A DNA stretch of 64,000 nt from a virus, in the IMG/VR virus record IMGVR_UViG_3300025012_000046, positions 1 through 64,000 of that record, one strand, 5' to 3'. Positions 1 to 64,000 of the stretch are shown here, piece after piece. Under the pieces are notes generated by a model. That model had not been told where the DNA came from. It worked only from the letters and a program-made list of their open reading frames with translations, and ran no database searches. Positions within the stretch are counted from its first letter, which is position 1. Every line of letters starts with the position of its first letter. The translations under genes were made by a program, and so were the position numbers.

Positions 1-89
1 ACGACTTAGTACTGGCTGAAGTTGCATCTATGCTGACAGAACTTAGAGTTACTGTAAACGAACACGGCAACTTTATTGTGAGGGAGTGA
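1..89 (+). CDS. C-terminal end of a hypothetical protein (partial)
   Basis: The third forward frame is open from the window edge to a TGA at 87-89 and encodes 28 residues ending in GNFIVRE. The start lies outside the window. The next gene begins three bases later, which is the spacing typical of this gene array. No function can be assigned from so short a tail. Confidence 0.5.
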   Translation, partial: DLVLAEVASMLTELRVTVNEHGNFIVRE

Positions 90-91
90 AT

Positions 92-322
92 ATGTTACTG
101 GGATACAAACCGCTCAACAAAAATAAAAGATGGCCCTTCCCTACACTCCACATTTTCTTTGAAGGGTCAAGCCGTAGCTCATGTAGCAGAGTTTCTAAGG
201 ACGATCCTAAGCTAATCTTAGTAACACAAGATGAGGCAGCTGACCACTTAGATGTTTGCTGCGAACATTGCTTTTATGGCAGACAAAACTTAAAGGAAAC
301 CATTTATGGAAAAGGAGGTTAA
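92..322 (+). CDS. Hypothetical small protein, 76 aa
   Basis: The ATG at 92 follows a GAGGGAG Shine-Dalgarno sequence; a GTG two codons upstream is possible but too close to that site. The C-terminal half has a CCEHC cluster (Cys-Cys-x-x-Cys), but there is no clear second pair, so metal binding is uncertain. It is the first complete gene of the accessory array. I do not recognise the family. Confidence 0.6.
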   Translation: MLLGYKPLNKNKRWPFPTLHIFFEGSSRSSCSRVSKDDPKLILVTQDEAADHLDVCCEHCFYGRQNLKETIYGKGG

Positions 323-325
323 ACT

Positions 326-481
326 GTGAGATGGTCAAAATGCACAGCTTGTCACCACGAATGTTATAGAGAAACTTGTGACTGGTGCGGGGCAAAGACC
401 AAACCTATTGAAGAGGATAATTCTGAAGATAACATTAAGATAATTGTTGAGACTTTAAGGAGGTTGAATGATAGAAATTAG
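326..481 (+). CDS. Small zinc-ribbon protein, 51 aa
   Basis: Starts at GTG 326 after a strong GGAGG site. Cysteines at about positions 6, 9, 18 and 21 form a CxxC-x8-CxxC zinc ribbon near the N-terminus, followed by an acidic linker and a short basic helix. Small Cys4 ribbons often contact DNA, RNA or host polymerase in phages, but no specific target can be read here. It overlaps the next gene by 14 bases, so translation is probably coupled. Confidence 0.6.
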   Translation: MRWSKCTACHHECYRETCDWCGAKTKPIEEDNSEDNIKIIVETLRRLNDRN

Positions 482-647
482 ATCAGAGTACATTGGCTTG
501 TTAGGTAAACCAAGGCCGATAGTTCTAACAAAAGAAGAATATAAAACGCTGATAGACGCTACACGCTTTGCTTCTGGCCAACACCCACAGATGGAGTTTA
601 GGTGTAAAGTAGGAAAGATTATAAGTAAACTAATAAAATTACCATAG
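468..647 (+). CDS. Hypothetical protein, 59 aa
   Basis: ATG 468 is preceded by AAGGAGG lying inside the previous gene. The product is a small mixed-charge protein with no recognisable motif. Overlap with the preceding gene and an own ribosome binding site support it as real. Confidence 0.55.
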   Translation: MIEIRSEYIGLLGKPRPIVLTKEEYKTLIDATRFASGQHPQMEFRCKVGKIISKLIKLP

Positions 648-657
648 GAGAAAATAT

Positions 658-852
658 ATGCCAAATAACATACTCTCAAGGTTCAACTTCCTGTTCAACG
701 CTGTCAGAGACGGCAGGCTTGACGTTACTTACGTGGTTGATAGCTCTAAGTATTATTTAGTTGACTGGAGCTTTTTCAGATCAATGTCATTAGGAGAAAT
801 ATTGTTAGCTCTTGACAATAACTGTTTTATTTACGATGGGGAGGCAATATGA
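658..852 (+). CDS. Hypothetical protein, 64 aa
   Basis: Starts 10 bases after the previous stop with a GGAG site. It is a short globular-looking protein and I do not recognise its family. Its last four bases overlap the start of the next gene (ATGA), a translational coupling arrangement that recurs through the array. Confidence 0.55.
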   Translation: MPNNILSRFNFLFNAVRDGRLDVTYVVDSSKYYLVDWSFFRSMSLGEILLALDNNCFIYDGEAI

Positions 853-1034
853 GTCTTTACGACGACATAATGGACGTTAACTCGGCGCTAAAAAAGAAGC
901 CAATAGAATTACAAATGTTTAAAGAAATCATAGAGCGCCTGAACTATTACGAAGAAGAGGCTGAAGTGTGGAAGGTTAAAGCTGTTACGTTAGCCTCTGC
1001 TATAAAAATAGTTAAAGAACTAGAGGAGGATTAA
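849..1034 (+). CDS. Hypothetical helical protein, 61 aa
   Basis: The start overlaps the upstream stop (ATGA). The product is predicted mostly helical, with heptad-like spacing of Leu, Ile and Glu in residues 15-55 that suggests a short coiled coil. No family is recognised. Confidence 0.55.
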   Translation: MSLYDDIMDVNSALKKKPIELQMFKEIIERLNYYEEEAEVWKVKAVTLASAIKIVKELEED

Positions 1035-1036
1035 TT

Positions 1037-1276
1037 ATGCAAGTGTCGCTTCCAGGCGTAGGTGGAAGTTTAGGAGAATGTGTTATTTGTGGTAAATCGT
1101 TTCTTTACGAAATACTTAGTGGCAAAAAAGTAAGATATATTGACGTAAATGGTTCAGAATTACCCTGTCACCAAGGCTGTATCAAACATATTAAAAAAGC
1201 GCAACGTAGTAAAAAATGGGAAGATTTACCAGAAGGACCGCTTCGCAAAGAATTTGAAAAACAGGAGGCGATATGA
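1037..1276 (+). CDS. Cys-rich hypothetical protein, 79 aa
   Basis: Contains a CVICGK knuckle near residue 16 and a second Cys-His-x2-Cys group near residue 42, consistent with one bound zinc. A Gly-rich N-terminus and a basic C-terminal region (KKAQRSKK) follow. Its last four bases overlap the next start codon. Binding to nucleic acid or to another protein is possible but cannot be decided. Confidence 0.55.
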   Translation: MQVSLPGVGGSLGECVICGKSFLYEILSGKKVRYIDVNGSELPCHQGCIKHIKKAQRSKKWEDLPEGPLRKEFEKQEAI

Positions 1277-1497
1277 GAACAATCAACATTCACCTTGAAG
1301 AAATCAAGCCACACTTCCACCTAGCCTTTGATTACTTTTCTACATGGGCTTATCTGGCTTTTGACACGGTTAATATTTATGGTGGGAGCTTTGGTACTGA
1401 GCTTGAGGCAGTGTTTAGTAGCAGTAAAGATAAAAGCAAGTACACCATAGGCGCAGTTTGGGATGAAAAGGAAGGGAAATTTAGTTATCATAGCTAA
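1273..1497 (+). CDS. Hypothetical protein, 74 aa
   Basis: The start overlaps the upstream stop. The product is rich in aromatic residues and beta-prone segments with no known motif. The TAA stop lies four bases before the first copy of the palindromic repeat. Confidence 0.5.
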   Translation: MRTINIHLEEIKPHFHLAFDYFSTWAYLAFDTVNIYGGSFGTELEAVFSSSKDKSKYTIGAVWDEKEGKFSYHS

Positions 1498-1500
1498 AGT

Positions 1501-1516
1501 AGCTAAGTAATTAGCT
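1501..1516 (+). repeat. Intercistronic palindromic repeat, copy 1
   Basis: AGCTAAGTAATTAGCT is a perfect 6-bp dyad with a 4-base centre. It sits between a stop codon and a GGAAAGGAG ribosome binding site. Similar copies at 4525, 4863, 5982, 7126, 9263, 11106 and 57882 have the same placement. Confidence 0.75.
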
Positions 1517-1530
1517 GGAAAGGAGATAAC

Positions 1531-1814
1531 ATGAACCCATACGCTGTTAAATCAGAACAAGGCAGGCTTATGTAATAGACCCTAGACGTGTCCCACTCAA
1601 GCTTGAAAGAGATTGGGAGGCTACAACAGACAATATCCTGATAGGCAATGTAACGGGACGTGTGATGAAAAGGCAAGTAAACAGAGTACAGGTTTACGGC
1701 GGAAAATCCATACGAACTACACAACTAGCTATCAACTACTGCCCAATAAATAGCCAGTGGCCTGTTATGTACGAGGTAAGAGAAGACTGGAACGCACCGC
1801 TTTGGGAAGAGTGA
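1531..1814 (+). pseudogene. Frameshifted small gene (about 94 codons)
   Basis: ATG 1531 has a very good AAGGAG site but its frame closes after 14 codons at TAA. A different frame then stays open from about 1550 to TGA 1812-1814, reading through residues such as VIDPRRVPLK and ending DWNAPLWEE. The two halves look like one protein joined by a one-base deletion around 1555-1570. This may be true decay, a sequencing indel or an unrecognised -1 shift; no standard slippery heptamer is present. Function unknown. Confidence 0.6.
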
Positions 1815-1827
1815 AAGGAGAAATCAA

Positions 1828-2268
1828 ATGACAGTCGCTAAGTTAATAGAAATGTTACAAAAAGAAGACCCGCAAGCCAAGCTTTATGTCTGGGACTCAG
1901 AGTTGGATATTGTTAGTTATGTTGACGGTGTTGTGGAAGACAGCTTTGGGTTTGTATCGAAACTATCTCTAGGGAAGAATAGGAGAACAAAAATGCCAAG
2001 ACTAGCTATACTCCTTACAAGAGAAGACCTTACAAACCTACAGTACCCAATTGTGGTTGAAATGTGGGACAAAGTAAAAGGAAGCTACTCTAAACGCAGG
2101 AAATACTTAGCAGAATTCACTGAGTATGAGCGTAAGAAGGTAAAAGAGCTTTACTTGCTGTTCTACAGGTGGTATTTAGTAAAAGGCACACCTGATGAAT
2201 ACATGGTAAGAAACTGGGGATCGTACCTATTCATGGAACGAGTTGTTCACTTTTTCGCTACTGTATAG
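1828..2268 (+). CDS. Conserved-type phage hypothetical protein, 146 aa
   Basis: Strong AAAGGAG site. The first 25 residues (TVAKLIEMLQKEDPQAKLYV) resemble a widespread N-terminal segment of small phage proteins that begin with a helix and the pattern P-x-A-x-(L/V)-Y-V. The C-terminal half is rich in Arg, Tyr and Trp and predicted helical. No enzymatic motif is visible. Confidence 0.6.
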   Translation: MTVAKLIEMLQKEDPQAKLYVWDSELDIVSYVDGVVEDSFGFVSKLSLGKNRRTKMPRLAILLTREDLTNLQYPIVVEMWDKVKGSYSKRRKYLAEFTEYERKKVKELYLLFYRWYLVKGTPDEYMVRNWGSYLFMERVVHFFATV

Positions 2269-2277
2269 GAGGACACA

Positions 2278-2466
2278 ATGTTAGAACAATTTGAAAACAT
2301 ATTTCAAGACGTTATGCGTAAAGTGGAGTATAGGCCACACAATACAGAAGGGCAACCAGACGGTAACTGGAATTACATTCACCAGGAGCATGTGGCCAAC
2401 GCTTTTATTAAGGTCAGGCGGCTTATATTAGAGGGGGCAAGCAATGCAAATAAATCTAACACATGA
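2278..2466 (+). CDS. Hypothetical protein, 62 aa
   Basis: GGAGG lies just upstream of ATG 2278. The region from N15 to Q37 is polar and includes NTEGQPDGNWNY; the family is not recognised. Its end overlaps the next gene by 23 bases. Confidence 0.55.
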   Translation: MLEQFENIFQDVMRKVEYRPHNTEGQPDGNWNYIHQEHVANAFIKVRRLILEGASNANKSNT

Positions 2467-2788
2467 CACTAAAAAGGACGGTATATTGTCCAGTATAATT
2501 CTAATCGGCATGTCAGAGGCTCTAGTAGAATTAGTCAAAACAAAAAGAACGCCTGACGGGTTGGTATGTGACGTTAAATTACTGGTAGAGGGTGACGAGG
2601 TTGATTTGCAACCTTTCCTTGACCACTGGCAAAGCCAAGTTAAACGGCTGATAACAAAACAGGCCAGAGAACTGGCGTATGAACAGTTTTACGGGAAGTT
2701 TAACGACGTAATAGATATGCTTGAAGACTTACAAGGCCGAGTAAGTAAAGAGGTAGATAAAAGGCTTGAAGATTGGGAAAGGAGATAA
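2444..2788 (+). CDS. Hypothetical protein, 114 aa
   Basis: ATG 2444 is preceded by a GAGGGGG site within the upstream gene. The N-terminal half is beta-prone; the C-terminal 60 residues form a charged helix with heptad spacing (DMLEDLQGRVSKEVDKRLED). No family is recognised. Confidence 0.55.
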   Translation: MQINLTHDTKKDGILSSIILIGMSEALVELVKTKRTPDGLVCDVKLLVEGDEVDLQPFLDHWQSQVKRLITKQARELAYEQFYGKFNDVIDMLEDLQGRVSKEVDKRLEDWERR

Positions 2789-2789
2789 C

Positions 2790-3176
2790 ATGACACCAAC
2801 ATGTCCAGCCTGCAAGCGATATATAGGCCTTCACAATAAGCAAGGAGAGCTAGTCGGCACAGAACTACACTACGTTAGGAAGGAGGATCAAGCTAAGCAC
2901 TTAGCTGATTTAATGTGGAGGATTGAAACTGGGTATAGCTGCAATAAAACTAGGAGGGGAAATATGAAAGTTAAAGTCAAAACAGCAGAAGAGGCGTTTA
3001 AACCATTCACAGTTGAGATTACTTTTGAAACAGAAAAAGACCTTAGCGAATACATTAAGATGCACAACTCTTACCACGATAACGCACACTACGATTGTAT
3101 ATACCATGACGATAAGCTGAAATTTTCTAACAACATACTAGCCCAAGCCATAAAATTCAGAAAGGACGCTAACTAA
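2790..3176 (+). CDS. Zinc-knuckle protein fused to an FTPF-family domain, 128 aa
   Basis: ATG 2790 has an AAAGGAG site. Residues 1-57 begin with TCPACKRYIG (one CxxC) and include the AKHLA segment encoded by a palindromic repeat copy. From residue 59 the protein matches the next gene and the gene at 3931 (pattern V-K-x-x-E-x-x-F-x-PF-x-V-x-(L/I)-x-F/I-E-T). An internal ATG at 2964 has its own AGGAGGGG site, so the second domain is probably also made alone. It looks like two neighbouring genes merged in frame. Confidence 0.55.
   Translation: MTPTCPACKRYIGLHNKQGELVGTELHYVRKEDQAKHLADLMWRIETGYSCNKTRRGNMKVKVKTAEEAFKPFTVEITFETEKDLSEYIKMHNSYHDNAHYDCIYHDDKLKFSNNILAQAIKFRKDAN
2891..2906 (+). repeat. 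Palindromic repeat copy inside a coding region
   Basis: AGCTAAGCACTTAGCT is a 7-bp dyad with a 2-base centre. Here it is read in frame as AKHLA within the gene at 2790, and an identical sequence lies at 7618. Confidence 0.6.
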
Positions 3177-3400
3177 TGGAAATCACAGTAAGGAAAATCG
3201 AAGAGAAAACTTTTACTCCGTTTGAGGTTGTGCTTAGGTTCACCACGCAGGAAGAGGTAAAAGATTTTTTAAGGGATCATGACGATCAAGTAACAAACCA
3301 TAATGATTTACTACTTAGTAGCAACATAGAAGAGTATTCTGAACTAGATGCACCACACAACCAAATAGCACAAGCTGTCAAATTCGGAGGCAACTCATGA
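3176..3400 (+). CDS. FTPF-family hypothetical protein, 74 aa
   Basis: Starts on the last base of the preceding stop. It is a paralogue of the C-terminal domain at 2964-3176 and of the gene at 3931: a basic N-terminal strand, the FTPFEVVL block, an acidic helix, and a C-terminal N-x-I-A-Q-A-x-K-F motif shared with the upstream copy. The tandem paralogues indicate local duplication. Function unknown. Confidence 0.6.
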   Translation: MEITVRKIEEKTFTPFEVVLRFTTQEEVKDFLRDHDDQVTNHNDLLLSSNIEEYSELDAPHNQIAQAVKFGGNS

Positions 3401-3579
3401 AAAAATTTAAAGTACCATGCACATGGATGATGGGCGCTGATATTATTGTAGATGCTGAAGACGTTGACGAAGCCTGTAGTAAAGCAGAAGAGGCTCCGCT
3501 TCCAGACGATGCCTACTACATTGACGGCAGTTTTGATGTATACATTGACGAAATAGAGGAGGTAGATGATGCCAGTTGA
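3397..3579 (+). CDS. Hypothetical acidic protein, 60 aa
   Basis: ATG 3397 overlaps the previous stop by four bases and follows GGAGG. The product resembles small acidic phage proteins of the type strand-ADDVDEA-helix-strand (ADIIVDAEDVDEACSKAEE), a common but uncharacterised fold. It is probably cytoplasmic. Confidence 0.55.
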   Translation: MKKFKVPCTWMMGADIIVDAEDVDEACSKAEEAPLPDDAYYIDGSFDVYIDEIEEVDDAS

Positions 3580-3928
3580 AAAAACATACTTAGAAAAAAT
3601 ATGGGACGCTAAAGATGCTATACACACCACCATCTTCAAGATCAGACAGATAGCGCCACATTTTCAAAAAACAGAAATGCCACAAATGGAGTCTGAGCTT
3701 AACTATTGGGCTGATACCTTAAGCTCTGCCTTGACCGAGATAACTGAGGGAGTGGTGGAGCTGGAGAACAATCGGGCTGCGCTGGAGGTTAAGCCTAAAA
3801 AGGTTAATAAAAAGAAACCCGAAAAGGAAATGGAGGATAGGCTTAAGGTAGAAATTAAGGCTGAACTTAGGGCTATCAGCAATTTGTTGTCGAAATCAAT
3901 TCAGAAATTGGAAAACAAAGGAGAATAA
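3566..3928 (+). CDS. Hypothetical coiled-coil protein, 120 aa
   Basis: Overlaps the preceding gene by 14 bases with GAGG just upstream. It is predicted nearly all helical, with a Lys/Glu-rich linker (PKKVNKKKPEKE) at about residues 75-90. A coiled coil is likely. No enzymatic signature. Confidence 0.55.
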   Translation: MMPVEKTYLEKIWDAKDAIHTTIFKIRQIAPHFQKTEMPQMESELNYWADTLSSALTEITEGVVELENNRAALEVKPKKVNKKKPEKEMEDRLKVEIKAELRAISNLLSKSIQKLENKGE

Positions 3929-3930
3929 AA

Positions 3931-4182
3931 ATGAAAGTCAAAAAGGAATCTGTAGAGGAATTTACACCGTTTAATTTGGTTCTCACCATAGAGACAAAGG
4001 CAGAGGCATCTGCTCTGTATAACATTTTCAACTACACATTTAATACCGATCTTTTGCCTTCTACGTGGTACAACGAAATACAAGAGGCGATAGGCTCTGA
4101 AAACCAATACACGGATCGTGAGAACAGAATTATAGCTGGAACAACAGCTTACAGCGATTTTTACAAGCCTAAAGTGGAATGA
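3931..4182 (+). CDS. FTPF-family hypothetical protein, 83 aa
   Basis: Third member of the local paralogue set: a basic start, then EFTPFNLVLTIETK, then a helix. It is the last gene before the non-coding RNA region, and its TGA stop lies ten bases upstream of the TTGACA box of that promoter. Confidence 0.6.
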   Translation: MKVKKESVEEFTPFNLVLTIETKAEASALYNIFNYTFNTDLLPSTWYNEIQEAIGSENQYTDRENRIIAGTTAYSDFYKPKVE

Positions 4183-4192
4183 AAGAATTGTC

Positions 4193-4221
4193 TTGACATT
4201 TTCTACGGAATATGATATAAT
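4193..4221 (+). promoter_or_regulatory. Sigma-70 consensus promoter of the ncRNA
   Basis: TTGACA at 4193-4198 and TATAAT at 4216-4221 with exactly 17 bases between. Transcription would start near 4228. Unlike the other consensus promoters of the window it lacks the GCGCCAT initial sequence and the GAGGTCT site, and no start codon with a Shine-Dalgarno sequence follows for more than 300 bases. Confidence 0.85.
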
Positions 4222-4227
4222 CAAATC

Positions 4228-4447
4228 TCTTTTCAGGATTAACTGAAAATTACTTGAGGTTCTACCTCATATTAACTCTTAAGGGTTAGCTTTAAGGGAA
4301 GAACTTTACCTCTCTTATCTCCTCTGCTTCATTTCCGAACCTATGCTTCCTTCAACTCCTACCTATCTCACATTTTGTGCGACCGAAGGAGCATAGGTTT
4401 TGCAAAAGGCGACAGCCATATCCCCCGAATAAACGGGCATGGCTTTT
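4228..4447 (+). ncRNA. Structured non-coding RNA candidate, about 220 nt
   Basis: The stretch 4183-4559 has no credible gene. From the predicted start to the terminator it can fold into several hairpins: a 5-bp TGAGG/CCTCA hairpin near 4255, a TAAC/GTTA hairpin near 4275, a 13-bp stem with one bulge pairing 4340-4353 with 4385-4397, and the terminator hairpin. The 30-base loop of the long stem is pyrimidine-rich. I cannot match it to a known family (6S, tmRNA, group I intron); a phage regulatory or decoy RNA is an inference. Confidence 0.6.
4414..4447 (+). terminator. Intrinsic terminator of the ncRNA
   Basis: AGCCAT (4414-4419) pairs with ATGGCT (4439-4444), and CCCG (4424-4427) with CGGG (4434-4437), followed by TTTT. 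The T-tract is short, so termination may be partial, letting some transcription run into the downstream genes. Confidence 0.6.
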
Positions 4448-4524
4448 CGCTACACCTTTCAATTTCATGTCTCACTTGAGGTCATATCTTAAATCTTGTA
4501 GCATGGTTTTAACGTAGTGGCGGT

Positions 4525-4540
4525 AGCTAATTACTTAACT
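4525..4540 (+). repeat. Intercistronic palindromic repeat, copy 2
   Basis: AGCTAATTACTTAACT, one mismatch from a perfect 6-bp dyad. It lies immediately upstream of the GAAGGAGG site of the gene at 4560. Confidence 0.65.
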
Positions 4541-4559
4541 GAAGAAGGAGGCACAGCAT

Positions 4560-4721
4560 ATGAAAGATTTTGCTGTAGATATGCTTATACAAAGCCTAGA
4601 CAAGCTGGATACTTTGGCAGATAAACTTCGAATGATCTACATGTGGATTAAGCAGGGAACGGTAAATAAACGCAGGTTCATCCTGTTGGTAACTCATATT
4701 ACGAAAGGAACTACACCATGA
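4560..4721 (+). CDS. Hypothetical protein, 53 aa
   Basis: Good GGAGG site after a palindromic repeat. Predicted helical, with a basic patch (KQGTVNKRRF). Its stop overlaps the next start (ATGA). Family not recognised. Confidence 0.55.
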   Translation: MKDFAVDMLIQSLDKLDTLADKLRMIYMWIKQGTVNKRRFILLVTHITKGTTP

Positions 4722-4864
4722 ACGACAAAGAATGTGAACTGTGGATCATGAACGACGAAGGGCTTTACAACTGGTGGAAATCTTCTAGGCAAGGTATTAG
4801 AGTGTTTATCAAGGAGAACCGGGCAGAGATAACCCAGTGTATTAATAGAGCGCTTGGCAAATAG
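4718..4864 (+). CDS. Hypothetical protein, 48 aa
   Basis: Starts on the upstream stop with GAAAGGA nearby. The product has a Trp-rich centre (YNWWKSSRQG). Its TAG stop forms the first bases of the next palindromic repeat copy. Confidence 0.5.
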   Translation: MNDKECELWIMNDEGLYNWWKSSRQGIRVFIKENRAEITQCINRALGK

Positions 4865-4878
4865 CTAATTACTTAGCT
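4863..4878 (+). repeat. Intercistronic palindromic repeat, copy 3
   Basis: AGCTAATTACTTAGCT is a perfect 6-bp dyad that overlaps the stop codon of the gene at 4718 and is followed by GAGAAAGGA. Confidence 0.75.
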
Positions 4879-4895
4879 GAGAAAGGAAAACAAAA

Positions 4896-5034
4896 ATGAC
4901 TAACGTATGGCGGAATCTCCGATTTTCGTAGGCATGAAGTTGTGACCAGAGAACGCATCTGTTCTGACTCAGAATACACACAAGCAAAAGAGAATATGAT
5001 AGTAAAAGGCTACCTTGACAAGAGGGTGCGATAA
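4896..5034 (+). pseudogene. Frameshifted small gene (about 45 codons)
   Basis: ATG 4896 has a ribosome binding site but the frame closes after 11 codons. From about 4904 the +1 frame is open to TAA 5032-5034 and reads YGGISDFRRHEVVTRERI and so on, which looks like real protein. A one-base insertion near 4903-4906 explains both. The 68 bases that follow contain no gene. Confidence 0.5.
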
Positions 5035-5102
5035 CGCCTAGGGGAAGAAATGCGGCAGGTAATTTAGGGCTGAATTCACTTAAATAGAGATGGAGGGTTA
5101 AC

Positions 5103-5351
5103 ATGAGCATTTCAGTAATCTACCACGTATCTGTTAAGATGCCGGATGATACACCGTATAAATCTGCAAAATACGAACAGGCTGTTGGAGAGATAGTAAA
5201 AGATGCGCTATCATCTGGACAAAACAGCTACTCAGAAATAGAAGAGTGGGCTGAGTTTCATTCTAGGCGTGAGGCTGAAGTGTGTGAGTACCAGCTTAAG
5301 AAACTGGCTGAAGCGATAGAAAGGGGTGAATTCGATGAGCATGATTACTGA
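5103..5351 (+). CDS. Hypothetical protein, 82 aa
   Basis: GGAGGG lies upstream of ATG 5103. A beta strand at the N-terminus is followed by long charged helices ending in EFDEHDY. No known family. Confidence 0.55.
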   Translation: MSISVIYHVSVKMPDDTPYKSAKYEQAVGEIVKDALSSGQNSYSEIEEWAEFHSRREAEVCEYQLKKLAEAIERGEFDEHDY

Positions 5352-5547
5352 TCCTAATTTGATCCAACTGTTCCGTTACAAAACCTTGCTGAAAGGCCTC
5401 AGCCTGGAGATGAAAGGACTCCAACTGAGCCGTGGGCGGTCATGCTACGCTATTATCAAGAGTGAATTTGGCCTGAAAGGTAATAAAGAGAACGTGTATA
5501 AACAGTTTGAGCAATTTATACAGGAGATAGAGAATGGCACACGATGA
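5335..5547 (+). CDS. Hypothetical protein, 70 aa
   Basis: ATG 5335 is preferred to GTG 5326 because an AAAGGGG site lies about eight bases upstream. A basic, helical protein with the segment MKGLQLSRGRSCYAIIK; weak resemblance to small phage proteins of unknown role. It overlaps both neighbours. Confidence 0.5.
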   Translation: MSMITDPNLIQLFRYKTLLKGLSLEMKGLQLSRGRSCYAIIKSEFGLKGNKENVYKQFEQFIQEIENGTR

Positions 5548-5740
5548 CAAATTTGGCTATCACGAAGTTTTACACACGGCGCACGTCCTAATGGATACTT
5601 GGGAGAGGCATATAGCTGGACATGGGTTAATGGAAAGTGAGCCTGAATTAAAAGCACAAGCAGAATTTATAGGCAGTATGATGGCTGACTTTTACCAATT
5701 GGTTTGTAGTGCCTCTGACTCTATGTTCGGGGAGGACTAA
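5534..5740 (+). CDS. Hypothetical helical protein, 68 aa
   Basis: GGAG precedes ATG 5534. The product is His-rich and predicted helical (HEVLHTAHVLMDTWERHIAG). The several histidines could bind metal, but no known site pattern is present. Confidence 0.55.
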   Translation: MAHDDKFGYHEVLHTAHVLMDTWERHIAGHGLMESEPELKAQAEFIGSMMADFYQLVCSASDSMFGED

Positions 5741-5741
5741 A

Positions 5742-5816
5742 ATGAGGTTTGAGCATCTACTATTGGCCTTCGGTGTGTTTGTGGTGCTGTATTGTGTTTA
5801 TAGGTGGAATAAATAG
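5742..5816 (+). CDS. Single-span membrane micropeptide, 24 aa
   Basis: ATG 5742 follows a GGAGG site. Residues 5-19 (HLLLAFGVFVVLYCVY) form one transmembrane segment with a basic C-terminal end. Such tiny phage membrane peptides are often overlooked; roles can include superinfection exclusion or lysis control, but none can be assigned. Confidence 0.5.
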   Translation: MRFEHLLLAFGVFVVLYCVYRWNK

Positions 5817-5824
5817 GAGTGCAT

Positions 5825-5983
5825 ATGGACGAAGAACGTATGATTTACTGTGCAGGCTTAGATTATAAACAGCACTTATGTTTACCTGAGAGCGATTTAA
5901 CTAAGTGTGGTGTAGTGGTAAGGCGTAAGAAATTATTAAAAGAAGATAACTTATTGTTTAGTTGTTACGAGTGTACATACTAA
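5825..5983 (+). CDS. Cys-rich hypothetical protein, 52 aa
   Basis: AGGAG precedes ATG 5825. Cysteines at 9, 19, 28, 47 and 50 include a C-terminal CYEC pair; zinc or disulfide use is possible. The TAA stop overlaps the next palindromic repeat. Confidence 0.5.
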   Translation: MDEERMIYCAGLDYKQHLCLPESDLTKCGVVVRRKKLLKEDNLLFSCYECTY

Positions 5984-5997
5984 CTAAGCGCTTAGCT
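5982..5997 (+). repeat. Intercistronic palindromic repeat, copy 4
   Basis: AACTAAGCGCTTAGCT contains the perfect 12-base palindrome CTAAGCGCTTAG. It overlaps the stop of the gene at 5825 and precedes a GGGGAGGAG site. Confidence 0.7.
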
Positions 5998-6011
5998 GGG
6001 GAGGAGAACGT

Positions 6012-6149
6012 ATGAACGGAAAAATAATCTTTGAAGACATGGAAACGTTGGTTGAATTCCTTAAGCTATTTGAAGGTAGCACCTGTGTATTTGAGGTTAA
6101 AGCTACTACATACGGACAGTGGGTTTTGCAGTTTACTGGAGGTTTATAG
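6012..6149 (+). CDS. Hypothetical protein, 45 aa
   Basis: Strong GGAGGAG site. Predicted beta-alpha-beta small domain (KIIFEDMETLVEFLKLF). Its TAG is directly followed by the next ATG. Confidence 0.55.
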   Translation: MNGKIIFEDMETLVEFLKLFEGSTCVFEVKATTYGQWVLQFTGGL

Positions 6150-6308
6150 ATGTACACTTTTGAAATGAAGCACGAAGTAACTGTGAAGGTGACTGTAACC
6201 TCACAAGACGGTATTAGCTGGAAGCTGAATGAGGAGGGGCGGAGGCAGTTTCAGGATCAAATTAGAGTGCAAATAAGAGAGATGTATAAGAAAGGAGCTA
6301 AGAAATGA
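6150..6308 (+). CDS. Hypothetical protein, 52 aa
   Basis: Starts directly after the upstream stop, with GGAGG inside that gene. N-terminal beta strands (EVTVKVTVTSQDG) and a basic C-terminal helix. The family is not recognised. Confidence 0.5.
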   Translation: MYTFEMKHEVTVKVTVTSQDGISWKLNEEGRRQFQDQIRVQIREMYKKGAKK

Positions 6309-6457
6309 CAAGGCACGAAAAGATAGAAGCTATATTGGGTACTATCTCCGATTGGGACTTAGAAACTTTAGTAGAATACGTAGTAGAAAATGAGCGTAGG
6401 GCTTTGTTAGAAATGTCCGACGAAGAGTTAGAGGCAATATACACTTCAGCTGTGTAA
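6305..6457 (+). CDS. Hypothetical acidic protein, 50 aa
   Basis: ATG 6305 overlaps the previous stop and has GAAAGGAG upstream. Short, acidic and helical (DEELEAIYTS near the C-terminus). Function unknown. Confidence 0.5.
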   Translation: MTRHEKIEAILGTISDWDLETLVEYVVENERRALLEMSDEELEAIYTSAV

Positions 6458-6474
6458 CTTATTGGAGGTATAAA

Positions 6475-14060: not shown

Positions 14061-14077
14061 TAGGCAACCAAACCCAA
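14061..14077 (+). repeat. Left arm of a 17-bp inverted repeat flanking a gene
   Basis: TAGGCAACCAAACCCAA is the exact reverse complement of 14475-14491. The two arms bracket the gene at 14108-14467. They could pair in the mRNA, or be binding sites for a protein. Confidence 0.8.
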
Positions 14078-14107
14078 ACTAACCCAAAACTAAAAAGGAG
14101 AAACAAA

Positions 14108-14467
14108 ATGAACGCACAAACGACTACCGTTAAAAGAACTGCCCGTAAAGCTGTCGAAGAAGCTGGTATTATGAATGCTGGACCGGCTAAGCGCAAGATA
14201 AACATGACCCCTGAGCAGATTCTGGCTAGGAACAAGAAGATTTCTGAAACCCGTTCGCGCAACTCTCAGGCTAAGCGGTCAATCGCTATGGCTGCTAAAG
14301 TACACACGGCTACTGGAGAACTTTCTGTGTTCGAAGCAGCTAAGCAAATAGCTGAGCAACTGCGCTCCTTTTCGTGGAATGCTAGGCCGCATAAAGATGA
14401 GCTTTCTGCTGTTAGCGAACTTAGGAACGTGGCTGAGGACTTTGTTAAATTCTTCGGTAAGAAGTGA
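14108..14467 (+). CDS. Basic hypothetical protein, 119 aa
   Basis: AAAAAGGAG site. Strongly basic N-terminal 60 residues (TVKRTARKAVEEAG, KRKINMTPEQILARNKKI) then an Ala/Lys helix and a helical C-terminus. The composition suggests a small DNA- or RNA-binding protein. A long leader with its own possible promoter and flanking 17-bp inverted repeats set it apart from the tightly packed neighbours; codon use is also richer in GCT and CGT, as expected for high expression. Confidence 0.65.
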   Translation: MNAQTTTVKRTARKAVEEAGIMNAGPAKRKINMTPEQILARNKKISETRSRNSQAKRSIAMAAKVHTATGELSVFEAAKQIAEQLRSFSWNARPHKDELSAVSELRNVAEDFVKFFGKK

Positions 14468-14474
14468 AACCAAA

Positions 14475-14491
14475 TTGGGTTTGGTTGCCTA
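14475..14491 (+). repeat. Right arm of a 17-bp inverted repeat flanking a gene
   Basis: TTGGGTTTGGTTGCCTA pairs perfectly with 14061-14077. Locally the sequence can also fold as AACCAAA/TTTGGTT with a short loop, then an AT-rich stretch with five Ts, which may act as a weak terminator. Confidence 0.8.
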
Positions 14492-14514
14492 GATTATTTT
14501 TGGAGGATTTTGTG

Positions 14515-14655
14515 ATGGAGTTACGCTGTATGAAGTGTGGGTTTTTGTCGCATAATTCATGGATGACGGTAGTGTACGACCCTAAGCGCCCTAAAGGTGC
14601 GCCTAAGAAGAATTATGTGATAGGCTATTTATGTGAGACTTGCGAGAGGAGTTAA
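14515..14655 (+). CDS. Zinc-ribbon protein, 46 aa
   Basis: ATG 14515 is nine bases from GGAGG. CMKCGF at residues 5-10 and CETCERS at the C-terminus form a Cys4 ribbon, with a basic middle (PKRPKGAPKK). Probably nucleic-acid binding. Confidence 0.6.
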   Translation: MELRCMKCGFLSHNSWMTVVYDPKRPKGAPKKNYVIGYLCETCERS

Positions 14656-14657
14656 CG

Positions 14658-14791
14658 ATGCCCATAACAAATAAGTTCTACGGATGGAATATTTACTGTA
14701 AACGTTGCCATACTGAGAGAACAGTTATAGACGACATTGAGGGAATGGTGAGAATCCTGTGTATTGTCCTCAGTGTGGGGAGATGTTATGA
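14658..14791 (+). pseudogene. Frameshifted zinc-ribbon gene (about 44 codons)
   Basis: The frame from ATG 14658 starts with a CKRCH knuckle at residues 14-18 but then runs out of frame. In the -1 frame from about 14741 it reads GNGENPVYCPQCGEML and stops at TGA 14789-14791, which overlaps the next ATG exactly as in intact neighbours. A missing G in the GGG run near 14741 explains it. Confidence 0.6.
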
Positions 14792-15108
14792 TAGGATATA
14801 AACTATTCAGAAAGCTGAAAGATGGGCAGATCGCGCCACTATTTATCAACAAGAAGCTGCGGATACCTGAAGGTGTATGGATGCCAGCTGAGAATCATCC
14901 TACCAAGGGCTATGCTGTGCGTCCCGGTTGGCATGTACTGGCAAGACCACATGCACCACACCTGAGCACTAAAGGTAGAGTGTGGCGGAAAGTTGAGGTT
15001 GAGGACTTTCAGGAATTCGTTAGGCCTGAGTCACAGGGAGGTAAATGGTACTTGGCGAAAAAGATGCGAGTTTTGTGTGGTGAAATTTGCCTTGACAAAA
15101 ATTTTTGA
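14788..15108 (+). CDS. Conserved phage hypothetical protein, 106 aa
   Basis: ATG 14788 overlaps the stop of the repaired upstream frame. The centre, with GYAVRPGWHVLARPHAPHLS, matches a family of small phage proteins with the pattern R-P-G-W-H-x-x-x-x-P-x-A-P-H. Several conserved His and Trp hint at a binding or catalytic role that is not defined. Confidence 0.65.
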   Translation: MIGYKLFRKLKDGQIAPLFINKKLRIPEGVWMPAENHPTKGYAVRPGWHVLARPHAPHLSTKGRVWRKVEVEDFQEFVRPESQGGKWYLAKKMRVLCGEICLDKNF

Positions 15109-15120
15109 AAATGGTATAAT
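15092..15120 (+). promoter_or_regulatory. Sigma-70 consensus promoter, GAGGTCT type
   Basis: TTGACA at 15092-15097, 17-base spacer, TATAAT at 15115-15120, then GCGCCAT and, just before the start codon, GAGGTCT. The same module occurs at 22641, 26563, 39035 and 41763. Confidence 0.85.
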
Positions 15121-15151
15121 GCGCCATATTTTAATGAAATGAGGTCTAAAA

Positions 15152-15418
15152 ATGTCCAGACAAATTATTAAGCAGCCTAACGGATTGTACGCAGTTTTTA
15201 GTTCTATAGTGGATGGTTTTATTTTAACTAACGCATATCCTTCGGAAATAATAGAGGAATTTGTAGAAGAACATCGTGAAAAAATTACTGAGGATGTAAC
15301 CAACATATGTACCAAGCTTGACAGAAATGAAAAGCCGTATTATCAGTTTACTATGTCATGGGAAGAAGCGCTGGAAGAACATAAAATACATTTTGGTGAT
15401 TTGGAGGAAGAGGTATGA
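15152..15418 (+). CDS. Hypothetical protein, 88 aa
   Basis: First gene after a consensus promoter. Alpha/beta with acidic C-terminus (EEALEEHKIHFGDLEEEV). Its TGA overlaps the next ATG. Not recognised. Confidence 0.6.
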   Translation: MSRQIIKQPNGLYAVFSSIVDGFILTNAYPSEIIEEFVEEHREKITEDVTNICTKLDRNEKPYYQFTMSWEEALEEHKIHFGDLEEEV

Positions 15419-15564
15419 TAACTATTTGCGGAAATGATGTAACAATGTCGGTAGAAGATTACGAGGAACTTGCAGAAGACTGTAAGATTCTCAATGCTTT
15501 GAGACGTGCTGGTGTTGATAATTGGGAATTTTGGGACGATGCTATGGAACTTTTGGAGGATTAA
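15415..15564 (+). CDS. Hypothetical acidic protein, 49 aa
   Basis: Starts on the upstream stop with GGAGGAAGAGG. Acidic and helical (SVEDYEELAEDCKIL). The resemblance of MSVEDYEEL to antitoxin-like helices is too weak to call. Confidence 0.5.
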   Translation: MITICGNDVTMSVEDYEELAEDCKILNALRRAGVDNWEFWDDAMELLED

Positions 15565-15566
15565 AT

Positions 15567-16178
15567 TTGACAGCACAAAGAACTAAACCAAAACACAAGC
15601 TTAAGTGGTACAAATCGAAACAGTTTTACCAAGTACTTGTTTTCATGTTGTTTGTTATGTTTATTGGGTCCGTTGCTTACTTCCAGTCCGTTGTAACTGA
15701 AGATAAAGCTCAACTATCACAGCTGAAACAGTCTAACAGAAATACTTTAAAACTGGCCGCATACATACAGTATAAGAACCCTAAAGTGTGGCCTAGCCTT
15801 GCAACTGAGATAGCAACAGGGATTGTAACAGCAGCTTCACAGCATAAAGTACCTTTAGATATTCTTGTAGGGCTTGTAGAGCATGAGAGCGGGTTCAACG
15901 TCTTTGCTGTCAGTAAAACAAATGCTGCTGGGCTGGCACAGGTTGACTTCGATGCCTGGAAGGAAGAGTTTAAGGTGTCGAATAAGTACGAGCCGTCTGT
16001 GAACGTTCAGTGTGGTGCGTGGATTCTTGCTAAACATATCCATGAGGTAAAGCTTAAGAAAGGGTTACAGATTTATAACTCTGGAATAGGCAACTATCGA
16101 AAGGGTGTTATTAGCAAAGACTACGTGAGCAAAGTGTATGAGTACGCTAGTGAGTATAGATACTATCAGGCGATATAG
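15567..16178 (+). CDS. Membrane-anchored lytic transglycosylase, 203 aa
   Basis: TTG 15567 is preferred because TTGGAGG lies directly upstream. A basic N-terminus is followed by one membrane span at about residues 20-42 (YQVLVFMLFVMFIGSVAYF) and then a periplasmic SLT-type lysozyme-like domain. The catalytic Glu is probably E107 in EHESGFNVFAVS, followed by AAGLAQV, matching the E-S ... G-L-x-Q-x signature of the family. It would cut peptidoglycan glycan strands. It lies among early accessory genes and no holin is visible, so it may act as a secreted or signal-anchored lysin, or help infection. Confidence 0.8.
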   Translation: MTAQRTKPKHKLKWYKSKQFYQVLVFMLFVMFIGSVAYFQSVVTEDKAQLSQLKQSNRNTLKLAAYIQYKNPKVWPSLATEIATGIVTAASQHKVPLDILVGLVEHESGFNVFAVSKTNAAGLAQVDFDAWKEEFKVSNKYEPSVNVQCGAWILAKHIHEVKLKKGLQIYNSGIGNYRKGVISKDYVSKVYEYASEYRYYQAI

Positions 16179-16186
16179 GAGCTTTT

Positions 16187-16426
16187 GTGAAAACACCTAA
16201 AGAAAAGTATATGAACGATCCTGAGTATCATCATCTGGTATCTATGCTTGAGAGCTTAATTGAGCAGGCTAGGTTCACTCCGTCCGAGCTTAGAGAAGCT
16301 TGTGTCTTGGCCAGTATTAACTACGAGATGAGGCACATAAGAAGCGCCCAGATTGACCCAAGATTATGTGATGCTATAGAGACGTTAGACCGTTGGGCAA
16401 GTAAAAACGCAAGTATAAGGAGATAA
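16187..16426 (+). CDS. Hypothetical protein, 79 aa
   Basis: GTG start. Helical, with ESLIEQARFTPSELREACVL, a pattern known from small phage and prophage proteins of unknown function. It directly follows the transglycosylase gene but has no holin-like feature. Confidence 0.6.
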   Translation: MKTPKEKYMNDPEYHHLVSMLESLIEQARFTPSELREACVLASINYEMRHIRSAQIDPRLCDAIETLDRWASKNASIRR

Positions 16427-16428
16427 AT

Positions 16429-16602
16429 ATGTATAATACGGATGAGGTAGATGTGATTAGTTTAGTTCAGAAGGAAATTGATAAGCTAAGTATTAAGGTT
16501 GACGCGTATAATAGCAACTACATAGAAGTAAGTTTATGGTACGGCGGATACTGTATAGACTACTGCACAAAAGATTTTACTGGAGATAAACATGACATTT
16601 AA
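16429..16602 (+). CDS. Hypothetical protein, 57 aa
   Basis: AAGGAG site. N-terminal helix then beta strands with a YCIDYC motif. It overlaps the next gene by 11 bases. Confidence 0.5.
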   Translation: MYNTDEVDVISLVQKEIDKLSIKVDAYNSNYIEVSLWYGGYCIDYCTKDFTGDKHDI

Positions 16603-16843
16603 TGAGGCTAGAGAGAAGCTTAGGGAGTTTGCTGCGGGTAAAAATGAGAACTACATAGCTTTATCTTATGAGCTAACAGAGTCACACGGAGAAATATACG
16701 AGACAAAATGTAGCATGTATTTCAACACTGGCGGCTTGTTTATAGCACCTACTTGGGAAAAAGCTTATGAAAAGATGGTGGAACACTTCACCCCAAAGGA
16801 ACCTTTAACACCTGACGGAGCGCCTGAAGAGGAGGATGTATGA
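16592..16843 (+). CDS. Hypothetical protein, 83 aa
   Basis: ACTGGAG site in the upstream gene. Beta-rich core and an acidic Pro-rich tail. Not recognised; stop overlaps the next start. Confidence 0.5.
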   Translation: MTFNEAREKLREFAAGKNENYIALSYELTESHGEIYETKCSMYFNTGGLFIAPTWEKAYEKMVEHFTPKEPLTPDGAPEEEDV

Positions 16844-17112
16844 CATTCGATGAAGTAAAAATAGAGGTTAATAATTTACTTAATAAGATGATGGAACAGG
16901 ACTCTAAAGTACTGATGGTAGTTGGGCTGTGTAGTCCAGAGCAGATAGATACTGTTGTAGGTGGCTACGGATCAGACAAAGATATTTTTGACACTGTTGT
17001 ATCTCTTATGGCTAGGTTTGACGAGGAAACAGGCACACAAACCTTCTTGTCTGGTGGTGGTGGTGGTGGTGGTGGGGCTGTGGATGGGGAAAATGGAGGG
17101 TATTTAAATTGA
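16840..17112 (+). CDS. Hypothetical protein with a Gly8 tract, 90 aa
   Basis: GGAGG site. A helical domain (residues 1-68) is followed by SGGGGGGGGAVDG, encoded by a GGT triplet run. The glycine linker and short tail look like a slippage product. It overlaps the next gene start. Confidence 0.5.
   Translation: MTFDEVKIEVNNLLNKMMEQDSKVLMVVGLCSPEQIDTVVGGYGSDKDIFDTVVSLMARFDEETGTQTFLSGGGGGGGGAVDGENGGYLN
17053..17076 (+). repeat. GGT trinucleotide microsatellite
   Basis: Seven tandem GGT units followed by GGG, encoding eight glycines in the gene at 16840. Length variation would not shift the frame. Confidence 0.85.
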
Positions 17113-17708
17113 AAGAGTATAGTTTTGAGCACGCTAAGGCACTCTTAAGGGATAGGAAATGTAAAGGCATTAAACATAAGACTTGGGGCAAGGCTGACGA
17201 CGTGTTGGTATTTAGAGCTGACGGTGAATTATACTGGTTAGGCGCAGAATGGTATAATACTGATTACTTTGTTGATTGGAGAGAGTTCGGTTGGATTCTA
17301 ATAGAACCTAATTTTAACGAGGAGGAAGAGCAAGTGGTTAAAGCTGAATGTACGTACCCGCTAACGGTAATCACCCAGTATATCTACAGGAACAGAAATG
17401 GTAATCGCGCTAAGGCTGGGTTGTTGGTGGCATTCAATAACGGGAACAAAGACACAGTTAAGTTTGGGTATTCGGTTTGCGCTAAGTCTGATAAGTTTGA
17501 CAAGGATAAAGCTTGGTCTATCGCTATGGGTAGGGCTGAAAAAGGCTCTGGCAACGCTTACCCACCTTCTATAGCGAAGGATGTACGGGCTTTTAAGGGC
17601 AGGGTTGAGAAGTATTTTAAAGGATGTAGTAATGATATTTCTGAAACTCCTGTTAAAGAGCTTAAGCTGTCCGAGATATTTAACAGGGTAGAAGGGTGGT
17701 ACTATTAA
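17109..17708 (+). CDS. Hypothetical protein, 199 aa
   Basis: TTG start after GGAGGG. Residues 1-70 match the Thoeris-like phage DUF2829-type pattern only loosely: FEHAKALLRDRKCKGIKHKT is similar to the start of DUF2829 proteins (F-x-x-A-x-x-x-L-K-x-G-x-x-x-x-R-x-x-W). The C-terminal half is basic with alternating strands. DUF2829 membership is a suggestion. Confidence 0.55.
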   Translation: MKEYSFEHAKALLRDRKCKGIKHKTWGKADDVLVFRADGELYWLGAEWYNTDYFVDWREFGWILIEPNFNEEEEQVVKAECTYPLTVITQYIYRNRNGNRAKAGLLVAFNNGNKDTVKFGYSVCAKSDKFDKDKAWSIAMGRAEKGSGNAYPPSIAKDVRAFKGRVEKYFKGCSNDISETPVKELKLSEIFNRVEGWYY

Positions 17709-17709
17709 T

Positions 17710-17901
17710 ATGTGGCTAGCTAGAGATAAGTGTGGGGAACTTTGTTTATACCTTGATAAACCTGATAAGGACGACACATGTTGGATTAACTTTGACGCCG
17801 ATTTTGTGAGCCTTGGGTTTACCTACGCATTTCCAGAAGTGAAGTGGGAAGACTTTGAACCAACTGAAGTTGAAATAACAATCAAAAGGAGACAGCCATG
17901 A
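17710..17901 (+). CDS. MWLARD-family hypothetical protein, 63 aa
   Basis: Begins MWLARDKCGELCLYLDKP and ends with FPEVKWEDFEPTEVEITI. The gene at 28091 is a clear paralogue. The family (MW-x-ARD-x-x-G-x-L-x-L ... FPE-x-KW-E-D-x-EP) is widespread in phages and gut bacteria, with unknown function. Confidence 0.7.
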   Translation: MWLARDKCGELCLYLDKPDKDDTCWINFDADFVSLGFTYAFPEVKWEDFEPTEVEITIKRRQP

Positions 17902-18284
17902 GCACAAAAACTATCGAACAGGTTTTGACGATCAACGTAGACCAAGACATGAAGGTTTTCCTTCAGGAGTTTTTGGATCAGGCTTTGGCTCAGCACAAGG
18001 CTAGTACTGCTGTAGCTAAGTGTAGCAAAGATTTGGCCGATCTTCAGGCCGAACTTAAACAGACCAAAGCCAGCGTTGGGGTAGCCTTCAGGAAAGCTGC
18101 TACGGATAAAGTGACAGATAAATCTGTAGAACAGCATGTAGATGATCATGAAGACGTTGTTAGGCTTAAGTCTGCCATTATCGAAAAAGACTTTGAACTT
18201 GACATGCTGAAGGCAGATGCTGAGGCGCTTAGGCAGAAGTGTGAGATGCTTCGTTGTATCGTGGATTCTACCAAAAAGAGGTGA
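17898..18284 (+). CDS. Hypothetical coiled-coil protein, 128 aa
   Basis: Starts on the upstream stop after AAAGGAG. Nearly all helical with heptads at residues 38-70 and 90-120 (KCSKDLADLQAELKQTKASV). Probably oligomeric. Codons favour CAG and AAG more than neighbours. Confidence 0.55.
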   Translation: MSTKTIEQVLTINVDQDMKVFLQEFLDQALAQHKASTAVAKCSKDLADLQAELKQTKASVGVAFRKAATDKVTDKSVEQHVDDHEDVVRLKSAIIEKDFELDMLKADAEALRQKCEMLRCIVDSTKKR

Positions 18285-18286
18285 AT

Positions 18287-18541
18287 ATGCGACTAGAATC
18301 ACCAGAGTATGGGTGGGAAGAGCAAACCTATTATAGAGTTCAAGTTTCAAATTTTGAAGGAAACCCTTACCATGACTCTATACTGTACATTGGGTTTTTA
18401 CAAAACGACGGCTCTCCTGGTGGGTATTCGGGGTTAATGTCTACATGTGAAGATTACCACTGGAGAGACTTGAGCAGACTAGGTAGAAACTGTATTATTC
18501 GTAAGCCTATTAAATTGTTTACAAGTAAAAGCTATTATTAG
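18287..18541 (+). CDS. Hypothetical protein, 84 aa
   Basis: ATG 18287 with AAAGAGG upstream. Beta-rich, aromatic, Gly/Ser-rich centre. Not recognised. Confidence 0.5.
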   Translation: MRLESPEYGWEEQTYYRVQVSNFEGNPYHDSILYIGFLQNDGSPGGYSGLMSTCEDYHWRDLSRLGRNCIIRKPIKLFTSKSYY

Positions 18542-18550
18542 GAGACAACT

Positions 18551-18808
18551 ATGTATGAAGCTATGATGTTACGAAAGGTTGCCACTCTTGCGGGTGTGGT
18601 AACTCCCGAGTCAGAAGAGGCGTTGATATTTAATTCTGGAAGCATTCTGAGCAAAGTTTCGTTGGTGCTTGAGAAACTTTTTGAAAATAACCAACAACTT
18701 AGAGCCACGCTGAAAGAAGTTTCTGGTTGCTGCGTAGAACACAATACACCAAAGCTTTGTGAAGGCTGTCTTATATCTATAAACAGAGCGTTAACGGGGA
18801 TTGAGTAA
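18551..18808 (+). CDS. Cys-rich hypothetical protein, 85 aa
   Basis: TAGGAG site. A helical N-terminal part with a leucine-rich stretch is followed by CCVEHNTPKLCEGC, a possible zinc site. Followed at once by a membrane micropeptide. Confidence 0.5.
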   Translation: MYEAMMLRKVATLAGVVTPESEEALIFNSGSILSKVSLVLEKLFENNQQLRATLKEVSGCCVEHNTPKLCEGCLISINRALTGIE

Positions 18809-18904
18809 ATGAGTACAGCGCACTTAGCCGTTAAACTACTTTTCTATGGTACTGCGACAGTTAGTGCGCTGTATCTAATCTATATTATGTATAGGAAATG
18901 GTGA
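18809..18904 (+). CDS. Single-span membrane micropeptide, 31 aa
   Basis: ATG 18809 directly follows the preceding stop. Residues 6-27 are hydrophobic (LAVKLLFYGTATVSALYLIY) and the C-terminus is basic (MYRKW). Similar in design to the peptide at 5742. Confidence 0.45.
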   Translation: MSTAHLAVKLLFYGTATVSALYLIYIMYRKW

Positions 18905-18908
18905 TATT

Positions 18909-19280
18909 ATGAAAGTAGAACTGAACGAAGGTGATATTCAGCGCGTAGCTGATATAGTGACAGAAAAAATACGTGAAGTTATCATTAAGGCCGCTGTCAG
19001 TGACTCACATTTTGAGGCTATGGTAGAAAAGGGCAAAGAACAAGCTATTAGGATGTATGGAGATTTAAATTCTAACAATGGTGTGCATGAAGTTTTAGAG
19101 CGTAAAGTTGCGGATATATGTAGAGAGGACTTGCGCTATGTAATTAGGACTGAACTGGAAGAACTTATTGGTGACAACGATAAACTACAAAGACTCTTAT
19201 TTAAGTATCTACTTGAAGGCGTAATAGACAAAGCTAAAGGTTTAGCATACAAAGTTAATTGTGGTGACGACGACGACTAA
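18909..19280 (+). CDS. Hypothetical protein, 123 aa
   Basis: GGAAATGG lies upstream. Largely helical and acidic, with repeated I/V-rich helices and an Asp4 C-terminus. Not recognised. Confidence 0.5.
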   Translation: MKVELNEGDIQRVADIVTEKIREVIIKAAVSDSHFEAMVEKGKEQAIRMYGDLNSNNGVHEVLERKVADICREDLRYVIRTELEELIGDNDKLQRLLFKYLLEGVIDKAKGLAYKVNCGDDDD

Positions 19281-19299
19281 ACTTAAACAGGAAATGGTG

Positions 19300-19413
19300 A
19301 TGGACAATCCATGTGTAGGTTGTAGAGATTCTTGGTCAGCTGGGAGGAAAACTAGCTGCCATGATTTTTGTGACAAATTTATCAAGTGGCAAAGTGACAA
19401 TAACTTGAAATGA
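19300..19413 (+). CDS. Cys-rich micro-protein, 37 aa
   Basis: ATG 19300 with AGGAAATGG upstream. Cysteines at 5, 8, 20 and 24 (CVGC and CHDFC) form a small zinc-binding pattern. Confidence 0.45.
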   Translation: MDNPCVGCRDSWSAGRKTSCHDFCDKFIKWQSDNNLK

Positions 19414-19426
19414 TCTGGAGGTCAGC

Positions 19427-19663
19427 GTGGTAGCAGAATTTGTGGCTCAATTCAAAGGAGATAATCAGTACTGGCGTATGTTGCTTAAAGACTATCCTAA
19501 GATGATAAAGGAAAGTGACCGATTCGCAAAACGAATGTTGAGCCATGATTACGGTGATGTAATCGCTAAGCAGTTTAGGAATTATGTGAGAGAGAAGATT
19601 GGGTTTGACGAGAATGGTGAACTAAGAGGAGATAAAGGTGAAACGATTTCCAGAGCGGCATAA
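19427..19663 (+). CDS. Hypothetical protein, 78 aa
   Basis: GTG 19427 after CTGGAGG. Basic helical protein with FRNYVREKIGFDENGELRG. It overlaps the next zinc-ribbon gene by 26 bases. Confidence 0.5.
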   Translation: MVAEFVAQFKGDNQYWRMLLKDYPKMIKESDRFAKRMLSHDYGDVIAKQFRNYVREKIGFDENGELRGDKGETISRAA

Positions 19664-19778
19664 AAGTTACGACATGTGTCCTGATTGTGGTAAGCGCTCA
19701 GTACGTGCTAAGGAAATGTGGGAAGGTGGCGGAATTGTTTGTATGACTCCAGGCTGCGGTTACTGGTTTTGTTACTAA
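19638..19778 (+). CDS. Zinc-ribbon protein, 46 aa
   Basis: GTG 19638 after AGAGGAG. CPDCGK at residues 14-19 and C35/C40 with CGYWFCY give a Cys4 ribbon; a basic N-terminus (KRFPERHK) precedes it. Confidence 0.55.
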   Translation: MKRFPERHKSYDMCPDCGKRSVRAKEMWEGGGIVCMTPGCGYWFCY

Positions 19779-19789
19779 AGGAGAAATTA

Positions 19790-19954
19790 ATGTTCGGTAG
19801 TGTAGATTTTTGGATAGCTTATAACTTTATTTTTATCTATTGGAACGCTTTTACTTTCAGCCTGTCACAGAGCCTATTTAATATGTTCTGTGCTGTACTA
19901 CATACGGTTATATTTTGCTTTTTTGTGAATGAACTGGAGAAAAAGAGTAAATGA
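19790..19954 (+). CDS. Two-span membrane protein, 54 aa
   Basis: ATG 19790 after AAGGAG is chosen over an upstream start. Residues 5-25 and 30-46 are hydrophobic and aromatic (FWIAYNFIFIYWNAFTF), the end is EKKSK. Its stop overlaps the helicase start. Confidence 0.55.
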   Translation: MFGSVDFWIAYNFIFIYWNAFTFSLSQSLFNMFCAVLHTVIFCFFVNELEKKSK

Positions 19955-21273
19955 GTATAGTTCTTAGGAATATGGCAGAGATAGAGAATGTGCCGAAAGA
20001 GCACTTGCTTGAAATTTGCCAAATGTATTCTTACACTTCAAAAGATGGGTCAACTGTCCTTACCAACTTTCAGTACAAAGGAGGTAAACTTTTACTTCCA
20101 CCTAACACAGTCAAGCTTCAAAAAGTAGCTGATATTCTAGGCACTGATATAGTTGATAAGCGAACCAAAGGAAAACCTTTAAAAGAACCTTTTACTTTAA
20201 AAGACACTTTCAACCTCAGAGATTATCAAGTTGTACCGGCGCACGAATTTGTAGAATATCTTAAAGAGAATCAATACGGAATGTTGCAGGGAGAAACTGG
20301 AAGTGGAAAGACCAGCGTAACGACTTATGTCGCAGGGCATTTCGGCTGTAAAGTTTTGGTGCTATGCGATATGGGAAGTTTGCAGGGACAGTGGGAAGCA
20401 GCGTTCAACGGAGTTTGGGGCAAAAAAGTTCAGATAGTATCTTCTAAGGATACTGAATTTGCTGACGTATGTTGTGCTACATTTCAACTGCTGAATAAAA
20501 ATGCAACGCTGTTAGAAAAAATATCTGAGGAATTTGGACTAGTTATCACCGATGAGACTCACATTTCAGCCGCTGAGTCGTGGAAAAAGGTACTGCTTTC
20601 TATTAACTCCTATTATCGCTGTGGTATATCTGCAACTATATTTAGGAAGAACTATGAGCGTGACCTTCTAGTAGATTTAATAGGCCCGATTGCGGTTGAA
20701 ATGTACGATGAGAATAAGCTGATACCAAAGATAAACTTTGTACAAACTGGGGTTAATTTTTGCAGTTCATCACCAGACGACTACACTACCATCCTTACTG
20801 ACCTAGCTTTTAACGAACAGAGAAATGCCCTGATTATTTCTATAATTAAGAAGGGCACTGAACTTAACCGTAAAATTTTGGTCATAGCTCCAAGGGTAGA
20901 GCAGCTTAAAGTGTTGTGTGAAGAAAGTAAGGACTTCTGTAAACCTTTTGTTTACGCTGGAAGTACAACTTTAAAGCAAGACTTGGAGTTGAAGGAACGT
21001 CTTGCTGCTGGTGAAATTGATGTTATCATAAGCGCAAATAAGTGTTCGAAGGGGGTTGATCTACCTTCACTAGATGTTTTGGTGATTGCAACACCTACCA
21101 ACAATGAAACTAACGTTGTACAGTGGGTGGGGCGCGTACTGCGGAAGTGCGAAGGTAAGCCTAAACCTATAGTGTTTGACCTCGTTGATGGTGGGAGTTT
21201 GGCAGCAGCGTTTAAGTATAATCGGACTAAGTGGTATAAGAAAATGGGATTTGAAATTGGGACTGGAGGTTAA
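19951..21273 (+). CDS. SF2 DNA helicase (SSL2/UvsW-like), 440 aa
   Basis: ATG 19951 overlaps the upstream stop by four bases. Walker A GETGSGKT lies at residues 114-121 and the DExH box DETH starts near residue 201. Motif III appears as SATIF, and the C-terminal RecA lobe has VDLPSLDVLV and QWVGRVLRK (motif VI with arginine finger). These place it with phage helicases such as T4 UvsW and T5 D10, which remodel branched DNA and replication forks. An N-terminal extension of about 90 residues precedes the first helicase motif. It starts the replication-related part of the window. Confidence 0.88.
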   Translation: MSIVLRNMAEIENVPKEHLLEICQMYSYTSKDGSTVLTNFQYKGGKLLLPPNTVKLQKVADILGTDIVDKRTKGKPLKEPFTLKDTFNLRDYQVVPAHEFVEYLKENQYGMLQGETGSGKTSVTTYVAGHFGCKVLVLCDMGSLQGQWEAAFNGVWGKKVQIVSSKDTEFADVCCATFQLLNKNATLLEKISEEFGLVITDETHISAAESWKKVLLSINSYYRCGISATIFRKNYERDLLVDLIGPIAVEMYDENKLIPKINFVQTGVNFCSSSPDDYTTILTDLAFNEQRNALIISIIKKGTELNRKILVIAPRVEQLKVLCEESKDFCKPFVYAGSTTLKQDLELKERLAAGEIDVIISANKCSKGVDLPSLDVLVIATPTNNETNVVQWVGRVLRKCEGKPKPIVFDLVDGGSLAAAFKYNRTKWYKKMGFEIGTGG

Positions 21274-21495
21274 ATGGCTGCTACGTTACCAGACTGTATG
21301 ATCCCAGATGGAAACAACGGCGCGTGTAAGTCTTACCTTGAGTTAGAAGCTGAGTTAAAGCTCTATAAGCAAGCTTTAACAAAGGCTGTAAGTTTGCCTA
21401 AAGGTAAGCTTCCCGTAACAGACCAATATTATTCTTGTAGTATTAACGGGAATGTTAACGTATTTAGAAGACCTAACGAGTTAGTGGAGGACTAA
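21274..21495 (+). CDS. Hypothetical protein, 73 aa
   Basis: Begins directly after the helicase stop with GGAGG. A helix LELEAELKLYKQALTKAV is followed by a beta-prone end. Not recognised. Confidence 0.5.
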   Translation: MAATLPDCMIPDGNNGACKSYLELEAELKLYKQALTKAVSLPKGKLPVTDQYYSCSINGNVNVFRRPNELVED

Positions 21496-21771
21496 ATGAA
21501 GGTTATCGGTAACATAAGCTACGACAAGTACATCTGTGAAGTAGAACACGCTGAGATTGAAAAGTTTCTAAATCTATACTATAGCAAGATGGACAAGCTT
21601 AAGTCTGGAGACATTGTTGATCTTGGTAAAGGTTACAACTTCGCCAGAGAAACAAAAGATGCAATGCTGTCAACTAAGAAGCTAATAGAAGACAATCAGA
21701 ACGTGGTAAGTGCTATTCTACAGGGGTTCAATATAATAAGTTTGATGGAGGAAGACCATGAAAAGGACTGA
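21496..21771 (+). CDS. Hypothetical protein, 91 aa
   Basis: GTGGAGG site, directly after the preceding stop. Mixed alpha/beta, acidic end. Overlaps the next gene by 14 bases. Confidence 0.5.
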   Translation: MKVIGNISYDKYICEVEHAEIEKFLNLYYSKMDKLKSGDIVDLGKGYNFARETKDAMLSTKKLIEDNQNVVSAILQGFNIISLMEEDHEKD

Positions 21772-22453
21772 AGAGCCTACGCGTGAGTACAAAACAGTTA
21801 CCGGGAGTAGCGGGTACACTGAAAGTCATCCTGCTTACGGTCTTGTTGGGTTGTGTCGTACCACTTGTAGTCCAGGGATGAACCTTTTTGGTTCGTCGGT
21901 AAAGCATGGCAACTACATATCTCTGACGATAAAGAGGGCGAAAAAAGAACATAGCCTTTCAAGGGATTGGTACTTTGGCGGGGATGAACTTATAAAAATT
22001 AGTATCTCAGGTGTTCAGCTTGGGGAACTTCTTACATCTATGAATGTTGGTGACGGAGTACCTTGTACCATAGAGCGATTTAACGGGGAAGGAGTGCCTG
22101 ATATTCCAGCTGGAACTACTGTTACGGAAGAGTATCACGAAGAGTTTGTACAACAGGTAAGGGCTACTAATGAACGAAGCAAAAAGCTCATAGCAAAGGC
22201 TGAAGAGATACTTAAGACTGGCGGAACTATCAAGAAGGATGAAAGATCACAGTTGCTTGGGCATCTGCACCACCTTAACATGGAAATTGGGTCTAGCCTT
22301 GAGTTTATGGCAAAGTCTTTTGATGAGAAGATGGAGAAGACTGTAGGACAAGCTAAGGGTGAAGTAGAGGCATTTATAAGTAATAAAATACATAGTGCTG
22401 GGCTTAAGGCTTTGGGCGCTCCTGTGGTGGAGCTTGAGTACAAGGAGGATTAA
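21758..22453 (+). CDS. Conserved phage hypothetical protein, 231 aa
   Basis: GGAGG precedes ATG 21758. N-terminal 110 residues are beta-rich with SHPAYGLVGLCRTTCSPG and later VQLGELLTSMNVGDGVPCTI; residues 125-215 are helical with EKTVGQAKGEVEAFI. This two-part architecture occurs in a family of phage and prophage proteins of unknown function. Confidence 0.65.
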   Translation: MKRTEEPTREYKTVTGSSGYTESHPAYGLVGLCRTTCSPGMNLFGSSVKHGNYISLTIKRAKKEHSLSRDWYFGGDELIKISISGVQLGELLTSMNVGDGVPCTIERFNGEGVPDIPAGTTVTEEYHEEFVQQVRATNERSKKLIAKAEEILKTGGTIKKDERSQLLGHLHHLNMEIGSSLEFMAKSFDEKMEKTVGQAKGEVEAFISNKIHSAGLKALGAPVVELEYKED

Positions 22454-22455
22454 CT

Positions 22456-22644
22456 ATGAGTATCCTTAACGATGGACATTGGGTATTTGAGGAGTATACC
22501 CAAAGAGTCACCACTAAGGAATGGAAACAAATACTACTTAGTGGCGGCGATAAAATAATATTTAGAGGGCATCTTGTACAACTTAAAGGTAAAAATTTGG
22601 GTGCTGGGGTTGTAGAAATCTATAAAGCGGCAGAAAAAGATTGA
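22456..22644 (+). CDS. Hypothetical protein, 62 aa
   Basis: AAGGAGG site. Small beta-rich protein (WKQILLSGGDKIIFRGHLV). Its stop overlaps the -35 box of the next promoter. Confidence 0.5.
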   Translation: MSILNDGHWVFEEYTQRVTTKEWKQILLSGGDKIIFRGHLVQLKGKNLGAGVVEIYKAAEKD

Positions 22645-22669
22645 CAAAAACAAATGGCTGTGGTATAAT
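22641..22669 (+). promoter_or_regulatory. Sigma-70 consensus promoter, GAGGTCT type
   Basis: TTGACA at 22641-22646, 17 bases, TATAAT at 22664-22669, then TCGCCACACTTTAATGAGA and GAGGTCT before ATG 22700. The -35 box lies in the end of the preceding gene. Confidence 0.85.
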
Positions 22670-22699
22670 TCGCCACACTTTAATGAGATGAGGTCTTAG

Positions 22700-22861
22700 A
22701 TGCCAGATATAAGCATGTGCGCCAACGGAGTCAACTGTGAAAGGAAAAGTAAGTGCTACCGCTTCACAGCCTTTCCTTCAGGATTACAGTCTTACGCCAC
22801 GTTTTACGAAGAAGGTAAGTATTGTGAATACTTTATTTTAGATTGGAGCAACCTGCCGTGA
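22700..22861 (+). CDS. Cys-rich hypothetical protein, 53 aa
   Basis: First gene after the promoter. Cysteines at 7, 13, 19 and 42, starting MPDISMCANGVNCERKSKCY; the pattern resembles small metal-binding or disulfide proteins. Function unknown. Confidence 0.55.
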   Translation: MPDISMCANGVNCERKSKCYRFTAFPSGLQSYATFYEEGKYCEYFILDWSNLP

Positions 22862-22873
22862 GGACTGGTGTTT

Positions 22874-23047
22874 ATGCCTAGAAATCCGTATAAATCAATA
22901 AGCAAGTGTAAACAAAGGATTAACGCAAGAAAAATAAAAAGAAACCGCCGCGCAGCCAGTAAAAGAAAAGAACCATATATTGTTGAAATTACTATGCAAT
23001 ACTTAAAAGCTAAAGCACTTTTAGAAGATAAAACATGGGAGCCTTAA
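22874..23047 (+). CDS. Basic hypothetical protein, 57 aa
   Basis: No strong Shine-Dalgarno sequence, but close spacing and direct abutment to the next ATG. Very basic centre (KIKRNRRAASKRKEP) suggests nucleic-acid binding. Confidence 0.45.
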   Translation: MPRNPYKSISKCKQRINARKIKRNRRAASKRKEPYIVEITMQYLKAKALLEDKTWEP

Positions 23048-23380
23048 ATGATAAGAAAATTTAAAGTAGCAACAACAATCACAACTGAGCATGAAATAGA
23101 AATAGATACAGATAAATTTGATGGTGAATTTATGGCTGATTATGAGAGGTATATTCATAAAGTTTATCAACACGACGATGATCTAATTAAAGGTCATGTG
23201 TTAAATATTGCTGAGTACATGGCTCACAATCCTTACGATAGTTTTATAGAAGGTTACGGTCATATTAGACTAAATGGGTACGCAAATAGTAGTGTTGATG
23301 AGAATGAAATAATGATTTCTGTTAGAGAGACTGACGTATACGTTGATGACCAAGAATTAGATGAGGTAACAGCGATATGA
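23048..23380 (+). CDS. Hypothetical acidic protein, 110 aa
   Basis: Alpha/beta with an acidic C-terminus. The N-terminal strands (FKVATTITTEHEIEID) resemble small phage proteins. Stop overlaps the next start. Confidence 0.5.
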   Translation: MIRKFKVATTITTEHEIEIDTDKFDGEFMADYERYIHKVYQHDDDLIKGHVLNIAEYMAHNPYDSFIEGYGHIRLNGYANSSVDENEIMISVRETDVYVDDQELDEVTAI

Positions 23381-23697
23381 TTTTTATAGAAGCTGTTTGT
23401 GATAGTTGTGGGGAAGAGCTTGAGATAACAAATAGAAGTGACTGTTTCGGTATTAAATTTGGTGTTATGCCTTGTTCTAACTGTGTTGATTATGAGTTTG
23501 ATCGCGGCAGGGAAAGCGCGAATGAAGAGGCGTATAACGACGGGTATAACCAGGGTATGCACGATAACGAAAACTCTGGGTATGATGATGGTTATGATGG
23601 AGGGTATATGGACGGCAAATACGAAGGATATAACGAAGGCTTTGACGCTGGGTATGAGAAAGCTTGTAGAGAATGCGAAAGGGACAATGATCTATGA
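23377..23697 (+). CDS. Zinc-ribbon protein with Gly-Tyr repeat tail, 106 aa
   Basis: CDSCGE at residue 8 and CSNC near residue 33 form a zinc ribbon. From residue 52 onward there are about eight repeats of the form (G/E)-(Y/F)-x-x-G, such as DGYNQG, DGYDGGYMDG and EGYNEGFDAG. Similar Y-x-x-G-Y arrays occur in phage proteins with a predicted helical or glycine-zipper stacking. Role unknown. Confidence 0.6.
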   Translation: MIFIEAVCDSCGEELEITNRSDCFGIKFGVMPCSNCVDYEFDRGRESANEEAYNDGYNQGMHDNENSGYDDGYDGGYMDGKYEGYNEGFDAGYEKACRECERDNDL

Positions 23698-23831
23698 CAA
23701 TTGTTAAGTGTTCACTAATAGAGTGCAGCAATAATGATTGTGGTGTCTGCACTAGGCATATAATTGAATTGTATGAGCAGTTAAATTATAACGAAGAAAC
23801 TGAGTTTATATGTTATCATTACAAAAGATAG
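23694..23831 (+). CDS. DUF1540-like Cys-rich protein, 45 aa
   Basis: The N-terminus VKCSLIECSNNDCGVCTRHI matches the DUF1540 pattern (V-x-C-x-x-x-x-C-x-x-N-x-x-x-x-C-x-x-x-x-I), a small cysteine-rich putative metal-binding domain. Its ATG overlaps the upstream stop. It is the last gene before the tRNA-like RNA. Confidence 0.5.
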   Translation: MTIVKCSLIECSNNDCGVCTRHIIELYEQLNYNEETEFICYHYKR

Positions 23832-23841
23832 TTTAACATCT

Positions 23842-23936
23842 GGCGGTGTGGCCGGATAATCGGCGCTCTACCGTAATACATATCGGTGTACAGATTAGGG
23901 AGGACAATGTAGGTGAAAGCCCTGCCGCCGCCACCA
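23842..23936 (+). ncRNA. tRNA-like RNA with encoded CCA, 95 nt
   Basis: A 7-bp acceptor stem pairs 23842-23848 (GGCGGTG) with CGCCGCC, followed by A and CCA. A 5-bp T arm (GTAGG/CCTGC, loop TGAAAGC) and a 4-bp D stem (GCCG/CGGC, loop GATAAT) are present at the right places. The D loop lacks the GG and the T loop lacks TTC, so the normal elbow contacts are missing. Instead of a standard anticodon arm there is a long imperfect arm with ACCG/CGGT. It is either a decayed tRNA (a GTA triplet is visible near 23873) or a tRNA mimic. Confidence 0.55.
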
Positions 23937-23955
23937 AAAATTTTCAGGAGTCGCT

Positions 23956-25311
23956 TTGAATAATCCGCAATGTGAGATGAACATACTGGCCAAGCTTGTG
24001 TCTGATAAAGACGCTGAAGCTTTGTCCAATATTGACCCAATTAAATTTGGTAATGGTGATCTGCAAAAGCTATTCATCATAGTAAGAAACCACTACATAG
24101 ACAAAGATCAATGGATAGGTTTTGACTACCTTAAACAAGTGGTAGTTTCTCTCTGTAAGACCGCAGATAAAGCTGAGTTTATGTCTGGGATGATAGACCA
24201 ACTTAAGACAAGGGATATTGGTGAGGTAAGCTTTAGTGATCTTTTGACTGAGCTTGATAATTTCTATAAGTTCAGGCTGATAACTAGTAAGGCAGATAAG
24301 CTTATCAGCGCTGTGCAGAGCAAAGATATTAATGGCGCTTTGGGTGAAGTTAGGGGGATGTATGAGGATGTTTTTGTAAACACTACACATAAACTTGAGG
24401 ATAGCGATTCAGTTAACCTCATGGGGCAAAAGGTTAAATACGTATTTAGAAAAGTAGGTATCCCAGAGCTTGACGAAAGAGGGCCACTTATCGAAGGTGG
24501 TTTGACAATTTTGGGGGCCGGAAGTGGTAAGGGAAAGAGCAATCTTGCCTTACAATTTGATATTTACCACTATTTAAACTACGAAGGGTCTGTGGCGTAT
24601 TTCTCTTTTGAGTTGAGTAGAGAAGAAATTTATGCGCGAATAATTTCTAACTTAGCAGAAATAGACGTTGGCAATATAATCTCAGATGCACTTAAACCTG
24701 AAGAAGTGCTTAGGAAACGTGAAGCTGAGCTGTACTTTCATTATGATATTACTAGGGAAGAGGCTAATAAATTTACGCTAGCCTCACACTTAGAATCTGA
24801 TGAAAGTTTTAACGAAATAGCTACTAACACGTATACCAGAAGGAAAAATACTTTTTATATTTTTGATGAGAGTTGCAACTTTGATGAGTTAATGATAAAG
24901 ATGCGGCTTTTGCGAGATACTAAAAATGTTAGAAAGTTTACAGTGGATTATCTCACGCTAATCCCTAGAGGTTTTGTTGATAAAAATACTCCAGACTGGA
25001 AAGTGCCAATTTTGTACAGTGAACGTCTAAAACTGTTTGCTAAGGAACAAGGAAAGAAGTGTTATGTAGTGACCCCAGTACAATTTAATGATAAAAACGA
25101 AGAGCTTAAGTTCTCGAAATCATTAGAAAATGCGGTGGATTTGTATATGAATTTCAAACAAGACGAAGACGATAAAACATTAGGTACAGTTACAGTTAAT
25201 TTCGGTAAGTTCAGAACGTACCTAACTGTACCAAATAAACCACTTAAATCTTTTAAATTGTTGACTGAATTTCAGTATAGCAGGTTTAAAAGCTTTAGTT
25301 TTGGGAGTTAA
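23956..25311 (+). CDS. DnaB-family replicative helicase, 451 aa
   Basis: TTG 23956 with CAGGAG upstream. An N-terminal helical domain of about 150 residues precedes a RecA/DnaB core: Walker A GAGSGKGKS at about residues 187-195, then AYFSFELSREEIYARI, the typical DnaB post-Walker helix that begins with an E-x-S. A DYLTLIPRG Walker B region lies near residue 335. The protein would unwind the fork 5' to 3' with the primase encoded at 29628. It is distant from bacterial DnaB and shorter in the C-terminal part. It lies directly after the tRNA-like RNA. Confidence 0.85.
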   Translation: MNNPQCEMNILAKLVSDKDAEALSNIDPIKFGNGDLQKLFIIVRNHYIDKDQWIGFDYLKQVVVSLCKTADKAEFMSGMIDQLKTRDIGEVSFSDLLTELDNFYKFRLITSKADKLISAVQSKDINGALGEVRGMYEDVFVNTTHKLEDSDSVNLMGQKVKYVFRKVGIPELDERGPLIEGGLTILGAGSGKGKSNLALQFDIYHYLNYEGSVAYFSFELSREEIYARIISNLAEIDVGNIISDALKPEEVLRKREAELYFHYDITREEANKFTLASHLESDESFNEIATNTYTRRKNTFYIFDESCNFDELMIKMRLLRDTKNVRKFTVDYLTLIPRGFVDKNTPDWKVPILYSERLKLFAKEQGKKCYVVTPVQFNDKNEELKFSKSLENAVDLYMNFKQDEDDKTLGTVTVNFGKFRTYLTVPNKPLKSFKLLTEFQYSRFKSFSFGS

Positions 25312-25312
25312 C

Positions 25313-25600
25313 ATGAGCCTAGCCATGTTCTGTCCAAAGAAACTCGCTCAGCGCAGCTTTTTGGTATGCCTTTATCTTTGCCCAAAAAATACCAAGAAGA
25401 ACTGTATTGAGTACAAGAAGCATTTCAACGCAATACGCGCTGAAAAGGTAGAGCCTTTATATGTAGAGAAATACGGAGCGCCGGAATACATTGAACCCTT
25501 AGTACCTAAAAAAAGGGAGGTTAGAGATGTACAAAAGTCCCCCAAAAGTGGGAACAAAAAAGTACAAAGAAATACTGGAAAGAGGCTGCGGCGGATATAG
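25313..25600 (+). CDS. Basic Cys-containing hypothetical protein, 95 aa
   Basis: ATG 25313 directly follows the helicase stop with GGGAG. Three cysteines in the N-terminal third and a very basic tail (KSGNKKVQRNTGKRLRRI). Possibly nucleic-acid binding. It overlaps the next gene by 74 bases, which is unusual; one of the two may be shorter than annotated. Confidence 0.5.
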   Translation: MSLAMFCPKKLAQRSFLVCLYLCPKNTKKNCIEYKKHFNAIRAEKVEPLYVEKYGAPEYIEPLVPKKREVRDVQKSPKSGNKKVQRNTGKRLRRI

Positions 25601-25727
25601 AGATTACTGGGGAGAGTTTGACTGTGATCACCCATACGAATGGGCTTGTGATGATTGTCCAATTGTCAACGAGAAATATTTAAGGGAGGAAGAACAATGC
25701 GAGGTTCTTTCGTTGGACCTACCGTAA
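25527..25727 (+). CDS. Cys-rich hypothetical protein, 66 aa
   Basis: GGGAGG precedes ATG 25527. Cysteines at about 21, 33, 41 and 44 (with CDDCP) and His allow a zinc site. Its centre is rich in Tyr, Trp and Asp. Real start and the long overlap with the upstream gene are supported by the ribosome binding site. Confidence 0.5.
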   Translation: MYKSPPKVGTKKYKEILERGCGGYRDYWGEFDCDHPYEWACDDCPIVNEKYLREEEQCEVLSLDLP

Positions 25728-25873
25728 ACGATTTATACGCACTGTTAGGTACGCTGCGTGAACATGGGCTTGGTGATAACGTAGTGTTAATATTTGAACC
25801 TGCAGTAGATAACTGGGTTGAAGTTGGTTATGTGATTTACGGAGCAGGGGAGGTGAAACTCTACAATGAGTAA
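25697..25873 (+). CDS. Hypothetical protein, 58 aa
   Basis: ATG 25697 after GGGAGGAAG. Resembles small phage proteins that begin with TVNDLYALLGTLREHG and end with a beta strand describing a value-holding domain; function unknown. Overlaps both neighbours. Confidence 0.5.
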   Translation: MRGSFVGPTVNDLYALLGTLREHGLGDNVVLIFEPAVDNWVEVGYVIYGAGEVKLYNE

Positions 25874-26390
25874 CATTTTATTCACAGCAGACGAGCACTA
25901 CTTTCACGGTCACGTTATTAGATACAATGACCGCCCGTTCTTTTCCCCGGAAGACATGACTGAAACGCTGATAGCTAACCACAACAATGAAGTAAAGTGT
26001 GGCGATAAAGTCTACCACATTGGAGACTTTGCCTGGAAACACCCTGAGCTAGTATTGCCAAGGCTGAACGGGCAGCACTATCTTATCAAAGGAAACCACG
26101 ACCAGTCTAAATGGGTAGAGAAGGCTGGGTTTATTTGGGTCAAAGATGTTTTCGGCCTTAAAGTAAATGACCTGTACTTCTGGCTTAGTCATTTTGCACA
26201 CAGGTATTGGAACAAAAGTCACTACGGTTCATACCACCTCTACGGGCATTCCCACGGCGCTGCGCCTGATTGGGGAAGGTCAACTGACGTTGGTGTAGAT
26301 GCGTGGAACTATCGGCCAGTTCATATTGATGAGATTTTGGAGAAACTTAAGGATCGGGAATGGAAGGATCATCATGACGTACACCATTAA
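25866..26390 (+). CDS. Calcineurin-like metallophosphoesterase, 174 aa
   Basis: AGGGGAGG upstream. The family motifs are in order: TADEHYFH (D-x-H), IGDF, GNHD and GHSHG, which bind two metal ions. Length (about 170 residues) matches the phage phosphoesterase family found in many myo- and siphoviruses. The substrate is unknown; phosphodiester or nucleotide hydrolysis is likely. The first motif reads DEH where DxH is usual, still compatible. Confidence 0.85.
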   Translation: MSNILFTADEHYFHGHVIRYNDRPFFSPEDMTETLIANHNNEVKCGDKVYHIGDFAWKHPELVLPRLNGQHYLIKGNHDQSKWVEKAGFIWVKDVFGLKVNDLYFWLSHFAHRYWNKSHYGSYHLYGHSHGAAPDWGRSTDVGVDAWNYRPVHIDEILEKLKDREWKDHHDVHH

Positions 26391-26538
26391 ATTAGCAACT
26401 ATAGTAAAGTATATCGGTTATCTTGTCTTAGGGGTTTTACTTGCTAACACAGGCGTAATTTGGAACAATCCTAACTGGTGGTCAATATTAGTAATTGTGC
26501 TGGTTATAGATACTGCTTCTCATTATGAGACAGCTTAA
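26374..26538 (+). CDS. Two-span membrane protein, 54 aa
   Basis: ATG 26374 lies inside the phosphoesterase end with AAGGATC upstream. Hydrophobic segments at about residues 9-25 and 34-46 flank WNNPNWWS. Similar W-rich two-span proteins are at 42977 and 43178. Confidence 0.55.
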   Translation: MTYTIKLATIVKYIGYLVLGVLLANTGVIWNNPNWWSILVIVLVIDTASHYETA

Positions 26539-26562
26539 AATTACAGCCAAATGAAATTTTGC

Positions 26563-26591
26563 TTGACATTTTATAATCTACGTGGTATAAT
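26563..26591 (+). promoter_or_regulatory. Sigma-70 consensus promoter, GAGGTCT type
   Basis: TTGACA at 26563-26568, 17 bases, TATAAT at 26586-26591, then GCGCCATCTTTTAA and GAGGTCT immediately before ATG 26622. Confidence 0.85.
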
Positions 26592-26621
26592 GCGCCATCT
26601 TTTAAATGTTATTGAGGTCTT

Positions 26622-26933
26622 ATGAAAACACATGTTACGTTGCTGAAAGAAGTAGAGGAAAATTGGCCGTTACGTAAAGGTAAAAATGAACTACTAGACT
26701 TTCTAAAAGGCAAAGAGATAACCAGAGCAGAAGCAATGCTGGCCATGTGCTATCAATGCTGCGGTGGTTACGAGGGTAGTGAGGGTGGATACGATTGTCA
26801 AGGAAAATATTGCCCCCTTTACCTATATATGCCCTTTAAGAAAACCAAGAAAGCTAAGACGAGGGTCATGTCAGAGGAACACAAGGCTAAGCTTATGGCC
26901 GGGAAGAAAGCTAAGGCAAAGGATAAGAAATGA
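26622..26933 (+). CDS. Cys-rich zinc-binding-type protein, 103 aa
   Basis: First gene of a promoter unit. Residues 45-68 hold CYQCCGG ... CQGKYCPL, followed by YMPF and a long Lys-rich tail. This C-x2-CC ... C-x4-C-P-L-Y pattern with a basic tail is seen in a family of phage and integrative-element proteins of unknown function. Confidence 0.6.
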   Translation: MKTHVTLLKEVEENWPLRKGKNELLDFLKGKEITRAEAMLAMCYQCCGGYEGSEGGYDCQGKYCPLYLYMPFKKTKKAKTRVMSEEHKAKLMAGKKAKAKDKK

Positions 26934-27190
26934 AAAATTGGCTGATGAAAAAGCTGGGCATTAAAATTTGTGAAAGATGTGGGGTAGTTTTTGAACGTAG
27001 ACTGTATTACTGCTTTGAAGACCCTTGGCGCAAAGCTGACTACAAGTATAAAGATTATTGCTTATCTTGTGTCAAGATAAAAGACGCTGAACAAAAAGAG
27101 GAAGACGAACTCATGTTGTTTTATCGACGCAATAAAGACTCAGTTAAAGAAATGATGGAAAATGAGAGTAAATCCGTTAGCGATAGTTGA
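26930..27190 (+). CDS. Zinc-finger hypothetical protein, 86 aa
   Basis: Overlaps the previous stop. CERCGVVFERR near residue 12 and CLSC near residue 42 form a Cys4 finger, followed by an acidic helix. It overlaps the next gene by 29 bases. Confidence 0.55.
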   Translation: MKNWLMKKLGIKICERCGVVFERRLYYCFEDPWRKADYKYKDYCLSCVKIKDAEQKEEDELMLFYRRNKDSVKEMMENESKSVSDS

Positions 27191-27938
27191 CCCAAAATAC
27201 ACAATTGAAGATTGGTACAGGTTCAGGTCACACCTGTTGTTGCCGCCGCAGTGGATGCTGATAATACTCAAAAACTTTTCTGATTTTGGACTAGCAACAG
27301 CACAGTTGGCAGAGATTAACAGGCAGTACAATGATCACTTGTGGAATAGGATGAAAATGGATTCAGAGGTTACTTTACTACAGAAGATGTATCGAATAGC
27401 CGGTGTGCCTGTTAAGTATATGTCAGAGAGCATACCTATAGGAAAACTGGAGTCTCAGAAAACTTACAACTATGTTCAACAGAATGTCGAAGGGTTTATA
27501 GGAGGTGGCGATACACTCTATTTCTACTCAGGTATTGAAGAAAATGCTTTGATCGCAGCAACTGAAGTGGTAAAAAAAGCTGTAAGAGAAAACTTTAAAT
27601 GTTATATGCTGGACATGCCAGCATTCATGGAAGAGGTCACAACCTTTGAGCGCAGTGAGAAACTAAATAAATTGGAAACAGTAGACTTAGCCGTACTTTA
27701 CTTTGTAGGAAGTGAATACGCACGTAAGGAGACAGGATTCGTGAGTTCCCACCTAAACGCATTTGTTCAAAAAAGATCGGTGAACGGTAAGAGTACTATC
27801 CTTTCCAGTAGTATGACTCCAGAAAAGTTTAGGAAAAGGTATGACATGCCACTAACGGCAACTGTGTTGGAGTTTATGGACAGCAACATAAGTAAGACTA
27901 TGAAAGAGCTTAGAGATAAACTGGCTAAAGGTAAATAG
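27162..27938 (+). CDS. Degenerate DnaC-like protein, candidate helicase loader, 258 aa
   Basis: The C-terminal 150 residues follow the order of DnaC/DnaI AAA+ loaders: a strand TLYFYSG at the P-loop position, a helix, YMLDMPAFMEEV, the strand VDLAVLYFVGSEYA at the Walker B position, then a helix and STILSSSMTPEKFRKRY at sensor I. The P-loop (GxxGxGKT) and Walker B acids are absent, so ATP binding looks lost. It lies between the helicase and primase genes. Helicase loading without ATPase activity is an inference from context and this hand alignment. Confidence 0.5.
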   Translation: MRVNPLAIVDPKYTIEDWYRFRSHLLLPPQWMLIILKNFSDFGLATAQLAEINRQYNDHLWNRMKMDSEVTLLQKMYRIAGVPVKYMSESIPIGKLESQKTYNYVQQNVEGFIGGGDTLYFYSGIEENALIAATEVVKKAVRENFKCYMLDMPAFMEEVTTFERSEKLNKLETVDLAVLYFVGSEYARKETGFVSSHLNAFVQKRSVNGKSTILSSSMTPEKFRKRYDMPLTATVLEFMDSNISKTMKELRDKLAKGK

Positions 27939-28089
27939 ATGGTAACTATAACTGAGGAGCATGACGTAGGTATGGACGAGGCATGGTGTAAGTGGTTTCG
28001 TTGTCCTGGTTGTGAAGACGAATATATATATAATGCAGCGGTTTAATTACTGTCCTAATTGCGGTGAAGAAATTGATTGGGAGGTTTAA
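27939..28089 (+). pseudogene. Frameshifted zinc-ribbon gene (about 50 codons)
   Basis: The first frame from ATG 27939 ends with RCPGCEDEYIYNAAV at TAA 28044-28046. The +1 frame reads FNYCPNCGEEIDWEV to TAA 28087-28089. The two CxxC knuckles clearly belong to one ribbon. The break lies in or near a TATATATATA run at 28022-28031, so dinucleotide slippage is the likely cause. Confidence 0.65.
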
Positions 28090-28090
28090 A

Positions 28091-28303
28091 ATGTGGCTAG
28101 CAAGAGACGAAGACGGTACGTTGGTGTTGGCTACCGAAAAGCTTATCAAAGCAAAGAACGAATGGGTCTTACCAGAAGAAATGATTTATGACAGCAATAC
28201 TGATTATTTTATAGAGCTGCCAACTTATTTCAGAGAATTGTTCCCAGAAATCAAATGGGAAAATGAAGAAGCAACACCAGTTAAGATTGTTTTGGAGCTT
28301 TAA
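28091..28303 (+). CDS. MWLARD-family hypothetical protein, 70 aa
   Basis: ATG 28091 after GGGAGG is chosen over an upstream TTG. Starts MWLARDEDGTLVLATEKL and ends with FPEIKWENEEATPVKIVL; a paralogue of the gene at 17710, 10.4 kb away. The two share roughly a third of residues. Confidence 0.7.
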   Translation: MWLARDEDGTLVLATEKLIKAKNEWVLPEEMIYDSNTDYFIELPTYFRELFPEIKWENEEATPVKIVLEL

Positions 28304-28596
28304 TGACTGAAAGAGATATTGCACTGCAACTTGCCATGCGACAGCTTGGTTTCCTTAACTACGGCGAATACTATAACATCCTAGCTAAGTGCTCAGACAC
28401 TACTAAAAAGAGCGCTGAGTTTAAAGAGTGGGAATGTTTCGACGGAACTAGAAATTCGTTGGTAGATTTGCTTGAAGAGAAACAAAACATAAGAATATGC
28501 AGCAGCTACTGCTGTGATTTTAACAACAACATGAGCTGTACTAACCCGACATTTAATACAGAGCACAATATACCATGTTTTTCTGACATTAATTAG
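28303..28596 (+). CDS. Hypothetical protein with Cys-rich C-terminus, 97 aa
   Basis: Starts on the upstream stop. Helical N-terminal part, then six cysteines in the last 30 residues (CSSYCCDF, CTNPTFNTEHNIPC), likely metal or disulfide linked. Not recognised. Confidence 0.5.
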   Translation: MTERDIALQLAMRQLGFLNYGEYYNILAKCSDTTKKSAEFKEWECFDGTRNSLVDLLEEKQNIRICSSYCCDFNNNMSCTNPTFNTEHNIPCFSDIN

Positions 28597-28609
28597 GAGG
28601 TTTTACCAG

Positions 28610-28765
28610 ATGATCTGCCCCTTGTGCCAAACAGAAATGTGCTACACTGAGCGTGATGTGTTTTTTGTTGATACTGAGATGGGAGAAGAAATAGAACTGT
28701 TGGTGAAGGCGTCGTGGTGTACTGGGTGTGGTGAGGTATCTTGGGTGAAAAGGGTTGGTGACTGA
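28610..28765 (+). CDS. YgiT/MqsA-type zinc-finger protein, 51 aa
   Basis: AGGAGG upstream. CPLCQTEM at residues 3-10 and CTGCGEV near residue 38 with a beta hairpin between match the YgiT-type zinc finger found at the N-terminus of MqsA antitoxins. No helix-turn-helix follows, so this is the finger alone. Confidence 0.6.
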   Translation: MICPLCQTEMCYTERDVFFVDTEMGEEIELLVKASWCTGCGEVSWVKRVGD

Positions 28766-28926
28766 TGAATATACGCGAAGAAGCTATAAAAAGAGCCATA
28801 CGGTATGGGTATATAGACGACGGTGACATTTTAGAGTTTACCTGCGATACATGTTTTGATATGCCCACATGTATATGTGCTTACGATCTTTATAATACAC
28901 ATGGCGATTGCCTGATGGAGAAATAG
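28765..28926 (+). CDS. Cys-rich hypothetical protein, 53 aa
   Basis: The ATG shares a base with the previous TGA. Cysteines at 27, 30, 36, 38 and 49 follow an N-terminal helix. Probably metal-binding; function unknown. Confidence 0.5.
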   Translation: MNIREEAIKRAIRYGYIDDGDILEFTCDTCFDMPTCICAYDLYNTHGDCLMEK

Positions 28927-29085
28927 ATGACGACTAGAATAAATGTGATGCACGATGACTCAAATGATAAAGACATTGAGATACTGACGTACAACAGCGA
29001 CGTGTTAGTTAGTACTGACGTGCTGGTTTGTGGAGATGACAAAGACTTTTGGCTGCATAGCAACCAATTTATTATGGTAGTTTAG
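28927..29085 (+). CDS. Hypothetical protein, 52 aa
   Basis: Starts directly after the upstream stop with GGAG. Beta-rich small domain (VLVSTDVLVCGDDKDFWLH). Not recognised. Confidence 0.5.
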   Translation: MTTRINVMHDDSNDKDIEILTYNSDVLVSTDVLVCGDDKDFWLHSNQFIMVV

Positions 29086-29101
29086 AAACAAGAAGTATAA
29101 G

Positions 29102-29635
29102 ATGGGTAGCAACTTACACCATATAGAAGGTGACGTAGCATTTATAAAACTTGTCAGGAAAAAGCATATTATTAGATACGCTAAAGTTGACATTGAAGAC
29201 CTAGACAAAGTAGTAAGTCACCGTTACACTGGGCATCTTAATATGCAAAATACAGTGTTAAATAAGCAGGACGAGTATAATGCTAAATATTATGCTAGAG
29301 CAACTTTAGGGGTAGAGAACGGCAGCAAAATTGGTATATTAATGCACAGATTCGTACTGGGAGCTAATAAAGACTGGGACTGCGCGGTGGTTGACCATAT
29401 AAACGGGGATACACTAGACAACCGCAAGTCTAACCTTAGAATAACTAACCAGTCGATAAATTCATTAAATAGAAGCAGGATAAACTATAACAATAAAGTA
29501 AAAATACCTGGTGTGTATTGGGTTGAGCGTGAAAAGTGCTACTATATTTACTCAAGCGGAACCGTGAGGAAATATTTAGGCAGAGCTAAGACACTTGAAG
29601 AGGCCGCGTTAATTAGGAACGCTTGGGATGCTTGA
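29102..29635 (+). CDS. HNH homing endonuclease with AP2-like domain, 177 aa
   Basis: Residues about 85-125 carry LMHRFVLG, VDHINGDTLDNRKSNL and a trailing N-x-x-N, the HNH_3 nuclease signature. The C-terminal 45 residues (GVYWVEREKCYYIY ... EEAALIRNAWDA) match an AP2 DNA-binding domain. It sits just upstream of the primase and overlaps its start by eight bases. Phage genes of this kind are free-standing homing endonucleases. A paralogue is at 36129. Confidence 0.85.
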   Translation: MGSNLHHIEGDVAFIKLVRKKHIIRYAKVDIEDLDKVVSHRYTGHLNMQNTVLNKQDEYNAKYYARATLGVENGSKIGILMHRFVLGANKDWDCAVVDHINGDTLDNRKSNLRITNQSINSLNRSRINYNNKVKIPGVYWVEREKCYYIYSSGTVRKYLGRAKTLEEAALIRNAWDA

Positions 29636-30626
29636 TGTTACTGGGCTGCTAGAAAGTAAAAACATAGATTATGTAGTGAGGGGCGGCGGAGAAATTAGTA
29701 TCCGCTGCCCAAATGCTATAAACCACCAAGACGGTTCTGATAGTATTGAAAGCTTTAACATAAACATAGATAATTTAGAGAGCCATTGCTTTTCTTGTGG
29801 CCTGTCTATGAACACTGCCAAGTTGACCAAATGGCTGCTTGGGGAAGACCTGGATGAACTGGAATATAAATGTCTTGAGTTGAGAGGTAAACTAAAAAAA
29901 CTACAAAGTTATGACTTCAACATCGTAACTCCTGTCAGTAAAAGCGTGATCATACCGTTTGGTAAACCAGTAACAGAGCCTTTCAGGAACATCAGCGTAG
30001 AAACATACAAAAAGCTTAACGCAGTTATCGTGGAGAGGGGTAGATACGCTGGTAGACTGTGCTTTCCTATAATACTAGACGGAAAAATAATAGGTATAGA
30101 CGGTAGGCTGTTAAACAACGCTGATGTAACAAAAGAAAACCCAAAGTATAAGCGTAATTTTAACTCTAGCTGTCAGCATGATTGGCTTTGGCCATTCGAC
30201 GTTACTAAAAACTTGATAAAAGAAAAAGGTTTTAATTATGTAATACTTGGCGAAGGAGCATTTCACGCTGCAAATGGAATTAACCACGGCTTTCCTACTT
30301 TAACTTATTTCGGAGCTAATAATTTCAGTCAGCATAAAGCGCTAATGCTAATGTCTTTAGGTATAACTGAGGTAGTTGTCTTCCCCGACAAGGATAAAGC
30401 TGGAGAGCTAGTTTTGTACGGTAATCCAACAGCTAATAGCGAAATATTAAAGATGGGTATATGTAGATTCTTAAGTGATTGGTTTGAGGTTTCAGTAGCA
30501 AACACAGACAGGTTGCAGCTTGACCCTTTGGCTACTTTGGCTAAGCAGAAAGCTGTGTACCAAGACTTAGGCGATTTAAATAGAGAAGAAATTCAATGGG
30601 CGATAGATAATAGGAGGAAGTTTTGA
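29628..30626 (+). CDS. DNA primase (zinc finger plus Toprim), 332 aa
   Basis: Residues 27-57 contain C27 plus CFSC, a likely zinc-binding domain. A Toprim fold follows: YVILGEGAFHAA (motif with the catalytic Glu) and VVFPDKDKAG (the D-x-D motif). Length fits small phage primases of the DnaG type without a helicase domain. It would lay RNA primers at the fork and work with the DnaB-like helicase encoded at 23956. The next gene overlaps its stop. Confidence 0.85.
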   Translation: MLDVTGLLESKNIDYVVRGGGEISIRCPNAINHQDGSDSIESFNINIDNLESHCFSCGLSMNTAKLTKWLLGEDLDELEYKCLELRGKLKKLQSYDFNIVTPVSKSVIIPFGKPVTEPFRNISVETYKKLNAVIVERGRYAGRLCFPIILDGKIIGIDGRLLNNADVTKENPKYKRNFNSSCQHDWLWPFDVTKNLIKEKGFNYVILGEGAFHAANGINHGFPTLTYFGANNFSQHKALMLMSLGITEVVVFPDKDKAGELVLYGNPTANSEILKMGICRFLSDWFEVSVANTDRLQLDPLATLAKQKAVYQDLGDLNREEIQWAIDNRRKF

Positions 30627-31525
30627 TAGGAGCATTTCCTAAGATTTTTGCAATAGGCACCACGTACATCAAAGATATTTTTAAGAATGACGTTGAGGTT
30701 ACTGAAAAGGTAGACGGCTCACAATTTGGTTTCGGCAAAGTTAATGGAGAACTTATAGTAAGAAGTAAGGGCCAGCAGCTTAACTTACTAAGCCCAGAAA
30801 AAATGTTTTCTGCTGGGGTTGACTACGTTAAATCAATTGAGCACAAACTACCAGATAACAAGTTCTTTTACGCTGAGTACTTGCAAAGACCAAAGCATAA
30901 CGTGTTAACCTATAGTCGCGTCCCTAAAAATCATCTTATACTGTTTGGCATTATGAATTTGGACGCATCGTTTGAAGACAACTTAGAGTATTGGGCAGAC
31001 AAATTTGATATTGAATCTGTTCCAGTTATTTACAGAGGAAATATATCTTCACCTGACTTCTTAAAAGGACTTCTGGAGAGAGATAGTATACTAGGTGGTG
31101 CTAAAATAGAAGGTGTGGTAGTTAAAAACTACTCACAGCAATTTCTCCTTGGAGGTCAGCCAATACCTATTATGGCTGGTAAGTTTGTGTCAGAGGCATT
31201 CAAAGAAGTACACAGAAATAACTGGGGCAAAGAAAACACCACCAAAGGTAAGTTTGAAACCTTCAAAGAAAGCTTTTGTACAGAAGCTAGGTGGCAAAAA
31301 GCGATACAACACCTGAAAGAAGTTGGAGATATAGAAAGTTCTCCTAAAGATATTGGCAAGCTTATAGTAGAGATACACCGGGATATTGAGCATGAGGAGA
31401 AAGAAAATATAAAGGAATTTTTGTACAACGAATTTAAGCGGGAGATAGTGGGAACTGCGACAAAAGGTTTTCCTGAGTGGTATAAAGAACAGTTACTTAA
31501 AAGTAACTTTGAGGACGCTGCATGA
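30623..31525 (+). CDS. RNA ligase (Rnl2-type), 300 aa
   Basis: TTG 30623 overlaps the primase stop and follows AGGAGG. Motif I is EKVDGSQFGF with catalytic Lys29. Motif III is seen as FYAEYL, motif IV as EGVVVKNY, and motif V as MAGKFVSEAFKE, all in the order of the T4 Rnl2 family. Such enzymes repair nicked RNA, for example tRNA cut by host anticodon nucleases. The window also holds a tRNA-like RNA. A C-terminal helical region of 100 residues follows. Confidence 0.85.
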   Translation: MIGAFPKIFAIGTTYIKDIFKNDVEVTEKVDGSQFGFGKVNGELIVRSKGQQLNLLSPEKMFSAGVDYVKSIEHKLPDNKFFYAEYLQRPKHNVLTYSRVPKNHLILFGIMNLDASFEDNLEYWADKFDIESVPVIYRGNISSPDFLKGLLERDSILGGAKIEGVVVKNYSQQFLLGGQPIPIMAGKFVSEAFKEVHRNNWGKENTTKGKFETFKESFCTEARWQKAIQHLKEVGDIESSPKDIGKLIVEIHRDIEHEEKENIKEFLYNEFKREIVGTATKGFPEWYKEQLLKSNFEDAA

Positions 31526-32070
31526 CTTGTATAATAGGATTATTGGATAAAAGTTCAGTTTACATCGGCGGTGACACTTTCGGCTCTAACGGCCATTATG
31601 GTCATCCTACAGATCACTCTAAAGTGTTTAGAGTTGGCAAGTTTGTTATAGGAGGTACTACTAGCTTCAGGATGCTTGACATTCTTGAATTCTCTTTTGA
31701 TCCACCTAAGCCATATTATAATGACGATATGGATAGGTACATGCGTACTACCTTTATTAACAAAGTTAGACAAGCGTTGAAAGACGGCGGCTTTAATAAA
31801 ACAAAAGATACTTGGTGTGAAATTGGTGGTAATTTTCTAGTTGGGTATGGAGATAGGCTGTGGGAGGTACAGAGCGATTACAGTGTACTAAATAGAGAGC
31901 CATACGCTGCGGTAGGCTCAGGATATGAAGTAGCTTTGGGCAGCTTATTCACCACACAAGATATAGCACTAAGCCCTGAAGAAAGAATAGAAAAGGCTTT
32001 AGATGCTGCAAGCCACTTTATAGTTAGTGTTAGAGGCCCATATAACATTTTGAAAACGGAGCAAATATGA
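31522..32070 (+). CDS. Ntn-hydrolase (proteasome beta / HslV-like), 182 aa
   Basis: Begins MTCIIGLLDKSSVYIGGDTF, the N-terminal signature of proteasome-type Ntn hydrolases with Thr2 (or Cys3) exposed after Met removal. Later strands include FVIGGTTSFRM, WEVQSDYSVL and AVGSGYEVALGSL, matching the G-S-G-x-x-x-A-x-x-x-L motif of the fold. Phage homologues exist but their substrates are unknown. It overlaps the RNA ligase gene by four bases, so the two are probably co-translated. Confidence 0.75.
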   Translation: MTCIIGLLDKSSVYIGGDTFGSNGHYGHPTDHSKVFRVGKFVIGGTTSFRMLDILEFSFDPPKPYYNDDMDRYMRTTFINKVRQALKDGGFNKTKDTWCEIGGNFLVGYGDRLWEVQSDYSVLNREPYAAVGSGYEVALGSLFTTQDIALSPEERIEKALDAASHFIVSVRGPYNILKTEQI

Positions 32071-32381
32071 TACCATTCCAACAATTCGAAAAATGTATCA
32101 ACGCACTGAAAGCACAGCTAGAGAAAGACGATGGAATTAACAAGGCGCTTGGTATTAGCCGAGATTACATAGAGTTTAGTGAGCCAGTATTTTCTGAATT
32201 TTTAAATTTCCTTGAATATGTGTGTAAAGACACCGAATGTAGCTGGATTTCGTACTGGATGTTTGACCTTGATTTTGGGACTAAGTATAAAGAGGGAAGT
32301 GTAAAGATTGGTGAAGAGAATGTGAAGCTTGAGAGTATTGTAGACCTTTATAATCTTGTCAAGGCTAACTATGAAAATTAA
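32067..32381 (+). CDS. Hypothetical protein, 104 aa
   Basis: ATG 32067 overlaps the previous stop. Helical with an acidic character; aromatic middle (YWMFDLDFGTKYKEG). Not recognised. Confidence 0.5.
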   Translation: MIPFQQFEKCINALKAQLEKDDGINKALGISRDYIEFSEPVFSEFLNFLEYVCKDTECSWISYWMFDLDFGTKYKEGSVKIGEENVKLESIVDLYNLVKANYEN

Positions 32382-32585
32382 GGATAAGCTTCAGATATAT
32401 GAGGGTTCTTTCACCAAATCTAACTAAACGCTGAAGTTGTGCTTAACCATGAAAAAGTATCTGAAGCTATAAGAATAATTTGTGACTGGAGTTATGCACA
32501 TAGAATAAGCAACGGCATCTACAGCGATAGAGAACAGAATAAGATTGTGGAGAGACATGTGGTTAGGATGAAGGAGTATATATGA
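32371..32585 (+). pseudogene. Frameshifted small gene (about 71 codons)
   Basis: The first frame runs 18 codons (ending SFTKSN) to TAA 32425-32427. The -1 frame then reads LNAEVVLNHEKVSEAIRI and on to TGA 32583-32585, which overlaps the next ATG as in intact neighbours. The reconstructed product resembles the FTPF-family genes near 3-4 kb. A one-base deletion near 32415-32425 explains the break. Confidence 0.55.
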
Positions 32586-32860
32586 AATTCAAAGCTAAAG
32601 AACTTAAAGAACTGGTGCGGGAAGAAGAAACAGATAACCTTAGAATAGTAGAAGATGGAGACTATATTTCTGACGGCAAGTACGAAAGGAGTACTGTTAT
32701 TTTTACTAACGGATACTCACACTTCAGGCTAGATTTGCATAGAAGCGGTAGCCCTTTTACAGATTGGTACTACAGTTGGGAAGATTGGGGTGAAGAAGTA
32801 GAATGCCCTGAAGTAGAAAAGCAAGAAGTAGTTAAGGTTGTGTGGAAGGTTAAGAAATGA
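32582..32860 (+). CDS. Hypothetical protein, 92 aa
   Basis: ATG 32582 overlaps the stop of the repaired upstream frame, with AAGGAG near. Acidic, beta-rich with WYYSWEDWGEEVE. Its stop overlaps the next start. Confidence 0.5.
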   Translation: MKFKAKELKELVREEETDNLRIVEDGDYISDGKYERSTVIFTNGYSHFRLDLHRSGSPFTDWYYSWEDWGEEVECPEVEKQEVVKVVWKVKK

Positions 32861-33192
32861 AACTTATTCATAAAGATAAAATAGAAACAACAATATGTCC
32901 TTCGGGTGGATTTTGTCGTGGTGAGAAGTGTTCAGCGTTCAATTGGTGGTTTAAGTATGAAACCATTTCTGTTGAGTATAAGTGGCCTAATAAGAAGTGG
33001 TGGCACACGTTTAGGTGGATAAAAGCTATGGATACTAAGTTTACAGACTTCATGCACAGCGCTCCACCAGAAGTAGAAGGTTGGGATTTTTCTCACCATA
33101 GTAGTAACTTTAATGGTGATCTTTGTTACGAATACAGAAGGCTTAACGAAAACGCTAAGTGGTACTGTGGGCTGAATGTGGAGAACGGATAA
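32857..33192 (+). CDS. Hypothetical protein, 111 aa
   Basis: Trp-rich protein with three Cys near the N-terminus (CPSGGFCRGEKC), which may bind metal. A segment FNWWFKYETISVEYKWPNKK follows. Not recognised. Confidence 0.5.
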   Translation: MKLIHKDKIETTICPSGGFCRGEKCSAFNWWFKYETISVEYKWPNKKWWHTFRWIKAMDTKFTDFMHSAPPEVEGWDFSHHSSNFNGDLCYEYRRLNENAKWYCGLNVENG

Positions 33193-33506
33193 TGATAAAA
33201 ATAAATATTGAATTATGGCCTTACGGTGATGAAGAGCATAAGTCAACTATAGGTGAAATGGCAATATGTAACGACGGTACAGGCAACCACCGTGTAGGTA
33301 ATTACAAGTTTGAATATTTTGATGAAAAGACGCAGTTTGGTGAAGAGCATACGGGGGAAGTAAAAGGCTTTAAGCGGTTAGAAAACAACGTATTTGATTT
33401 GCTTAGGGAATGCTTAAACTCTGAGGAAGTTCCTATTCGGTGTAAAGTTTGCGGTAGAGATGACGCTATGGTGAGTGGTGTTTGTCACCACACACATGTT
33501 ATATAG
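33192..33506 (+). CDS. Conserved phage hypothetical protein with zinc knuckle, 104 aa
   Basis: ATG 33192 shares a base with the upstream stop. The first 70 residues (IELWPYGDEEHKSTIGEMAI ... GNHRVGNY) match a phage family of unknown function. The end carries CKVCG and VCHHTH, a C-x2-C plus Cys/His zinc site. Confidence 0.65.
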   Translation: MIKINIELWPYGDEEHKSTIGEMAICNDGTGNHRVGNYKFEYFDEKTQFGEEHTGEVKGFKRLENNVFDLLRECLNSEEVPIRCKVCGRDDAMVSGVCHHTHVI

Positions 33507-33517
33507 GAAATAATTTA

Positions 33518-36145
33518 ATGCCTGTACTTGCCAGAATAGCACCATCAAATAAAATATGTATAATTTTTGATTCAGCGCAGACTAATAACTGGCTTTATGA
33601 GGGTAAGGTTACGTTTGAAGGTTTAGGCCTTACGCTTAAGTATTTCCTTGAGGCTGGGTTTAATATGAACGACATATCAGTGCTCAACCTTGCTGATATG
33701 TACGGAAAACCTAAAGCTTCACAGTTTAAAGAAAAAGCTGATTATGTACATGAAGTTATAACTACTTGCTGCTTTAATGTGTTGGTTCCAGTAGGAGCAG
33801 AAGCTTTTAATAAAGTGGTAGGCTGGAAAGGTATACAGAAATATGTCGGCAAAGCACTTTACAGTGACGTTTATCCCAAACAGAAGGTTGTGCCTATACA
33901 AAACCCAATACAGGTTAAGTACGACCCGGTTGTAGGTGATAATATTGCGTCAACCATGAAGCTGCTTGCTGAGGAGTGCGAATACCCTGAACTGCGCGAT
34001 AAAGTAAAACTTCCTACTAAGTACACAGTAGTAGATACAATGCAGAAGTTTGAGCAGTGGTATGACTATTACTTATCAAAAGTAAAAGCTTTTGCATATG
34101 ACACAGAGACAAAAGGATTCGCTTTCAACCACCCTAGCGGTAGGTTGCTATGCCTCTCTTTCAGTCACAAGCCGGGGTTTGCATACTTAATACCAACAAA
34201 CTTCTATCAAGGTTTCTGGACAGAGGAAGAATATTTCAAGATTAAGTGCTGCCTTAGAAGATTGTTTGGTGATGAGTCTAAGCTTCTTATTGGGCACAAC
34301 ATCAAGTATGATAACAAGTGGATTTATCACCATTTAGGGATACCTGTACGAAGGAAAAACTTCTTCGATACAATGGTTGCAGCTTTCCTATGCAATGAAA
34401 ATACGCCTAACGACCTTAAATATTGTGCTATGTGCTTTACTGACATGGGAGATTATGAGTTTGAGTTACAGAGGTGGATTGATAGGTACTGCGCTGAAAA
34501 TAAGATAAAGAAAACAGAGTTCACCTATGACCTGATACCGTTTAAAATACTTACAGATTACGCTCTTTGTGACGCTGACGCTACCTTTAGGCTCTATCTA
34601 CACTTTAAAGAAGAGCTTGTAAAGGAAGAGCAAGTTAAAGTATTTGAGATGGTAAATGATAAATTTGTTTACCTTCTTACAAAAATGGAGCTTAATGGTT
34701 GGCCTATAGACGTAGAGTATGGTGAACAGCTTAGAAAACAATTGGAAGAAGAAATAGCAAAAGTAGATGCTAAACTCAGAGAGTTTACTGAAGTAAAGGC
34801 TGCTACTAAGATAGCTTATCAGAGAGCATTAGATAAAGAAAATGCTGTACGTAAAAAGCCTATAGATATCCTTCCAAAGTCAAAGTGGAAGGGGTTTTTA
34901 TTTAGTTCTAATCACCATAAACGAATTTTATTTTATGAAGTTATGGGACTGCCTGTTGTAAAATATACTAAGGCAAAGAATGAAGAGGGTAAAAAGGTAA
35001 CACCTGCTGTTGATCGTGAGTGTTTGGAAGATTGGTTTTATAATTTTCCAAAAAAGGGTGAATTTCTTGAAACACTACAGTACCATGGAGAGCTTAACAA
35101 AATAAAATCTACTTATGTAGATAGTACTCTTAAAAAGGTAGTTAATGGTAGAGTTCATCCTACGTATAATCCCATTGGATGCAAGACCGGACGTTTAAGC
35201 TGCAAAGACCCCAATTACCAGCAGCTTCCAGCTAGACCCAGAGAACCACATTTTATTGAGAAGTTGCCTTTAGTTAAATTAGTAAAGAAGATGGTAAAAG
35301 CTCCAGATGGCAGGTTTTTAATTGGGGCCGATCTTTCTGCTATAGAGATGCGGTATGCGTGTATAGTTTCTGGAGATAAAAGACTAGAAGATATATTTAA
35401 TAGTTTAATGGATGTTCACGGTTGTATTACAAAAGAATTATTCCCATACATAAAGTGTGAGCCTAACGATGTAAAGAAACTGTTTAAGTTTGAAAGGGAC
35501 AGCATTGGGAAGCGCGTACAATTTTTAAGTTTATTTGGCGGAGGTGCTGAAACGCTTGCTAAAGGCGTTAATATCGAAAACAGAAACCGTGTAGACGAGA
35601 ATGGTAACAAGCTTAATGACGACCTGACCGAAGAACAAGCGCAGCAGATTCTTGATAACTACTTTGAAAAGTATAGTGGTGTAAAACAATGTATAGATGA
35701 TACCACAAAGTTTATTGAAAAGAACGGTTACTCTGTATCTATCTTTGGTAGAAAAAGGAGAATACCAGAAGTAAATGCTGAAGATAAAGGAGCTAAAGCT
35801 AGAGCAATTAGACAGGGAGTGAATAGCATTTTTCAGTCTCCAGCAAGTGACAGCTTACTTTTAGCTTTGTATGATTTTCAAATATGGATAGAGGAAAATG
35901 AATATGACTTTAAACAGCTAGGTCCGTGCCACGATGCGGGTTATGGCGAAACCACTGAAGAACTTAAAGTAGAGGCTAGTGAACTACTTTTAAAGTATTT
36001 ACAAACGCCACCAATACCAGTTAATATTCCTATAATAGCAGAATGTGAAGGTGGAATTTCTTGGGCCGATTTTAGTGATGATTTTGGTAATGAACTTTTA
36101 AAGGAAGAAGAGGACGAAGACGAATTAGATGATGAAGCAGCATAA
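33518..36145 (+). CDS. Family A DNA polymerase with UDG-like N-terminal domain, 875 aa
   Basis: ATG 33518 (GGAAAT upstream) is preferred to an upstream TTG. Residues 1-150 resemble the uracil-DNA glycosylase superfamily fold: a strand-helix pattern, VLVPVGAEAFNKVVG, and PIQNPIQVKYD where family 4 enzymes have a P-x-x-H-P-x-x-L element. The 3'-5' exonuclease has Asp195/Glu197 (DTETKG), GHNIKYDN and CDADATFRL. The polymerase has motif A GADLSAIEMRY (D605), motif B R660-K665-F669-F673, and motif C CHDAGYGE (H805-D806), where the usual Glu after HD is Ala. It replicates the phage genome. UDG-like N-terminal domains are known in some phage PolA proteins. Confidence 0.9.
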   Translation: MPVLARIAPSNKICIIFDSAQTNNWLYEGKVTFEGLGLTLKYFLEAGFNMNDISVLNLADMYGKPKASQFKEKADYVHEVITTCCFNVLVPVGAEAFNKVVGWKGIQKYVGKALYSDVYPKQKVVPIQNPIQVKYDPVVGDNIASTMKLLAEECEYPELRDKVKLPTKYTVVDTMQKFEQWYDYYLSKVKAFAYDTETKGFAFNHPSGRLLCLSFSHKPGFAYLIPTNFYQGFWTEEEYFKIKCCLRRLFGDESKLLIGHNIKYDNKWIYHHLGIPVRRKNFFDTMVAAFLCNENTPNDLKYCAMCFTDMGDYEFELQRWIDRYCAENKIKKTEFTYDLIPFKILTDYALCDADATFRLYLHFKEELVKEEQVKVFEMVNDKFVYLLTKMELNGWPIDVEYGEQLRKQLEEEIAKVDAKLREFTEVKAATKIAYQRALDKENAVRKKPIDILPKSKWKGFLFSSNHHKRILFYEVMGLPVVKYTKAKNEEGKKVTPAVDRECLEDWFYNFPKKGEFLETLQYHGELNKIKSTYVDSTLKKVVNGRVHPTYNPIGCKTGRLSCKDPNYQQLPARPREPHFIEKLPLVKLVKKMVKAPDGRFLIGADLSAIEMRYACIVSGDKRLEDIFNSLMDVHGCITKELFPYIKCEPNDVKKLFKFERDSIGKRVQFLSLFGGGAETLAKGVNIENRNRVDENGNKLNDDLTEEQAQQILDNYFEKYSGVKQCIDDTTKFIEKNGYSVSIFGRKRRIPEVNAEDKGAKARAIRQGVNSIFQSPASDSLLLALYDFQIWIEENEYDFKQLGPCHDAGYGETTEELKVEASELLLKYLQTPPIPVNIPIIAECEGGISWADFSDDFGNELLKEEEDEDELDDEAA

Positions 36146-36677
36146 AGATGGTTATTTTAATTGGATAGAGTATGAAGACCACGCCGAATTTGTAGTGTAC
36201 AAAAACGAAGTTAAGTATTTTATTATAGTGGACCTTGAAGATGTGCCTAAAATAATTAACAACATAAACTCTTGGTATTTGTGTAAGCAAATAGGAGAGG
36301 TTCCTAGAGTAGCAGTTAGATATGGAGAGCACGGCAAGGTTAAGCGGGATTATCTGCATAGGTTTTTAATTAAGGCACCTAAAGAGCTTATAGTGGACCA
36401 CAAAGATAATAACCCACTAAATAATCGTAAACTTAATTTGAGATTAGCTGACATGTCTAATAATATGTTAAACAGGCGCGGGGCTGCTAGACAAAGCAAA
36501 ACCCAGGTGAGAGGTGTATATTATGATAAGTGTAGAGATAAGTATGTGGCTGCTTTACAGGTAAATGGTGAGGTAGTATTTAGGAAACGTTTTGACACAA
36601 TATCTGAAGCAATAGAAGCAGTTAAACAAGCTAGAGCTAAGTACGCGCCTTTCAGTAAAGAAGCTAGTGAGGACTAG
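36129..36677 (+). CDS. HNH homing endonuclease with AP2 domain, 182 aa
   Basis: Overlaps the polymerase end by 17 bases. LHRFLIKAPKELIVDHKDNN followed by N-N-R-K-x-N-L-R at residues about 75-105 is an HNH_3 signature; GVYYDKCRDKYVAALQVNG and EAIEAVKQARAKY form an AP2 domain. A paralogue of the gene at 29102, inserted beside a different replication gene. Confidence 0.85.
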   Translation: MMKQHKDGYFNWIEYEDHAEFVVYKNEVKYFIIVDLEDVPKIINNINSWYLCKQIGEVPRVAVRYGEHGKVKRDYLHRFLIKAPKELIVDHKDNNPLNNRKLNLRLADMSNNMLNRRGAARQSKTQVRGVYYDKCRDKYVAALQVNGEVVFRKRFDTISEAIEAVKQARAKYAPFSKEASED

Positions 36678-36682
36678 GCAGC

Positions 36683-36937
36683 ATGATAACAAATAAAGAA
36701 AACATCAACACCATCTTCGACGAAAAGTTCCGCCCAACCAAATTTGAAGCAAACCAAGACGGAGACTGCTGTACACTAGACGCATTAAATTCAATCCACC
36801 TATCAGTAGAATCAGGAGGAGCCGGTGACGTTCTTATTGCTGCTTTGCTAGGGATTCTAGGCCCACTAAGTTTTATCTTAGGTTGGTCACTACATAGTGA
36901 TAAAGCAAAACAACCGCTAATAAAACGCAGAAAATAA
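36683..36937 (+). CDS. Single-span membrane protein, 84 aa
   Basis: A soluble acidic N-terminus (about 45 residues, with a CC pair) precedes one membrane span at residues 48-69 (DVLIAALLGILGPLSFILGW) and a basic tail (KQPLIKRRK), which predicts the C-terminus inside. Function unknown. Confidence 0.55.
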   Translation: MITNKENINTIFDEKFRPTKFEANQDGDCCTLDALNSIHLSVESGGAGDVLIAALLGILGPLSFILGWSLHSDKAKQPLIKRRK

Positions 36938-37213
36938 ATGTCAACAATACTCTGCAAAGAAAATCAAAATCTAGCTATCACCACCTCTCTACTGATCATA
37001 TCACTTACGAATATGAATGTAGACCCCGCATCATTTATGCTTGAGGTGGGAGAAGAGTTGAATGCTGAAGAGTTACTAGAGTATACTAACAGTATAAGTA
37101 AGGTACTGCTTAAGGTGTACAATAAAGATAGTGACTCGTATAAGTACTTGTGGTTAGTGAATAAAACTTTAAGAGGATGGGCCGAAAGAGGCTATTCAGT
37201 GAGGATAGTATAA
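36938..37213 (+). CDS. Hypothetical protein, 91 aa
   Basis: Starts directly after the preceding stop. Predicted helical, acidic; contains SFMLEVGEELNAEELLEY. Not recognised. Confidence 0.5.
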   Translation: MSTILCKENQNLAITTSLLIISLTNMNVDPASFMLEVGEELNAEELLEYTNSISKVLLKVYNKDSDSYKYLWLVNKTLRGWAERGYSVRIV

Positions 37214-37489
37214 ATGAAACCTGTAGTTTTTGAAGGGCACAACATTGTGTTAGGTGAAAGCCAACCTGAGTATTTAGATTTACCTGCTCTTAGGTGTGAT
37301 GATGATTGTGATACTGTGTGGTCGTGTTGGGAACTAGATAAAAACGATATTGAAGACCTAATTAAAACTAGAAAGCTTTGGGTTGGGCAATTAACGTTTG
37401 GCTACCCGTTTCATCCTCAAATGGTAACAACGGTAATGCCAGCAGAAGTATCAGTGGCTGTTTATAAATCACGTAATGGAGGTATGTAA
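37214..37489 (+). CDS. Hypothetical protein, 91 aa
   Basis: Starts directly after the preceding stop. Beta strands and a helix with a CDDDCD cluster near residue 30; ends in a beta strand and NGGM. Similar short proteins exist in phages (GHNIVLGESQPEYLDLPALR resembles a start found in many), with no known role. Confidence 0.55.
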   Translation: MKPVVFEGHNIVLGESQPEYLDLPALRCDDDCDTVWSCWELDKNDIEDLIKTRKLWVGQLTFGYPFHPQMVTTVMPAEVSVAVYKSRNGGM

Positions 37490-37647
37490 TGTCTGATTTG
37501 GTAAAAGTAAGCGCCACTTTGACTGCACTAGCTATGTGGTTAGTTACTAGTGCATTTTTAGTTTGCACCTTAATTGGTGCTCTTATTGTGATTGACGATT
37601 CTTGGTTAGAAATTGGAAGTAAATTGGCGCAGGATTTAAGGGGCTAA
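37489..37647 (+). CDS. Single-span membrane protein, 52 aa
   Basis: ATG 37489 on the previous stop with GGAGG upstream. Residues 10-35 (TLTALAMWLVTSAFLVCTLI) form a membrane span. Directly precedes the DNA ligase gene. Confidence 0.5.
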   Translation: MSDLVKVSATLTALAMWLVTSAFLVCTLIGALIVIDDSWLEIGSKLAQDLRG

Positions 37648-37649
37648 AA

Positions 37650-38975
37650 TTGAAGGAATTCAAAACGCTAGAGCTTATAGCAGCAACCCCAAGTAAAAAT
37701 GACAAAATAAGATTGTTGAAAGAGAATGAGACACCTGATCTTAAGAAGCTGCTCAACTACACGTATGACCGATACAAAACTTATCGTGTAAACAAGGTAG
37801 ACAAGCCTGAAACATACAATATTATCCAGCCTGAGATGGGAAATGAACTTTTCAATCTGCTAGACCTTTTGAGAGAACATAAGACAGGCTCTAATGATGC
37901 CAAGAAGCTTATCAAAAGCACAATGTCTAAGTGTACCGAAGCTGGAGCTAAATGGATTGAAAGAGTATTCAAGCGCAACCTAGACATAGGAATGGATGAG
38001 AAGTCTATAAACAAGGCTTTCCCTGATCTTATCCCTGTGTTTGACGTTCAGCTGGCCTTTCCTATTGACGAGCATTGGGATAGCATCGTATATCCAGTTA
38101 TCCTTGATCCTAAGCTTGATGGTATGCGGGTTATCACCATAGTTAAGGATGATAAAGTTTCCTTCTTATCAAGAGAAGGTATGGAATTTATTAACATGCA
38201 GGCGTTTGCCGAAGAGGTTAAGTCTATACGTCCCGGTACAAACTTCGTGTTAGACGGCGAGATTTACGGTGGCAAACTAAACCCTAACTGCAAGAAAGCT
38301 GTAGAAAAAGTTAAGGCAAATAAGCCCTACAAGTTTACTCAAGCTTCGTCTATGGTAAAGGATAGTAAAACTACGCCGCAAGAGATGCGCAAGTACCTTG
38401 AGTACATCGTGTGGGATATTATAGAGCTTGACTACTTTGAATCACAAGGTAAACGCGGAACAAACGAAGAGTGTGGTGAGCGGAGACTTAAGCTTGCTGC
38501 TCTGTTTGAACGTATCGGTGAGCGTGAGTTCAAGAATGTGAAGTACCTTGAGAATGTTGTAGCTTTCTCTAGGGAAGAAATAATAACGTATCGTGACAAG
38601 TGTATTGCTGAAGGCTTTGAAGGCTGTATGATCAAAGCTGTTGCTGGTAGTTATGATTTCAAGCGAAGTAAATCTGTGCTTAAGTTTAAGGAATTCCATA
38701 CAGGTGACTTTAGGATTAAAGTCGCTATTGAAGGTACAGGTAAGTATGAAGGTATGCTTGGTGCAGTTAAGGTGGAAGCTCCAGGTGTTGACTCTGAGAT
38801 TGGTACTGGCTTCACAGATGACGAGAGGGCTGATCTTTGGGTAGAGTGGTTGGCTGGGAGGCTTACCGGGCAGATTATTGAAGCTCTGTATCAGGAAATT
38901 ACTAGTGAAGGTGCTTTGCGTTTTAGTAGCTTCTTACGTATGCGTCCTGATAAGAGCGAACCTAGTCTTTACTAA
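37650..38975 (+). CDS. ATP-dependent DNA ligase, 441 aa
   Basis: TTG 37650 follows AAGGGGC. An N-terminal helical domain of about 140 residues includes IERVFKRNLDIGMDEKSIN, typical of phage and eukaryotic ligases. The nucleotidyltransferase core has motif I K155-LDG, motif III DGEIYGG (D202), motif IV EGCMIK (E324-K329) and motif V LKFKEF, followed by an OB domain. It joins nicks during replication and recombination. Length is between T7 (359) and T4 (487) ligases. A divergent second copy without catalytic residues appears at 47034. Confidence 0.9.
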   Translation: MKEFKTLELIAATPSKNDKIRLLKENETPDLKKLLNYTYDRYKTYRVNKVDKPETYNIIQPEMGNELFNLLDLLREHKTGSNDAKKLIKSTMSKCTEAGAKWIERVFKRNLDIGMDEKSINKAFPDLIPVFDVQLAFPIDEHWDSIVYPVILDPKLDGMRVITIVKDDKVSFLSREGMEFINMQAFAEEVKSIRPGTNFVLDGEIYGGKLNPNCKKAVEKVKANKPYKFTQASSMVKDSKTTPQEMRKYLEYIVWDIIELDYFESQGKRGTNEECGERRLKLAALFERIGEREFKNVKYLENVVAFSREEIITYRDKCIAEGFEGCMIKAVAGSYDFKRSKSVLKFKEFHTGDFRIKVAIEGTGKYEGMLGAVKVEAPGVDSEIGTGFTDDERADLWVEWLAGRLTGQIIEALYQEITSEGALRFSSFLRMRPDKSEPSLY

Positions 38976-39034
38976 CACACTAATTGAACACTAACATTAG
39001 TTATGTTAATTTGCAAACTCATGTTAAAATTTGC

Positions 39035-39063
39035 TTGACAAAAGGTATGGCTTGTGTTATAAT
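39035..39063 (+). promoter_or_regulatory. Sigma-70 consensus promoter, GAGGTCT type
   Basis: TTGACA at 39035-39040, 17 bases, TATAAT at 39058-39063, then GCGGCATCTTTTGAAATTGA and a GAGGTCT site before ATG 39107. It follows the ligase gene, so transcription is renewed here. Confidence 0.85.
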
Positions 39064-39106
39064 GCGGCATCTTTTGAAATTGAAATGTTAATTAGAGGTC
39101 TAACAA

Positions 39107-39244
39107 ATGATCGACTTTGAAAAAGAAGCAAGGGATTTCTGTAACAAAGGCCCAATTAGTGTTGAAACACTAGCTGAGTTGTTAGCTGCTACTTGGGACA
39201 AAGGGTATAACTACGCTGTACGATACTTTTACGAGAGGGACTAA
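39107..39244 (+). CDS. Hypothetical protein, 45 aa
   Basis: Placed right after the promoter with the GAGGTCT site. Helical, with WDKGYNYAVRYFYERD at the C-terminus, a pattern like the tails of short phage proteins at 53479 and 53664 (G-x-x-YA). Not recognised further. Confidence 0.55.
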   Translation: MIDFEKEARDFCNKGPISVETLAELLAATWDKGYNYAVRYFYERD

Positions 39245-39246
39245 AT

Positions 39247-39726
39247 TTGGCAAAGTTTAAAGTTGGAGATAAAGTGGTATTGGCTAGAATTCTAACAGGA
39301 GACGGTACTAGTTATAATATTGGCGACTCTGCATACATAACAGATGAATTTATTAATTATAACGGCGAACATACGTATATGATTAACGATGACGAAGAGT
39401 GGAGTGAAGACGAACTAGACCTCTACGTAGAAGAAAAAGAGCCAGAAGCAGTTAAAGTAGTAGACAGTAATTCTAAAGAAATTGAGGTAGGATTTGTGCC
39501 TAAAACAAAATTTGACGAAGTAAACAAGGCTGAGCACTACAATCAAGGCAAGTATGAAGTTATCGACGTGCTTAAGGACTGGCTCACTAAAGAGGAATTT
39601 ATAGGCTTCTGTCGTGGTAATACGTTGAAGTATGTTGCTAGGTATCAGAAAAAGGGTGGAGTTAAAGACCTACAGAAAGCTGAGTACTATAACAATAAGT
39701 TGATGGAAGCTTTGGGCGAGAAATAA
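39247..39726 (+). CDS. KOW-like N-terminus fused to DUF3310 domain, 159 aa
   Basis: TTG 39247. Residues 1-60 form a small beta domain starting FKVGDKVVLARI. Residues 95-158 (HYNQGKYEVIDVLKDW ... GNTLKYVARYQKKGG ... KAEYYNNKL) match DUF3310, the domain of T7 gp1.7 nucleotide kinase. A role in dNTP metabolism is plausible because ThyX is next. There is no classical P-loop. Confidence 0.75.
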   Translation: MAKFKVGDKVVLARILTGDGTSYNIGDSAYITDEFINYNGEHTYMINDDEEWSEDELDLYVEEKEPEAVKVVDSNSKEIEVGFVPKTKFDEVNKAEHYNQGKYEVIDVLKDWLTKEEFIGFCRGNTLKYVARYQKKGGVKDLQKAEYYNNKLMEALGEK

Positions 39727-39729
39727 CCT

Positions 39730-40386
39730 ATGGAAATAAACCTGCTACACGTAACACCTATGTCTGTGTTGGTAAAAGCAATACGCACCTGTTATGACTC
39801 ACATGAAAGAAGTGATAGCGTTTGGTATACTGCTGACACTTTTGATCTTGGTCCTAAAGACAAAGCACTAATACAGCAAATTATAGACTCAGGTCACTTG
39901 TCAACCCTTGAGCACGTCAACTTCACCTTCTATCTAAAGGGATTCTCAAGGGCAGTTCTTCAGCAACTTAGCAGGCATCGGATAACTACCCCTAGTGTTA
40001 AGTCAAGCCGGTACACGCTAAAAGAGCTTAAGAATGAGCCTCCGTTTTTGGATAAGTTTTTAAATCCTCTGACTGAAAGAGCTAGCAAATACTTGGTCTT
40101 CACAGGAGTAGAGGAAGTAGACATTTATTCGGTATGGGCGTTGGAGCACGTTAGACGCTGCGTTTCAAAAGGTATTCAGAATGATAAAGCAAAATACTGT
40201 ATGCCAGATGCTTATAAAACTGACGCTACTTTAACACTGAACGTTAGGTCATTCCGAAACTTGCTTCAACTTAGAACGTCTGAAAAAGCTTTATGGGAAT
40301 TTCAGGATTTGGCTCACGGTATGTTTAGTGTAGTACCTGAAGAATACAAATTTTTGATGGAAGATTGTGTGCATGGAAAACTTTAA
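39730..40386 (+). CDS. thyX: FAD-dependent thymidylate synthase ThyX, 218 aa
   Basis: The ThyX motif appears as RHRITTPSVKSSRY at residues 82-95 (RHR-x7-8-S-x-R type), with the upstream LEHVNFTFYLKGFSRA block and a C-terminal NVRSFRNLLQLRTSEKA block for dUMP and FAD binding. It makes dTMP from dUMP using FAD and methylene-THF. It follows the DUF3310 gene and works with the dUTPase and NrdJ encoded at 54 kb. Confidence 0.92.
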   Translation: MEINLLHVTPMSVLVKAIRTCYDSHERSDSVWYTADTFDLGPKDKALIQQIIDSGHLSTLEHVNFTFYLKGFSRAVLQQLSRHRITTPSVKSSRYTLKELKNEPPFLDKFLNPLTERASKYLVFTGVEEVDIYSVWALEHVRRCVSKGIQNDKAKYCMPDAYKTDATLTLNVRSFRNLLQLRTSEKALWEFQDLAHGMFSVVPEEYKFLMEDCVHGKL

Positions 40387-40768
40387 CTGGTGTGGTGGTA
40401 AAATAATAGTGTCAGACTTAGTTCCTAAAAAGTTAGTTCAAACTAAATTTCCACGCTCTAAGAAAAGGCGCATACGTGAAAAGTGGGCTAAGAGGTATAC
40501 TAAAGAAGTGCCACAGGCTTTAGTTTTAAATTACGGTGATTGTATATTGCCACGCAGCATTTATAACGAGATGCAGCGTTATTGGGATAATAGGTATAAA
40601 GATTGCCTTGAGGTAGGCAACACAGTAACTGTTAGCGCAAATGAAAAGTACAGTGACACTGTTACAACAGACACGATTAAAAATGTAATGGAAATGATGA
40701 AATCTATTGAGGTTAAAACGCCAGATACTTTGTTTAGTTGGCGTAGAATGGACGATATAATTGGCTAG
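40373..40768 (+). CDS. Hypothetical basic protein, 131 aa
   Basis: ATG 40373 overlaps the thyX end; a GTG six bases upstream is an alternative. The N-terminal third is basic (TKFPRSKKRRIREKWAKRYT), a pattern common to phage proteins of unknown function ending in WAKRY-x. No domain assigned. Confidence 0.55.
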   Translation: MENFNWCGGKIIVSDLVPKKLVQTKFPRSKKRRIREKWAKRYTKEVPQALVLNYGDCILPRSIYNEMQRYWDNRYKDCLEVGNTVTVSANEKYSDTVTTDTIKNVMEMMKSIEVKTPDTLFSWRRMDDIIG

Positions 40769-41732
40769 AATACTTTTAATAGATACACTCAACTCAATGT
40801 ACTGCCTTTATCACAGAAAAGAAGTTAAGCCTGCTTACAACTTTATCTGTGCTGTTAGGAAGATGATAGAGGACTATTCAGTTGACAAGGTAGTTCTAAG
40901 TACAGACTGGGGTAAGTCTGTTTATCGTGCTAAACTTCATCCTGAGTATAAAGCACCTAGAGAAGAAAAACGTAAGCAATTAACTACAACAGAAAAGGCT
41001 CAGCTTGCCAAGTTCTACAAAGAAGTAGAAAGATTAATGGAACTTGGGCCTCTGTTTGGGATGGAAACAATAAAAGGCTTTGGTGTAGAGAGCGACGATT
41101 TCATAAGTGCCATCGTAAATAACGCTGACCTATCCCAACATGAAATTATGGTTCTGTCTACTGACACAGACCTTCATCAGCTTATCAGGAAAGGTGTGAT
41201 TCAAAGGTCTTACGCTAGCAAGATGAAGTTTGGAAATGACTATCTTCCAACTAATGTTTGGGTCAATAGAAAGCGCTACGTAGACATGTACGGAATTGAG
41301 CCATGGCAATATGCTCATGTTAAAAGTCTGACTGGCGATACTTCTGATAACGTTCACGGTGTGCCTGGACTTGGTAATGTTAACGCCTTGAAATTGATAC
41401 AGAAGTATGGGACGTTAGAAGGAGTGCAGCAGAACATAGGCAATATACTTGACGAGATTCCTAAGTTCCCAAAGAAAGTAATACCTGAGCTAGAATCTAA
41501 TTTTGCTGTGGTTGAAAAAGCATTTAAACTGATCAATCTGAATCATGAATCAGAAGCTTATCACGAAATATTTTCTATTGAGGATCAGAATAATATAACT
41601 AGAGTGTTAAACTCGTTTGACAAGTCAAACCAAGTTGATGAAGAAAAAGTAAAAGACTTCTTGTACGAAGTTGGTGCTGTAAATCGCGTAGTGGAATTTG
41701 AGAGCTTTATTAGACCGTTTTGGGGCAACTAA
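40761..41732 (+). CDS. FEN-like 5'-3' exonuclease, 323 aa
   Basis: TTG 40761 overlaps the upstream stop. Metal-binding acids are in LLIDTLNSMY (D), VLSTDWGKS, GFGVESDDFISAI and LSTDTDLHQL, and the H3TH DNA-binding motif in SLTGDTSDNVHGVPGLGNVN. These match T5 D15 and Pol I 5' nuclease domains. It removes RNA primers and 5' flaps; this PolA has no 5' nuclease of its own. Confidence 0.9.
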   Translation: MARILLIDTLNSMYCLYHRKEVKPAYNFICAVRKMIEDYSVDKVVLSTDWGKSVYRAKLHPEYKAPREEKRKQLTTTEKAQLAKFYKEVERLMELGPLFGMETIKGFGVESDDFISAIVNNADLSQHEIMVLSTDTDLHQLIRKGVIQRSYASKMKFGNDYLPTNVWVNRKRYVDMYGIEPWQYAHVKSLTGDTSDNVHGVPGLGNVNALKLIQKYGTLEGVQQNIGNILDEIPKFPKKVIPELESNFAVVEKAFKLINLNHESEAYHEIFSIEDQNNITRVLNSFDKSNQVDEEKVKDFLYEVGAVNRVVEFESFIRPFWGN

Positions 41733-41762
41733 ATTTTAAATAACAAGTAAGTTATATTTTGC

Positions 41763-41791
41763 TTGACAAACTATAATCTTTGTGTTATAAT
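41763..41791 (+). promoter_or_regulatory. Sigma-70 consensus promoter, GAGGTCT type
   Basis: TTGACA at 41763-41768, 17 bases, TATAAT at 41786-41791, then GCGCCATCTTTAATTGAAT and GAGGTCA before ATG 41824. Confidence 0.85.
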
Positions 41792-41823
41792 GCGCCATCT
41801 TTAATTGAATTGAGGTCACAAAA

Positions 41824-42051
41824 ATGAATGAAGAAGTAACAGGTAGACTTGAAAATTGGTATGTAGCTAACGGGGTGGTGTGGGGCAACTTGCACGACGA
41901 TGTTCGTAAGCGGTGGGACGACGGAGAACACATACGCACATCAACGGTACAAGGCTCTACCACAAATCTGAAAGAAGGTGAGGTGGTTAAAACTCGTAAT
42001 TCACTTTATTTGTTGGGCAAGAAAGCAGGACTAAAATCTAAAGAAGTATAA
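41824..42051 (+). CDS. Hypothetical protein, 75 aa
   Basis: First gene of the promoter unit that also contains the candidate ssDNA-binding protein. The sequence GVVWGNLHDDVRKRWDDGEH and TSTVQGSTTNLKEG resembles a phage family of small proteins (W-G-x-x-x-x-D-x-x-x-R-F-x-D-G-x-x-I-x-T-S) of unknown role. Confidence 0.6.
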   Translation: MNEEVTGRLENWYVANGVVWGNLHDDVRKRWDDGEHIRTSTVQGSTTNLKEGEVVKTRNSLYLLGKKAGLKSKEV

Positions 42052-42092
42052 TTTAACTGTAATCAAACTTAATCTTAGGAGACAATTTTACT

Positions 42093-42926
42093 ATGGCAAA
42101 AGAAACACTTACACCTGAACAAGAATTTGAGAAACTGCTTGAAGGACTTACCGAAGAACAGAAGGCTGAGCTTAGAAGGATTTCAGGTGTAAACAACGTT
42201 GGCAATTTTGACAAAATCCCAGTGTTTAAAGTTAACACTCAGGAAGACGAAGATAAGAAGGGCAAGTCTATTAAGAAAGGCAACTTCGTTATTGGGCAGT
42301 CTATGAATAACGACGAGCTTGAGGATGCAGGTACGGACTTGGGGAGCACTTGTGAAGGCGTAATTTTTGCTGCGCCCAAGCAATACTCTTACTACCACAA
42401 AGACGCTAAGAAGCGTTGTATCAGTAATCTGATCTTCGATAGCAACGACGTGGCTATCGGTAGTACTCTTGGCTTCAAATGTGCCGACAAAACTTGTCCT
42501 CGCCGCCAAGAAGGTATTGCTAAAGAAGAAAAATGTGGTCAACAGTTTGTGGTTTATTCTCAGGTTAACGGTGAGAAGGTGGTTTCTTATCACAAGAAAT
42601 CAAACTACATGCCGATGAACGACCACCTTAAGGCTCTCGGCAGTTACCCATACATGTACACAACCAAGTTCAAGACTGCCAAAGAAAAGAACGGAAACGT
42701 TACGTACTACGTTATTGTTCCCGAAAAAGGTAATCCGGTTCCTAGTATCGAAATGAAACAGAACCTTGACCTTGCTATGGAAACATGTAAGGGCATCAAA
42801 GCTTTTGAGCAGCAGAGAGAAACAAAGAACAAACAGCTTGCACACAAGCCTTCACAATCTACTGAAGGTCTTGGTTTTGAAGAAACTAAAACGCAAACCA
42901 AAGAAGGCGAACTGGTTTTTGAGTAA
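42093..42926 (+). CDS. Candidate single-stranded DNA-binding protein, 277 aa
   Basis: Preceded by a 40-base leader with AGGAG. It has an acidic helical N-terminus (about 60 residues), a middle region with CADKTCPRR and KCGQQF that may bind zinc, and a disordered, charged C-terminus ending EGELVFE, recalling the acidic aromatic tails of SSBs. Codon use is of the highly expressed type (CTT, GGT, AAC), and it is followed by a strong terminator. Context (replication genes) and expression signs suggest a phage SSB, but no OB-fold signature was confirmed. Confidence 0.5.
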   Translation: MAKETLTPEQEFEKLLEGLTEEQKAELRRISGVNNVGNFDKIPVFKVNTQEDEDKKGKSIKKGNFVIGQSMNNDELEDAGTDLGSTCEGVIFAAPKQYSYYHKDAKKRCISNLIFDSNDVAIGSTLGFKCADKTCPRRQEGIAKEEKCGQQFVVYSQVNGEKVVSYHKKSNYMPMNDHLKALGSYPYMYTTKFKTAKEKNGNVTYYVIVPEKGNPVPSIEMKQNLDLAMETCKGIKAFEQQRETKNKQLAHKPSQSTEGLGFEETKTQTKEGELVFE

Positions 42927-42933
42927 ATAATCA

Positions 42934-42961
42934 GGGAGGGTGTAAAAGCCCTCCCTTCTTT
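42934..42961 (+). terminator. Intrinsic terminator after the candidate SSB gene
   Basis: AGGGAGGG (42934-42941) pairs with CCCTCCCT (42950-42957), loop TGTAAAAG, then TTCTTTAT. Strong stem of eight pairs. Confidence 0.8.
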
Positions 42962-42976
42962 ATCTGGAGGTAAAAA

Positions 42977-43165
42977 TTGAACATACTAGAAGTTATATTT
43001 GTAGGCAGTATTTTATCTGCACTTCTGTCTACACTTAGTTATTTCAAACTAGTGGCTTTGCCAGCTTGGTTTATATGGTCGCCAACCTTTATTATAACAC
43101 TGCTAGGTATTTCATTATATTTGTTAGGAATAACCGTAGATATTAACTTAATACATACAAAATAA
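42977..43165 (+). CDS. Two-span membrane protein, 62 aa
   Basis: TTG 42977 after GGAGG. Spans at residues 4-22 and 34-55 around LPAWFIWSPTFI. A paralogue-like neighbour follows at 43178. Confidence 0.6.
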   Translation: MNILEVIFVGSILSALLSTLSYFKLVALPAWFIWSPTFIITLLGISLYLLGITVDINLIHTK

Positions 43166-43177
43166 GCAGGAGATTAA

Positions 43178-43372
43178 ATGTCAAAATCAACCAATAGCAG
43201 TGGTATAGGTTTTACCGGGCTTCTCACTATAGTATTCATTACACTTAAACTGCTAGGCTATATTAGTTGGTCATGGTGGTGGGTACTAAGTCCAATTTGG
43301 ATTCCAGCAATTGTAGGTATTGTCCTGCTTGCGTTAGCTGGCGTAATATTTTATTACGCGGAGAAGAAATGA
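43178..43372 (+). CDS. Two-span membrane protein, 64 aa
   Basis: CAGGAG upstream. GLLTIVFITLKLLGYI and VGIVLLALAGVIFYY flank SWSWWWVLSPIWIP, a common design of small phage membrane proteins of unknown function. Similar topology to 42977; likely a duplicated pair. Confidence 0.65.
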   Translation: MSKSTNSSGIGFTGLLTIVFITLKLLGYISWSWWWVLSPIWIPAIVGIVLLALAGVIFYYAEKK

Positions 43373-43713
43373 ACCTTTACAGAGAAGCAAAGAAACTAAA
43401 CCCACTGCACACTCTCACTTCTGGTGACATTAAGAACTCAGATAGTGCGCTGCTTACAGAAGAAGTTGAAATGGAGCTTATTGGGCACTTCAAGCAGCCT
43501 AAAGGTTGGCAGAAGGTAAATAGTAAGTGGACTAAAAAAGAAAAGACAGATAAACGCGCAGATGTACTTTATAGTGAAACAGTAAAGACACTTAGCCAGC
43601 CTGATATTAACTGTCCTGTTTGTGGTGGTAGAGGGCACAAAGGTTATCTGACACGAAGCAACAAAGGGCAAGACACTAGCGGGTTTATCCTTTGTAAATG
43701 TGTGCTTAAATAA
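43369..43713 (+). CDS. Hypothetical protein with zinc knuckles, 114 aa
   Basis: ATG 43369 overlaps the previous stop. The C-terminus carries CPVCGGRGHKGYL and CKC, a DnaJ-like C-x2-C-x-G-x-G half and a second half, likely one zinc. The N-terminal region is helical and basic. Confidence 0.55.
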   Translation: MNLYREAKKLNPLHTLTSGDIKNSDSALLTEEVEMELIGHFKQPKGWQKVNSKWTKKEKTDKRADVLYSETVKTLSQPDINCPVCGGRGHKGYLTRSNKGQDTSGFILCKCVLK

Positions 43714-44739
43714 ATGCAAAAATTTGTTACTTTCGGTGACGTTCACCTAAAGATCAATCGTGACGCGCCTGTTGAGTGGTCTTTTAAGCGATACAGAGCT
43801 TTATTTAAAGAGATAATTGATCGGTGCCTTAAAGAAGAAGCTACGCTTATAATCACAGGTGACTTATGTGACTCTGCTAGGCCCACTTTATCTGAATTGA
43901 AGTTGTTATTTGAGTTCTTCCATGCTTTAAAAGACAACAAAATAAACACAATACTCATATCAGGAAATCATGAAGAAGTTAACGACAAGCTAACGCTTTA
44001 TAATTACCTGCACCTGGAGAAGTTTGGTAATAAAGATGGGGCTTCTTATATACACTACCAAGACTGGAACAGCGGGTGGGTATTTGAAGACGCTAACGGA
44101 AAGCCTGAATGCTCTATATACCCAGTGTCTCACCATGAAGTACATAATTACGATTACACTAGGGGCATAAAAGGAACAAGGCCTAGCATCCTAGTCTCAC
44201 ACATAAGAGCGGAAATACCTCCGTTCATTTCAGAAGAAGCTCCTATAAATGAGATAGCAAAGAACTTTGATGTTTGTATTTTTGGTGACATTCACGACGA
44301 GCTTGAGTTTGATAACGTATACTACACTAATAATCCTTTAAATTGTTGTTATGAGGTCACACCTAACTGCGGTTACACAATACTTACCGTGGATAAAGGC
44401 AAATTTAACATTCAGCGTGTTAAAACTGATCTACCTAATCTGGTTAAAATCAACACGCAAGCAGAAGCATTCGAAAATGAAGTACTTAAGCTTGACCCCA
44501 AACACTTCTATAAAATCGAAGTAGAGGGCTTAGCCGCTGAATTAAAAGCGATACCTAAGTCTGGTATCAATTTCAAAACTGAAAAACAAATCATAGAAGA
44601 GATTCAGACTGAAGAGGCGTACCACATACCAGTAAGCGACATTAAGCACGAAACTCTTGAAGAAGAGCTTATTTGGTATATGCAGCAACTAGAAATGAAC
44701 GACAAAGACATACAAGGAATGATGGATGAATTTGTTTAA
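43714..44739 (+). CDS. SbcD/Mre11-type nuclease subunit, 341 aa
   Basis: Begins MQKFVTFGDVH (D9, H11), then ITGDLCD, SGNHE, SHIRAE and FGDIHDE, the five phosphoesterase motifs of Mre11/SbcD (T4 gp47, T5 D12-D13 pair). Together with the SbcC-like partner encoded at 44943 it would form a nuclease for DNA ends and hairpins, used in recombination and host DNA breakdown. Confidence 0.9.
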   Translation: MQKFVTFGDVHLKINRDAPVEWSFKRYRALFKEIIDRCLKEEATLIITGDLCDSARPTLSELKLLFEFFHALKDNKINTILISGNHEEVNDKLTLYNYLHLEKFGNKDGASYIHYQDWNSGWVFEDANGKPECSIYPVSHHEVHNYDYTRGIKGTRPSILVSHIRAEIPPFISEEAPINEIAKNFDVCIFGDIHDELEFDNVYYTNNPLNCCYEVTPNCGYTILTVDKGKFNIQRVKTDLPNLVKINTQAEAFENEVLKLDPKHFYKIEVEGLAAELKAIPKSGINFKTEKQIIEEIQTEEAYHIPVSDIKHETLEEELIWYMQQLEMNDKDIQGMMDEFV

Positions 44740-44950
44740 ATTTAGAGCAATAAACGACGCAAAAGATCGCACGTATGGTGTAGCCGTAAGGATATTGGGG
44801 TTAGACTTCGCAGTTATATTTAACGGGTTCCTTGATATGTGGTATTTGTTTTATGTAAAAGCATTTGGCCAAGGCATCAGTGGGCTGTACCTACAAGTAC
44901 TTGGGCTTGTGATAGTTATCGGCGCGAAAGCTGACATTCTGTATGAATAA
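44726..44950 (+). CDS. Two-span membrane protein, 74 aa
   Basis: ATG 44726 inside the end of the nuclease gene with AGGAATG upstream. Spans at about residues 25-45 and 52-68 (LYLQVLGLVIVIGA). It lies between the SbcD and SbcC genes and overlaps both. Confidence 0.5.
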   Translation: MNLFKFRAINDAKDRTYGVAVRILGLDFAVIFNGFLDMWYLFYVKAFGQGISGLYLQVLGLVIVIGAKADILYE

Positions 44951-46847
44951 AATACTAAAGGTAGTTGCTGACGATACTTTTGCTTTTGAGCACGTTGAGT
45001 TCTCTTTTAGTAACGGTATCTGGGCTATTAACGGAGAAAACGGAAAAGGTAAATCAAGTTTGTTCTTTCTTTTGGCTCAGGGGTTCTTTAATAAGAACCC
45101 CAAGTCAACTGACATTGACGACATTAACAATTGCATCACAGGAAGACCTTCTGTTATAGAGATAGAATGGTTTAACACTGACTCTAGTGTGACGTACAAA
45201 GTGGTAAACTCTAGGAAGGCCGGGAAGATAGAAGTATGGGCAGACGAAACTAACATCTCCGGTAAGACTATCCCACAGAGCCTGAAGATTATAGAAGAGA
45301 AGCTAGGCTGTAACTACGAGAACTTCATAACACAGTGCTTTGTTGATAGCACAACCACACTTGATCTTGTAGAAAGCAGCAATGACGCACCACGTAAAGC
45401 TTTCATCAATAAACTGCTCAAGTTTGAAGAGCTAGACGCCAAGCTGGAAGTATTTAAGCAGCGCAAGAAAAGCCTTGACTCTAGCATCGAAGCTGACAAC
45501 AGGCAACTGGCTACACTAACGTCATCTGTAGGAGAATTGCAAGAAGAGACTGAAGAAGACCTTAAGCTGGAAGAGGAGCTTAAGGCTAAGGTAACGGCTG
45601 CTGAAACCAAATTGTCTAGTCTCAGGGAAGCTAGAGCAGTATTGCACAGTAAATTCCAAGCTACTAAAGATGAAATAGAAGCTTGGACGCAATGCAAAAC
45701 TGCTAGAGATGAGATAAGCAAACTTGAGGCAGAGCTTTCTGAACTAGAGACAGTAATTACTGAAGTAGATCAGCTTGATGACTTGAAAGAAAGCAGAAAG
45801 AATTACTACTCAGAGTTAAACCTACTAAAGATAAACGAGTCTGAGTACGTCAATAAAATTAGGGACTGTAACAACGCTATAAAAAATAAGACGTGCCCCA
45901 CATGTGGGCATGATATTAACATTAAGCCTTTTGTTAAAGACTTGGTTGTTTACCAAACAACGCTTAACGACATACTCAAGTCAAAGGGCGCAGTTGAGGA
46001 GTCTCTTAATAGCATTAACGTTGACCTTAAGCTGTACGAAAAGCAGCAGGAATTATCTAATAAGCTAGATAAGCTTAAGGTACAAAGCAGTTCGCTGACT
46101 GTAGACATTAAAGCAATTACCAAGAAAAAGGAAAAGCTACAAGAAGAGGGCAACACTTTAAACGCTGAGGTGTCAGCAAAGGAAACAGAGTTAAATGAGT
46201 ACCGCAACGCTCATAGAAGAGTATTGGAGAGTAACCAGCAAGCTAAGACAATTAGAGAAGTCAATGCAAGAGTCACAGCAAACAATGAAAAGCTTAACAG
46301 AAACATTGGAGAGCTTCAAACAAACATTGGACAGAATGAGCGACGACTGGAAGTAGTAAAAAAGTGGATAACTATACTTGGACCTAAAGGTTTCCGTGTC
46401 CACAAAATGAACAAGTTTCTTTCACAGCTTAACAAAGCTATGAAGAAGTACTCAGATATTTTGTCTAACGGTAGGATCGTCAGTAAGTTTTACGTTGACG
46501 AAGATGGCAAGATACAGTTTAAGGTGCGAGATATTGACAAGGCCTTGCCGTTCGCATGTTGGTCTTCTGGGGAGAAGGCTAGGGTTAAGCTTAGTTGTTT
46601 ATTTGCCGTACTGGAGTTGTTGGAAGATATTGGTGGCAGTTGTTTTAACATCCTATACTTGGACGAGATAGGCGTAACACTAGACCAAGAAGGTAAAGAT
46701 AATTTGTTCGAAGTGTTGGCTTACCTTAAGAGCAAAGCAAAGTGTATCTACTGTATTAGCCACACACCTTTGGTAAACCCAGTTGTGTTTGACGGCAATT
46801 TCAACATGGAAAAAACTGACGGAATATCTAGCATTTTAGGAGCTTAG
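44943..46847 (+). CDS. SbcC/Rad50-type ATPase subunit, 634 aa
   Basis: Walker A GENGKGKSS at residues 31-39, long coiled coils at about 170-320 and 340-480 separated by the zinc hook CPTCG (C318, C321), then the ABC signature WSSGEKARVKL and Walker B LYLDEIGV with an H-loop SHTP. Matches phage SbcC (T4 gp46). The two coiled-coil arms are about 150 residues each, short as in other phage versions. It pairs with the nuclease encoded at 43714. Confidence 0.9.
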   Translation: MNKILKVVADDTFAFEHVEFSFSNGIWAINGENGKGKSSLFFLLAQGFFNKNPKSTDIDDINNCITGRPSVIEIEWFNTDSSVTYKVVNSRKAGKIEVWADETNISGKTIPQSLKIIEEKLGCNYENFITQCFVDSTTTLDLVESSNDAPRKAFINKLLKFEELDAKLEVFKQRKKSLDSSIEADNRQLATLTSSVGELQEETEEDLKLEEELKAKVTAAETKLSSLREARAVLHSKFQATKDEIEAWTQCKTARDEISKLEAELSELETVITEVDQLDDLKESRKNYYSELNLLKINESEYVNKIRDCNNAIKNKTCPTCGHDINIKPFVKDLVVYQTTLNDILKSKGAVEESLNSINVDLKLYEKQQELSNKLDKLKVQSSSLTVDIKAITKKKEKLQEEGNTLNAEVSAKETELNEYRNAHRRVLESNQQAKTIREVNARVTANNEKLNRNIGELQTNIGQNERRLEVVKKWITILGPKGFRVHKMNKFLSQLNKAMKKYSDILSNGRIVSKFYVDEDGKIQFKVRDIDKALPFACWSSGEKARVKLSCLFAVLELLEDIGGSCFNILYLDEIGVTLDQEGKDNLFEVLAYLKSKAKCIYCISHTPLVNPVVFDGNFNMEKTDGISSILGA

Positions 46848-46848
46848 T

Positions 46849-47037
46849 ATGTGTTTTATCTTTCATAATTGGTCTAAGTGGTGTGCGCCGGTAGACACAG
46901 GCACACACTTTTATAAGGCACAGTATTCTGAGTGTTTAGATTGTGGTAAAATTAAGGTTAGACGCATTACTTTGTGGAAGGGTGGCAACGCATGTGCAGT
47001 GCCTGCTGAACAAATTAAAAAGGCGTTAGGTAAATGA
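46849..47037 (+). CDS. Small zinc-ribbon-like protein, 62 aa
   Basis: NWSKWCAPVDT and ECLDCGKIKVRRIT resemble small proteins with an F-H-x-W-x-K-W start and one CxxC, seen across phages. Possible metal binding by Cys and His. It overlaps the next gene by four bases. Confidence 0.55.
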   Translation: MCFIFHNWSKWCAPVDTGTHFYKAQYSECLDCGKIKVRRITLWKGGNACAVPAEQIKKALGK

Positions 47038-48692
47038 AGTGGTGGGAAGTTCAACCTGAAGACGTTGCAGAGCTACTTGCGGTTACAAATTCCATTAAGG
47101 CTATTAAGTCTCACAAGGAGAAAAAGGAATTTGTAACCGTAACTGTACCTAACCTTAGACCTGAAGTTAGTTACCTGTTTTCGGTGTTTCTGTATCACTC
47201 TTTGTTTAATTCTAGGTGGGCTGTAATTGATATATCTAACTACTTCACAGTGCGCAAGAAGAATGCAAATGAGTCTACAGCTGAAGACTTTATTAAACTG
47301 CTTAGAGCGTATGATAGAAAAAAGCCTAGACTACGCAAAGACTCAAAGCTGTTCAAGTTTTTGCAGCTGTGTGATAAGCCATACTTTGATTTCTACGCTT
47401 CTCTATTAGAAAAGAAGTTCCATGAGGGGTTGCCACTTACTGAATGCCAAGAGCTTCTAAACCTGGAAGAAGTTTCACTATCTGACATTTATGACCCAGA
47501 GGAAAAGGTAAGGGAGAACCTAGAAGCCCTTACCTTCCCAGTGGCTATTACTAGGGTTGACCACATTGAAGCTGAGTTTGTGATATTTGTCAAGCGCACA
47601 GACGCAGTATATTGCTATAAAATTGTGAATGGGCAACTTAAAACCACATGGGGAGCATTATACAACATCCGGTCCACCAGTACTATATTTGATCAGCCTG
47701 TTTATGCTGTAGCTGGTATTAGGGTTAAGATAGATGACCCTAATTTTGCGGGAAGAAGGAAAGCTACTACAGCTATTAGAAACAAAAAGAGAAACACAAC
47801 GTACTACAAGTTCATTCCGATGGATTTGTTCAAAGACAGGACAGAGATAGAGGCTTACATTAACGGCGAAGAGGTAACTCCATTTATTGAGCGTTATAAA
47901 AATCTACAGGAGTTCCTAGACTATAGCTTTGTATTCGGCAGCTCAGACGATTATGTTGGATTTGCGAATAGCGAACAAGACTTACAAGAAGAGGTCACTA
48001 AGCTTCTAGGCAAAAATAAACAAGGATACTTGGTATTTTACGACGAGAATTCTGTAAGAACCATGACCGTATCTGCTAAGAAGTGTGCCACAGTAGAAAC
48101 CGTTATTGACAGCTTATGGGTAGAGGGTGAAGAAGTAAAAGGCTTTATTGTTTGGCACAACGCAGAAATGCACAAGGTAGCTTTGGACTTGCCTAGTAAA
48201 CACAAAGGATTGCTTAAAAATCCGCAGGCGCTTAAAACTAGAGTTTTAGACTGTATATACTTTAGAGTTAACGATAAGTGCTTTTATTTCCCGGTGCAGT
48301 TCAACTTTAACTCAAAATTTTGGGGGAGTACTAGAGCAGGCGTGTATTTAACTTGTTGCTGTGTTTGTGGTGGAACTGAATATAAACATGATGGAAACGG
48401 TATCTGTACCTCTTGTCTGATGAATATGTATAACATTTTTAGGAGGGTTGGTCCTAACAATTGGCACAATGAAACAAGGAATCAACAAAAGAAAAGGTCA
48501 AAAGTAGGCTGGCACCACAGTATTCTGGATAACGCTAAGGTTAGGTTTCAGGGATACAGGCTTAAGGGTAGGGTAGACGGGGCTATAATGTACGTGCCAG
48601 ATGAAGAGGCTCAAGCTAAGTACGAGCATGAAATATCAAAGCAGGGTTGGAATAAAAACTTAAAGAAGAGCAAAATGAAAGGTAAAATATGA
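47034..48692 (+). CDS. Putative catalytically dead DNA ligase-like protein with zinc ribbon, 552 aa
   Basis: A hand comparison with the ligase at 37650 gives matching order. The helix LLEKKFHEGLPLTECQELLN corresponds to RVFKRNLDIGMDEKSINKAF, and the distance from it to the motif I position is 51 residues in both. Motif I (K-LDG) reads R174-VDH, motif III (DGE) reads A227-G-I, motif IV (EGCMIK) reads QGYLVF at 330-335. All catalytic residues are thus replaced. Residues about 440-465 hold two CxxC pairs (CCCVCGG, CTSC), and the C-terminus is basic. It may be a DNA-binding or nick-sensing factor. It lies between the SbcC and RuvC-like genes. Confidence 0.55.
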   Translation: MKWWEVQPEDVAELLAVTNSIKAIKSHKEKKEFVTVTVPNLRPEVSYLFSVFLYHSLFNSRWAVIDISNYFTVRKKNANESTAEDFIKLLRAYDRKKPRLRKDSKLFKFLQLCDKPYFDFYASLLEKKFHEGLPLTECQELLNLEEVSLSDIYDPEEKVRENLEALTFPVAITRVDHIEAEFVIFVKRTDAVYCYKIVNGQLKTTWGALYNIRSTSTIFDQPVYAVAGIRVKIDDPNFAGRRKATTAIRNKKRNTTYYKFIPMDLFKDRTEIEAYINGEEVTPFIERYKNLQEFLDYSFVFGSSDDYVGFANSEQDLQEEVTKLLGKNKQGYLVFYDENSVRTMTVSAKKCATVETVIDSLWVEGEEVKGFIVWHNAEMHKVALDLPSKHKGLLKNPQALKTRVLDCIYFRVNDKCFYFPVQFNFNSKFWGSTRAGVYLTCCCVCGGTEYKHDGNGICTSCLMNMYNIFRRVGPNNWHNETRNQQKKRSKVGWHHSILDNAKVRFQGYRLKGRVDGAIMYVPDEEAQAKYEHEISKQGWNKNLKKSKMKGKI

Positions 48693-48895
48693 ATGTTGGT
48701 GATACAGTACGCCTAACAAAAGATATTTGGGACGATGGGTGTGATAATCATCACCCTCCAGGGTATCTAGCTCGTAAAGGGGAGATACTTGTAGTTAGAA
48801 GTATAGAACAAGGCCGTACTTGGGTTGGAGTATCACACGCTAACAGACCGGACGGGTGGTTTAATGTATACAATGGAGAATACGAAATAGTATGA
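48689..48895 (+). CDS. KOW/SH3-like hypothetical protein, 68 aa
   Basis: MNVGDTVRLTKDIWDDG and KGEILVVRSI ... VYNGEYEIV form a small beta-barrel pattern (VGD-x-V-R-L ... G-E-x-L-x-V). Such domains bind nucleic acid or proteins. Overlaps both neighbours by four bases. Confidence 0.6.
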   Translation: MNVGDTVRLTKDIWDDGCDNHHPPGYLARKGEILVVRSIEQGRTWVGVSHANRPDGWFNVYNGEYEIV

Positions 48896-49452
48896 TTATA
48901 AGCATAGACCTATCTAAACGCTCAACAGGTGTGTGTGCGTTAGACATGAATGGGAACCTGATTGATTTTTTGCTAGTACATAATGAGCACCTACACGAAG
49001 AAGAATTATTCATCTATAACATAAGTCAGATCGTAGATTTCAGCAGAGGCCTCGCTGCTAGGTACGTATTGGAAGGTTTTGTTACTGAAGCACTTGCGCT
49101 GCATGCTCCTAGTAAAGATAAAGATCAGTTGTTCGGGCAGTTCTGGATTCTGCAATACGAGCTAGCTAAGGAGTTTGCTACCGTACCTAGGGGTAAGATC
49201 ACTGTTGCTGAGTGGAGAAGTAGTGTGCTGACTAAAGCAGAGCAGCGAGAGCTAAAGGCTGAAGATAGCAAGAATGGTTTGAAAATTGGGTGTGTACGTA
49301 AGCTGCCGGAAGATGTTAGGGAAAGGTTTGAGCACTACCTGGCTGTTAATAAAGTAAAGAGAATTGCTAGTAAAGAGCCTTTGTATGATTTATCTGACGC
49401 ATATCACATTGGCAAATATAGGTTATCTTATGGAAGAGAAAATAAAATATGA
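48892..49452 (+). CDS. RuvC-like Holliday junction resolvase, 186 aa
   Basis: Starts IISIDLSKRSTGVCAL with Asp6 in the first RNase H-fold strand. LEGF supplies Glu61, and DLSDAYHIG supplies Asp166 and Asp169. These match the four-acid RuvC site. The protein would resolve branched DNA before packaging; position after the SbcCD pair parallels T5 D14. Confidence 0.8.
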   Translation: MIISIDLSKRSTGVCALDMNGNLIDFLLVHNEHLHEEELFIYNISQIVDFSRGLAARYVLEGFVTEALALHAPSKDKDQLFGQFWILQYELAKEFATVPRGKITVAEWRSSVLTKAEQRELKAEDSKNGLKIGCVRKLPEDVRERFEHYLAVNKVKRIASKEPLYDLSDAYHIGKYRLSYGRENKI

Positions 49453-49612
49453 ATACGAGGCGCACAAACCGATAAAGCATAAGCGTATACCTTGGCCTAT
49501 TTGCGCTCATTGTGGTTTGGTATACCTTAATAATGATGTTACTAGGTGGTGCGTAAGGATGGGCTGCAACGCTTCTTACCATCCTCAGTATAAGAATCAG
49601 TTCAAATATTAG
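49430..49612 (+). CDS. Small zinc-binding phage protein, 60 aa
   Basis: ATG 49430 lies inside the resolvase end. CAHCGLVYLNNDVTRWC and GCNASYHPQY follow the family pattern C-x2-CGL-x-x-L-x-N-x-x-T-x-W ... GC-x-x-x-x-HP, common in phages. A Cys/His zinc site is likely; function unknown. Confidence 0.65.
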   Translation: MEEKIKYEYEAHKPIKHKRIPWPICAHCGLVYLNNDVTRWCVRMGCNASYHPQYKNQFKY

Positions 49613-49621
49613 GAGTTAGTT

Positions 49622-49963
49622 TTGGAAAAGTTACCTAGAGTAAAAGAAGAAGACATAAATATTGGATGCTATACTTGCTCAACTGTATCTTCTAAGGCCA
49701 ATTTGCATATGCCAATTTGTGTAGGTTTTGGAGAGGCATATGTAACTAAAGACGGTGTTAGATATTACGACGGAGAGTTAGATTGTAACAAGGGCAACCA
49801 ACCTAAGACCCTGTATGAGATAGAATTGGAAGCTAAAAATTATCCTGATGCAGACTGGCAGCTAGTAATGTATAGTCCTTGCACGGAGAAGTATATCAAC
49901 GGCAAGGAGAAGGTGAGTGGTTTATGGTTGAAAGTAACAAAGGCTTTGCTTAGAGCAATTTAA
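49622..49963 (+). CDS. Cys-rich hypothetical protein, 113 aa
   Basis: TTG 49622 after AGGAG. Cysteines in CYTC, plus three further Cys, and a GxGEAYVTKDGVRYYDGE beta hairpin. Not recognised. Confidence 0.5.
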   Translation: MEKLPRVKEEDINIGCYTCSTVSSKANLHMPICVGFGEAYVTKDGVRYYDGELDCNKGNQPKTLYEIELEAKNYPDADWQLVMYSPCTEKYINGKEKVSGLWLKVTKALLRAI

Positions 49964-49974
49964 TAAAGTTTATC

Positions 49975-50003
49975 TTGACAAACCATTACGAATGTGTTAT
50001 AAT
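49975..50003 (+). promoter_or_regulatory. Sigma-70 consensus promoter
   Basis: TTGACA at 49975-49980, 17 bases, TATAAT at 49998-50003. The following bases (GCTGTTACTTTAAT) resemble but do not match the GCGCCAT element, and the ribosome binding site is GGAGGT. Confidence 0.85.
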
Positions 50004-50040
50004 GCTGTTACTTTAATAGATTGATATGTGGAGGTTTTAA

Positions 50041-50430
50041 ATGACAATCGTATCTACCACCAAACCAAACCAAGCATATCACAAATTCGTCGGCTTTTTA
50101 ACTAAAAAATTTCCTATCAATCGGCCTAATAACATAGAAATTCGTCTAGAGGATTACAAATACATTCCTTACAAAGTCAACGGAGAGCTTACAAGAGCTT
50201 ACGCCACAATCAACGCTGTAAGGAATTCAGACAAACTTGTTATTAGGCTGGCTGTAGGAAAGAACGGACACACAATCAAAGAAAAGTTAAATTCAATTGC
50301 GCACGAATACTGTCACTGTATGCAGCACTACAGAGGGGAGGTGTTTAACACAGACTGGGACGCTAGGTTGGAACTAGAAGCAATAGAGTTTGCAAATTCA
50401 GTTGTGAGTAGTTACTATAAAATGATATGA
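50041..50430 (+). CDS. Zinc metalloprotease-like protein (HExxH), 129 aa
   Basis: SIAHEYCHCMQHYRGE contains HEYCH, a zincin HExxH motif, with possible third ligands in the following acidic helix (ELEAIEFA). Size and position of the motif fit SprT-like or phage zincin proteins. First gene after a promoter. The substrate is unknown; the hydrolytic assignment rests on this motif. Confidence 0.65.
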   Translation: MTIVSTTKPNQAYHKFVGFLTKKFPINRPNNIEIRLEDYKYIPYKVNGELTRAYATINAVRNSDKLVIRLAVGKNGHTIKEKLNSIAHEYCHCMQHYRGEVFNTDWDARLELEAIEFANSVVSSYYKMI

Positions 50431-50443
50431 GGTCTAAACCAAA

Positions 50444-51241
50444 TTGGAAATATTTTCAGAGTTCACCACTAGCTTGGTGATACCAGATGCTCATATTGAG
50501 CCTGGGCAAGATTTAAGTAGATTTGAAAAGCTAGGAAAGCTGATAGTAGAAAGAAAGCCTAACAGGATAATATCTCTTGGTGATTTTGTAACGCTAAGTG
50601 CTTTAAGTAACTGGGATTTATCCAAGGCCGGCGTCATGGAAAACCGAAGGTACTCCTTGGATATGGAGGCAGGTAAGACTGCTATTAACCTAATGTTGTC
50701 ACCACTAAGGGAAGTGCAAGAGAAGCAGAGAAAAGCTAAGGAAAAGATTTATAAACCACGACTAGTATTCATAAAAGGGAACCATTGCAGTCGTTTACCT
50801 AGGTACTTAGAGACTAAACCTGAGCTTAAAGACCACCTAGATATTGACAAAGATTTGCAGTTAGTTGAAAACGGATTCACTGATATAGTTGAATACAGAG
50901 ACTACATTGAATTTGATGGTGTAAACTTCACACACGCACCACAAAACGCAGCTAATCAGCCTGTAAGCGGAAAGTACGCTATACATCGTGCAGCAGAAAT
51001 GACGGCCAAGAGCTTAGTATTTGCCCACAGTCACCGTAGAGAAGCGGTAAATTACTACCGACACGGCTCTCATAACTTGACTCAAATTTATATGGCAGGG
51101 GCATTTTTTGAGCATACTGAAAGTTACGCTTATGGTGGACTTAACGCTTACTGTAGGTCATGTGCAATACTGACACACTTTGCTGAAGGTAGATTCGACG
51201 TAGAGGAAATAAGCTTAGAAAGATTGCACAGGATGTTTTAA
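50444..51241 (+). CDS. Metallophosphoesterase, 265 aa
   Basis: TTG 50444 with GAGGTCT upstream. VIPDAHIEP, SLGDFVTLSA, IKGNHCSRLPRYLE and FAHSHRREA are the calcineurin-like motifs. The G-N-H-C-x-R form is typical of a phage branch of this family. Third such enzyme in the window; substrate unknown. Confidence 0.85.
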   Translation: MEIFSEFTTSLVIPDAHIEPGQDLSRFEKLGKLIVERKPNRIISLGDFVTLSALSNWDLSKAGVMENRRYSLDMEAGKTAINLMLSPLREVQEKQRKAKEKIYKPRLVFIKGNHCSRLPRYLETKPELKDHLDIDKDLQLVENGFTDIVEYRDYIEFDGVNFTHAPQNAANQPVSGKYAIHRAAEMTAKSLVFAHSHRREAVNYYRHGSHNLTQIYMAGAFFEHTESYAYGGLNAYCRSCAILTHFAEGRFDVEEISLERLHRMF

Positions 51242-51261
51242 AGTATAATAGAGGCTAACAA

Positions 51262-51387
51262 ATGAAACACATATTTTTGATATTATGCTGTACCGGTTTG
51301 TTAACATCGTGCACAGTACAAATACCAGTTAAAAGATGTGGCGAATGTACTTGGTATCGGGTGGTGTGTGTTGAAGATTGCCGGTAG
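51262..51387 (+). CDS. Cys-rich lipoprotein, 41 aa
   Basis: ATG 51262. Signal peptide HIFLILCCTGLLTSC ends with a lipobox (LTSC, Cys17). The mature part is only 25 residues with four more cysteines. Small phage lipoproteins can block superinfection by masking receptors, as T5 Llp does; that role here is inference. Confidence 0.6.
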   Translation: MKHIFLILCCTGLLTSCTVQIPVKRCGECTWYRVVCVEDCR

Positions 51388-51402
51388 ATAAAGGTAAAAA
51401 CA

Positions 51403-51663
51403 ATGGAACACGCAATGAGAGAGGCTGCTGAAGCCAAGCCTAAGAAAACAAAAACCAAAAAGAAGTCATTCATTGAAAATTTAATAGGTCAGAAAATAAT
51501 CATCCTTGATGACTATGGTGATCAGCTATACGCAAAAGCTGGAAAAGATATTGTACTAGTTGAGATAGATGATGTGCGTAGAGTTTACGTTATCGCTATT
51601 GGAGAAAAACAATTTGCTGTACATTACGACAACATAGGAGGAATAGGCACGCTTAGTGAGTGA
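51403..51663 (+). CDS. Hypothetical basic protein, 86 aa
   Basis: N-terminal Lys/Ala-rich helix (AEAKPKKTKTKKKSFIENLI) followed by a small beta domain (LDDYGDQLYAKAG ... RVYVIAIGEKQFAV). May bind nucleic acid. Overlaps the next gene. Confidence 0.5.
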   Translation: MEHAMREAAEAKPKKTKTKKKSFIENLIGQKIIILDDYGDQLYAKAGKDIVLVEIDDVRRVYVIAIGEKQFAVHYDNIGGIGTLSE

Positions 51664-52216
51664 GATATTTGAAGAAGAACTAAAACAGATACAGGATAAT
51701 GAGATACGAGAGTTTACTAGGTATATACTTAGTAAAAGGCCTTCTTATTTCGACCACGTAGCAGCCTCATCTACAGGTAAATACCATAACCCAAATGAAA
51801 ACGGTGTTGGAGGTTTGATTAGACACACCAAAGGGGTATGCTATATGGCTAAGGAATTTGCCAGTGTGTACAACTTCGCACCAATTGATGTTGACATTGT
51901 AATGTCTGCTGCCATTTTGCACGATATTTGTAAATATGGTATTGGTATAAAGCAGGCTCACACAACACGCGACCATGATGAACAAGGTGCAAAATATATA
52001 CAGATAATGGCAAAAACTGCCCCGCCTTGCCGTTATTTAGATGAAATATGTCGAGCAGTAGCAGCACACATGGGCAGATGGAAAGTAGGAAAAACGGTTG
52101 TATTTCCCAAAGACCTAAACGAAATACAACAGTGTCTCCACTTGGCTGATGTAGCTGCTAGTCGAAAGAAAGTAAACATAGAACTGTTTGACGAAGACAC
52201 ACCACTAATAGGATAA
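51656..52216 (+). CDS. HD-domain hydrolase, 186 aa
   Basis: GTG 51656. H57 in GLIRHTKG, the HD pair at 89-90 in AILHDICKYG, and a later D in HLADVAASR match the H ... HD ... D metal site of HD phosphohydrolases. Similar phage proteins are annotated as dNTP or nucleotide hydrolases. Likely a nucleotide or phosphate hydrolase acting in the cytoplasm. Confidence 0.8.
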   Translation: MSEIFEEELKQIQDNEIREFTRYILSKRPSYFDHVAASSTGKYHNPNENGVGGLIRHTKGVCYMAKEFASVYNFAPIDVDIVMSAAILHDICKYGIGIKQAHTTRDHDEQGAKYIQIMAKTAPPCRYLDEICRAVAAHMGRWKVGKTVVFPKDLNEIQQCLHLADVAASRKKVNIELFDEDTPLIG

Positions 52217-52219
52217 CAA

Positions 52220-52486
52220 ATGGAAAAAGAATATTTCTGTCCCAACTGTAACGAAAACAAAACAGCATCTGTATTTGAGGGTGTAGATGGTACGCTGATT
52301 ATTTGCAACACATGTGGTTCATTCGTAGAGTGTACCGCGTATCAAGACTTTGACGAGTTCTCTGTGCGAGAGATAAAGCTTCTCATAGAGCAACTTCAAA
52401 CAAAAGTCACAAACATGCTTGACGAAGCTAACCAACTTCTTTTCAGAAAAGAAGCACTAAAAGATTTGATTAAGGATTATATTTAA
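52220..52486 (+). CDS. Zinc-ribbon protein with helical tail, 88 aa
   Basis: CPNCNE at residue 7 and CNTCGS near residue 29 form a Cys4 ribbon; residues 48-88 form a long helix with heptads. The next gene starts on its last base. Confidence 0.6.
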   Translation: MEKEYFCPNCNENKTASVFEGVDGTLIICNTCGSFVECTAYQDFDEFSVREIKLLIEQLQTKVTNMLDEANQLLFRKEALKDLIKDYI

Positions 52487-52773
52487 TGGAACATGAGTGT
52501 GAAGATAATGTTTGTTGTGAGTGTGAACGTGTAGAAGAGTTGGTAGAGGCATTGGGCGATTTCTTTGAAGATACTGGATTTTCAGCGTATGACGTGCTTT
52601 TTGGTATATCTATTATCGCACATGATTTGAAAATTGAGGCTGAAGAAGAGAGTGACTTTAACTTGGCTGAGTCACTTGCGGCTGACATAGACGCCTTTGA
52701 GACGTGCTTGGATAAACTTGAGCAGAACGCTGAGTTCTTTGGAAACTGTAAGGGTTCGGGAGTGACTAACTAA
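52486..52773 (+). CDS. Acidic hypothetical protein, 95 aa
   Basis: Very acidic, helical, with CCECE near the N-terminus. Contains ESLAADIDAFETCLDKLEQ. Not recognised. Confidence 0.5.
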   Translation: MEHECEDNVCCECERVEELVEALGDFFEDTGFSAYDVLFGISIIAHDLKIEAEEESDFNLAESLAADIDAFETCLDKLEQNAEFFGNCKGSGVTN

Positions 52774-53051
52774 TGGGTGTTGATTTTTATACTTGTGAGT
52801 ACTGCGGAGAGGCATTTCCTGACTGCGGAGAGTACGTACACTGTGACGAGTGCTGGAGGCATTGGTGTTGTGAGGAGTGTGCAGAAAAAGACGGCGCTGT
52901 TTATAAAGAAGATGGTGATGTAGAAAGCTGCAAGTACTGTCGCTGCGAAGACGTTGATGACTATGTGTTGGTAGCGTTTATGCTACGTTACTTCAACACA
53001 ACCAGAGAAGATATGGTTAAACAATATTTTAATACTAAGGGGAATAAATAA
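52773..53051 (+). CDS. Cys-rich zinc-finger protein (RING/treble-clef-like), 92 aa
   Basis: Ten cysteines and several His in residues 8-50: CEYCGE, CDECW, CCEECA, CKYC. The spacing could hold two zincs in a cross-brace like a RING or PHD finger, unusual in phages. The C-terminal 40 residues are helical and acidic. Function unknown. Confidence 0.55.
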   Translation: MGVDFYTCEYCGEAFPDCGEYVHCDECWRHWCCEECAEKDGAVYKEDGDVESCKYCRCEDVDDYVLVAFMLRYFNTTREDMVKQYFNTKGNK

Positions 53052-53052
53052 A

Positions 53053-53301
53053 TTGGAAAAAGCAGCTTTCGTAGATTTTGCTACTAGAATTATCCAGCTT
53101 GAGAAGGACAAGAAAGAAATCAGCGACGAGATTAAAGACTCCATTGCTGCGTTCGCTGAGAACAATGGACTTGAAACAGACTCAGTAAAAGATAGTCTAT
53201 CGGCGTACAAAAAATACCTAAAGGACAGTGAGAAATTCTGTCTCGTAGATTCAGAACTCGCGGCTATTATAAATGCAGTCATTTATTCTGAAATCAACTA
53301 A
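53053..53301 (+). CDS. Helical protein, weak GapR/DUF2312-like, 82 aa
   Basis: TTG 53053. FATRIIQLEKDKKEISDEIK then AFAENNGLETDSVKDSLSAY recalls GapR-type DNA-binding proteins (coiled coil with E-K-x-I-x-x-x-I-K followed by a short helix). The likeness is by eye and weak. It is the last gene before a 177-base non-coding gap. Confidence 0.45.
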   Translation: MEKAAFVDFATRIIQLEKDKKEISDEIKDSIAAFAENNGLETDSVKDSLSAYKKYLKDSEKFCLVDSELAAIINAVIYSEIN

Positions 53302-53309
53302 AGAATAAG

Positions 53310-53460
53310 CCCTCACGCCTCTTCTCAGAAAGCGCAACACGAGGATCAGGTGAATTCTAGGTAGTAGCCTGACGGTGTTTGTAGGAGTTCACTAGGCTAA
53401 TAAAACCTGCGGTGCTAAGGAGTTTGGCGGTTTGTACTTAGCATCAGTTATAACAACCGC
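53310..53460 (+). ncRNA. Structured RNA candidate, about 150 nt
   Basis: The gap 53302-53478 has no gene but has paired segments: GTGAATTC (53350-53357) with GAGTTCAC (53385-53392, one G-T pair), TCAGG (53346-53350) with CCTGA (53368-53372) as an alternative, and GGTGCTAAG (53411-53419) with CTTAGCATC (53437-53445). No good promoter or terminator was found, so it may be a processed leader or an mRNA element. Confidence 0.4.
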
Positions 53461-53478
53461 TATAATTTAGAGGCTTTT

Positions 53479-53664
53479 ATGGAAGAAAAATTCAACTACG
53501 AGTATTTCAGAAGCAGCCAGTTTTACCAAGAGCTTCAGGCTGACATGGACAAGCTACTTGAAAAAGCATTCAACCGTGGCTTTAAATACGCATGTGCCAA
53601 GCTGGATAAAACTTTGAAGGAAATGAAAGAAGTACAACAAATACTAGATAAGATGGAGCAATAA
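53479..53664 (+). CDS. Small helical protein, 61 aa (paralogue A)
   Basis: GAGGC upstream. Helical, with FNRGFKYACAKLDKTLKEMK and a C-terminal MEQ. A clear paralogue of the next gene (F-x-x-G-x-x-YA-x-x-x-L-x-K-x-L), so a tandem duplication. Confidence 0.6.
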   Translation: MEEKFNYEYFRSSQFYQELQADMDKLLEKAFNRGFKYACAKLDKTLKEMKEVQQILDKMEQ

Positions 53665-53897
53665 TGGAACCTAATGTGTGGGAGAGCCGTAAGAATTTTG
53701 TTTTCGGTATAATAGAAGACGATAAAGAACTTAGGGCTATTAAGGAGAAAGAGCTTCGTATTGCTTTTACTTGTGGTTATGACTACGCTATGCGAAGCTT
53801 AAATAAAGCGTTGGAAAATATCACAGAACTTAAAGATCACATAGAACAGTCTATTAAGGAGCAAGAAACCAAAGATGACGCTGCCGAAAATAATTAA
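53664..53897 (+). CDS. Small helical protein, 77 aa (paralogue B)
   Basis: Starts on the last base of paralogue [21 protein letters not shown] aligns with the upstream gene. Acidic C-terminal tail. Overlaps the dUTPase start by 23 bases. Confidence 0.6.
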
Positions 53898-54315
53898 AAT
53901 CAAATACTTTGACCCAGACATGCCGCGCATAGAAAAGATTGATAAAGGTGATTGGATAGACCTTAGAAGTGCTATTAATGTAAGCCTTAAGGCTGGAGAA
54001 TTTAAGCTTATACCTCTAGGCGTAGCTATGCAATTGCCTAGTGGATTTGAAGCGCATATAGCACCAAGAGGCTCCTCATTCAAGAATTTCAGTATAACGC
54101 AAACTAATAGTGTAGGTGTAGTTGATGAAACTTTTTGTGGTGACAACGATCAGTGGTTTATGCCAGTACTTGCCAACAAAGACACCGAAATAAACAAGTA
54201 TGACAGAATATGTCAATTTAGGGTAGTAGAGAAGATGCCTGCCTTAGTTTTTGAAGAGGTAGATATTTTAAATAATAATGACCGTGGAAGTCATGGCTCA
54301 ACTGGAATTAACTGA
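53875..54315 (+). CDS. dut: dUTPase (trimeric type), 146 aa
   Basis: Motif I is [10 protein letters not shown], motif [12 protein letters not shown], motif [19 protein letters not shown], and motif [13 protein letters not shown]. The C-terminal motif V is [11 protein letters not shown], shorter than the usual R-G-x-G-G-F-G-S-T-G, with His in place of the Phe that stacks on uracil. It converts dUTP to dUMP, feeding ThyX and keeping uracil out of DNA. Confidence 0.88.
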
Positions 54316-54329
54316 AATGAGGATATTGA

Positions 54330-56552
54330 ATGTCATATGAATTAAATGGGATGGCCGCTGATATTTGGGCTAAAAAATATAAAGCAGATTCCGACACAAC
54401 TATAGAAGATATGTGGAGAAGAACCGCCAAAGCAATGTCTTCAGTAGAGCAAGACAAAGAGTATTGGGAAAACGAATTTTACCAATTACAGTATGACTTC
54501 AAGTTCATTCCTGGCGGTAGGATAAACGCGGGAGCAGGCACACTAAATAATTATTTGTTAAATTGTGCCGTCCTGCCGGTAGAGGACTCTATAGATGGTA
54601 TCTACGAAGCTATTAAACGATCTGCGGTTATGGCCAAGTGTAACTACGGAATTGGCTTTGACTTCTCCTCGCTCAGACCTAAAGGAGATATTGTGTCAAA
54701 GGGCGGCGTGTCTAGCGGCCCTGTTAGCTTCATGCGTGTTTTTGACACAAGCGGGGCTATTATTGAAACCGGAGGTGGAAGACGCGCTGCGGCAATCGGG
54801 ATACTCAGAGTCGATCATCCAGACATTCTTGAGTTTATTGATGCAAAAAGACAAGAAGGTGTACTGACTCAGTTTAACATAAGTGTAGGTATTACTGACG
54901 AGTTTATTAACGCTGTTAAGAACAATGAAGACTTTGATCTAAGCTTTAAAGGAAAAGTATATAAGACCGTTAAGGCCAAAGAAATTTGGGATAAGCTGGT
55001 TAAGTCTGGGTATAATTATAATGACCCTGGAATTTTTTATATAGATCAAGTTAACAAGTGTAACAACGGCTATTACTTGTACGACATTGCTGCGTCCAAC
55101 CCCTGTGGTGAAATTCCACTACCACCCTACGGTGTTTGTGATCTTGGTAACATAAATCTGACTAAATTTGTAGTAGACCCCTTCACTCCAGTCTTGCGAG
55201 GGACAAGCTATAAAGATGAGTGGAGTTACAATTTTAACTGGGCATCTTACGAAGATACTATTAAGACGGCTGTTAGATTTCTAGACAATGTTCTGGATGT
55301 TTCTGATTATCCGTATAAAGAAATAGCAGACAGAGCAAAAGGGGATCGTAGAATAGGACTTAACGGAGTAGCAGGGTTAGGCTCGTTTTTGGCTATGCTA
55401 AGAGTGCCTTACGACTCAGCAGAAGCTATTGAGATAGCAAAAATTCTACAAGAATTCACAATGCGCACTGCATATAACGCGTCAGTAGAGTTGGCCAAAG
55501 AAAAAGGAGCATTTGCTAATTTTGACGCTGAAAAGTATACTAAAGCTGTGTTTATACTAAAGCACTTTACCGACTATGAACTTCTAGACGAAATTTATGA
55601 TTACGGTATTCGCAACATAGCGCTGCTTACGATTCCACCTGTGGGTACTGGAAGTTTAATTGCTGGTAACATTTCAAACGGGCTAGAGCCTATATTTGCT
55701 CTTGAATATAATCGTAACGTAAGGCAACTTGATGGCACTACTAAACAGGAGCCAGTTGAAGATTACGCGTGGAAATTATACAAACAAGCTAACAATACTG
55801 GAGATACTACTTTACCAACTAGTTTCTTTAAAACGTCAAGAGAAATTTCACCTAAAGCTCACGTAGATATGCAGGCTGCTTTGCAGGAATTTATTGATGG
55901 GTCTATAAGTAAAACCGCTAACATACCAGAAAGTTTTACTATAAAAGAGTACGAAGAGTTACTTTGGTATGCCCTTGACAAAGGGTGTAAGGGCTTCACT
56001 ACTTTTAGAGAAGGAACCAGAGAAGGTGTATTGGAGACTAAAAAAGAAAAGCCTAAAGTTCAACAGGAAGAGAAAATAAAGTCAGTTGAGCCAAAAAAGA
56101 AACGACCTAGAGCACTTGACGGTAAGACCTATAAACTGAAAGATGACTTAGGCAACTTATACGTTACTATTAACGACATAGAAGAAAGAGGCAAGACTAA
56201 GCCTTTTGAAATATTTATTAATAGTAATGGCGAGAACTCTCAGTACGCTCCTTGGTACAGAGCTATGGGTAAGTTAATGTCTGCTGTTATGAGGAGAACA
56301 GACGATTGTAGCTTCATGGTAAAGGATTTACAGTCAATATACGGGCAGCATGGCTTCTTTTCAGACGGGACTTATGTGCAATCCCAACCACAGATGGTGG
56401 GAAATGTACTACGAGAGCATTTAGATAGCCTTAACCCTGACGTTAAAAAGGAAGTTAAGCACCTTAAATGCCCTGAATGTGGAGAGATGAGTTACGTTAA
56501 GGAGGGTGGTTGTAGTAAGTGTCTTAGTTGCTCTTACTCTACTTGTGGTTAG
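54330..56552 (+). CDS. nrdJ: Class II (adenosylcobalamin-dependent) ribonucleotide reductase, 740 aa
   Basis: No separate small subunit gene is present. The catalytic barrel has NCAVLPVEDS (C79), NPCGEIPLPPYGVCDL (C259) and the PPVGTGSLIAGN loop, as in NrdJ. The C-terminal tail has CPECGEM and CSKCLSCSYSTCG, the Cys-rich redox tail of class II enzymes. It makes deoxynucleotides without oxygen, so the phage can replicate in anaerobic or microaerobic hosts, but needs host vitamin B12. A homing endonuclease gene follows. Confidence 0.9.
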   Translation: MSYELNGMAADIWAKKYKADSDTTIEDMWRRTAKAMSSVEQDKEYWENEFYQLQYDFKFIPGGRINAGAGTLNNYLLNCAVLPVEDSIDGIYEAIKRSAVMAKCNYGIGFDFSSLRPKGDIVSKGGVSSGPVSFMRVFDTSGAIIETGGGRRAAAIGILRVDHPDILEFIDAKRQEGVLTQFNISVGITDEFINAVKNNEDFDLSFKGKVYKTVKAKEIWDKLVKSGYNYNDPGIFYIDQVNKCNNGYYLYDIAASNPCGEIPLPPYGVCDLGNINLTKFVVDPFTPVLRGTSYKDEWSYNFNWASYEDTIKTAVRFLDNVLDVSDYPYKEIADRAKGDRRIGLNGVAGLGSFLAMLRVPYDSAEAIEIAKILQEFTMRTAYNASVELAKEKGAFANFDAEKYTKAVFILKHFTDYELLDEIYDYGIRNIALLTIPPVGTGSLIAGNISNGLEPIFALEYNRNVRQLDGTTKQEPVEDYAWKLYKQANNTGDTTLPTSFFKTSREISPKAHVDMQAALQEFIDGSISKTANIPESFTIKEYEELLWYALDKGCKGFTTFREGTREGVLETKKEKPKVQQEEKIKSVEPKKKRPRALDGKTYKLKDDLGNLYVTINDIEERGKTKPFEIFINSNGENSQYAPWYRAMGKLMSAVMRRTDDCSFMVKDLQSIYGQHGFFSDGTYVQSQPQMVGNVLREHLDSLNPDVKKEVKHLKCPECGEMSYVKEGGCSKCLSCSYSTCG

Positions 56553-56557
56553 CAAAT

Positions 56558-57130
56558 ATGTCTAAGTGGAAGTGGGATGAAAGTTTAACAGATTTTTTGC
56601 CTGGAGCCAATTTTAAAGATAGAACAGGTATAGTATATAGTCAACTAACTTGCTTATATCCTACAGGAAGAAAACCAAAACATACCTATTGGATGTGCAT
56701 ATGTTCATGTGGTAATTTTATAGAAGTTTCATCCAATAATTTACATACATATACAACTACGTCGTGTGGTTGCAGGAGAATAGGTGAAACAAATCCAAGG
56801 TGGAGTGGTTACAAAGAAATACCAGGAAGCTATCTTAAAAACTTAAAGAGCAGCGCAGAAACTCGTAATATAAAAGTTGAAATAACCATAGAAGACCTGT
56901 GGAATAAATTAGTTGGGCAAGATTTTAAGTGTGCTTTATCTGGACTAACTATAGGATTTAAAGGTAAGCGCGGAAGCGAAAATACCGCATCGTTGGACAG
57001 AATAGACTCCAATAAAGACTATGTTTTGAGCAACGTACAATGGCTACATAAAAACATTAATAAAATGAAATGGGATTTAGACCAAGACTTGTTTATACAA
57101 TACTGTAAGCTTATAGCAAACAACAAATAA
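56558..57130 (+). CDS. HNH homing endonuclease, 190 aa
   Basis: ATG 56558 lies after the nrdJ stop. The N-terminal half has GRKPKHTYWMCICSCGNF and SCGCRR, a zinc-binding DNA-recognition element; the C-terminal half has CALSGLTIGF ... ASLDRIDSNKDYVLSNVQWL, the HNH core of phage and prophage endonucleases. It belongs to a different branch from those at 29102 and 36129. Confidence 0.8.
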   Translation: MSKWKWDESLTDFLPGANFKDRTGIVYSQLTCLYPTGRKPKHTYWMCICSCGNFIEVSSNNLHTYTTTSCGCRRIGETNPRWSGYKEIPGSYLKNLKSSAETRNIKVEITIEDLWNKLVGQDFKCALSGLTIGFKGKRGSENTASLDRIDSNKDYVLSNVQWLHKNINKMKWDLDQDLFIQYCKLIANNK

Positions 57131-57134
57131 AAAG

Positions 57135-57169
57135 AGCCGCTATAGACTGGAGGTAGGTCTATAGCGGCT
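57135..57169. terminator. Bidirectional hairpin terminator between convergent operons
   Basis: AGCCGCTATAGAC (57135-57147) pairs perfectly with GTCTATAGCGGCT (57157-57169), 13 bp. On the minus strand a T-rich run (CTTTTTATTTG) follows, so it ends minus-strand transcription well; on the plus strand the T-tract is weak. Confidence 0.85.
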
Positions 57170-57207
57170 TATCTGTTCAGAGCACCCGAACAGAGCATAG
57201 TAAATTT

Positions 57208-57871
57208 TTAAGCTGCACCGTACCCAGATTCTTCATACCAAAATAGGTTTAGGTTAACAGCCGCAGCTGCCGTTCCGTTATTTATTATTCTAAAAACATA
57301 ATTAGTAGAAGGCTTAAGTACCCACTCGTTGTCGTTGGAAACAGCCCCCACCAGTCCTGACTGTCCCGCCAGTACCAGTTCCACCACCAATATAATCGGC
57401 AGGAAGTATTTTACCAGCACCTAAGCTTATACCTACGTCACGCTTTACAACTACCTGACTAGCATCTGGAAAATTTCTATTTCTATTCAGCGGAGTAATT
57501 AGTGTACCGTTTGAAACTGCGTCTGGTCCCTCTAGTATGTCTGTTACTATCTTTGGTCCATCAGTCTGTATCGAAGACGGTTTAAGATGAATGTATGGAG
57601 ACCCAGCTGGAGTAGTAAACTGAGTATATGACGTAGCTCCGTTACTTATAGTATATAAGTATTGTGCGCTGTATGCTATGCCGCTATGTACATACTTATG
57701 TGCCACGTCAATGCCACTTACAGCTTGCGTAACTAGCTCTAGCGGAAGTATAACTCCAAGCTCTCCGTTACTGTTTATTTTTACGAAGTGATATTCTCCA
57801 TCTAAATTACCAGATAGAACTGAGAATGGTCTTCCATTTCTATCGTTAGGCATTACAGTATTTTTATTCAT
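57208..57871 (-). pseudogene. Frameshifted conserved virion-associated-type protein (about 220 codons)
   Basis: The frame from ATG 57871 reads NRNGRPFSVLSGNLDGEYHF to about 57352 and then runs out of frame into a stop at 57314. The next frame continues GAVSNDNEWVLKPSTNYVFR to the stop at 57208, completing a domain that I know from phage structural or decoration-type proteins (T-P-x-N-R-N-R-N ... EWVLKP-x-TNY-x-F-R ... WYE). The break is an extra G in a five-G run at about 57344-57350. It could be an indel error, decay or slippage. Location suggests a virion component. Confidence 0.6.
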
Positions 57872-57880
57872 AGATTTTCC

Positions 57881-58186
57881 TTAACTAATTACCTTAGATA
57901 TAAGCGCTAGAAACTCTCTAGCGTCCTTAAACTCAATCTCTCTTTCAACCGCATCTGCTAGCCAACCATTTAAAACCTTCCACTGCTTATTATCTATCTT
58001 TTTATGTGTAGATATTTTATCTTTAAGAGATTCATACCTCTTATACTTCAATAAACCGCTATCTTCTAAACAAACAGCCCACTTCTCGTTTAACCTGACT
58101 GCTACGCCTTGGTATCTTGTTATTCTAAGTAAATTCCAAAACGAAGATAGTTTATACGTTATTATTTCTAGGTTTACAGTTTTCAT
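57881..58186 (-). CDS. Hypothetical protein, 101 aa
   Basis: Helical with Trp and Arg (SFWNLLRITRYQGVAVRLNE) and KQWKVLNGWLADAVEREI. It overlaps the upstream stop by four bases and lies in the minus-strand block. Not recognised. Confidence 0.55.
   Translation of the reverse strand: MKTVNLEIITYKLSSFWNLLRITRYQGVAVRLNEKWAVCLEDSGLLKYKRYESLKDKISTHKKIDNKQWKVLNGWLADAVEREIEFKDAREFLALISKVIS
57882..57898 (-). repeat. Palindromic repeat, minus-strand copy (degenerate)
   Basis: Plus-strand TAACTAATTACCTTAGA resembles the early-region palindrome. On the minus strand it overlaps the stop of the gene at 57881-58186 and precedes the AAGGAAAA site of the next gene, as in the early operon. Confidence 0.5.
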
Positions 58187-58555
58187 GGTTGTGGATTAAC
58201 TATATTGTTAACTATTTTGCTAACTTCAGCGTAAGCTTCTACCTTCTTCTTGCCGTCCTCTGCTTCTTTCTTCATAACAGCAACTTGGTCTACTACGTTA
58301 ACTACATTAATAGCCTTTTGGGTCACAGCCTCTACTTTTGAGGTATCAGAACCTATAGCATGTATCCCACTAGTAGCCATAGCACCAGTAAACATTATTG
58401 TGGCTTCGTTTACAGGCACAGTTCCGGTTGCCATCCCGTAAACAGCTACACCAGCGGAAGCTAGTTGCACAACTCCCTTACCAGTTGACATTGGATCGCT
58501 TTTAGCATTTTTTAAAAAGTTTTTTATAAACTGTCCTATTTTTTTTTTTAAACAT
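58183..58555 (-). CDS. Hypothetical protein, 102 aa, possibly 123 aa through an A11 run
   Basis: From ATG 58491 the product is Val/Ala-rich with a hydrophobic N-terminal helix (VVQLASAGVAVYGMA) and a coiled-coil end. An ATG at 58555 has a better GGAG site; it would add FKKKIGQFIKNFLKNAKSDP if the eleven-A run were read as ten. So the longer protein requires transcriptional slippage or is hidden by an indel error. Possibly membrane-linked. Confidence 0.5.
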
Positions 58556-58563
58556 ACATACTC

Positions 58564-59142
58564 CTATGCAGCTATCTTATAGTTGTTAGTGTAAGCGTAA
58601 ACTCTATTTTTATATACATTTATATTGTGGTCTTTAATATCTATCCCGCCGTCATTATCGTGTAAAATTAAGCTAGGAGCCTCTAGATGTTTATACAGCA
58701 GTTTAGGTATCATTGGTACAGGGTCATCGTCACAAATAACCCTATAGTGATTTAAAGAAGGCCCTTTGAAGAACTTAAAATACACTCTAGGACAGCCAAA
58801 GCTCACTACAGGCTTATCAAAAGCTTCACCTAGAAGAACAGCAATTGCACCGCCAAGTGAATGTCCAGTAAAAACTACATTATCACCTAAATCTTTAAAG
58901 TGGTCTTGCAGCACTTTAAACGCGCTGATAAATCCTTTATGCCCTAAAAATCCTTTTGGAGTTTTACTTGGAAATACTCTTAAGTCTCTAGCTACGTTTT
59001 TATTGTTGTCTGTGCCTCTAATAGCAATGTAAGTAGTTCCGTTTCGTGTTGTTTTGGTGTAATAAAGGTCATCTACTTTAACGCAATTCTGGTCAAAATA
59101 GCTTTCGTAGCAAAGATCAATACACGTTATAAGATGTTCCAT
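58564..59142 (-). CDS. Class 3 lipase-like alpha/beta hydrolase, 192 aa
   Basis: The nucleophile elbow GHSLGG puts Ser95 at the centre; DDDPVP near residue 140 gives the Asp, and His152 or His161 the His, matching class 3 lipases. AIRGTDNNKN contains the usual R-G-T near the oxyanion region. No signal peptide is visible. Lipases are rare in phages; it could act on membrane lipid at lysis or entry, or on acyl groups of surface polysaccharide. Confidence 0.8.
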   Translation of the reverse strand: MEHLITCIDLCYESYFDQNCVKVDDLYYTKTTRNGTTYIAIRGTDNNKNVARDLRVFPSKTPKGFLGHKGFISAFKVLQDHFKDLGDNVVFTGHSLGGAIAVLLGEAFDKPVVSFGCPRVYFKFFKGPSLNHYRVICDDDPVPMIPKLLYKHLEAPSLILHDNDGGIDIKDHNINVYKNRVYAYTNNYKIAA

Positions 59143-59150
59143 ATTGGCCT

Positions 59151-59432
59151 CTATTTAATGACAGCACTGTTAACGCTGTTGTTTAGTAAACTGCTCCCAA
59201 CTCCAGCTATCCCTGTAGGCACTGCTTCGGTTAGATTGTCGAAGAGCGAACGGTTGCCTCTGTTGTCAACTGATATTTTTACCTTGTAGTCTTGAAACTC
59301 AAACTTAGCGTCGTGCTGAGAGTTAATAACATAAGTTTCACCGGAAGGTAGCGTTATGTTAGACTGACGAGAGCCTAGCGTGGAACATCCAGTTAATGTT
59401 AGGCATATGATTAGTATGGGTAGTGGTTTCAT
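59151..59432 (-). CDS. Lipoprotein, 93 aa
   Basis: Signal peptide KPLPILIICLTLTGCSTLGS with lipobox LTGC (Cys16). The mature part is beta-rich (SGETYVINSQHDAKFEFQDY) with a Ser/Asn-rich C-terminus. An Rz1-like spanin is possible but Rz is not seen beside it and there is no Pro-rich stretch. Likely outer-membrane attached. Confidence 0.6.
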   Translation of the reverse strand: MKPLPILIICLTLTGCSTLGSRQSNITLPSGETYVINSQHDAKFEFQDYKVKISVDNRGNRSLFDNLTEAVPTGIAGVGSSLLNNSVNSAVIK

Positions 59433-59447
59433 ATTTATTTTACTAGT

Positions 59448-59546
59448 TCACGACTCTATATTAGAGTGGCTGTAAATTCCAAGCGTCCAGAGGCAGATAA
59501 TACGCGAATACAGTGTATGGTTCTTCTTGCGGAAAGCGACTTTCAT
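59448..59546 (-). pseudogene. Truncated remnant of a permuted papain-like (YiiX/NlpC-type) gene
   Basis: GGAGG precedes ATG 59546, and 32 codons read MKVAFRKKNHTLYSRIICLW then TLGIYSHSNIES and TGA. This matches the N-terminal motif of phage permuted papain-like amidases (K-I-A-x-Y-x-x-x-x-x-x-S-x-L-I-x-x-x-T-x-S-x-Y-S-H). The rest of the domain is missing; the adjacent sequence is the lipoprotein gene. Likely a deletion remnant. Confidence 0.5.
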
Positions 59547-59588
59547 GCTACCTCCACAGTTATGATCTTAGTTCGTACCGGCAGGGCC

Positions 59589-62500
59589 TTACCCACCATC
59601 TGTGCCTAACGTTACATCCTTCCAAGCAAAGGTAGTACCTCCGTCAGTAGATACACATATCTGTAACTGGTCGGTGCCGCTGGTCTGTTTGTGCGCCCAC
59701 AACGTCAACCGTGTTGCCGCCGCGCATGTGGGGCGGGCAAAGTTAGGAGCGGTGCCCCCTTCTGTGCTGCCGGTCAATTGCATCCCGCTATCGTTGCGGA
59801 GGGTCAGGTTAATCGCCCCAGTGCTGCCTACGCTGCCCATAAGTAAGTCGGTGGGGATAGTGTCACCCGATACTGTTCCGTTGATTTTGGCGTAAAGTTG
59901 CGCTCTCATCTGATAATCAGGACTTGCCCCACCATAGGCATACCATCGGAAGCCACCTAAGATATGAGTATCAGCCATAGCGGAGGGGGAAGCCCAACTG
60001 CCTTGTGATGCTGACATGACTATCCAGGGTCCACGCGGATTAGTGGAGCTGGAACGGCCAAACCAAGGGCCGCGCGTGTTGGTTGTGCCTTCGTCAACTG
60101 TTAAGAAAGGGTGTGCATTGGTGCCAGCGGCGGTGCTTCCTGGTGCTGCCGTGCCTATGGACAGCCTGCCGCCTGATAGGCGCATTTGTTCGGTATTGTC
60201 CTCAGTGAAAGAAAGGTATCCATCTGAGGTATCAGTGGCAGTTATGGAGGTGTCGCCAGCGCCTACAGATGTTGCCGCACCTGACACGACACTTTCAACC
60301 TGATAAACCCCCGTTGTTGAATCCAAGGGGGCAATAACAGCGCCCTTATACGCGCCCAATGTCCAAGCTGCGTTACTTCTGGCACCGTTAATATTGAAGT
60401 AATCACCAGCAGAAGCACTATCAATGGTCATGTCTGAAGATGTATTATTGACCAGCAGCGTTCGTGCTGGCTTTGTCGTATAAGTTGACCCGGTGCTAAT
60501 AATCTGTGGCACTGTGTGCGCCGTCCCTCCCGTAAAAATAACCACCTTTCCAAAGTCACTTACACTAGGATTCTGACCATCGCCATAGGATACTATGGCG
60601 CTGTATTGCATCCCCCCAGCGCCGGTAAGCTGTGACCCATCCCCAATAAACGCCGTTGCTTTGACATTGCCGCCAACTTCCAACGCTTCCGTAGGGTCAG
60701 AGGTAAATTGACTTGGATTGCCAGAACGAGCTAAATTGATACCTACATAGCCATCCTTAGTTATTCGTAGCCCTTCGGTTTCGATTGTAGAATCTGTAGG
60801 AATGGTGTAAAGAGAAGTCCGAAATGGATTGGACGTTGCGGACCATGCACCTTGAGATACAGAGTCTTGAGTGATTTTACCTACTGTAAATTTAGAATTA
60901 TCAGCATTGGTTCCTGAAGCAGTAGCCCCCTTTACCTGGAATACTCCCAACCTCATACCATCGGTAATCGCAGTGAAACTTTCTTTTGTCCCACCTGCAC
61001 GTTGAAAAACATGTCTTGCGGCTCCGGCTGCGGTATCCTGAAATGAAGCTATGGCGAAGCCGGTAGAACCATTCGATGAGCCGTGTACATCATAAATAGC
61101 TTCGGTAGTGGACATATTACCAAAGGCCACCCTCCCATTACTTGCATTCACCTTCAAAGTGGAGTGGGTAAAGCCACCAGCCCCATCGGTTATCTGCACC
61201 GCTCCGGTCTGCCCACTGGACACCGCCCCGCCTGCCCCTGCCTGCCACGAACCGTCATCGCGTAAAAACTTGGTGCCAGTGCGTGTTCCAGACCCTAACC
61301 ATGCAGGATTCGCGTAGGTCACATTTGCAGGGTTAGACATAAGAACCATTGAGGTCGAGCTGTTGATTATATTGGTTCCTGATATTGTTCTAAACTCGTT
61401 GAATCCAACTGTGCCAGTACAACCAGTCCCTATATTGATTCCATCGGTAAGATTAAACAGTATGTTACCTGTGATGGATGCAGAAAGAGTGTCAGTTATT
61501 TTAATGCCTGTTGCCGCCGTACTCGCTGCACCCATGATTTCGTTGCCGGTAATAACAACATCATAAGCGTTATCTATATCAATTCCGTCAACGCCAGCGT
61601 TCCATGCTCCTAATTCGTTGCCAGTTATCCAGATTCTACCCATACCATCACCAGCGGCATCTGATCTGATCTTGATAACAGCCCCAGACGTTCCTATGTA
61701 ATTTTCAAAGGAACAGCCAGTAACCTGTAGAATGGTCAGAGCACCAACCGGGCCTTTGGTGGTTACGTTGTATTCAATAGCGGCAGTAAGGCCGTTGAAC
61801 AGCTTGGAGTTTTCAATACTCAATCCACTGCCAGAAACAACATAGATAAGTTTATCCATGTTGTTGCCGCTGAACTGGCACTGTGTTATTCGATGATCGC
61901 CGCCGTCAGTGTCAGGATGGTCTATGTATAAACCGATAGCGCCAGTAGAGTTTGAGTGTATGCGACATAGGTGGAGTTTGGCAAAGTTTGCCTCATAAAG
62001 AGCTATACCTATTTTATTATCAAGTACGTCCACTCGCACAATATCGGTATAACGAATATAAAGAGATGGATCGCCGGAATACGTCTTAGGCCCAACCGCA
62101 ATTCCTGTCTGCCCTGTTCCTGGTGTACCTAATGGTGAAATAGTGAAGTCTTGTAAGGTACAGTTGAAAGATTTTATCCAAAGTATCTCACCTGCAAAAT
62201 CACCTTTTATAATAGTCTTGTTGCGCCCCTGCCCTTCGATCTTGGTATTAACATCTAGGGTTTCATTGAGAACATACGTCTTCGGACCTAATACTACTTT
62301 CTTGGTAGTCCCGGCTGCAACAGATGCCTCCTTGAGTGCTGCGTAATCCACATACTGAGTGTTTACGTTAGTAATTCCGGCATTGGGCCATTTGGCTTGT
62401 GCCGTCCCTAATGTATAACCAGCAGATGCGAGGGTATGTGCTGAACCATCGCCTATGGGGTCATAGACATCTGCATAGACAATCAGCCCTACAGCGTTGA

Positions 62501-62858
62501 GGAGTTTGTACCAAAGGGGTTTTAGTAGCCCCGCACTGGTGGCTGTTGCATCTGGTATCCGGTCATCCCCACTAGATGTGTAGTGCTGTAGCGCGTGGGC
62601 TTTGGTAGCATACCCCTCCGCCACCCCATCATTCGTAGCCCTGCCCCCACCTGCGGAGGTATACGCCCCAAACCCCGCCTGCGTCTGGTAGGTGGCGGCG
62701 GCTTCCGTTTTGGGTAAGCGGTCAACGGTCGTGTAGTTTTTAAGAGCAGTATTGTCCTTAACCGGGACCCACGCTCCATCCTTACGCACATGGAGAGTAG
62801 GCGCAGCTATTGCTGCGGTACATATTAATGCTAGTGCGAGTGTGAGTAACTTTTTCAT
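59589..62858 (-). CDS. Large beta-helix protein with Sec signal peptide (tail fibre/pectate-lyase-like), 1089 aa
   Basis: GGAGG precedes ATG 62858. Residues 1-19 (KKLLTLALALICTAAIAA) form a clear Sec signal peptide. Residues 180-500 have Asn/Gly ladder sequences (VVITGNEIMG, SITGNILFNL, GIGLYIDH) typical of a right-handed parallel beta helix. Residues about 560-760 contain fibre-type repeats, such as WITGNELGAWN and VSSGQTGAVQITDG, and a GDGSQLTGAGG element of trimeric fibres. The C-terminal part has the LTLW ... LQICVSTDGGTTFAWKDVT domain. It may bind or cut host surface polysaccharide. A signal peptide is unusual for a phage tail protein. Confidence 0.75.
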   Translation of the reverse strand: MKKLLTLALALICTAAIAAPTLHVRKDGAWVPVKDNTALKNYTTVDRLPKTEAAATYQTQAGFGAYTSAGGGRATNDGVAEGYATKAHALQHYTSSGDDRIPDATATSAGLLKPLWYKLLNAVGLIVYADVYDPIGDGSAHTLASAGYTLGTAQAKWPNAGITNVNTQYVDYAALKEASVAAGTTKKVVLGPKTYVLNETLDVNTKIEGQGRNKTIIKGDFAGEILWIKSFNCTLQDFTISPLGTPGTGQTGIAVGPKTYSGDPSLYIRYTDIVRVDVLDNKIGIALYEANFAKLHLCRIHSNSTGAIGLYIDHPDTDGGDHRITQCQFSGNNMDKLIYVVSGSGLSIENSKLFNGLTAAIEYNVTTKGPVGALTILQVTGCSFENYIGTSGAVIKIRSDAAGDGMGRIWITGNELGAWNAGVDGIDIDNAYDVVITGNEIMGAASTAATGIKITDTLSASITGNILFNLTDGINIGTGCTGTVGFNEFRTISGTNIINSSTSMVLMSNPANVTYANPAWLGSGTRTGTKFLRDDGSWQAGAGGAVSSGQTGAVQITDGAGGFTHSTLKVNASNGRVAFGNMSTTEAIYDVHGSSNGSTGFAIASFQDTAAGAARHVFQRAGGTKESFTAITDGMRLGVFQVKGATASGTNADNSKFTVGKITQDSVSQGAWSATSNPFRTSLYTIPTDSTIETEGLRITKDGYVGINLARSGNPSQFTSDPTEALEVGGNVKATAFIGDGSQLTGAGGMQYSAIVSYGDGQNPSVSDFGKVVIFTGGTAHTVPQIISTGSTYTTKPARTLLVNNTSSDMTIDSASAGDYFNINGARSNAAWTLGAYKGAVIAPLDSTTGVYQVESVVSGAATSVGAGDTSITATDTSDGYLSFTEDNTEQMRLSGGRLSIGTAAPGSTAAGTNAHPFLTVDEGTTNTRGPWFGRSSSTNPRGPWIVMSASQGSWASPSAMADTHILGGFRWYAYGGASPDYQMRAQLYAKINGTVSGDTIPTDLLMGSVGSTGAINLTLRNDSGMQLTGSTEGGTAPNFARPTCAAATRLTLWAHKQTSGTDQLQICVSTDGGTTFAWKDVTLGTDGG

Positions 62859-62872
62859 TTATATCCTCCGGC

Positions 62873-64000
62873 TTATTCTATTACGAAAGGCTGCCCTGCT
62901 GTCCAACTCCCTGTCTGTGTTCCACCTTCGGTCTTATTCTCTATTACACGTACTTTAGGTGTATATGTTCCAGTGCTTAGTTTAGAGATTGATACGTTAT
63001 ACCCAGCACCTTGGAACGCTGATACATCTGAAGTCTCAGTTAGCGATACTGTTCTGCTATCAGCTATGGCAGCATCTTCATCAGCGTCAGTACCACTTAA
63101 TTGCCAGATGATCTGGATAGTGTTTATTGTGTCACCGGTGCCTATGCCTGATACTGTGCCTGTAATTGTGAATGTGGTGTTACTTAGTGGTTGTACCGCG
63201 CCGATATAAGTGTTGGTAAGCGAAGGATCGCCTGATGCCATAAAAGACGCTGTTGGTTTTAGCGCCGTCCTGACGTTGGATAGAACAGCCGTCAATGTGT
63301 ACTCCGACGGAGTGACCCTTTGTGCGGGGCTACTATGATCCCATCCATTTATGGACACGATCCGTTGAGCACACACAGCGGTTGTGGCCGCATTACCACA
63401 GGCAGATAAAACTGTAATGCCCCTGTTGGCGAACAGTGGGTCGCCGTAGCGGTCATGTGTGGCGTAGTCAGCACCAAAAGTTTGACCACTGATCCAAGCT
63501 ACCCCGCCTCCTTCCGCGCCCATGTAGCTGTTTTGACTTGCTGCGTGAGTATGCCCTACCGGATAATCCAGATTCCCTGCGGTAGTGTTAAGATATGACG
63601 CGTTATAGTCTAGTACCAGTTGGGTCTGTGCTTGATTGGCCTGTCGGTGAATACCGGCAGTTGCGGGAGACTCACCCGAATCCCATCCCATAAAGTTGTT
63701 TTTTACTGTTTTGAGCATCGTTACTGGCGCTAAAGTTTCGCCGGTCTGAATTAAACTGGACTTTGCACCAACGACAGTATTGTTGATAACGTCTATATCC
63801 GTGTCCGCAGCCTGAGTACCGCCGACCAACGCCCCTATACCTGCCAGCCCAATGTTGTTTTTGACCGTTGCATAGCCATTAATGACTCCTTCACCATAAT
63901 CACCGGCAGGCGTATTTATACCAGTGAAAATATTTCCATCAGCAACTAACCCGTTTCCAGCTCCGTCAATTATTGCGCTTCTATCTGCTGCAATGTAATG
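62873..64000 (-). CDS. Beta-helix protein, C-terminal part (partial at window edge), at least 375 aa
   Basis: The minus frame is open from the window end to the stop at 62873-62875, so the N-terminus is outside. The first 120 residues have beta-helix ladder features (VADGNIFTGINTP, VKNNIGLAG, IDVINNTVVGAKSS). Residues from about 250 form an immunoglobulin-like or fibronectin-like domain (FTITGTVSGIGTGDTI ... VSISKLSTGTYTP). Together with the next gene it forms a polysaccharide-recognition pair. Base composition is richer in G and C than the early region. Confidence 0.65.
   Translation of the reverse strand, partial: HYIAADRSAIIDGAGNGLVADGNIFTGINTPAGDYGEGVINGYATVKNNIGLAGIGALVGGTQAADTDIDVINNTVVGAKSSLIQTGETLAPVTMLKTVKNNFMGWDSGESPATAGIHRQANQAQTQLVLDYNASYLNTTAGNLDYPVGHTHAASQNSYMGAEGGGVAWISGQTFGADYATHDRYGDPLFANRGITVLSACGNAATTAVCAQRIVSINGWDHSSPAQRVTPSEYTLTAVLSNVRTALKPTASFMASGDPSLTNTYIGAVQPLSNTTFTITGTVSGIGTGDTINTIQIIWQLSGTDADEDAAIADSRTVSLTETSDVSAFQGAGYNVSISKLSTGTYTPKVRVIENKTEGGTQTGSWTAGQPFVIE

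Follow-up and report, generated by a model that had tools for sequence, protein, structure and literature searches.

Analysis of the window (the whole stretch of 64,000 nucleotides under study, taken from a viral record of 99,505 bases) leads us to propose, with moderate confidence, that an untranslated structured RNA occupies the place of the first gene in an early operon: this RNA would be a leader co-transcribed with gene 4560 and the genes that follow it, perhaps with partial termination before the first of them. The locus, all elements of which lie on the + strand, is characterized by a perfect promoter sequence, the lack of any credible gene behind it, a fold more stable than those of shuffled sequences, a terminator candidate with a weak score, and the absence of any promoter-like site closer to the downstream genes.

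Genes were predicted with our own simple caller, which finds 187 of them in the record and leaves 5,715 of the 99,505 bases non-coding. According to these calls, the 377-nt gap at 4183-4559 is the longest gene-free interval in the record; the sequence-only reading had called it the longest such interval in a region of overlapping genes, and by these calls it is the longest across all 99.5 kb. With a start site inferred from the position of the promoter, 332 nt of the gap (4228-4559) would form an untranslated leader. Two small ORFs are present inside the gap, one with a GTG start at 4377 (46 aa) and one with a TTG start at 4375 (34 aa), and by eye neither start is preceded by an SD sequence. 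The five open stop-to-stop segments of the gap exhibit only weak matches to known families (best E 0.083 in PHROGs and 0.092 in Pfam). The earlier statement that no credible gene follows the promoter is therefore upheld for the full 332 nt. Another gap in the vicinity, 4865-5102, ranks third in length among the gene-free intervals of the left 57 kb. Inspection by eye shows an SD and an ATG at 4897 with an early in-frame stop, and a 30-aa ORF begins at 4942; this may be a small gene that is broken or frameshifted. Upstream of the locus, the small proteins encoded at 2766-3176, 3176-3400 and 3931-4182 have N-terminal halves that look alike by eye (FTPF-type motif). Farther downstream, a 176-aa protein (10581-11111) shows 36.8% similarity to a protein of a Citromicrobium phage that carries the annotation antirestriction protein; Pfam yields no match for it at E 0.001.

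The promoter at 4193-4221 is of the sigma-70 type (TTGACA-17-TATAAT with the TGn extension) and matches the consensus at 12 of 12 positions. The window has seven perfect TGn-extended promoters (at 4193, 15092, 22641, 26563, 39035, 41763 and 49975), each on the + strand, as compared to none in 100 shuffles, while the 35.5 kb of the record outside the window contain no further 12/12 site. Hence, the perfect match reported earlier is confirmed and lies beyond chance, but it is not special to 4193: seven copies imply a promoter family of the phage rather than the mark of an RNA gene. This family is presumably early. Its members share a leader cassette, TATAATGCGCCATCTTTTAA...TTGAGGTCT...ATG, and in the alignment of all seven promoters the common part ends at its 3' side with GAGGT; at 4193 the cassette is retained through GAGGT, but no start codon comes after it. 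At six of the seven promoters the distance between presumed start site and gene is 24-37 nt; only at 4193 is it 332 nt. Among five other viral records, two (G001 and G005) possess three perfect promoters each and the remaining three have none; all six leaders in the former are short (10, 15, 16, 25 and 58 nt as measured by a script, the sixth as read by eye). A different repeated sequence, CTACTATATTTATATACACAAAAG, is found in the structural-gene half of the record, outside the window, at record positions 67725, 77258, 90535 and 95751 (L011, L012), at some copies followed by AGCAAAAATTATTAATTTTTA, and is possibly a late-promoter family.

The predicted folding energy of 4228-4455 is -65.4 kcal/mol (z -4.74), with none of 200 shuffles equally stable, and the locus ranks third among 453 segments of 220 nt scanned on the + strand with 12 shuffles each. 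The predicted structure begins with three small hairpins (4230-4249, 4255-4269 and 4273-4288), in the second of which the GAGGT of the shared cassette is paired with ACCTC. The second and third of these hairpins are taken from the centroid and from the fold of the whole leader, whereas the minimum-energy fold pairs this region otherwise. They are followed by a pyrimidine-rich stretch, largely unpaired in the short fold (4302-4336), and by a long hairpin (4337-4400), whose arms 4337-4353 and 4385-4400 are predicted to form 16 pairs, including one G-U, with one bulged U. The bulged stem of the sequence-only reading is thus recovered, and its length is corrected from 13 bp to 16 pairs. Taken together, sequence and folding give good support to a strong promoter followed by an RNA that is structured and untranslated.

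This RNA had been proposed to be independently transcribed and to end at a terminator hairpin. A GC hairpin with a TTTT tract is indeed predicted at 4408-4451 (hairpin and tract at 4414-4447), but it is a weak terminator candidate rather than a clear terminator. The hairpin near 4447 is absent from the list produced by a terminator scan by consensus, and the last T of its tract is paired within a longer stem in the predicted fold. By a d'Aubenton-type score it reaches -7.2 and ranks 7 among the 113 candidates of all hairpin lengths in the record, in contrast to scores of +27.4 at 42956, +26.8 at 82527 (- strand) and +14.4 at 57169. On the + strand, the consensus scan finds nothing promoter-like from 4222 up to gene 4560, and the next site, at 5186, matches at 9 of 12 positions; transcription of gene 4560 and its neighbors would therefore come from 4193, past the weak terminator hairpin, or from farther upstream. 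The poor terminator, together with the lack of a promoter-like site that the downstream genes could call their own, weakens the case for independent transcription and favors a leader over an independent RNA, without proving it.

From these observations we infer transcription, an early promoter, read-through and action in cis. Host RNA polymerase would initiate at about 4228 and make the 332-nt leader, the weak terminator hairpin would mostly be read through, so that gene 4560 and the small genes following it are transcribed as well, and the leader would probably act in cis on the expression or stability of the operon. Some transcripts may end near 4447 and thereby give rise to a short RNA. Against the leader, promoters located upstream of 4193 could supply gene 4560 without it.

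The short product may, alternatively, be the whole story: an independent small RNA, about 220 nt long and ending near 4447, that acts in trans and pairs with phage or host RNA by means of its pyrimidine-rich stretch. We regard this as possible, though doubtful. The strong promoter, the lack of a gene, the stable fold and the rank of the terminator-like hairpin in the record agree with it, while the negative score of that hairpin and its omission by the scan argue against it, as do the results for potential targets and known RNA families. When 4228-4447 was paired with the 187 phage start regions, the mean energy was -21.98 kcal/mol versus -22.01 kcal/mol for shuffled RNA, the mean of 52 in 100 shuffles being as low as the native one or lower, and the energy of the best single pairing (gene 19638) was attained by the strongest pairing of 17 in 100 shuffles. 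A general anti-SD effect on the start regions of the phage was rejected, since the pairing is no better than that of shuffled RNA. None of the 4227 Rfam families matches the window at the gathering cut-off, and a relaxed threshold yields only two matches, far below the cut-off, so the Rfam search suggested in the sequence-only reading returned nothing useful. A role as decoy or sponge, also suggested there, finds no support, given no pairing excess at phage start regions, no Rfam match and no homologue found; what speaks for it is the existence of phage small RNAs in general. Such RNAs include DicF, the c4 RNA of P1/P7, CfrI of cyanophage S-PM2 and SprY, of which c4 RNA targets a phage mRNA and SprY is sponge-like, as described in passages of PMC12197685. 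Like these, the RNA presented here would be phage-encoded and untranslated; unlike them, it lacks a target above chance among the phage start regions, a clear terminator and an Rfam match.

Searches for relatives of the locus were carried out at the level of DNA, pattern and protein. Neither DNA similarity searches of phages and plasmids nor a search of viral contigs with the longer stem pattern gave a match. A 17-base pattern retrieved five loci from viral contigs (L002-L006), which are mutually near-identical around the pattern, are unlike our locus and give an empty BLAST result against the window; they were rejected, as was the sole contig with the promoter-and-leader pattern (L103), for which neither blastn nor tblastx detects similarity to the record. 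Protein searches of viral contigs with the neighbors 3931-4179 and 6475-7023, and with the polymerase alone, identified no relative. In the polymerase alignments, which covered viral contigs and genome contigs, four metagenomic viral records (L013-L016) reach 43-49% in the best segment, and the others are distant relatives only. Two of these four each contain a single 14-base match to the DNA of the locus, with E 0.31 and 0.41; we take these matches as chance, and none of the four holds a convincing counterpart. Compared with named phages, the polymerase exhibits 27.9-28.7% identity among the 30 matches listed of 3,128, the best being to T5-like phages and others. Judged by sequence, the phage is far from named phages. 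Pseudomonas phage Dolphis possesses a relative of gene 7403-8005, but by eye its local gene order is different, and it was set aside. Thus, no homologue of the RNA was found in the searched phages, plasmids and viral contigs; very near records may lie outside their coverage, and the absence of relatives is therefore weak evidence. In the literature, we recognized no paper dealing with the RNA of 4228-4447.

The retained cassette also raises the alternative of a decayed first gene, in which GAGGT was left behind, the start codon and reading frame were lost, and the fold is incidental. The conservation of the cassette with six promoters that have a gene at the same place is in line with such decay, and so is the presence of ACTTGAGGT at both 4252 and 4474. 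Nevertheless, the best family match of the open segments is the E 0.083 mentioned above and the fold is among the strongest on the + strand, and we consider decay unlikely.

Returning to the leader, its arrangement resembles that of structured 5' leaders and attenuators in bacterial and phage operons, where a promoter, a folded leader and a weak terminator-like hairpin precede the first gene: here the promoter, the predicted fold and the weak terminator-like hairpin are likewise followed by gene 4560. In the put antiterminator RNA of phage HK022, hairpins are located immediately behind an early promoter. The hairpins predicted here lie directly 3' of a presumed early promoter, a likeness in position only. 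Gene 4560 (4560-4721) encodes a protein of 53 aa without a family match. When the whole leader is folded, 4319-4330 of the pyrimidine-rich stretch is predicted to pair with the SD region of this gene, and the cost of opening that region is the seventh-highest of 184 genes. This occlusion does not exceed chance: 48 of 120 shuffles of 4228-4447 occlude the SD equally, so it is explained by composition, and no specific cis mechanism is therefore established. In this respect the stretch differs from known leaders and attenuators, as no ligand, leader peptide or switching structure has been demonstrated for it.

A further observation concerns the long hairpin. Of the 13 positions of its 5' arm at 4341-4353, 12 are complementary to 4544-4556, where gene 4560 has its start region; 11 of 300 shuffles attain such a match, and among the 187 genes gene 4560 ranks third for complementarity to the 5' arm and sixth for similarity to the 3' arm. 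The native long stem, at -22.8 kcal/mol, is predicted to be stabler than the alternative pairing with gene 4560, at -17.6 kcal/mol. The results on such a switch are mixed, and it is quite improbable that the locus represents a new class of phage riboregulator in the first-gene slot of an early operon, in which the 5' arm 4341-4353 would switch between its own 3' arm and the start of gene 4560 in cis, and an RNA shortened near 4447 would in addition act in trans.

Just 5' of the SD of gene 4560, a pattern search detected a dyad, AGCTAA-N4-TTAGCT, with one mismatch (4525-4540). With a variable center and at most one mismatch, the dyad has 14 matches in the window versus 0.53 expected. Six of them (16 nt each) are located within non-coding gaps of the left 12 kb or at the borders of such gaps (1501, 4525, 4863, 5982, 9262 and 11106), four of these six directly 5' of an SD; past 12 kb, no non-coding match was found at up to two mismatches. 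The other eight matches are intragenic and in one frame, where by eye the codons specify A-K-x-L-A-like peptides, and they may reflect codon usage. The gap dyad may be an operator or an RNA hairpin. That the stretch is a DNA-level element, e.g. a protein-binding or replication site, is very unlikely: it is the longest gap of the record and contains one of the copies of the dyad repeated in the left arm, but the dyad fails to explain 4183-4559 because it is also present at five other gene junctions, and a perfect promoter is directed into the stretch.

If the structured leader is real, a tightly packed early region would give its longest gene-free interval, behind one of the best promoters, to an untranslated RNA, and the locus would be a clean candidate for control of early phage genes at the RNA level.

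Follow-up and report, generated by a model that had tools for sequence, protein, structure and literature searches.

What could a phage do with a protein that keeps the layout of a DNA ligase and lacks the residues that seal DNA? This question is raised by a 552-residue open reading frame (positions 47034-48692, plus strand) in the window, the 64,000-nucleotide stretch that we analyzed from a 99.5-kb virus record (IMG/VR IMGVR_UViG_3300025012_000046). Judged by its sequence, the phage is a very isolated, distant relative of T5, with a polymerase and a terminase that share approximately 28% identity with those of T5-type phages. The frame is real, running from an ATG at 47034 to a stop at 48692, and it has relatives on five IMG/VR contigs and an hhalign alignment to phage ATP ligases. 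We refer to it here as the pseudo-ligase gene.

The gene lies next to genes for DNA-break repair. Upstream are an SbcD-like nuclease subunit (43714-44739, +), which matches Pfam Metallophos (4.8e-12) and, by phmmer, T5-type SbcD genes in other contigs, and an SbcC-like subunit (44943-46847, +; phrog_77, 8.5e-61). The order then runs from SbcC through a 62-aa ORF (46849-47037, +), the pseudo-ligase gene and a 68-aa ORF (48689-48895, +) to a gene for a RuvC-like protein (48892-49452, +), a putative Holliday junction resolvase. These genes are tightly packed: the 62-aa ORF starts 2 nt after SbcC, and from there onward every start overlaps the preceding end by 4 nt, such that the 62-aa ORF runs into the start of the pseudo-ligase gene and the 68-aa ORF overlaps the end of that gene on one side and the start of the RuvC-like gene on the other. 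Because of these overlaps and the short gap after SbcC, translational coupling of the block from SbcC to the resolvase is likely. The preliminary description of the locus had placed the pseudo-ligase between SbcC and a RuvC-like gene, which our searches bear out with a strong match for SbcC and a weak one for the RuvC-like product (phrog_159 only, E = 0.021; no match in Pfam or NCBIfam). A CLDC pair is present in the 62-aa ORF.

The same phage encodes an intact ATP-dependent DNA ligase of the T4/SPO1 type (37650-38975, +; phrog_114, 1.8e-95; Pfam DNA_ligase_A_M), which contains all catalytic motifs and was used as a comparator. The N-terminus of this ligase has weak matches to DUF6433 (E = 0.003) and phrog_461 (E = 1e-4), which may be stand-alone families of the ligase DNA-binding domain (DBD). 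A third ligase-superfamily gene of the phage encodes an RNA ligase (30623-31525, +; phrog_548, 8e-19) with the motif EKVDGSQ.

Searches with the pseudo-ligase recognized no family in Pfam, PHROGs, NCBIfam or PADLOC, and tblastn against INPHARED (50,697 phage records) returned no match. Single-protein searches of IMG/VR and of GTDB genomes found nothing, no homologue was present in 50 records of T5-like and other phages, and the SbcC, whole polymerase and RNR of the window used as queries revealed no near relatives. Relatives were reached through a short conserved segment of the polymerase, which led to two IMG/VR contigs that both encode a full-length homologue (28% identity, E about 2e-57). 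A profile built from two sequences then recovered three further IMG/VR contigs, and a repeat of the GTDB scan with this profile found nothing. In total, full-length relatives occur on five IMG/VR contigs as three distinct sequences of 511-528 aa, which are mutually close and share 26-28% identity with the window copy. Recoding of TAG in the relatives was considered and rejected, as the in-frame TAG is the stop codon of the pseudo-ligase itself.

In all relatives, the pseudo-ligase gene is located downstream of SbcC. The two genes share 4 nt in two of the three sequences, and in the third a 215-aa ORF precedes the pseudo-ligase. On its 3' side, the relatives encode a RusA-type resolvase (PHROG E about 1e-30), which occupies the place held by the RuvC-like gene in the window. 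In the two longer stretches, a metallophosphoesterase comes next. An intact ATP ligase is also encoded by the window and by four relative contigs (the remaining one is a 35-kb fragment), which argues that the dead copy is no replacement for the ligase. The RNR also appears to have been replaced between relatives: the window contains a single large RNR-type gene (54330-56552, +), and the same neighborhood of one relative contig (L133:8959-11309) contains an apparent anaerobic NrdD/NrdG pair, judging by sequence.

Taken alone, the sequence of the window copy has a resemblance to ligases that is indistinguishable from chance. Its HMMER score was 1.7 bits, which placed it second when it was ranked together with 200 shuffles, and a global profile test gave a Z of about 2, comparable to unrelated helicases. 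AlphaFold models made from the single sequence and from a four-row alignment of the nucleotidyltransferase (NTase) and OB regions were poor (pLDDT 35 and 39), and Foldseek searches with them placed no ligase above noise, the quality of these models being too low to judge the fold.

A ligase signal emerged only with the relatives added, and it did so in the register that had been found by eye. Using hhalign, we compared a family profile of four sequences (the window copy and three relatives, with an effective depth of about two sequences) with a profile of 15 diverse phage ATP ligases, which yielded an alignment of 254 columns (P = 1.3e-4, score 41.9). Other column rules resulted in alignments of 352 columns (score 35.0) or 381 columns (score 35.7) with P about 1e-3. 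The alignments are colinear from the N-terminus, starting at residue 10-13 of one profile and 2-4 of the other. When columns were shuffled for the 352-column alignment (n = 150), the mean score was 16.2 and the maximum 26.8, as compared with 35.0, and a reversed ligase profile scored 15.1. Among 34 control families taken from related phages, the highest score of an unrelated one was 25.3, over 18 columns, and no alignment among the best 14 of the 34 exceeded 64 columns, the known ligase pair excepted. Thirteen families from the same genomes at similar depth scored 13.7-19.2, as compared with 35.7 over 381 columns for the ligase match. Two sequences, each weak on its own, together gave a clear signal in a single register, as common descent predicts. 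Because the hhalign probability for the match is modest (13-53%), we regard homology of the family to ATP ligases as highly probable rather than certain. Descent from the ligase of this lineage could not be shown: its three ligases used alone as a profile gave no signal, and the diverse phage ligase profile was needed.

The detectable homology spans three regions in ligase order. The N-terminal region (about residues 13-154; 47070-47496, +) resembles the helical DNA-binding domain, with 112 hhalign columns and a score of 20.8 against a shuffle maximum of 15.8, and keeps K30 and G132. The NTase-like region (about residues 155-340; 47497-48053, +), recognized by hhalign and by motifs aligned by eye, keeps G200, D264, R287 and L291. 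When scored separately, each of these two regions exceeded all 60 shuffles. The OB-like region (about residues 341-435; 48054-48338, +) is weaker, scoring 15.9 alone, a value reached by one of 60 shuffles, and is included within the 352- and 381-column alignments. Beyond the ligase-like part lies a CxxC-x12-CxxC element (C442, C445, C458 and C461; 48357-48416, +), likely a zinc ribbon from its sequence, whose four cysteines are invariant in the relatives. It is followed by a C-terminal tail (residues 479-552; 48468-48689, +) that is basic in composition (pI 10.1), and W477, K487, R488 and W493 in and around the tail are also invariant in the relatives. Both additions had been noted previously and prove to be conserved, with zinc binding being a prediction.

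We next consider the active site. The intact ligase contains K155-LDG, DGE at 202 and EGCMIK at 324, and the by-eye counterparts in the pseudo-ligase are R174-VDH, AGI at 227 and QGYLVF at 330; all of the residues named in the preliminary description are present in the two proteins. From the invariant glycine of the DBD to motif I there are 41 residues in the intact ligase and 42 in the pseudo-ligase, from motif I to III 47 and 53, and from III to IV 122 and 103. The ligase-like spacing reported previously is therefore similar and not identical, and the figure of 51 residues in both proteins rests on another anchor. The column of motif III is ambiguous, falling by eye on AGI227 and by hhalign on residues 199-201 or 220-222 depending on settings, and none of these is DGE.

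Whether such losses are conserved in homologues, a question raised with the initial claim, is answered by the relatives. The ligase nucleophile K155 and D157, G158 and E204 map to unlike residues in the family. The lysine of the motif I KxDG is absent, with R174 and D176 in the window copy and no lysine in any relative, and no family-invariant lysine lies near motif I. Motifs III (DGE), IV (EGxxxK) and V (KxK) are missing or disrupted throughout the four family sequences; in the relatives, motif IV reads CEYLTLT, which keeps the glutamate and has lost the glycine and lysine. By comparison, the ligase invariants K19, G114, D256, R278 and L282 correspond to K30, G132, D264, R287 and L291, and the nearly invariant G177 to G200, each identical in all four sequences. 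The kept ligase-invariant residues are mostly non-catalytic.

We also examined whether the gene is under selection, using the three relatives rather than the window copy, at synonymous distances of 0.3-0.4. The dN/dS of the pseudo-ligase was 0.09-0.14, as compared with 0.16-0.19 for the adjacent SbcC, and was low in both the ligase-like and the zinc-ribbon parts. The reading frame is open over 511-552 codons in every copy. As judged from this test on the relatives, the gene encodes a working protein. The features that define a pseudoenzyme, namely homology to an enzyme family, conserved loss of the catalytic residues and purifying selection (among the relatives), were each found here. Taken together, these results suggest that the protein is very probably a pseudoenzyme from the phage ATP-dependent DNA ligase family, with DNA-binding, NTase and OB regions in ligase order, a dismantled active site and an added zinc-ribbon-like element and basic tail. 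Such a protein is predicted to be unable to self-adenylate through known ligase chemistry. The core claim of the preliminary description, a ligase-family protein without catalytic residues, is thus supported by the controlled profile-profile comparison once relatives are included.

Loss of the active site alone would also fit a ligase duplicate that is decaying without function, which we consider hardly credible given the dN/dS among the relatives, the open frames, the conserved position and the added zinc-ribbon element. It is very improbable that the protein is still an enzyme, with NTase or other activity from relocated catalytic residues. Migrated catalytic residues are possible in pseudoenzymes (PMC10211241), and K127, K323, K369 and K401 are invariant in the family; however, none of the invariant lysines is close to motif I, and both DGE and motif V have been lost, which makes adenylate transfer by the known mechanism unlikely. 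The ligase likeness could instead be a chance profile match, or a remote similarity of fold without common descent, in a recombination factor that binds DNA, has a zinc ribbon and is unrelated to ligases. This explanation accords with the failure of the single-sequence tests, with the lack of a recognized database family and with weak matches elsewhere that are probably due to chance (Pfam Herpes_UL42, E = 0.024; sliding clamps, which top the Foldseek list of one poor model). We judge it quite unlikely, as the ligase score falls well outside the null range set by three types of control and the alignment runs end to end with family-invariant residues kept.

The main rival accepts the ligase ancestry and differs in function: the dead copy would regulate the phage's own ligase by competing for nicks or pairing with the intact enzyme, such that sealing is delayed and recombination intermediates or programmed nicks persist. 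This possibility is favored by the co-occurrence of the pseudo-ligase with an intact ATP ligase, seen in the window and in all but one of the five relative contigs, and by the distant relationship to T5, since T5-type phages carry site-specific nicks whose function is described as unknown (PMC3517423). However, the pseudo-ligase is linked to SbcC and a resolvase, the ligase gene is about 8 kb away, and the T5-type records searched contain no homologue, which indicates that the pseudo-ligase is not needed for T5 nicks. We therefore regard regulation of the ligase as unlikely, and a link to the programmed nicks of T5-type phages as speculative.

The explanation that we favor, at a probability of roughly 0.55 for the whole, is a pseudoenzyme with a DNA-binding role in SbcCD-linked recombination. 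Because catalytic residues were lost and selection has kept the gene intact in the relatives, binding of broken or nicked DNA rather than its sealing is probable. An adaptor that binds nicked or branched DNA intermediates would be consistent with the ligase scaffold, with the probable zinc ribbon and basic tail that follow it, and with the gene's conserved location, flanked by SbcC and a resolvase gene. From sequence, we infer for the pseudo-ligase its fold, DNA binding, metal binding, partners and order of action, which could be as follows. The ligase scaffold would bind nicked, gapped or branched DNA that arises from SbcCD-dependent recombination or repair, hold it unsealed, and thereby protect it or present it to the nuclease SbcCD and to the neighboring Holliday junction resolvase. 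Our confidence in this mechanism, in which the scaffold may bind recombination or repair DNA without sealing it, falls somewhat short of even odds. Sensing of nicks or branches with recruitment of partners, as originally proposed, is plausible. More tentative still is the idea that full-length pseudo-DNA-ligases form a family of nick or branch sensors within a complex of SbcCD and resolvase, which might couple end processing to junction resolution and delay premature sealing.

Comparison with known systems places the protein near phage ATP ligases of the T4/SPO1 type (phrog_114; PF01068, PF14743, PF04675), with which it shares domain order, a near-colinear alignment from the N-terminus and several invariant residues. 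Unlike those ligases, it lacks the catalytic lysine, DGE and the lysines of motif V, has a broken motif IV, carries the extra zinc-ribbon-like element and basic tail, and escapes all four of these models. In the open literature, we found no pseudo-DNA-ligase in phages. The closest precedent comes from jumbo phages, in the form of stand-alone helical DNA-binding domain proteins of the ligase type (AAX44695.1), which were suggested to recruit a host ligase (PMC7824862) and are likewise non-catalytic phage proteins made from ATP-ligase parts. Those proteins consist of the DBD alone in phages without a ligase, whereas the pseudo-ligase appears to have the whole architecture, with its alignment continuing through the NTase region, and shares its genome with an intact ligase. 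The SbcCD region of T5 (D12-D13-D14-D15) similarly encodes SbcD, SbcC and then a resolvase. However, T5-type phages use a split NAD-dependent ligase and have no pseudo-ligase gene in that region; in about 20 T5-type contigs, the interval separating SbcC from the flap endonuclease contained none. If the favored explanation is true, a dead ligase beside a live one, kept next to SbcC and a resolvase despite the change of resolvase type, would suggest that the ability of the ligase scaffold to recognize nicks can be put to new use as a cofactor of recombination. The protein also opens a direct way to find out whether nicks or junctions are actively left unsealed by some phages.

Other genes downstream of this block were also noted. 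A weak IrrE/M78-peptidase-like protein is encoded at 50041-50430 (+; Pfam 3e-05), and an HD-domain protein at 51656-52216 (+; phrog_5889) is most similar to proteins of SPO1-type phages and also of haloarchaeal viruses. Near the end of the record, at 97.3-99.5 kb (L011:15268-17464), lies what appears by sequence to be a cluster encoding a methyltransferase, a radical-SAM protein and a glycosyltransferase.
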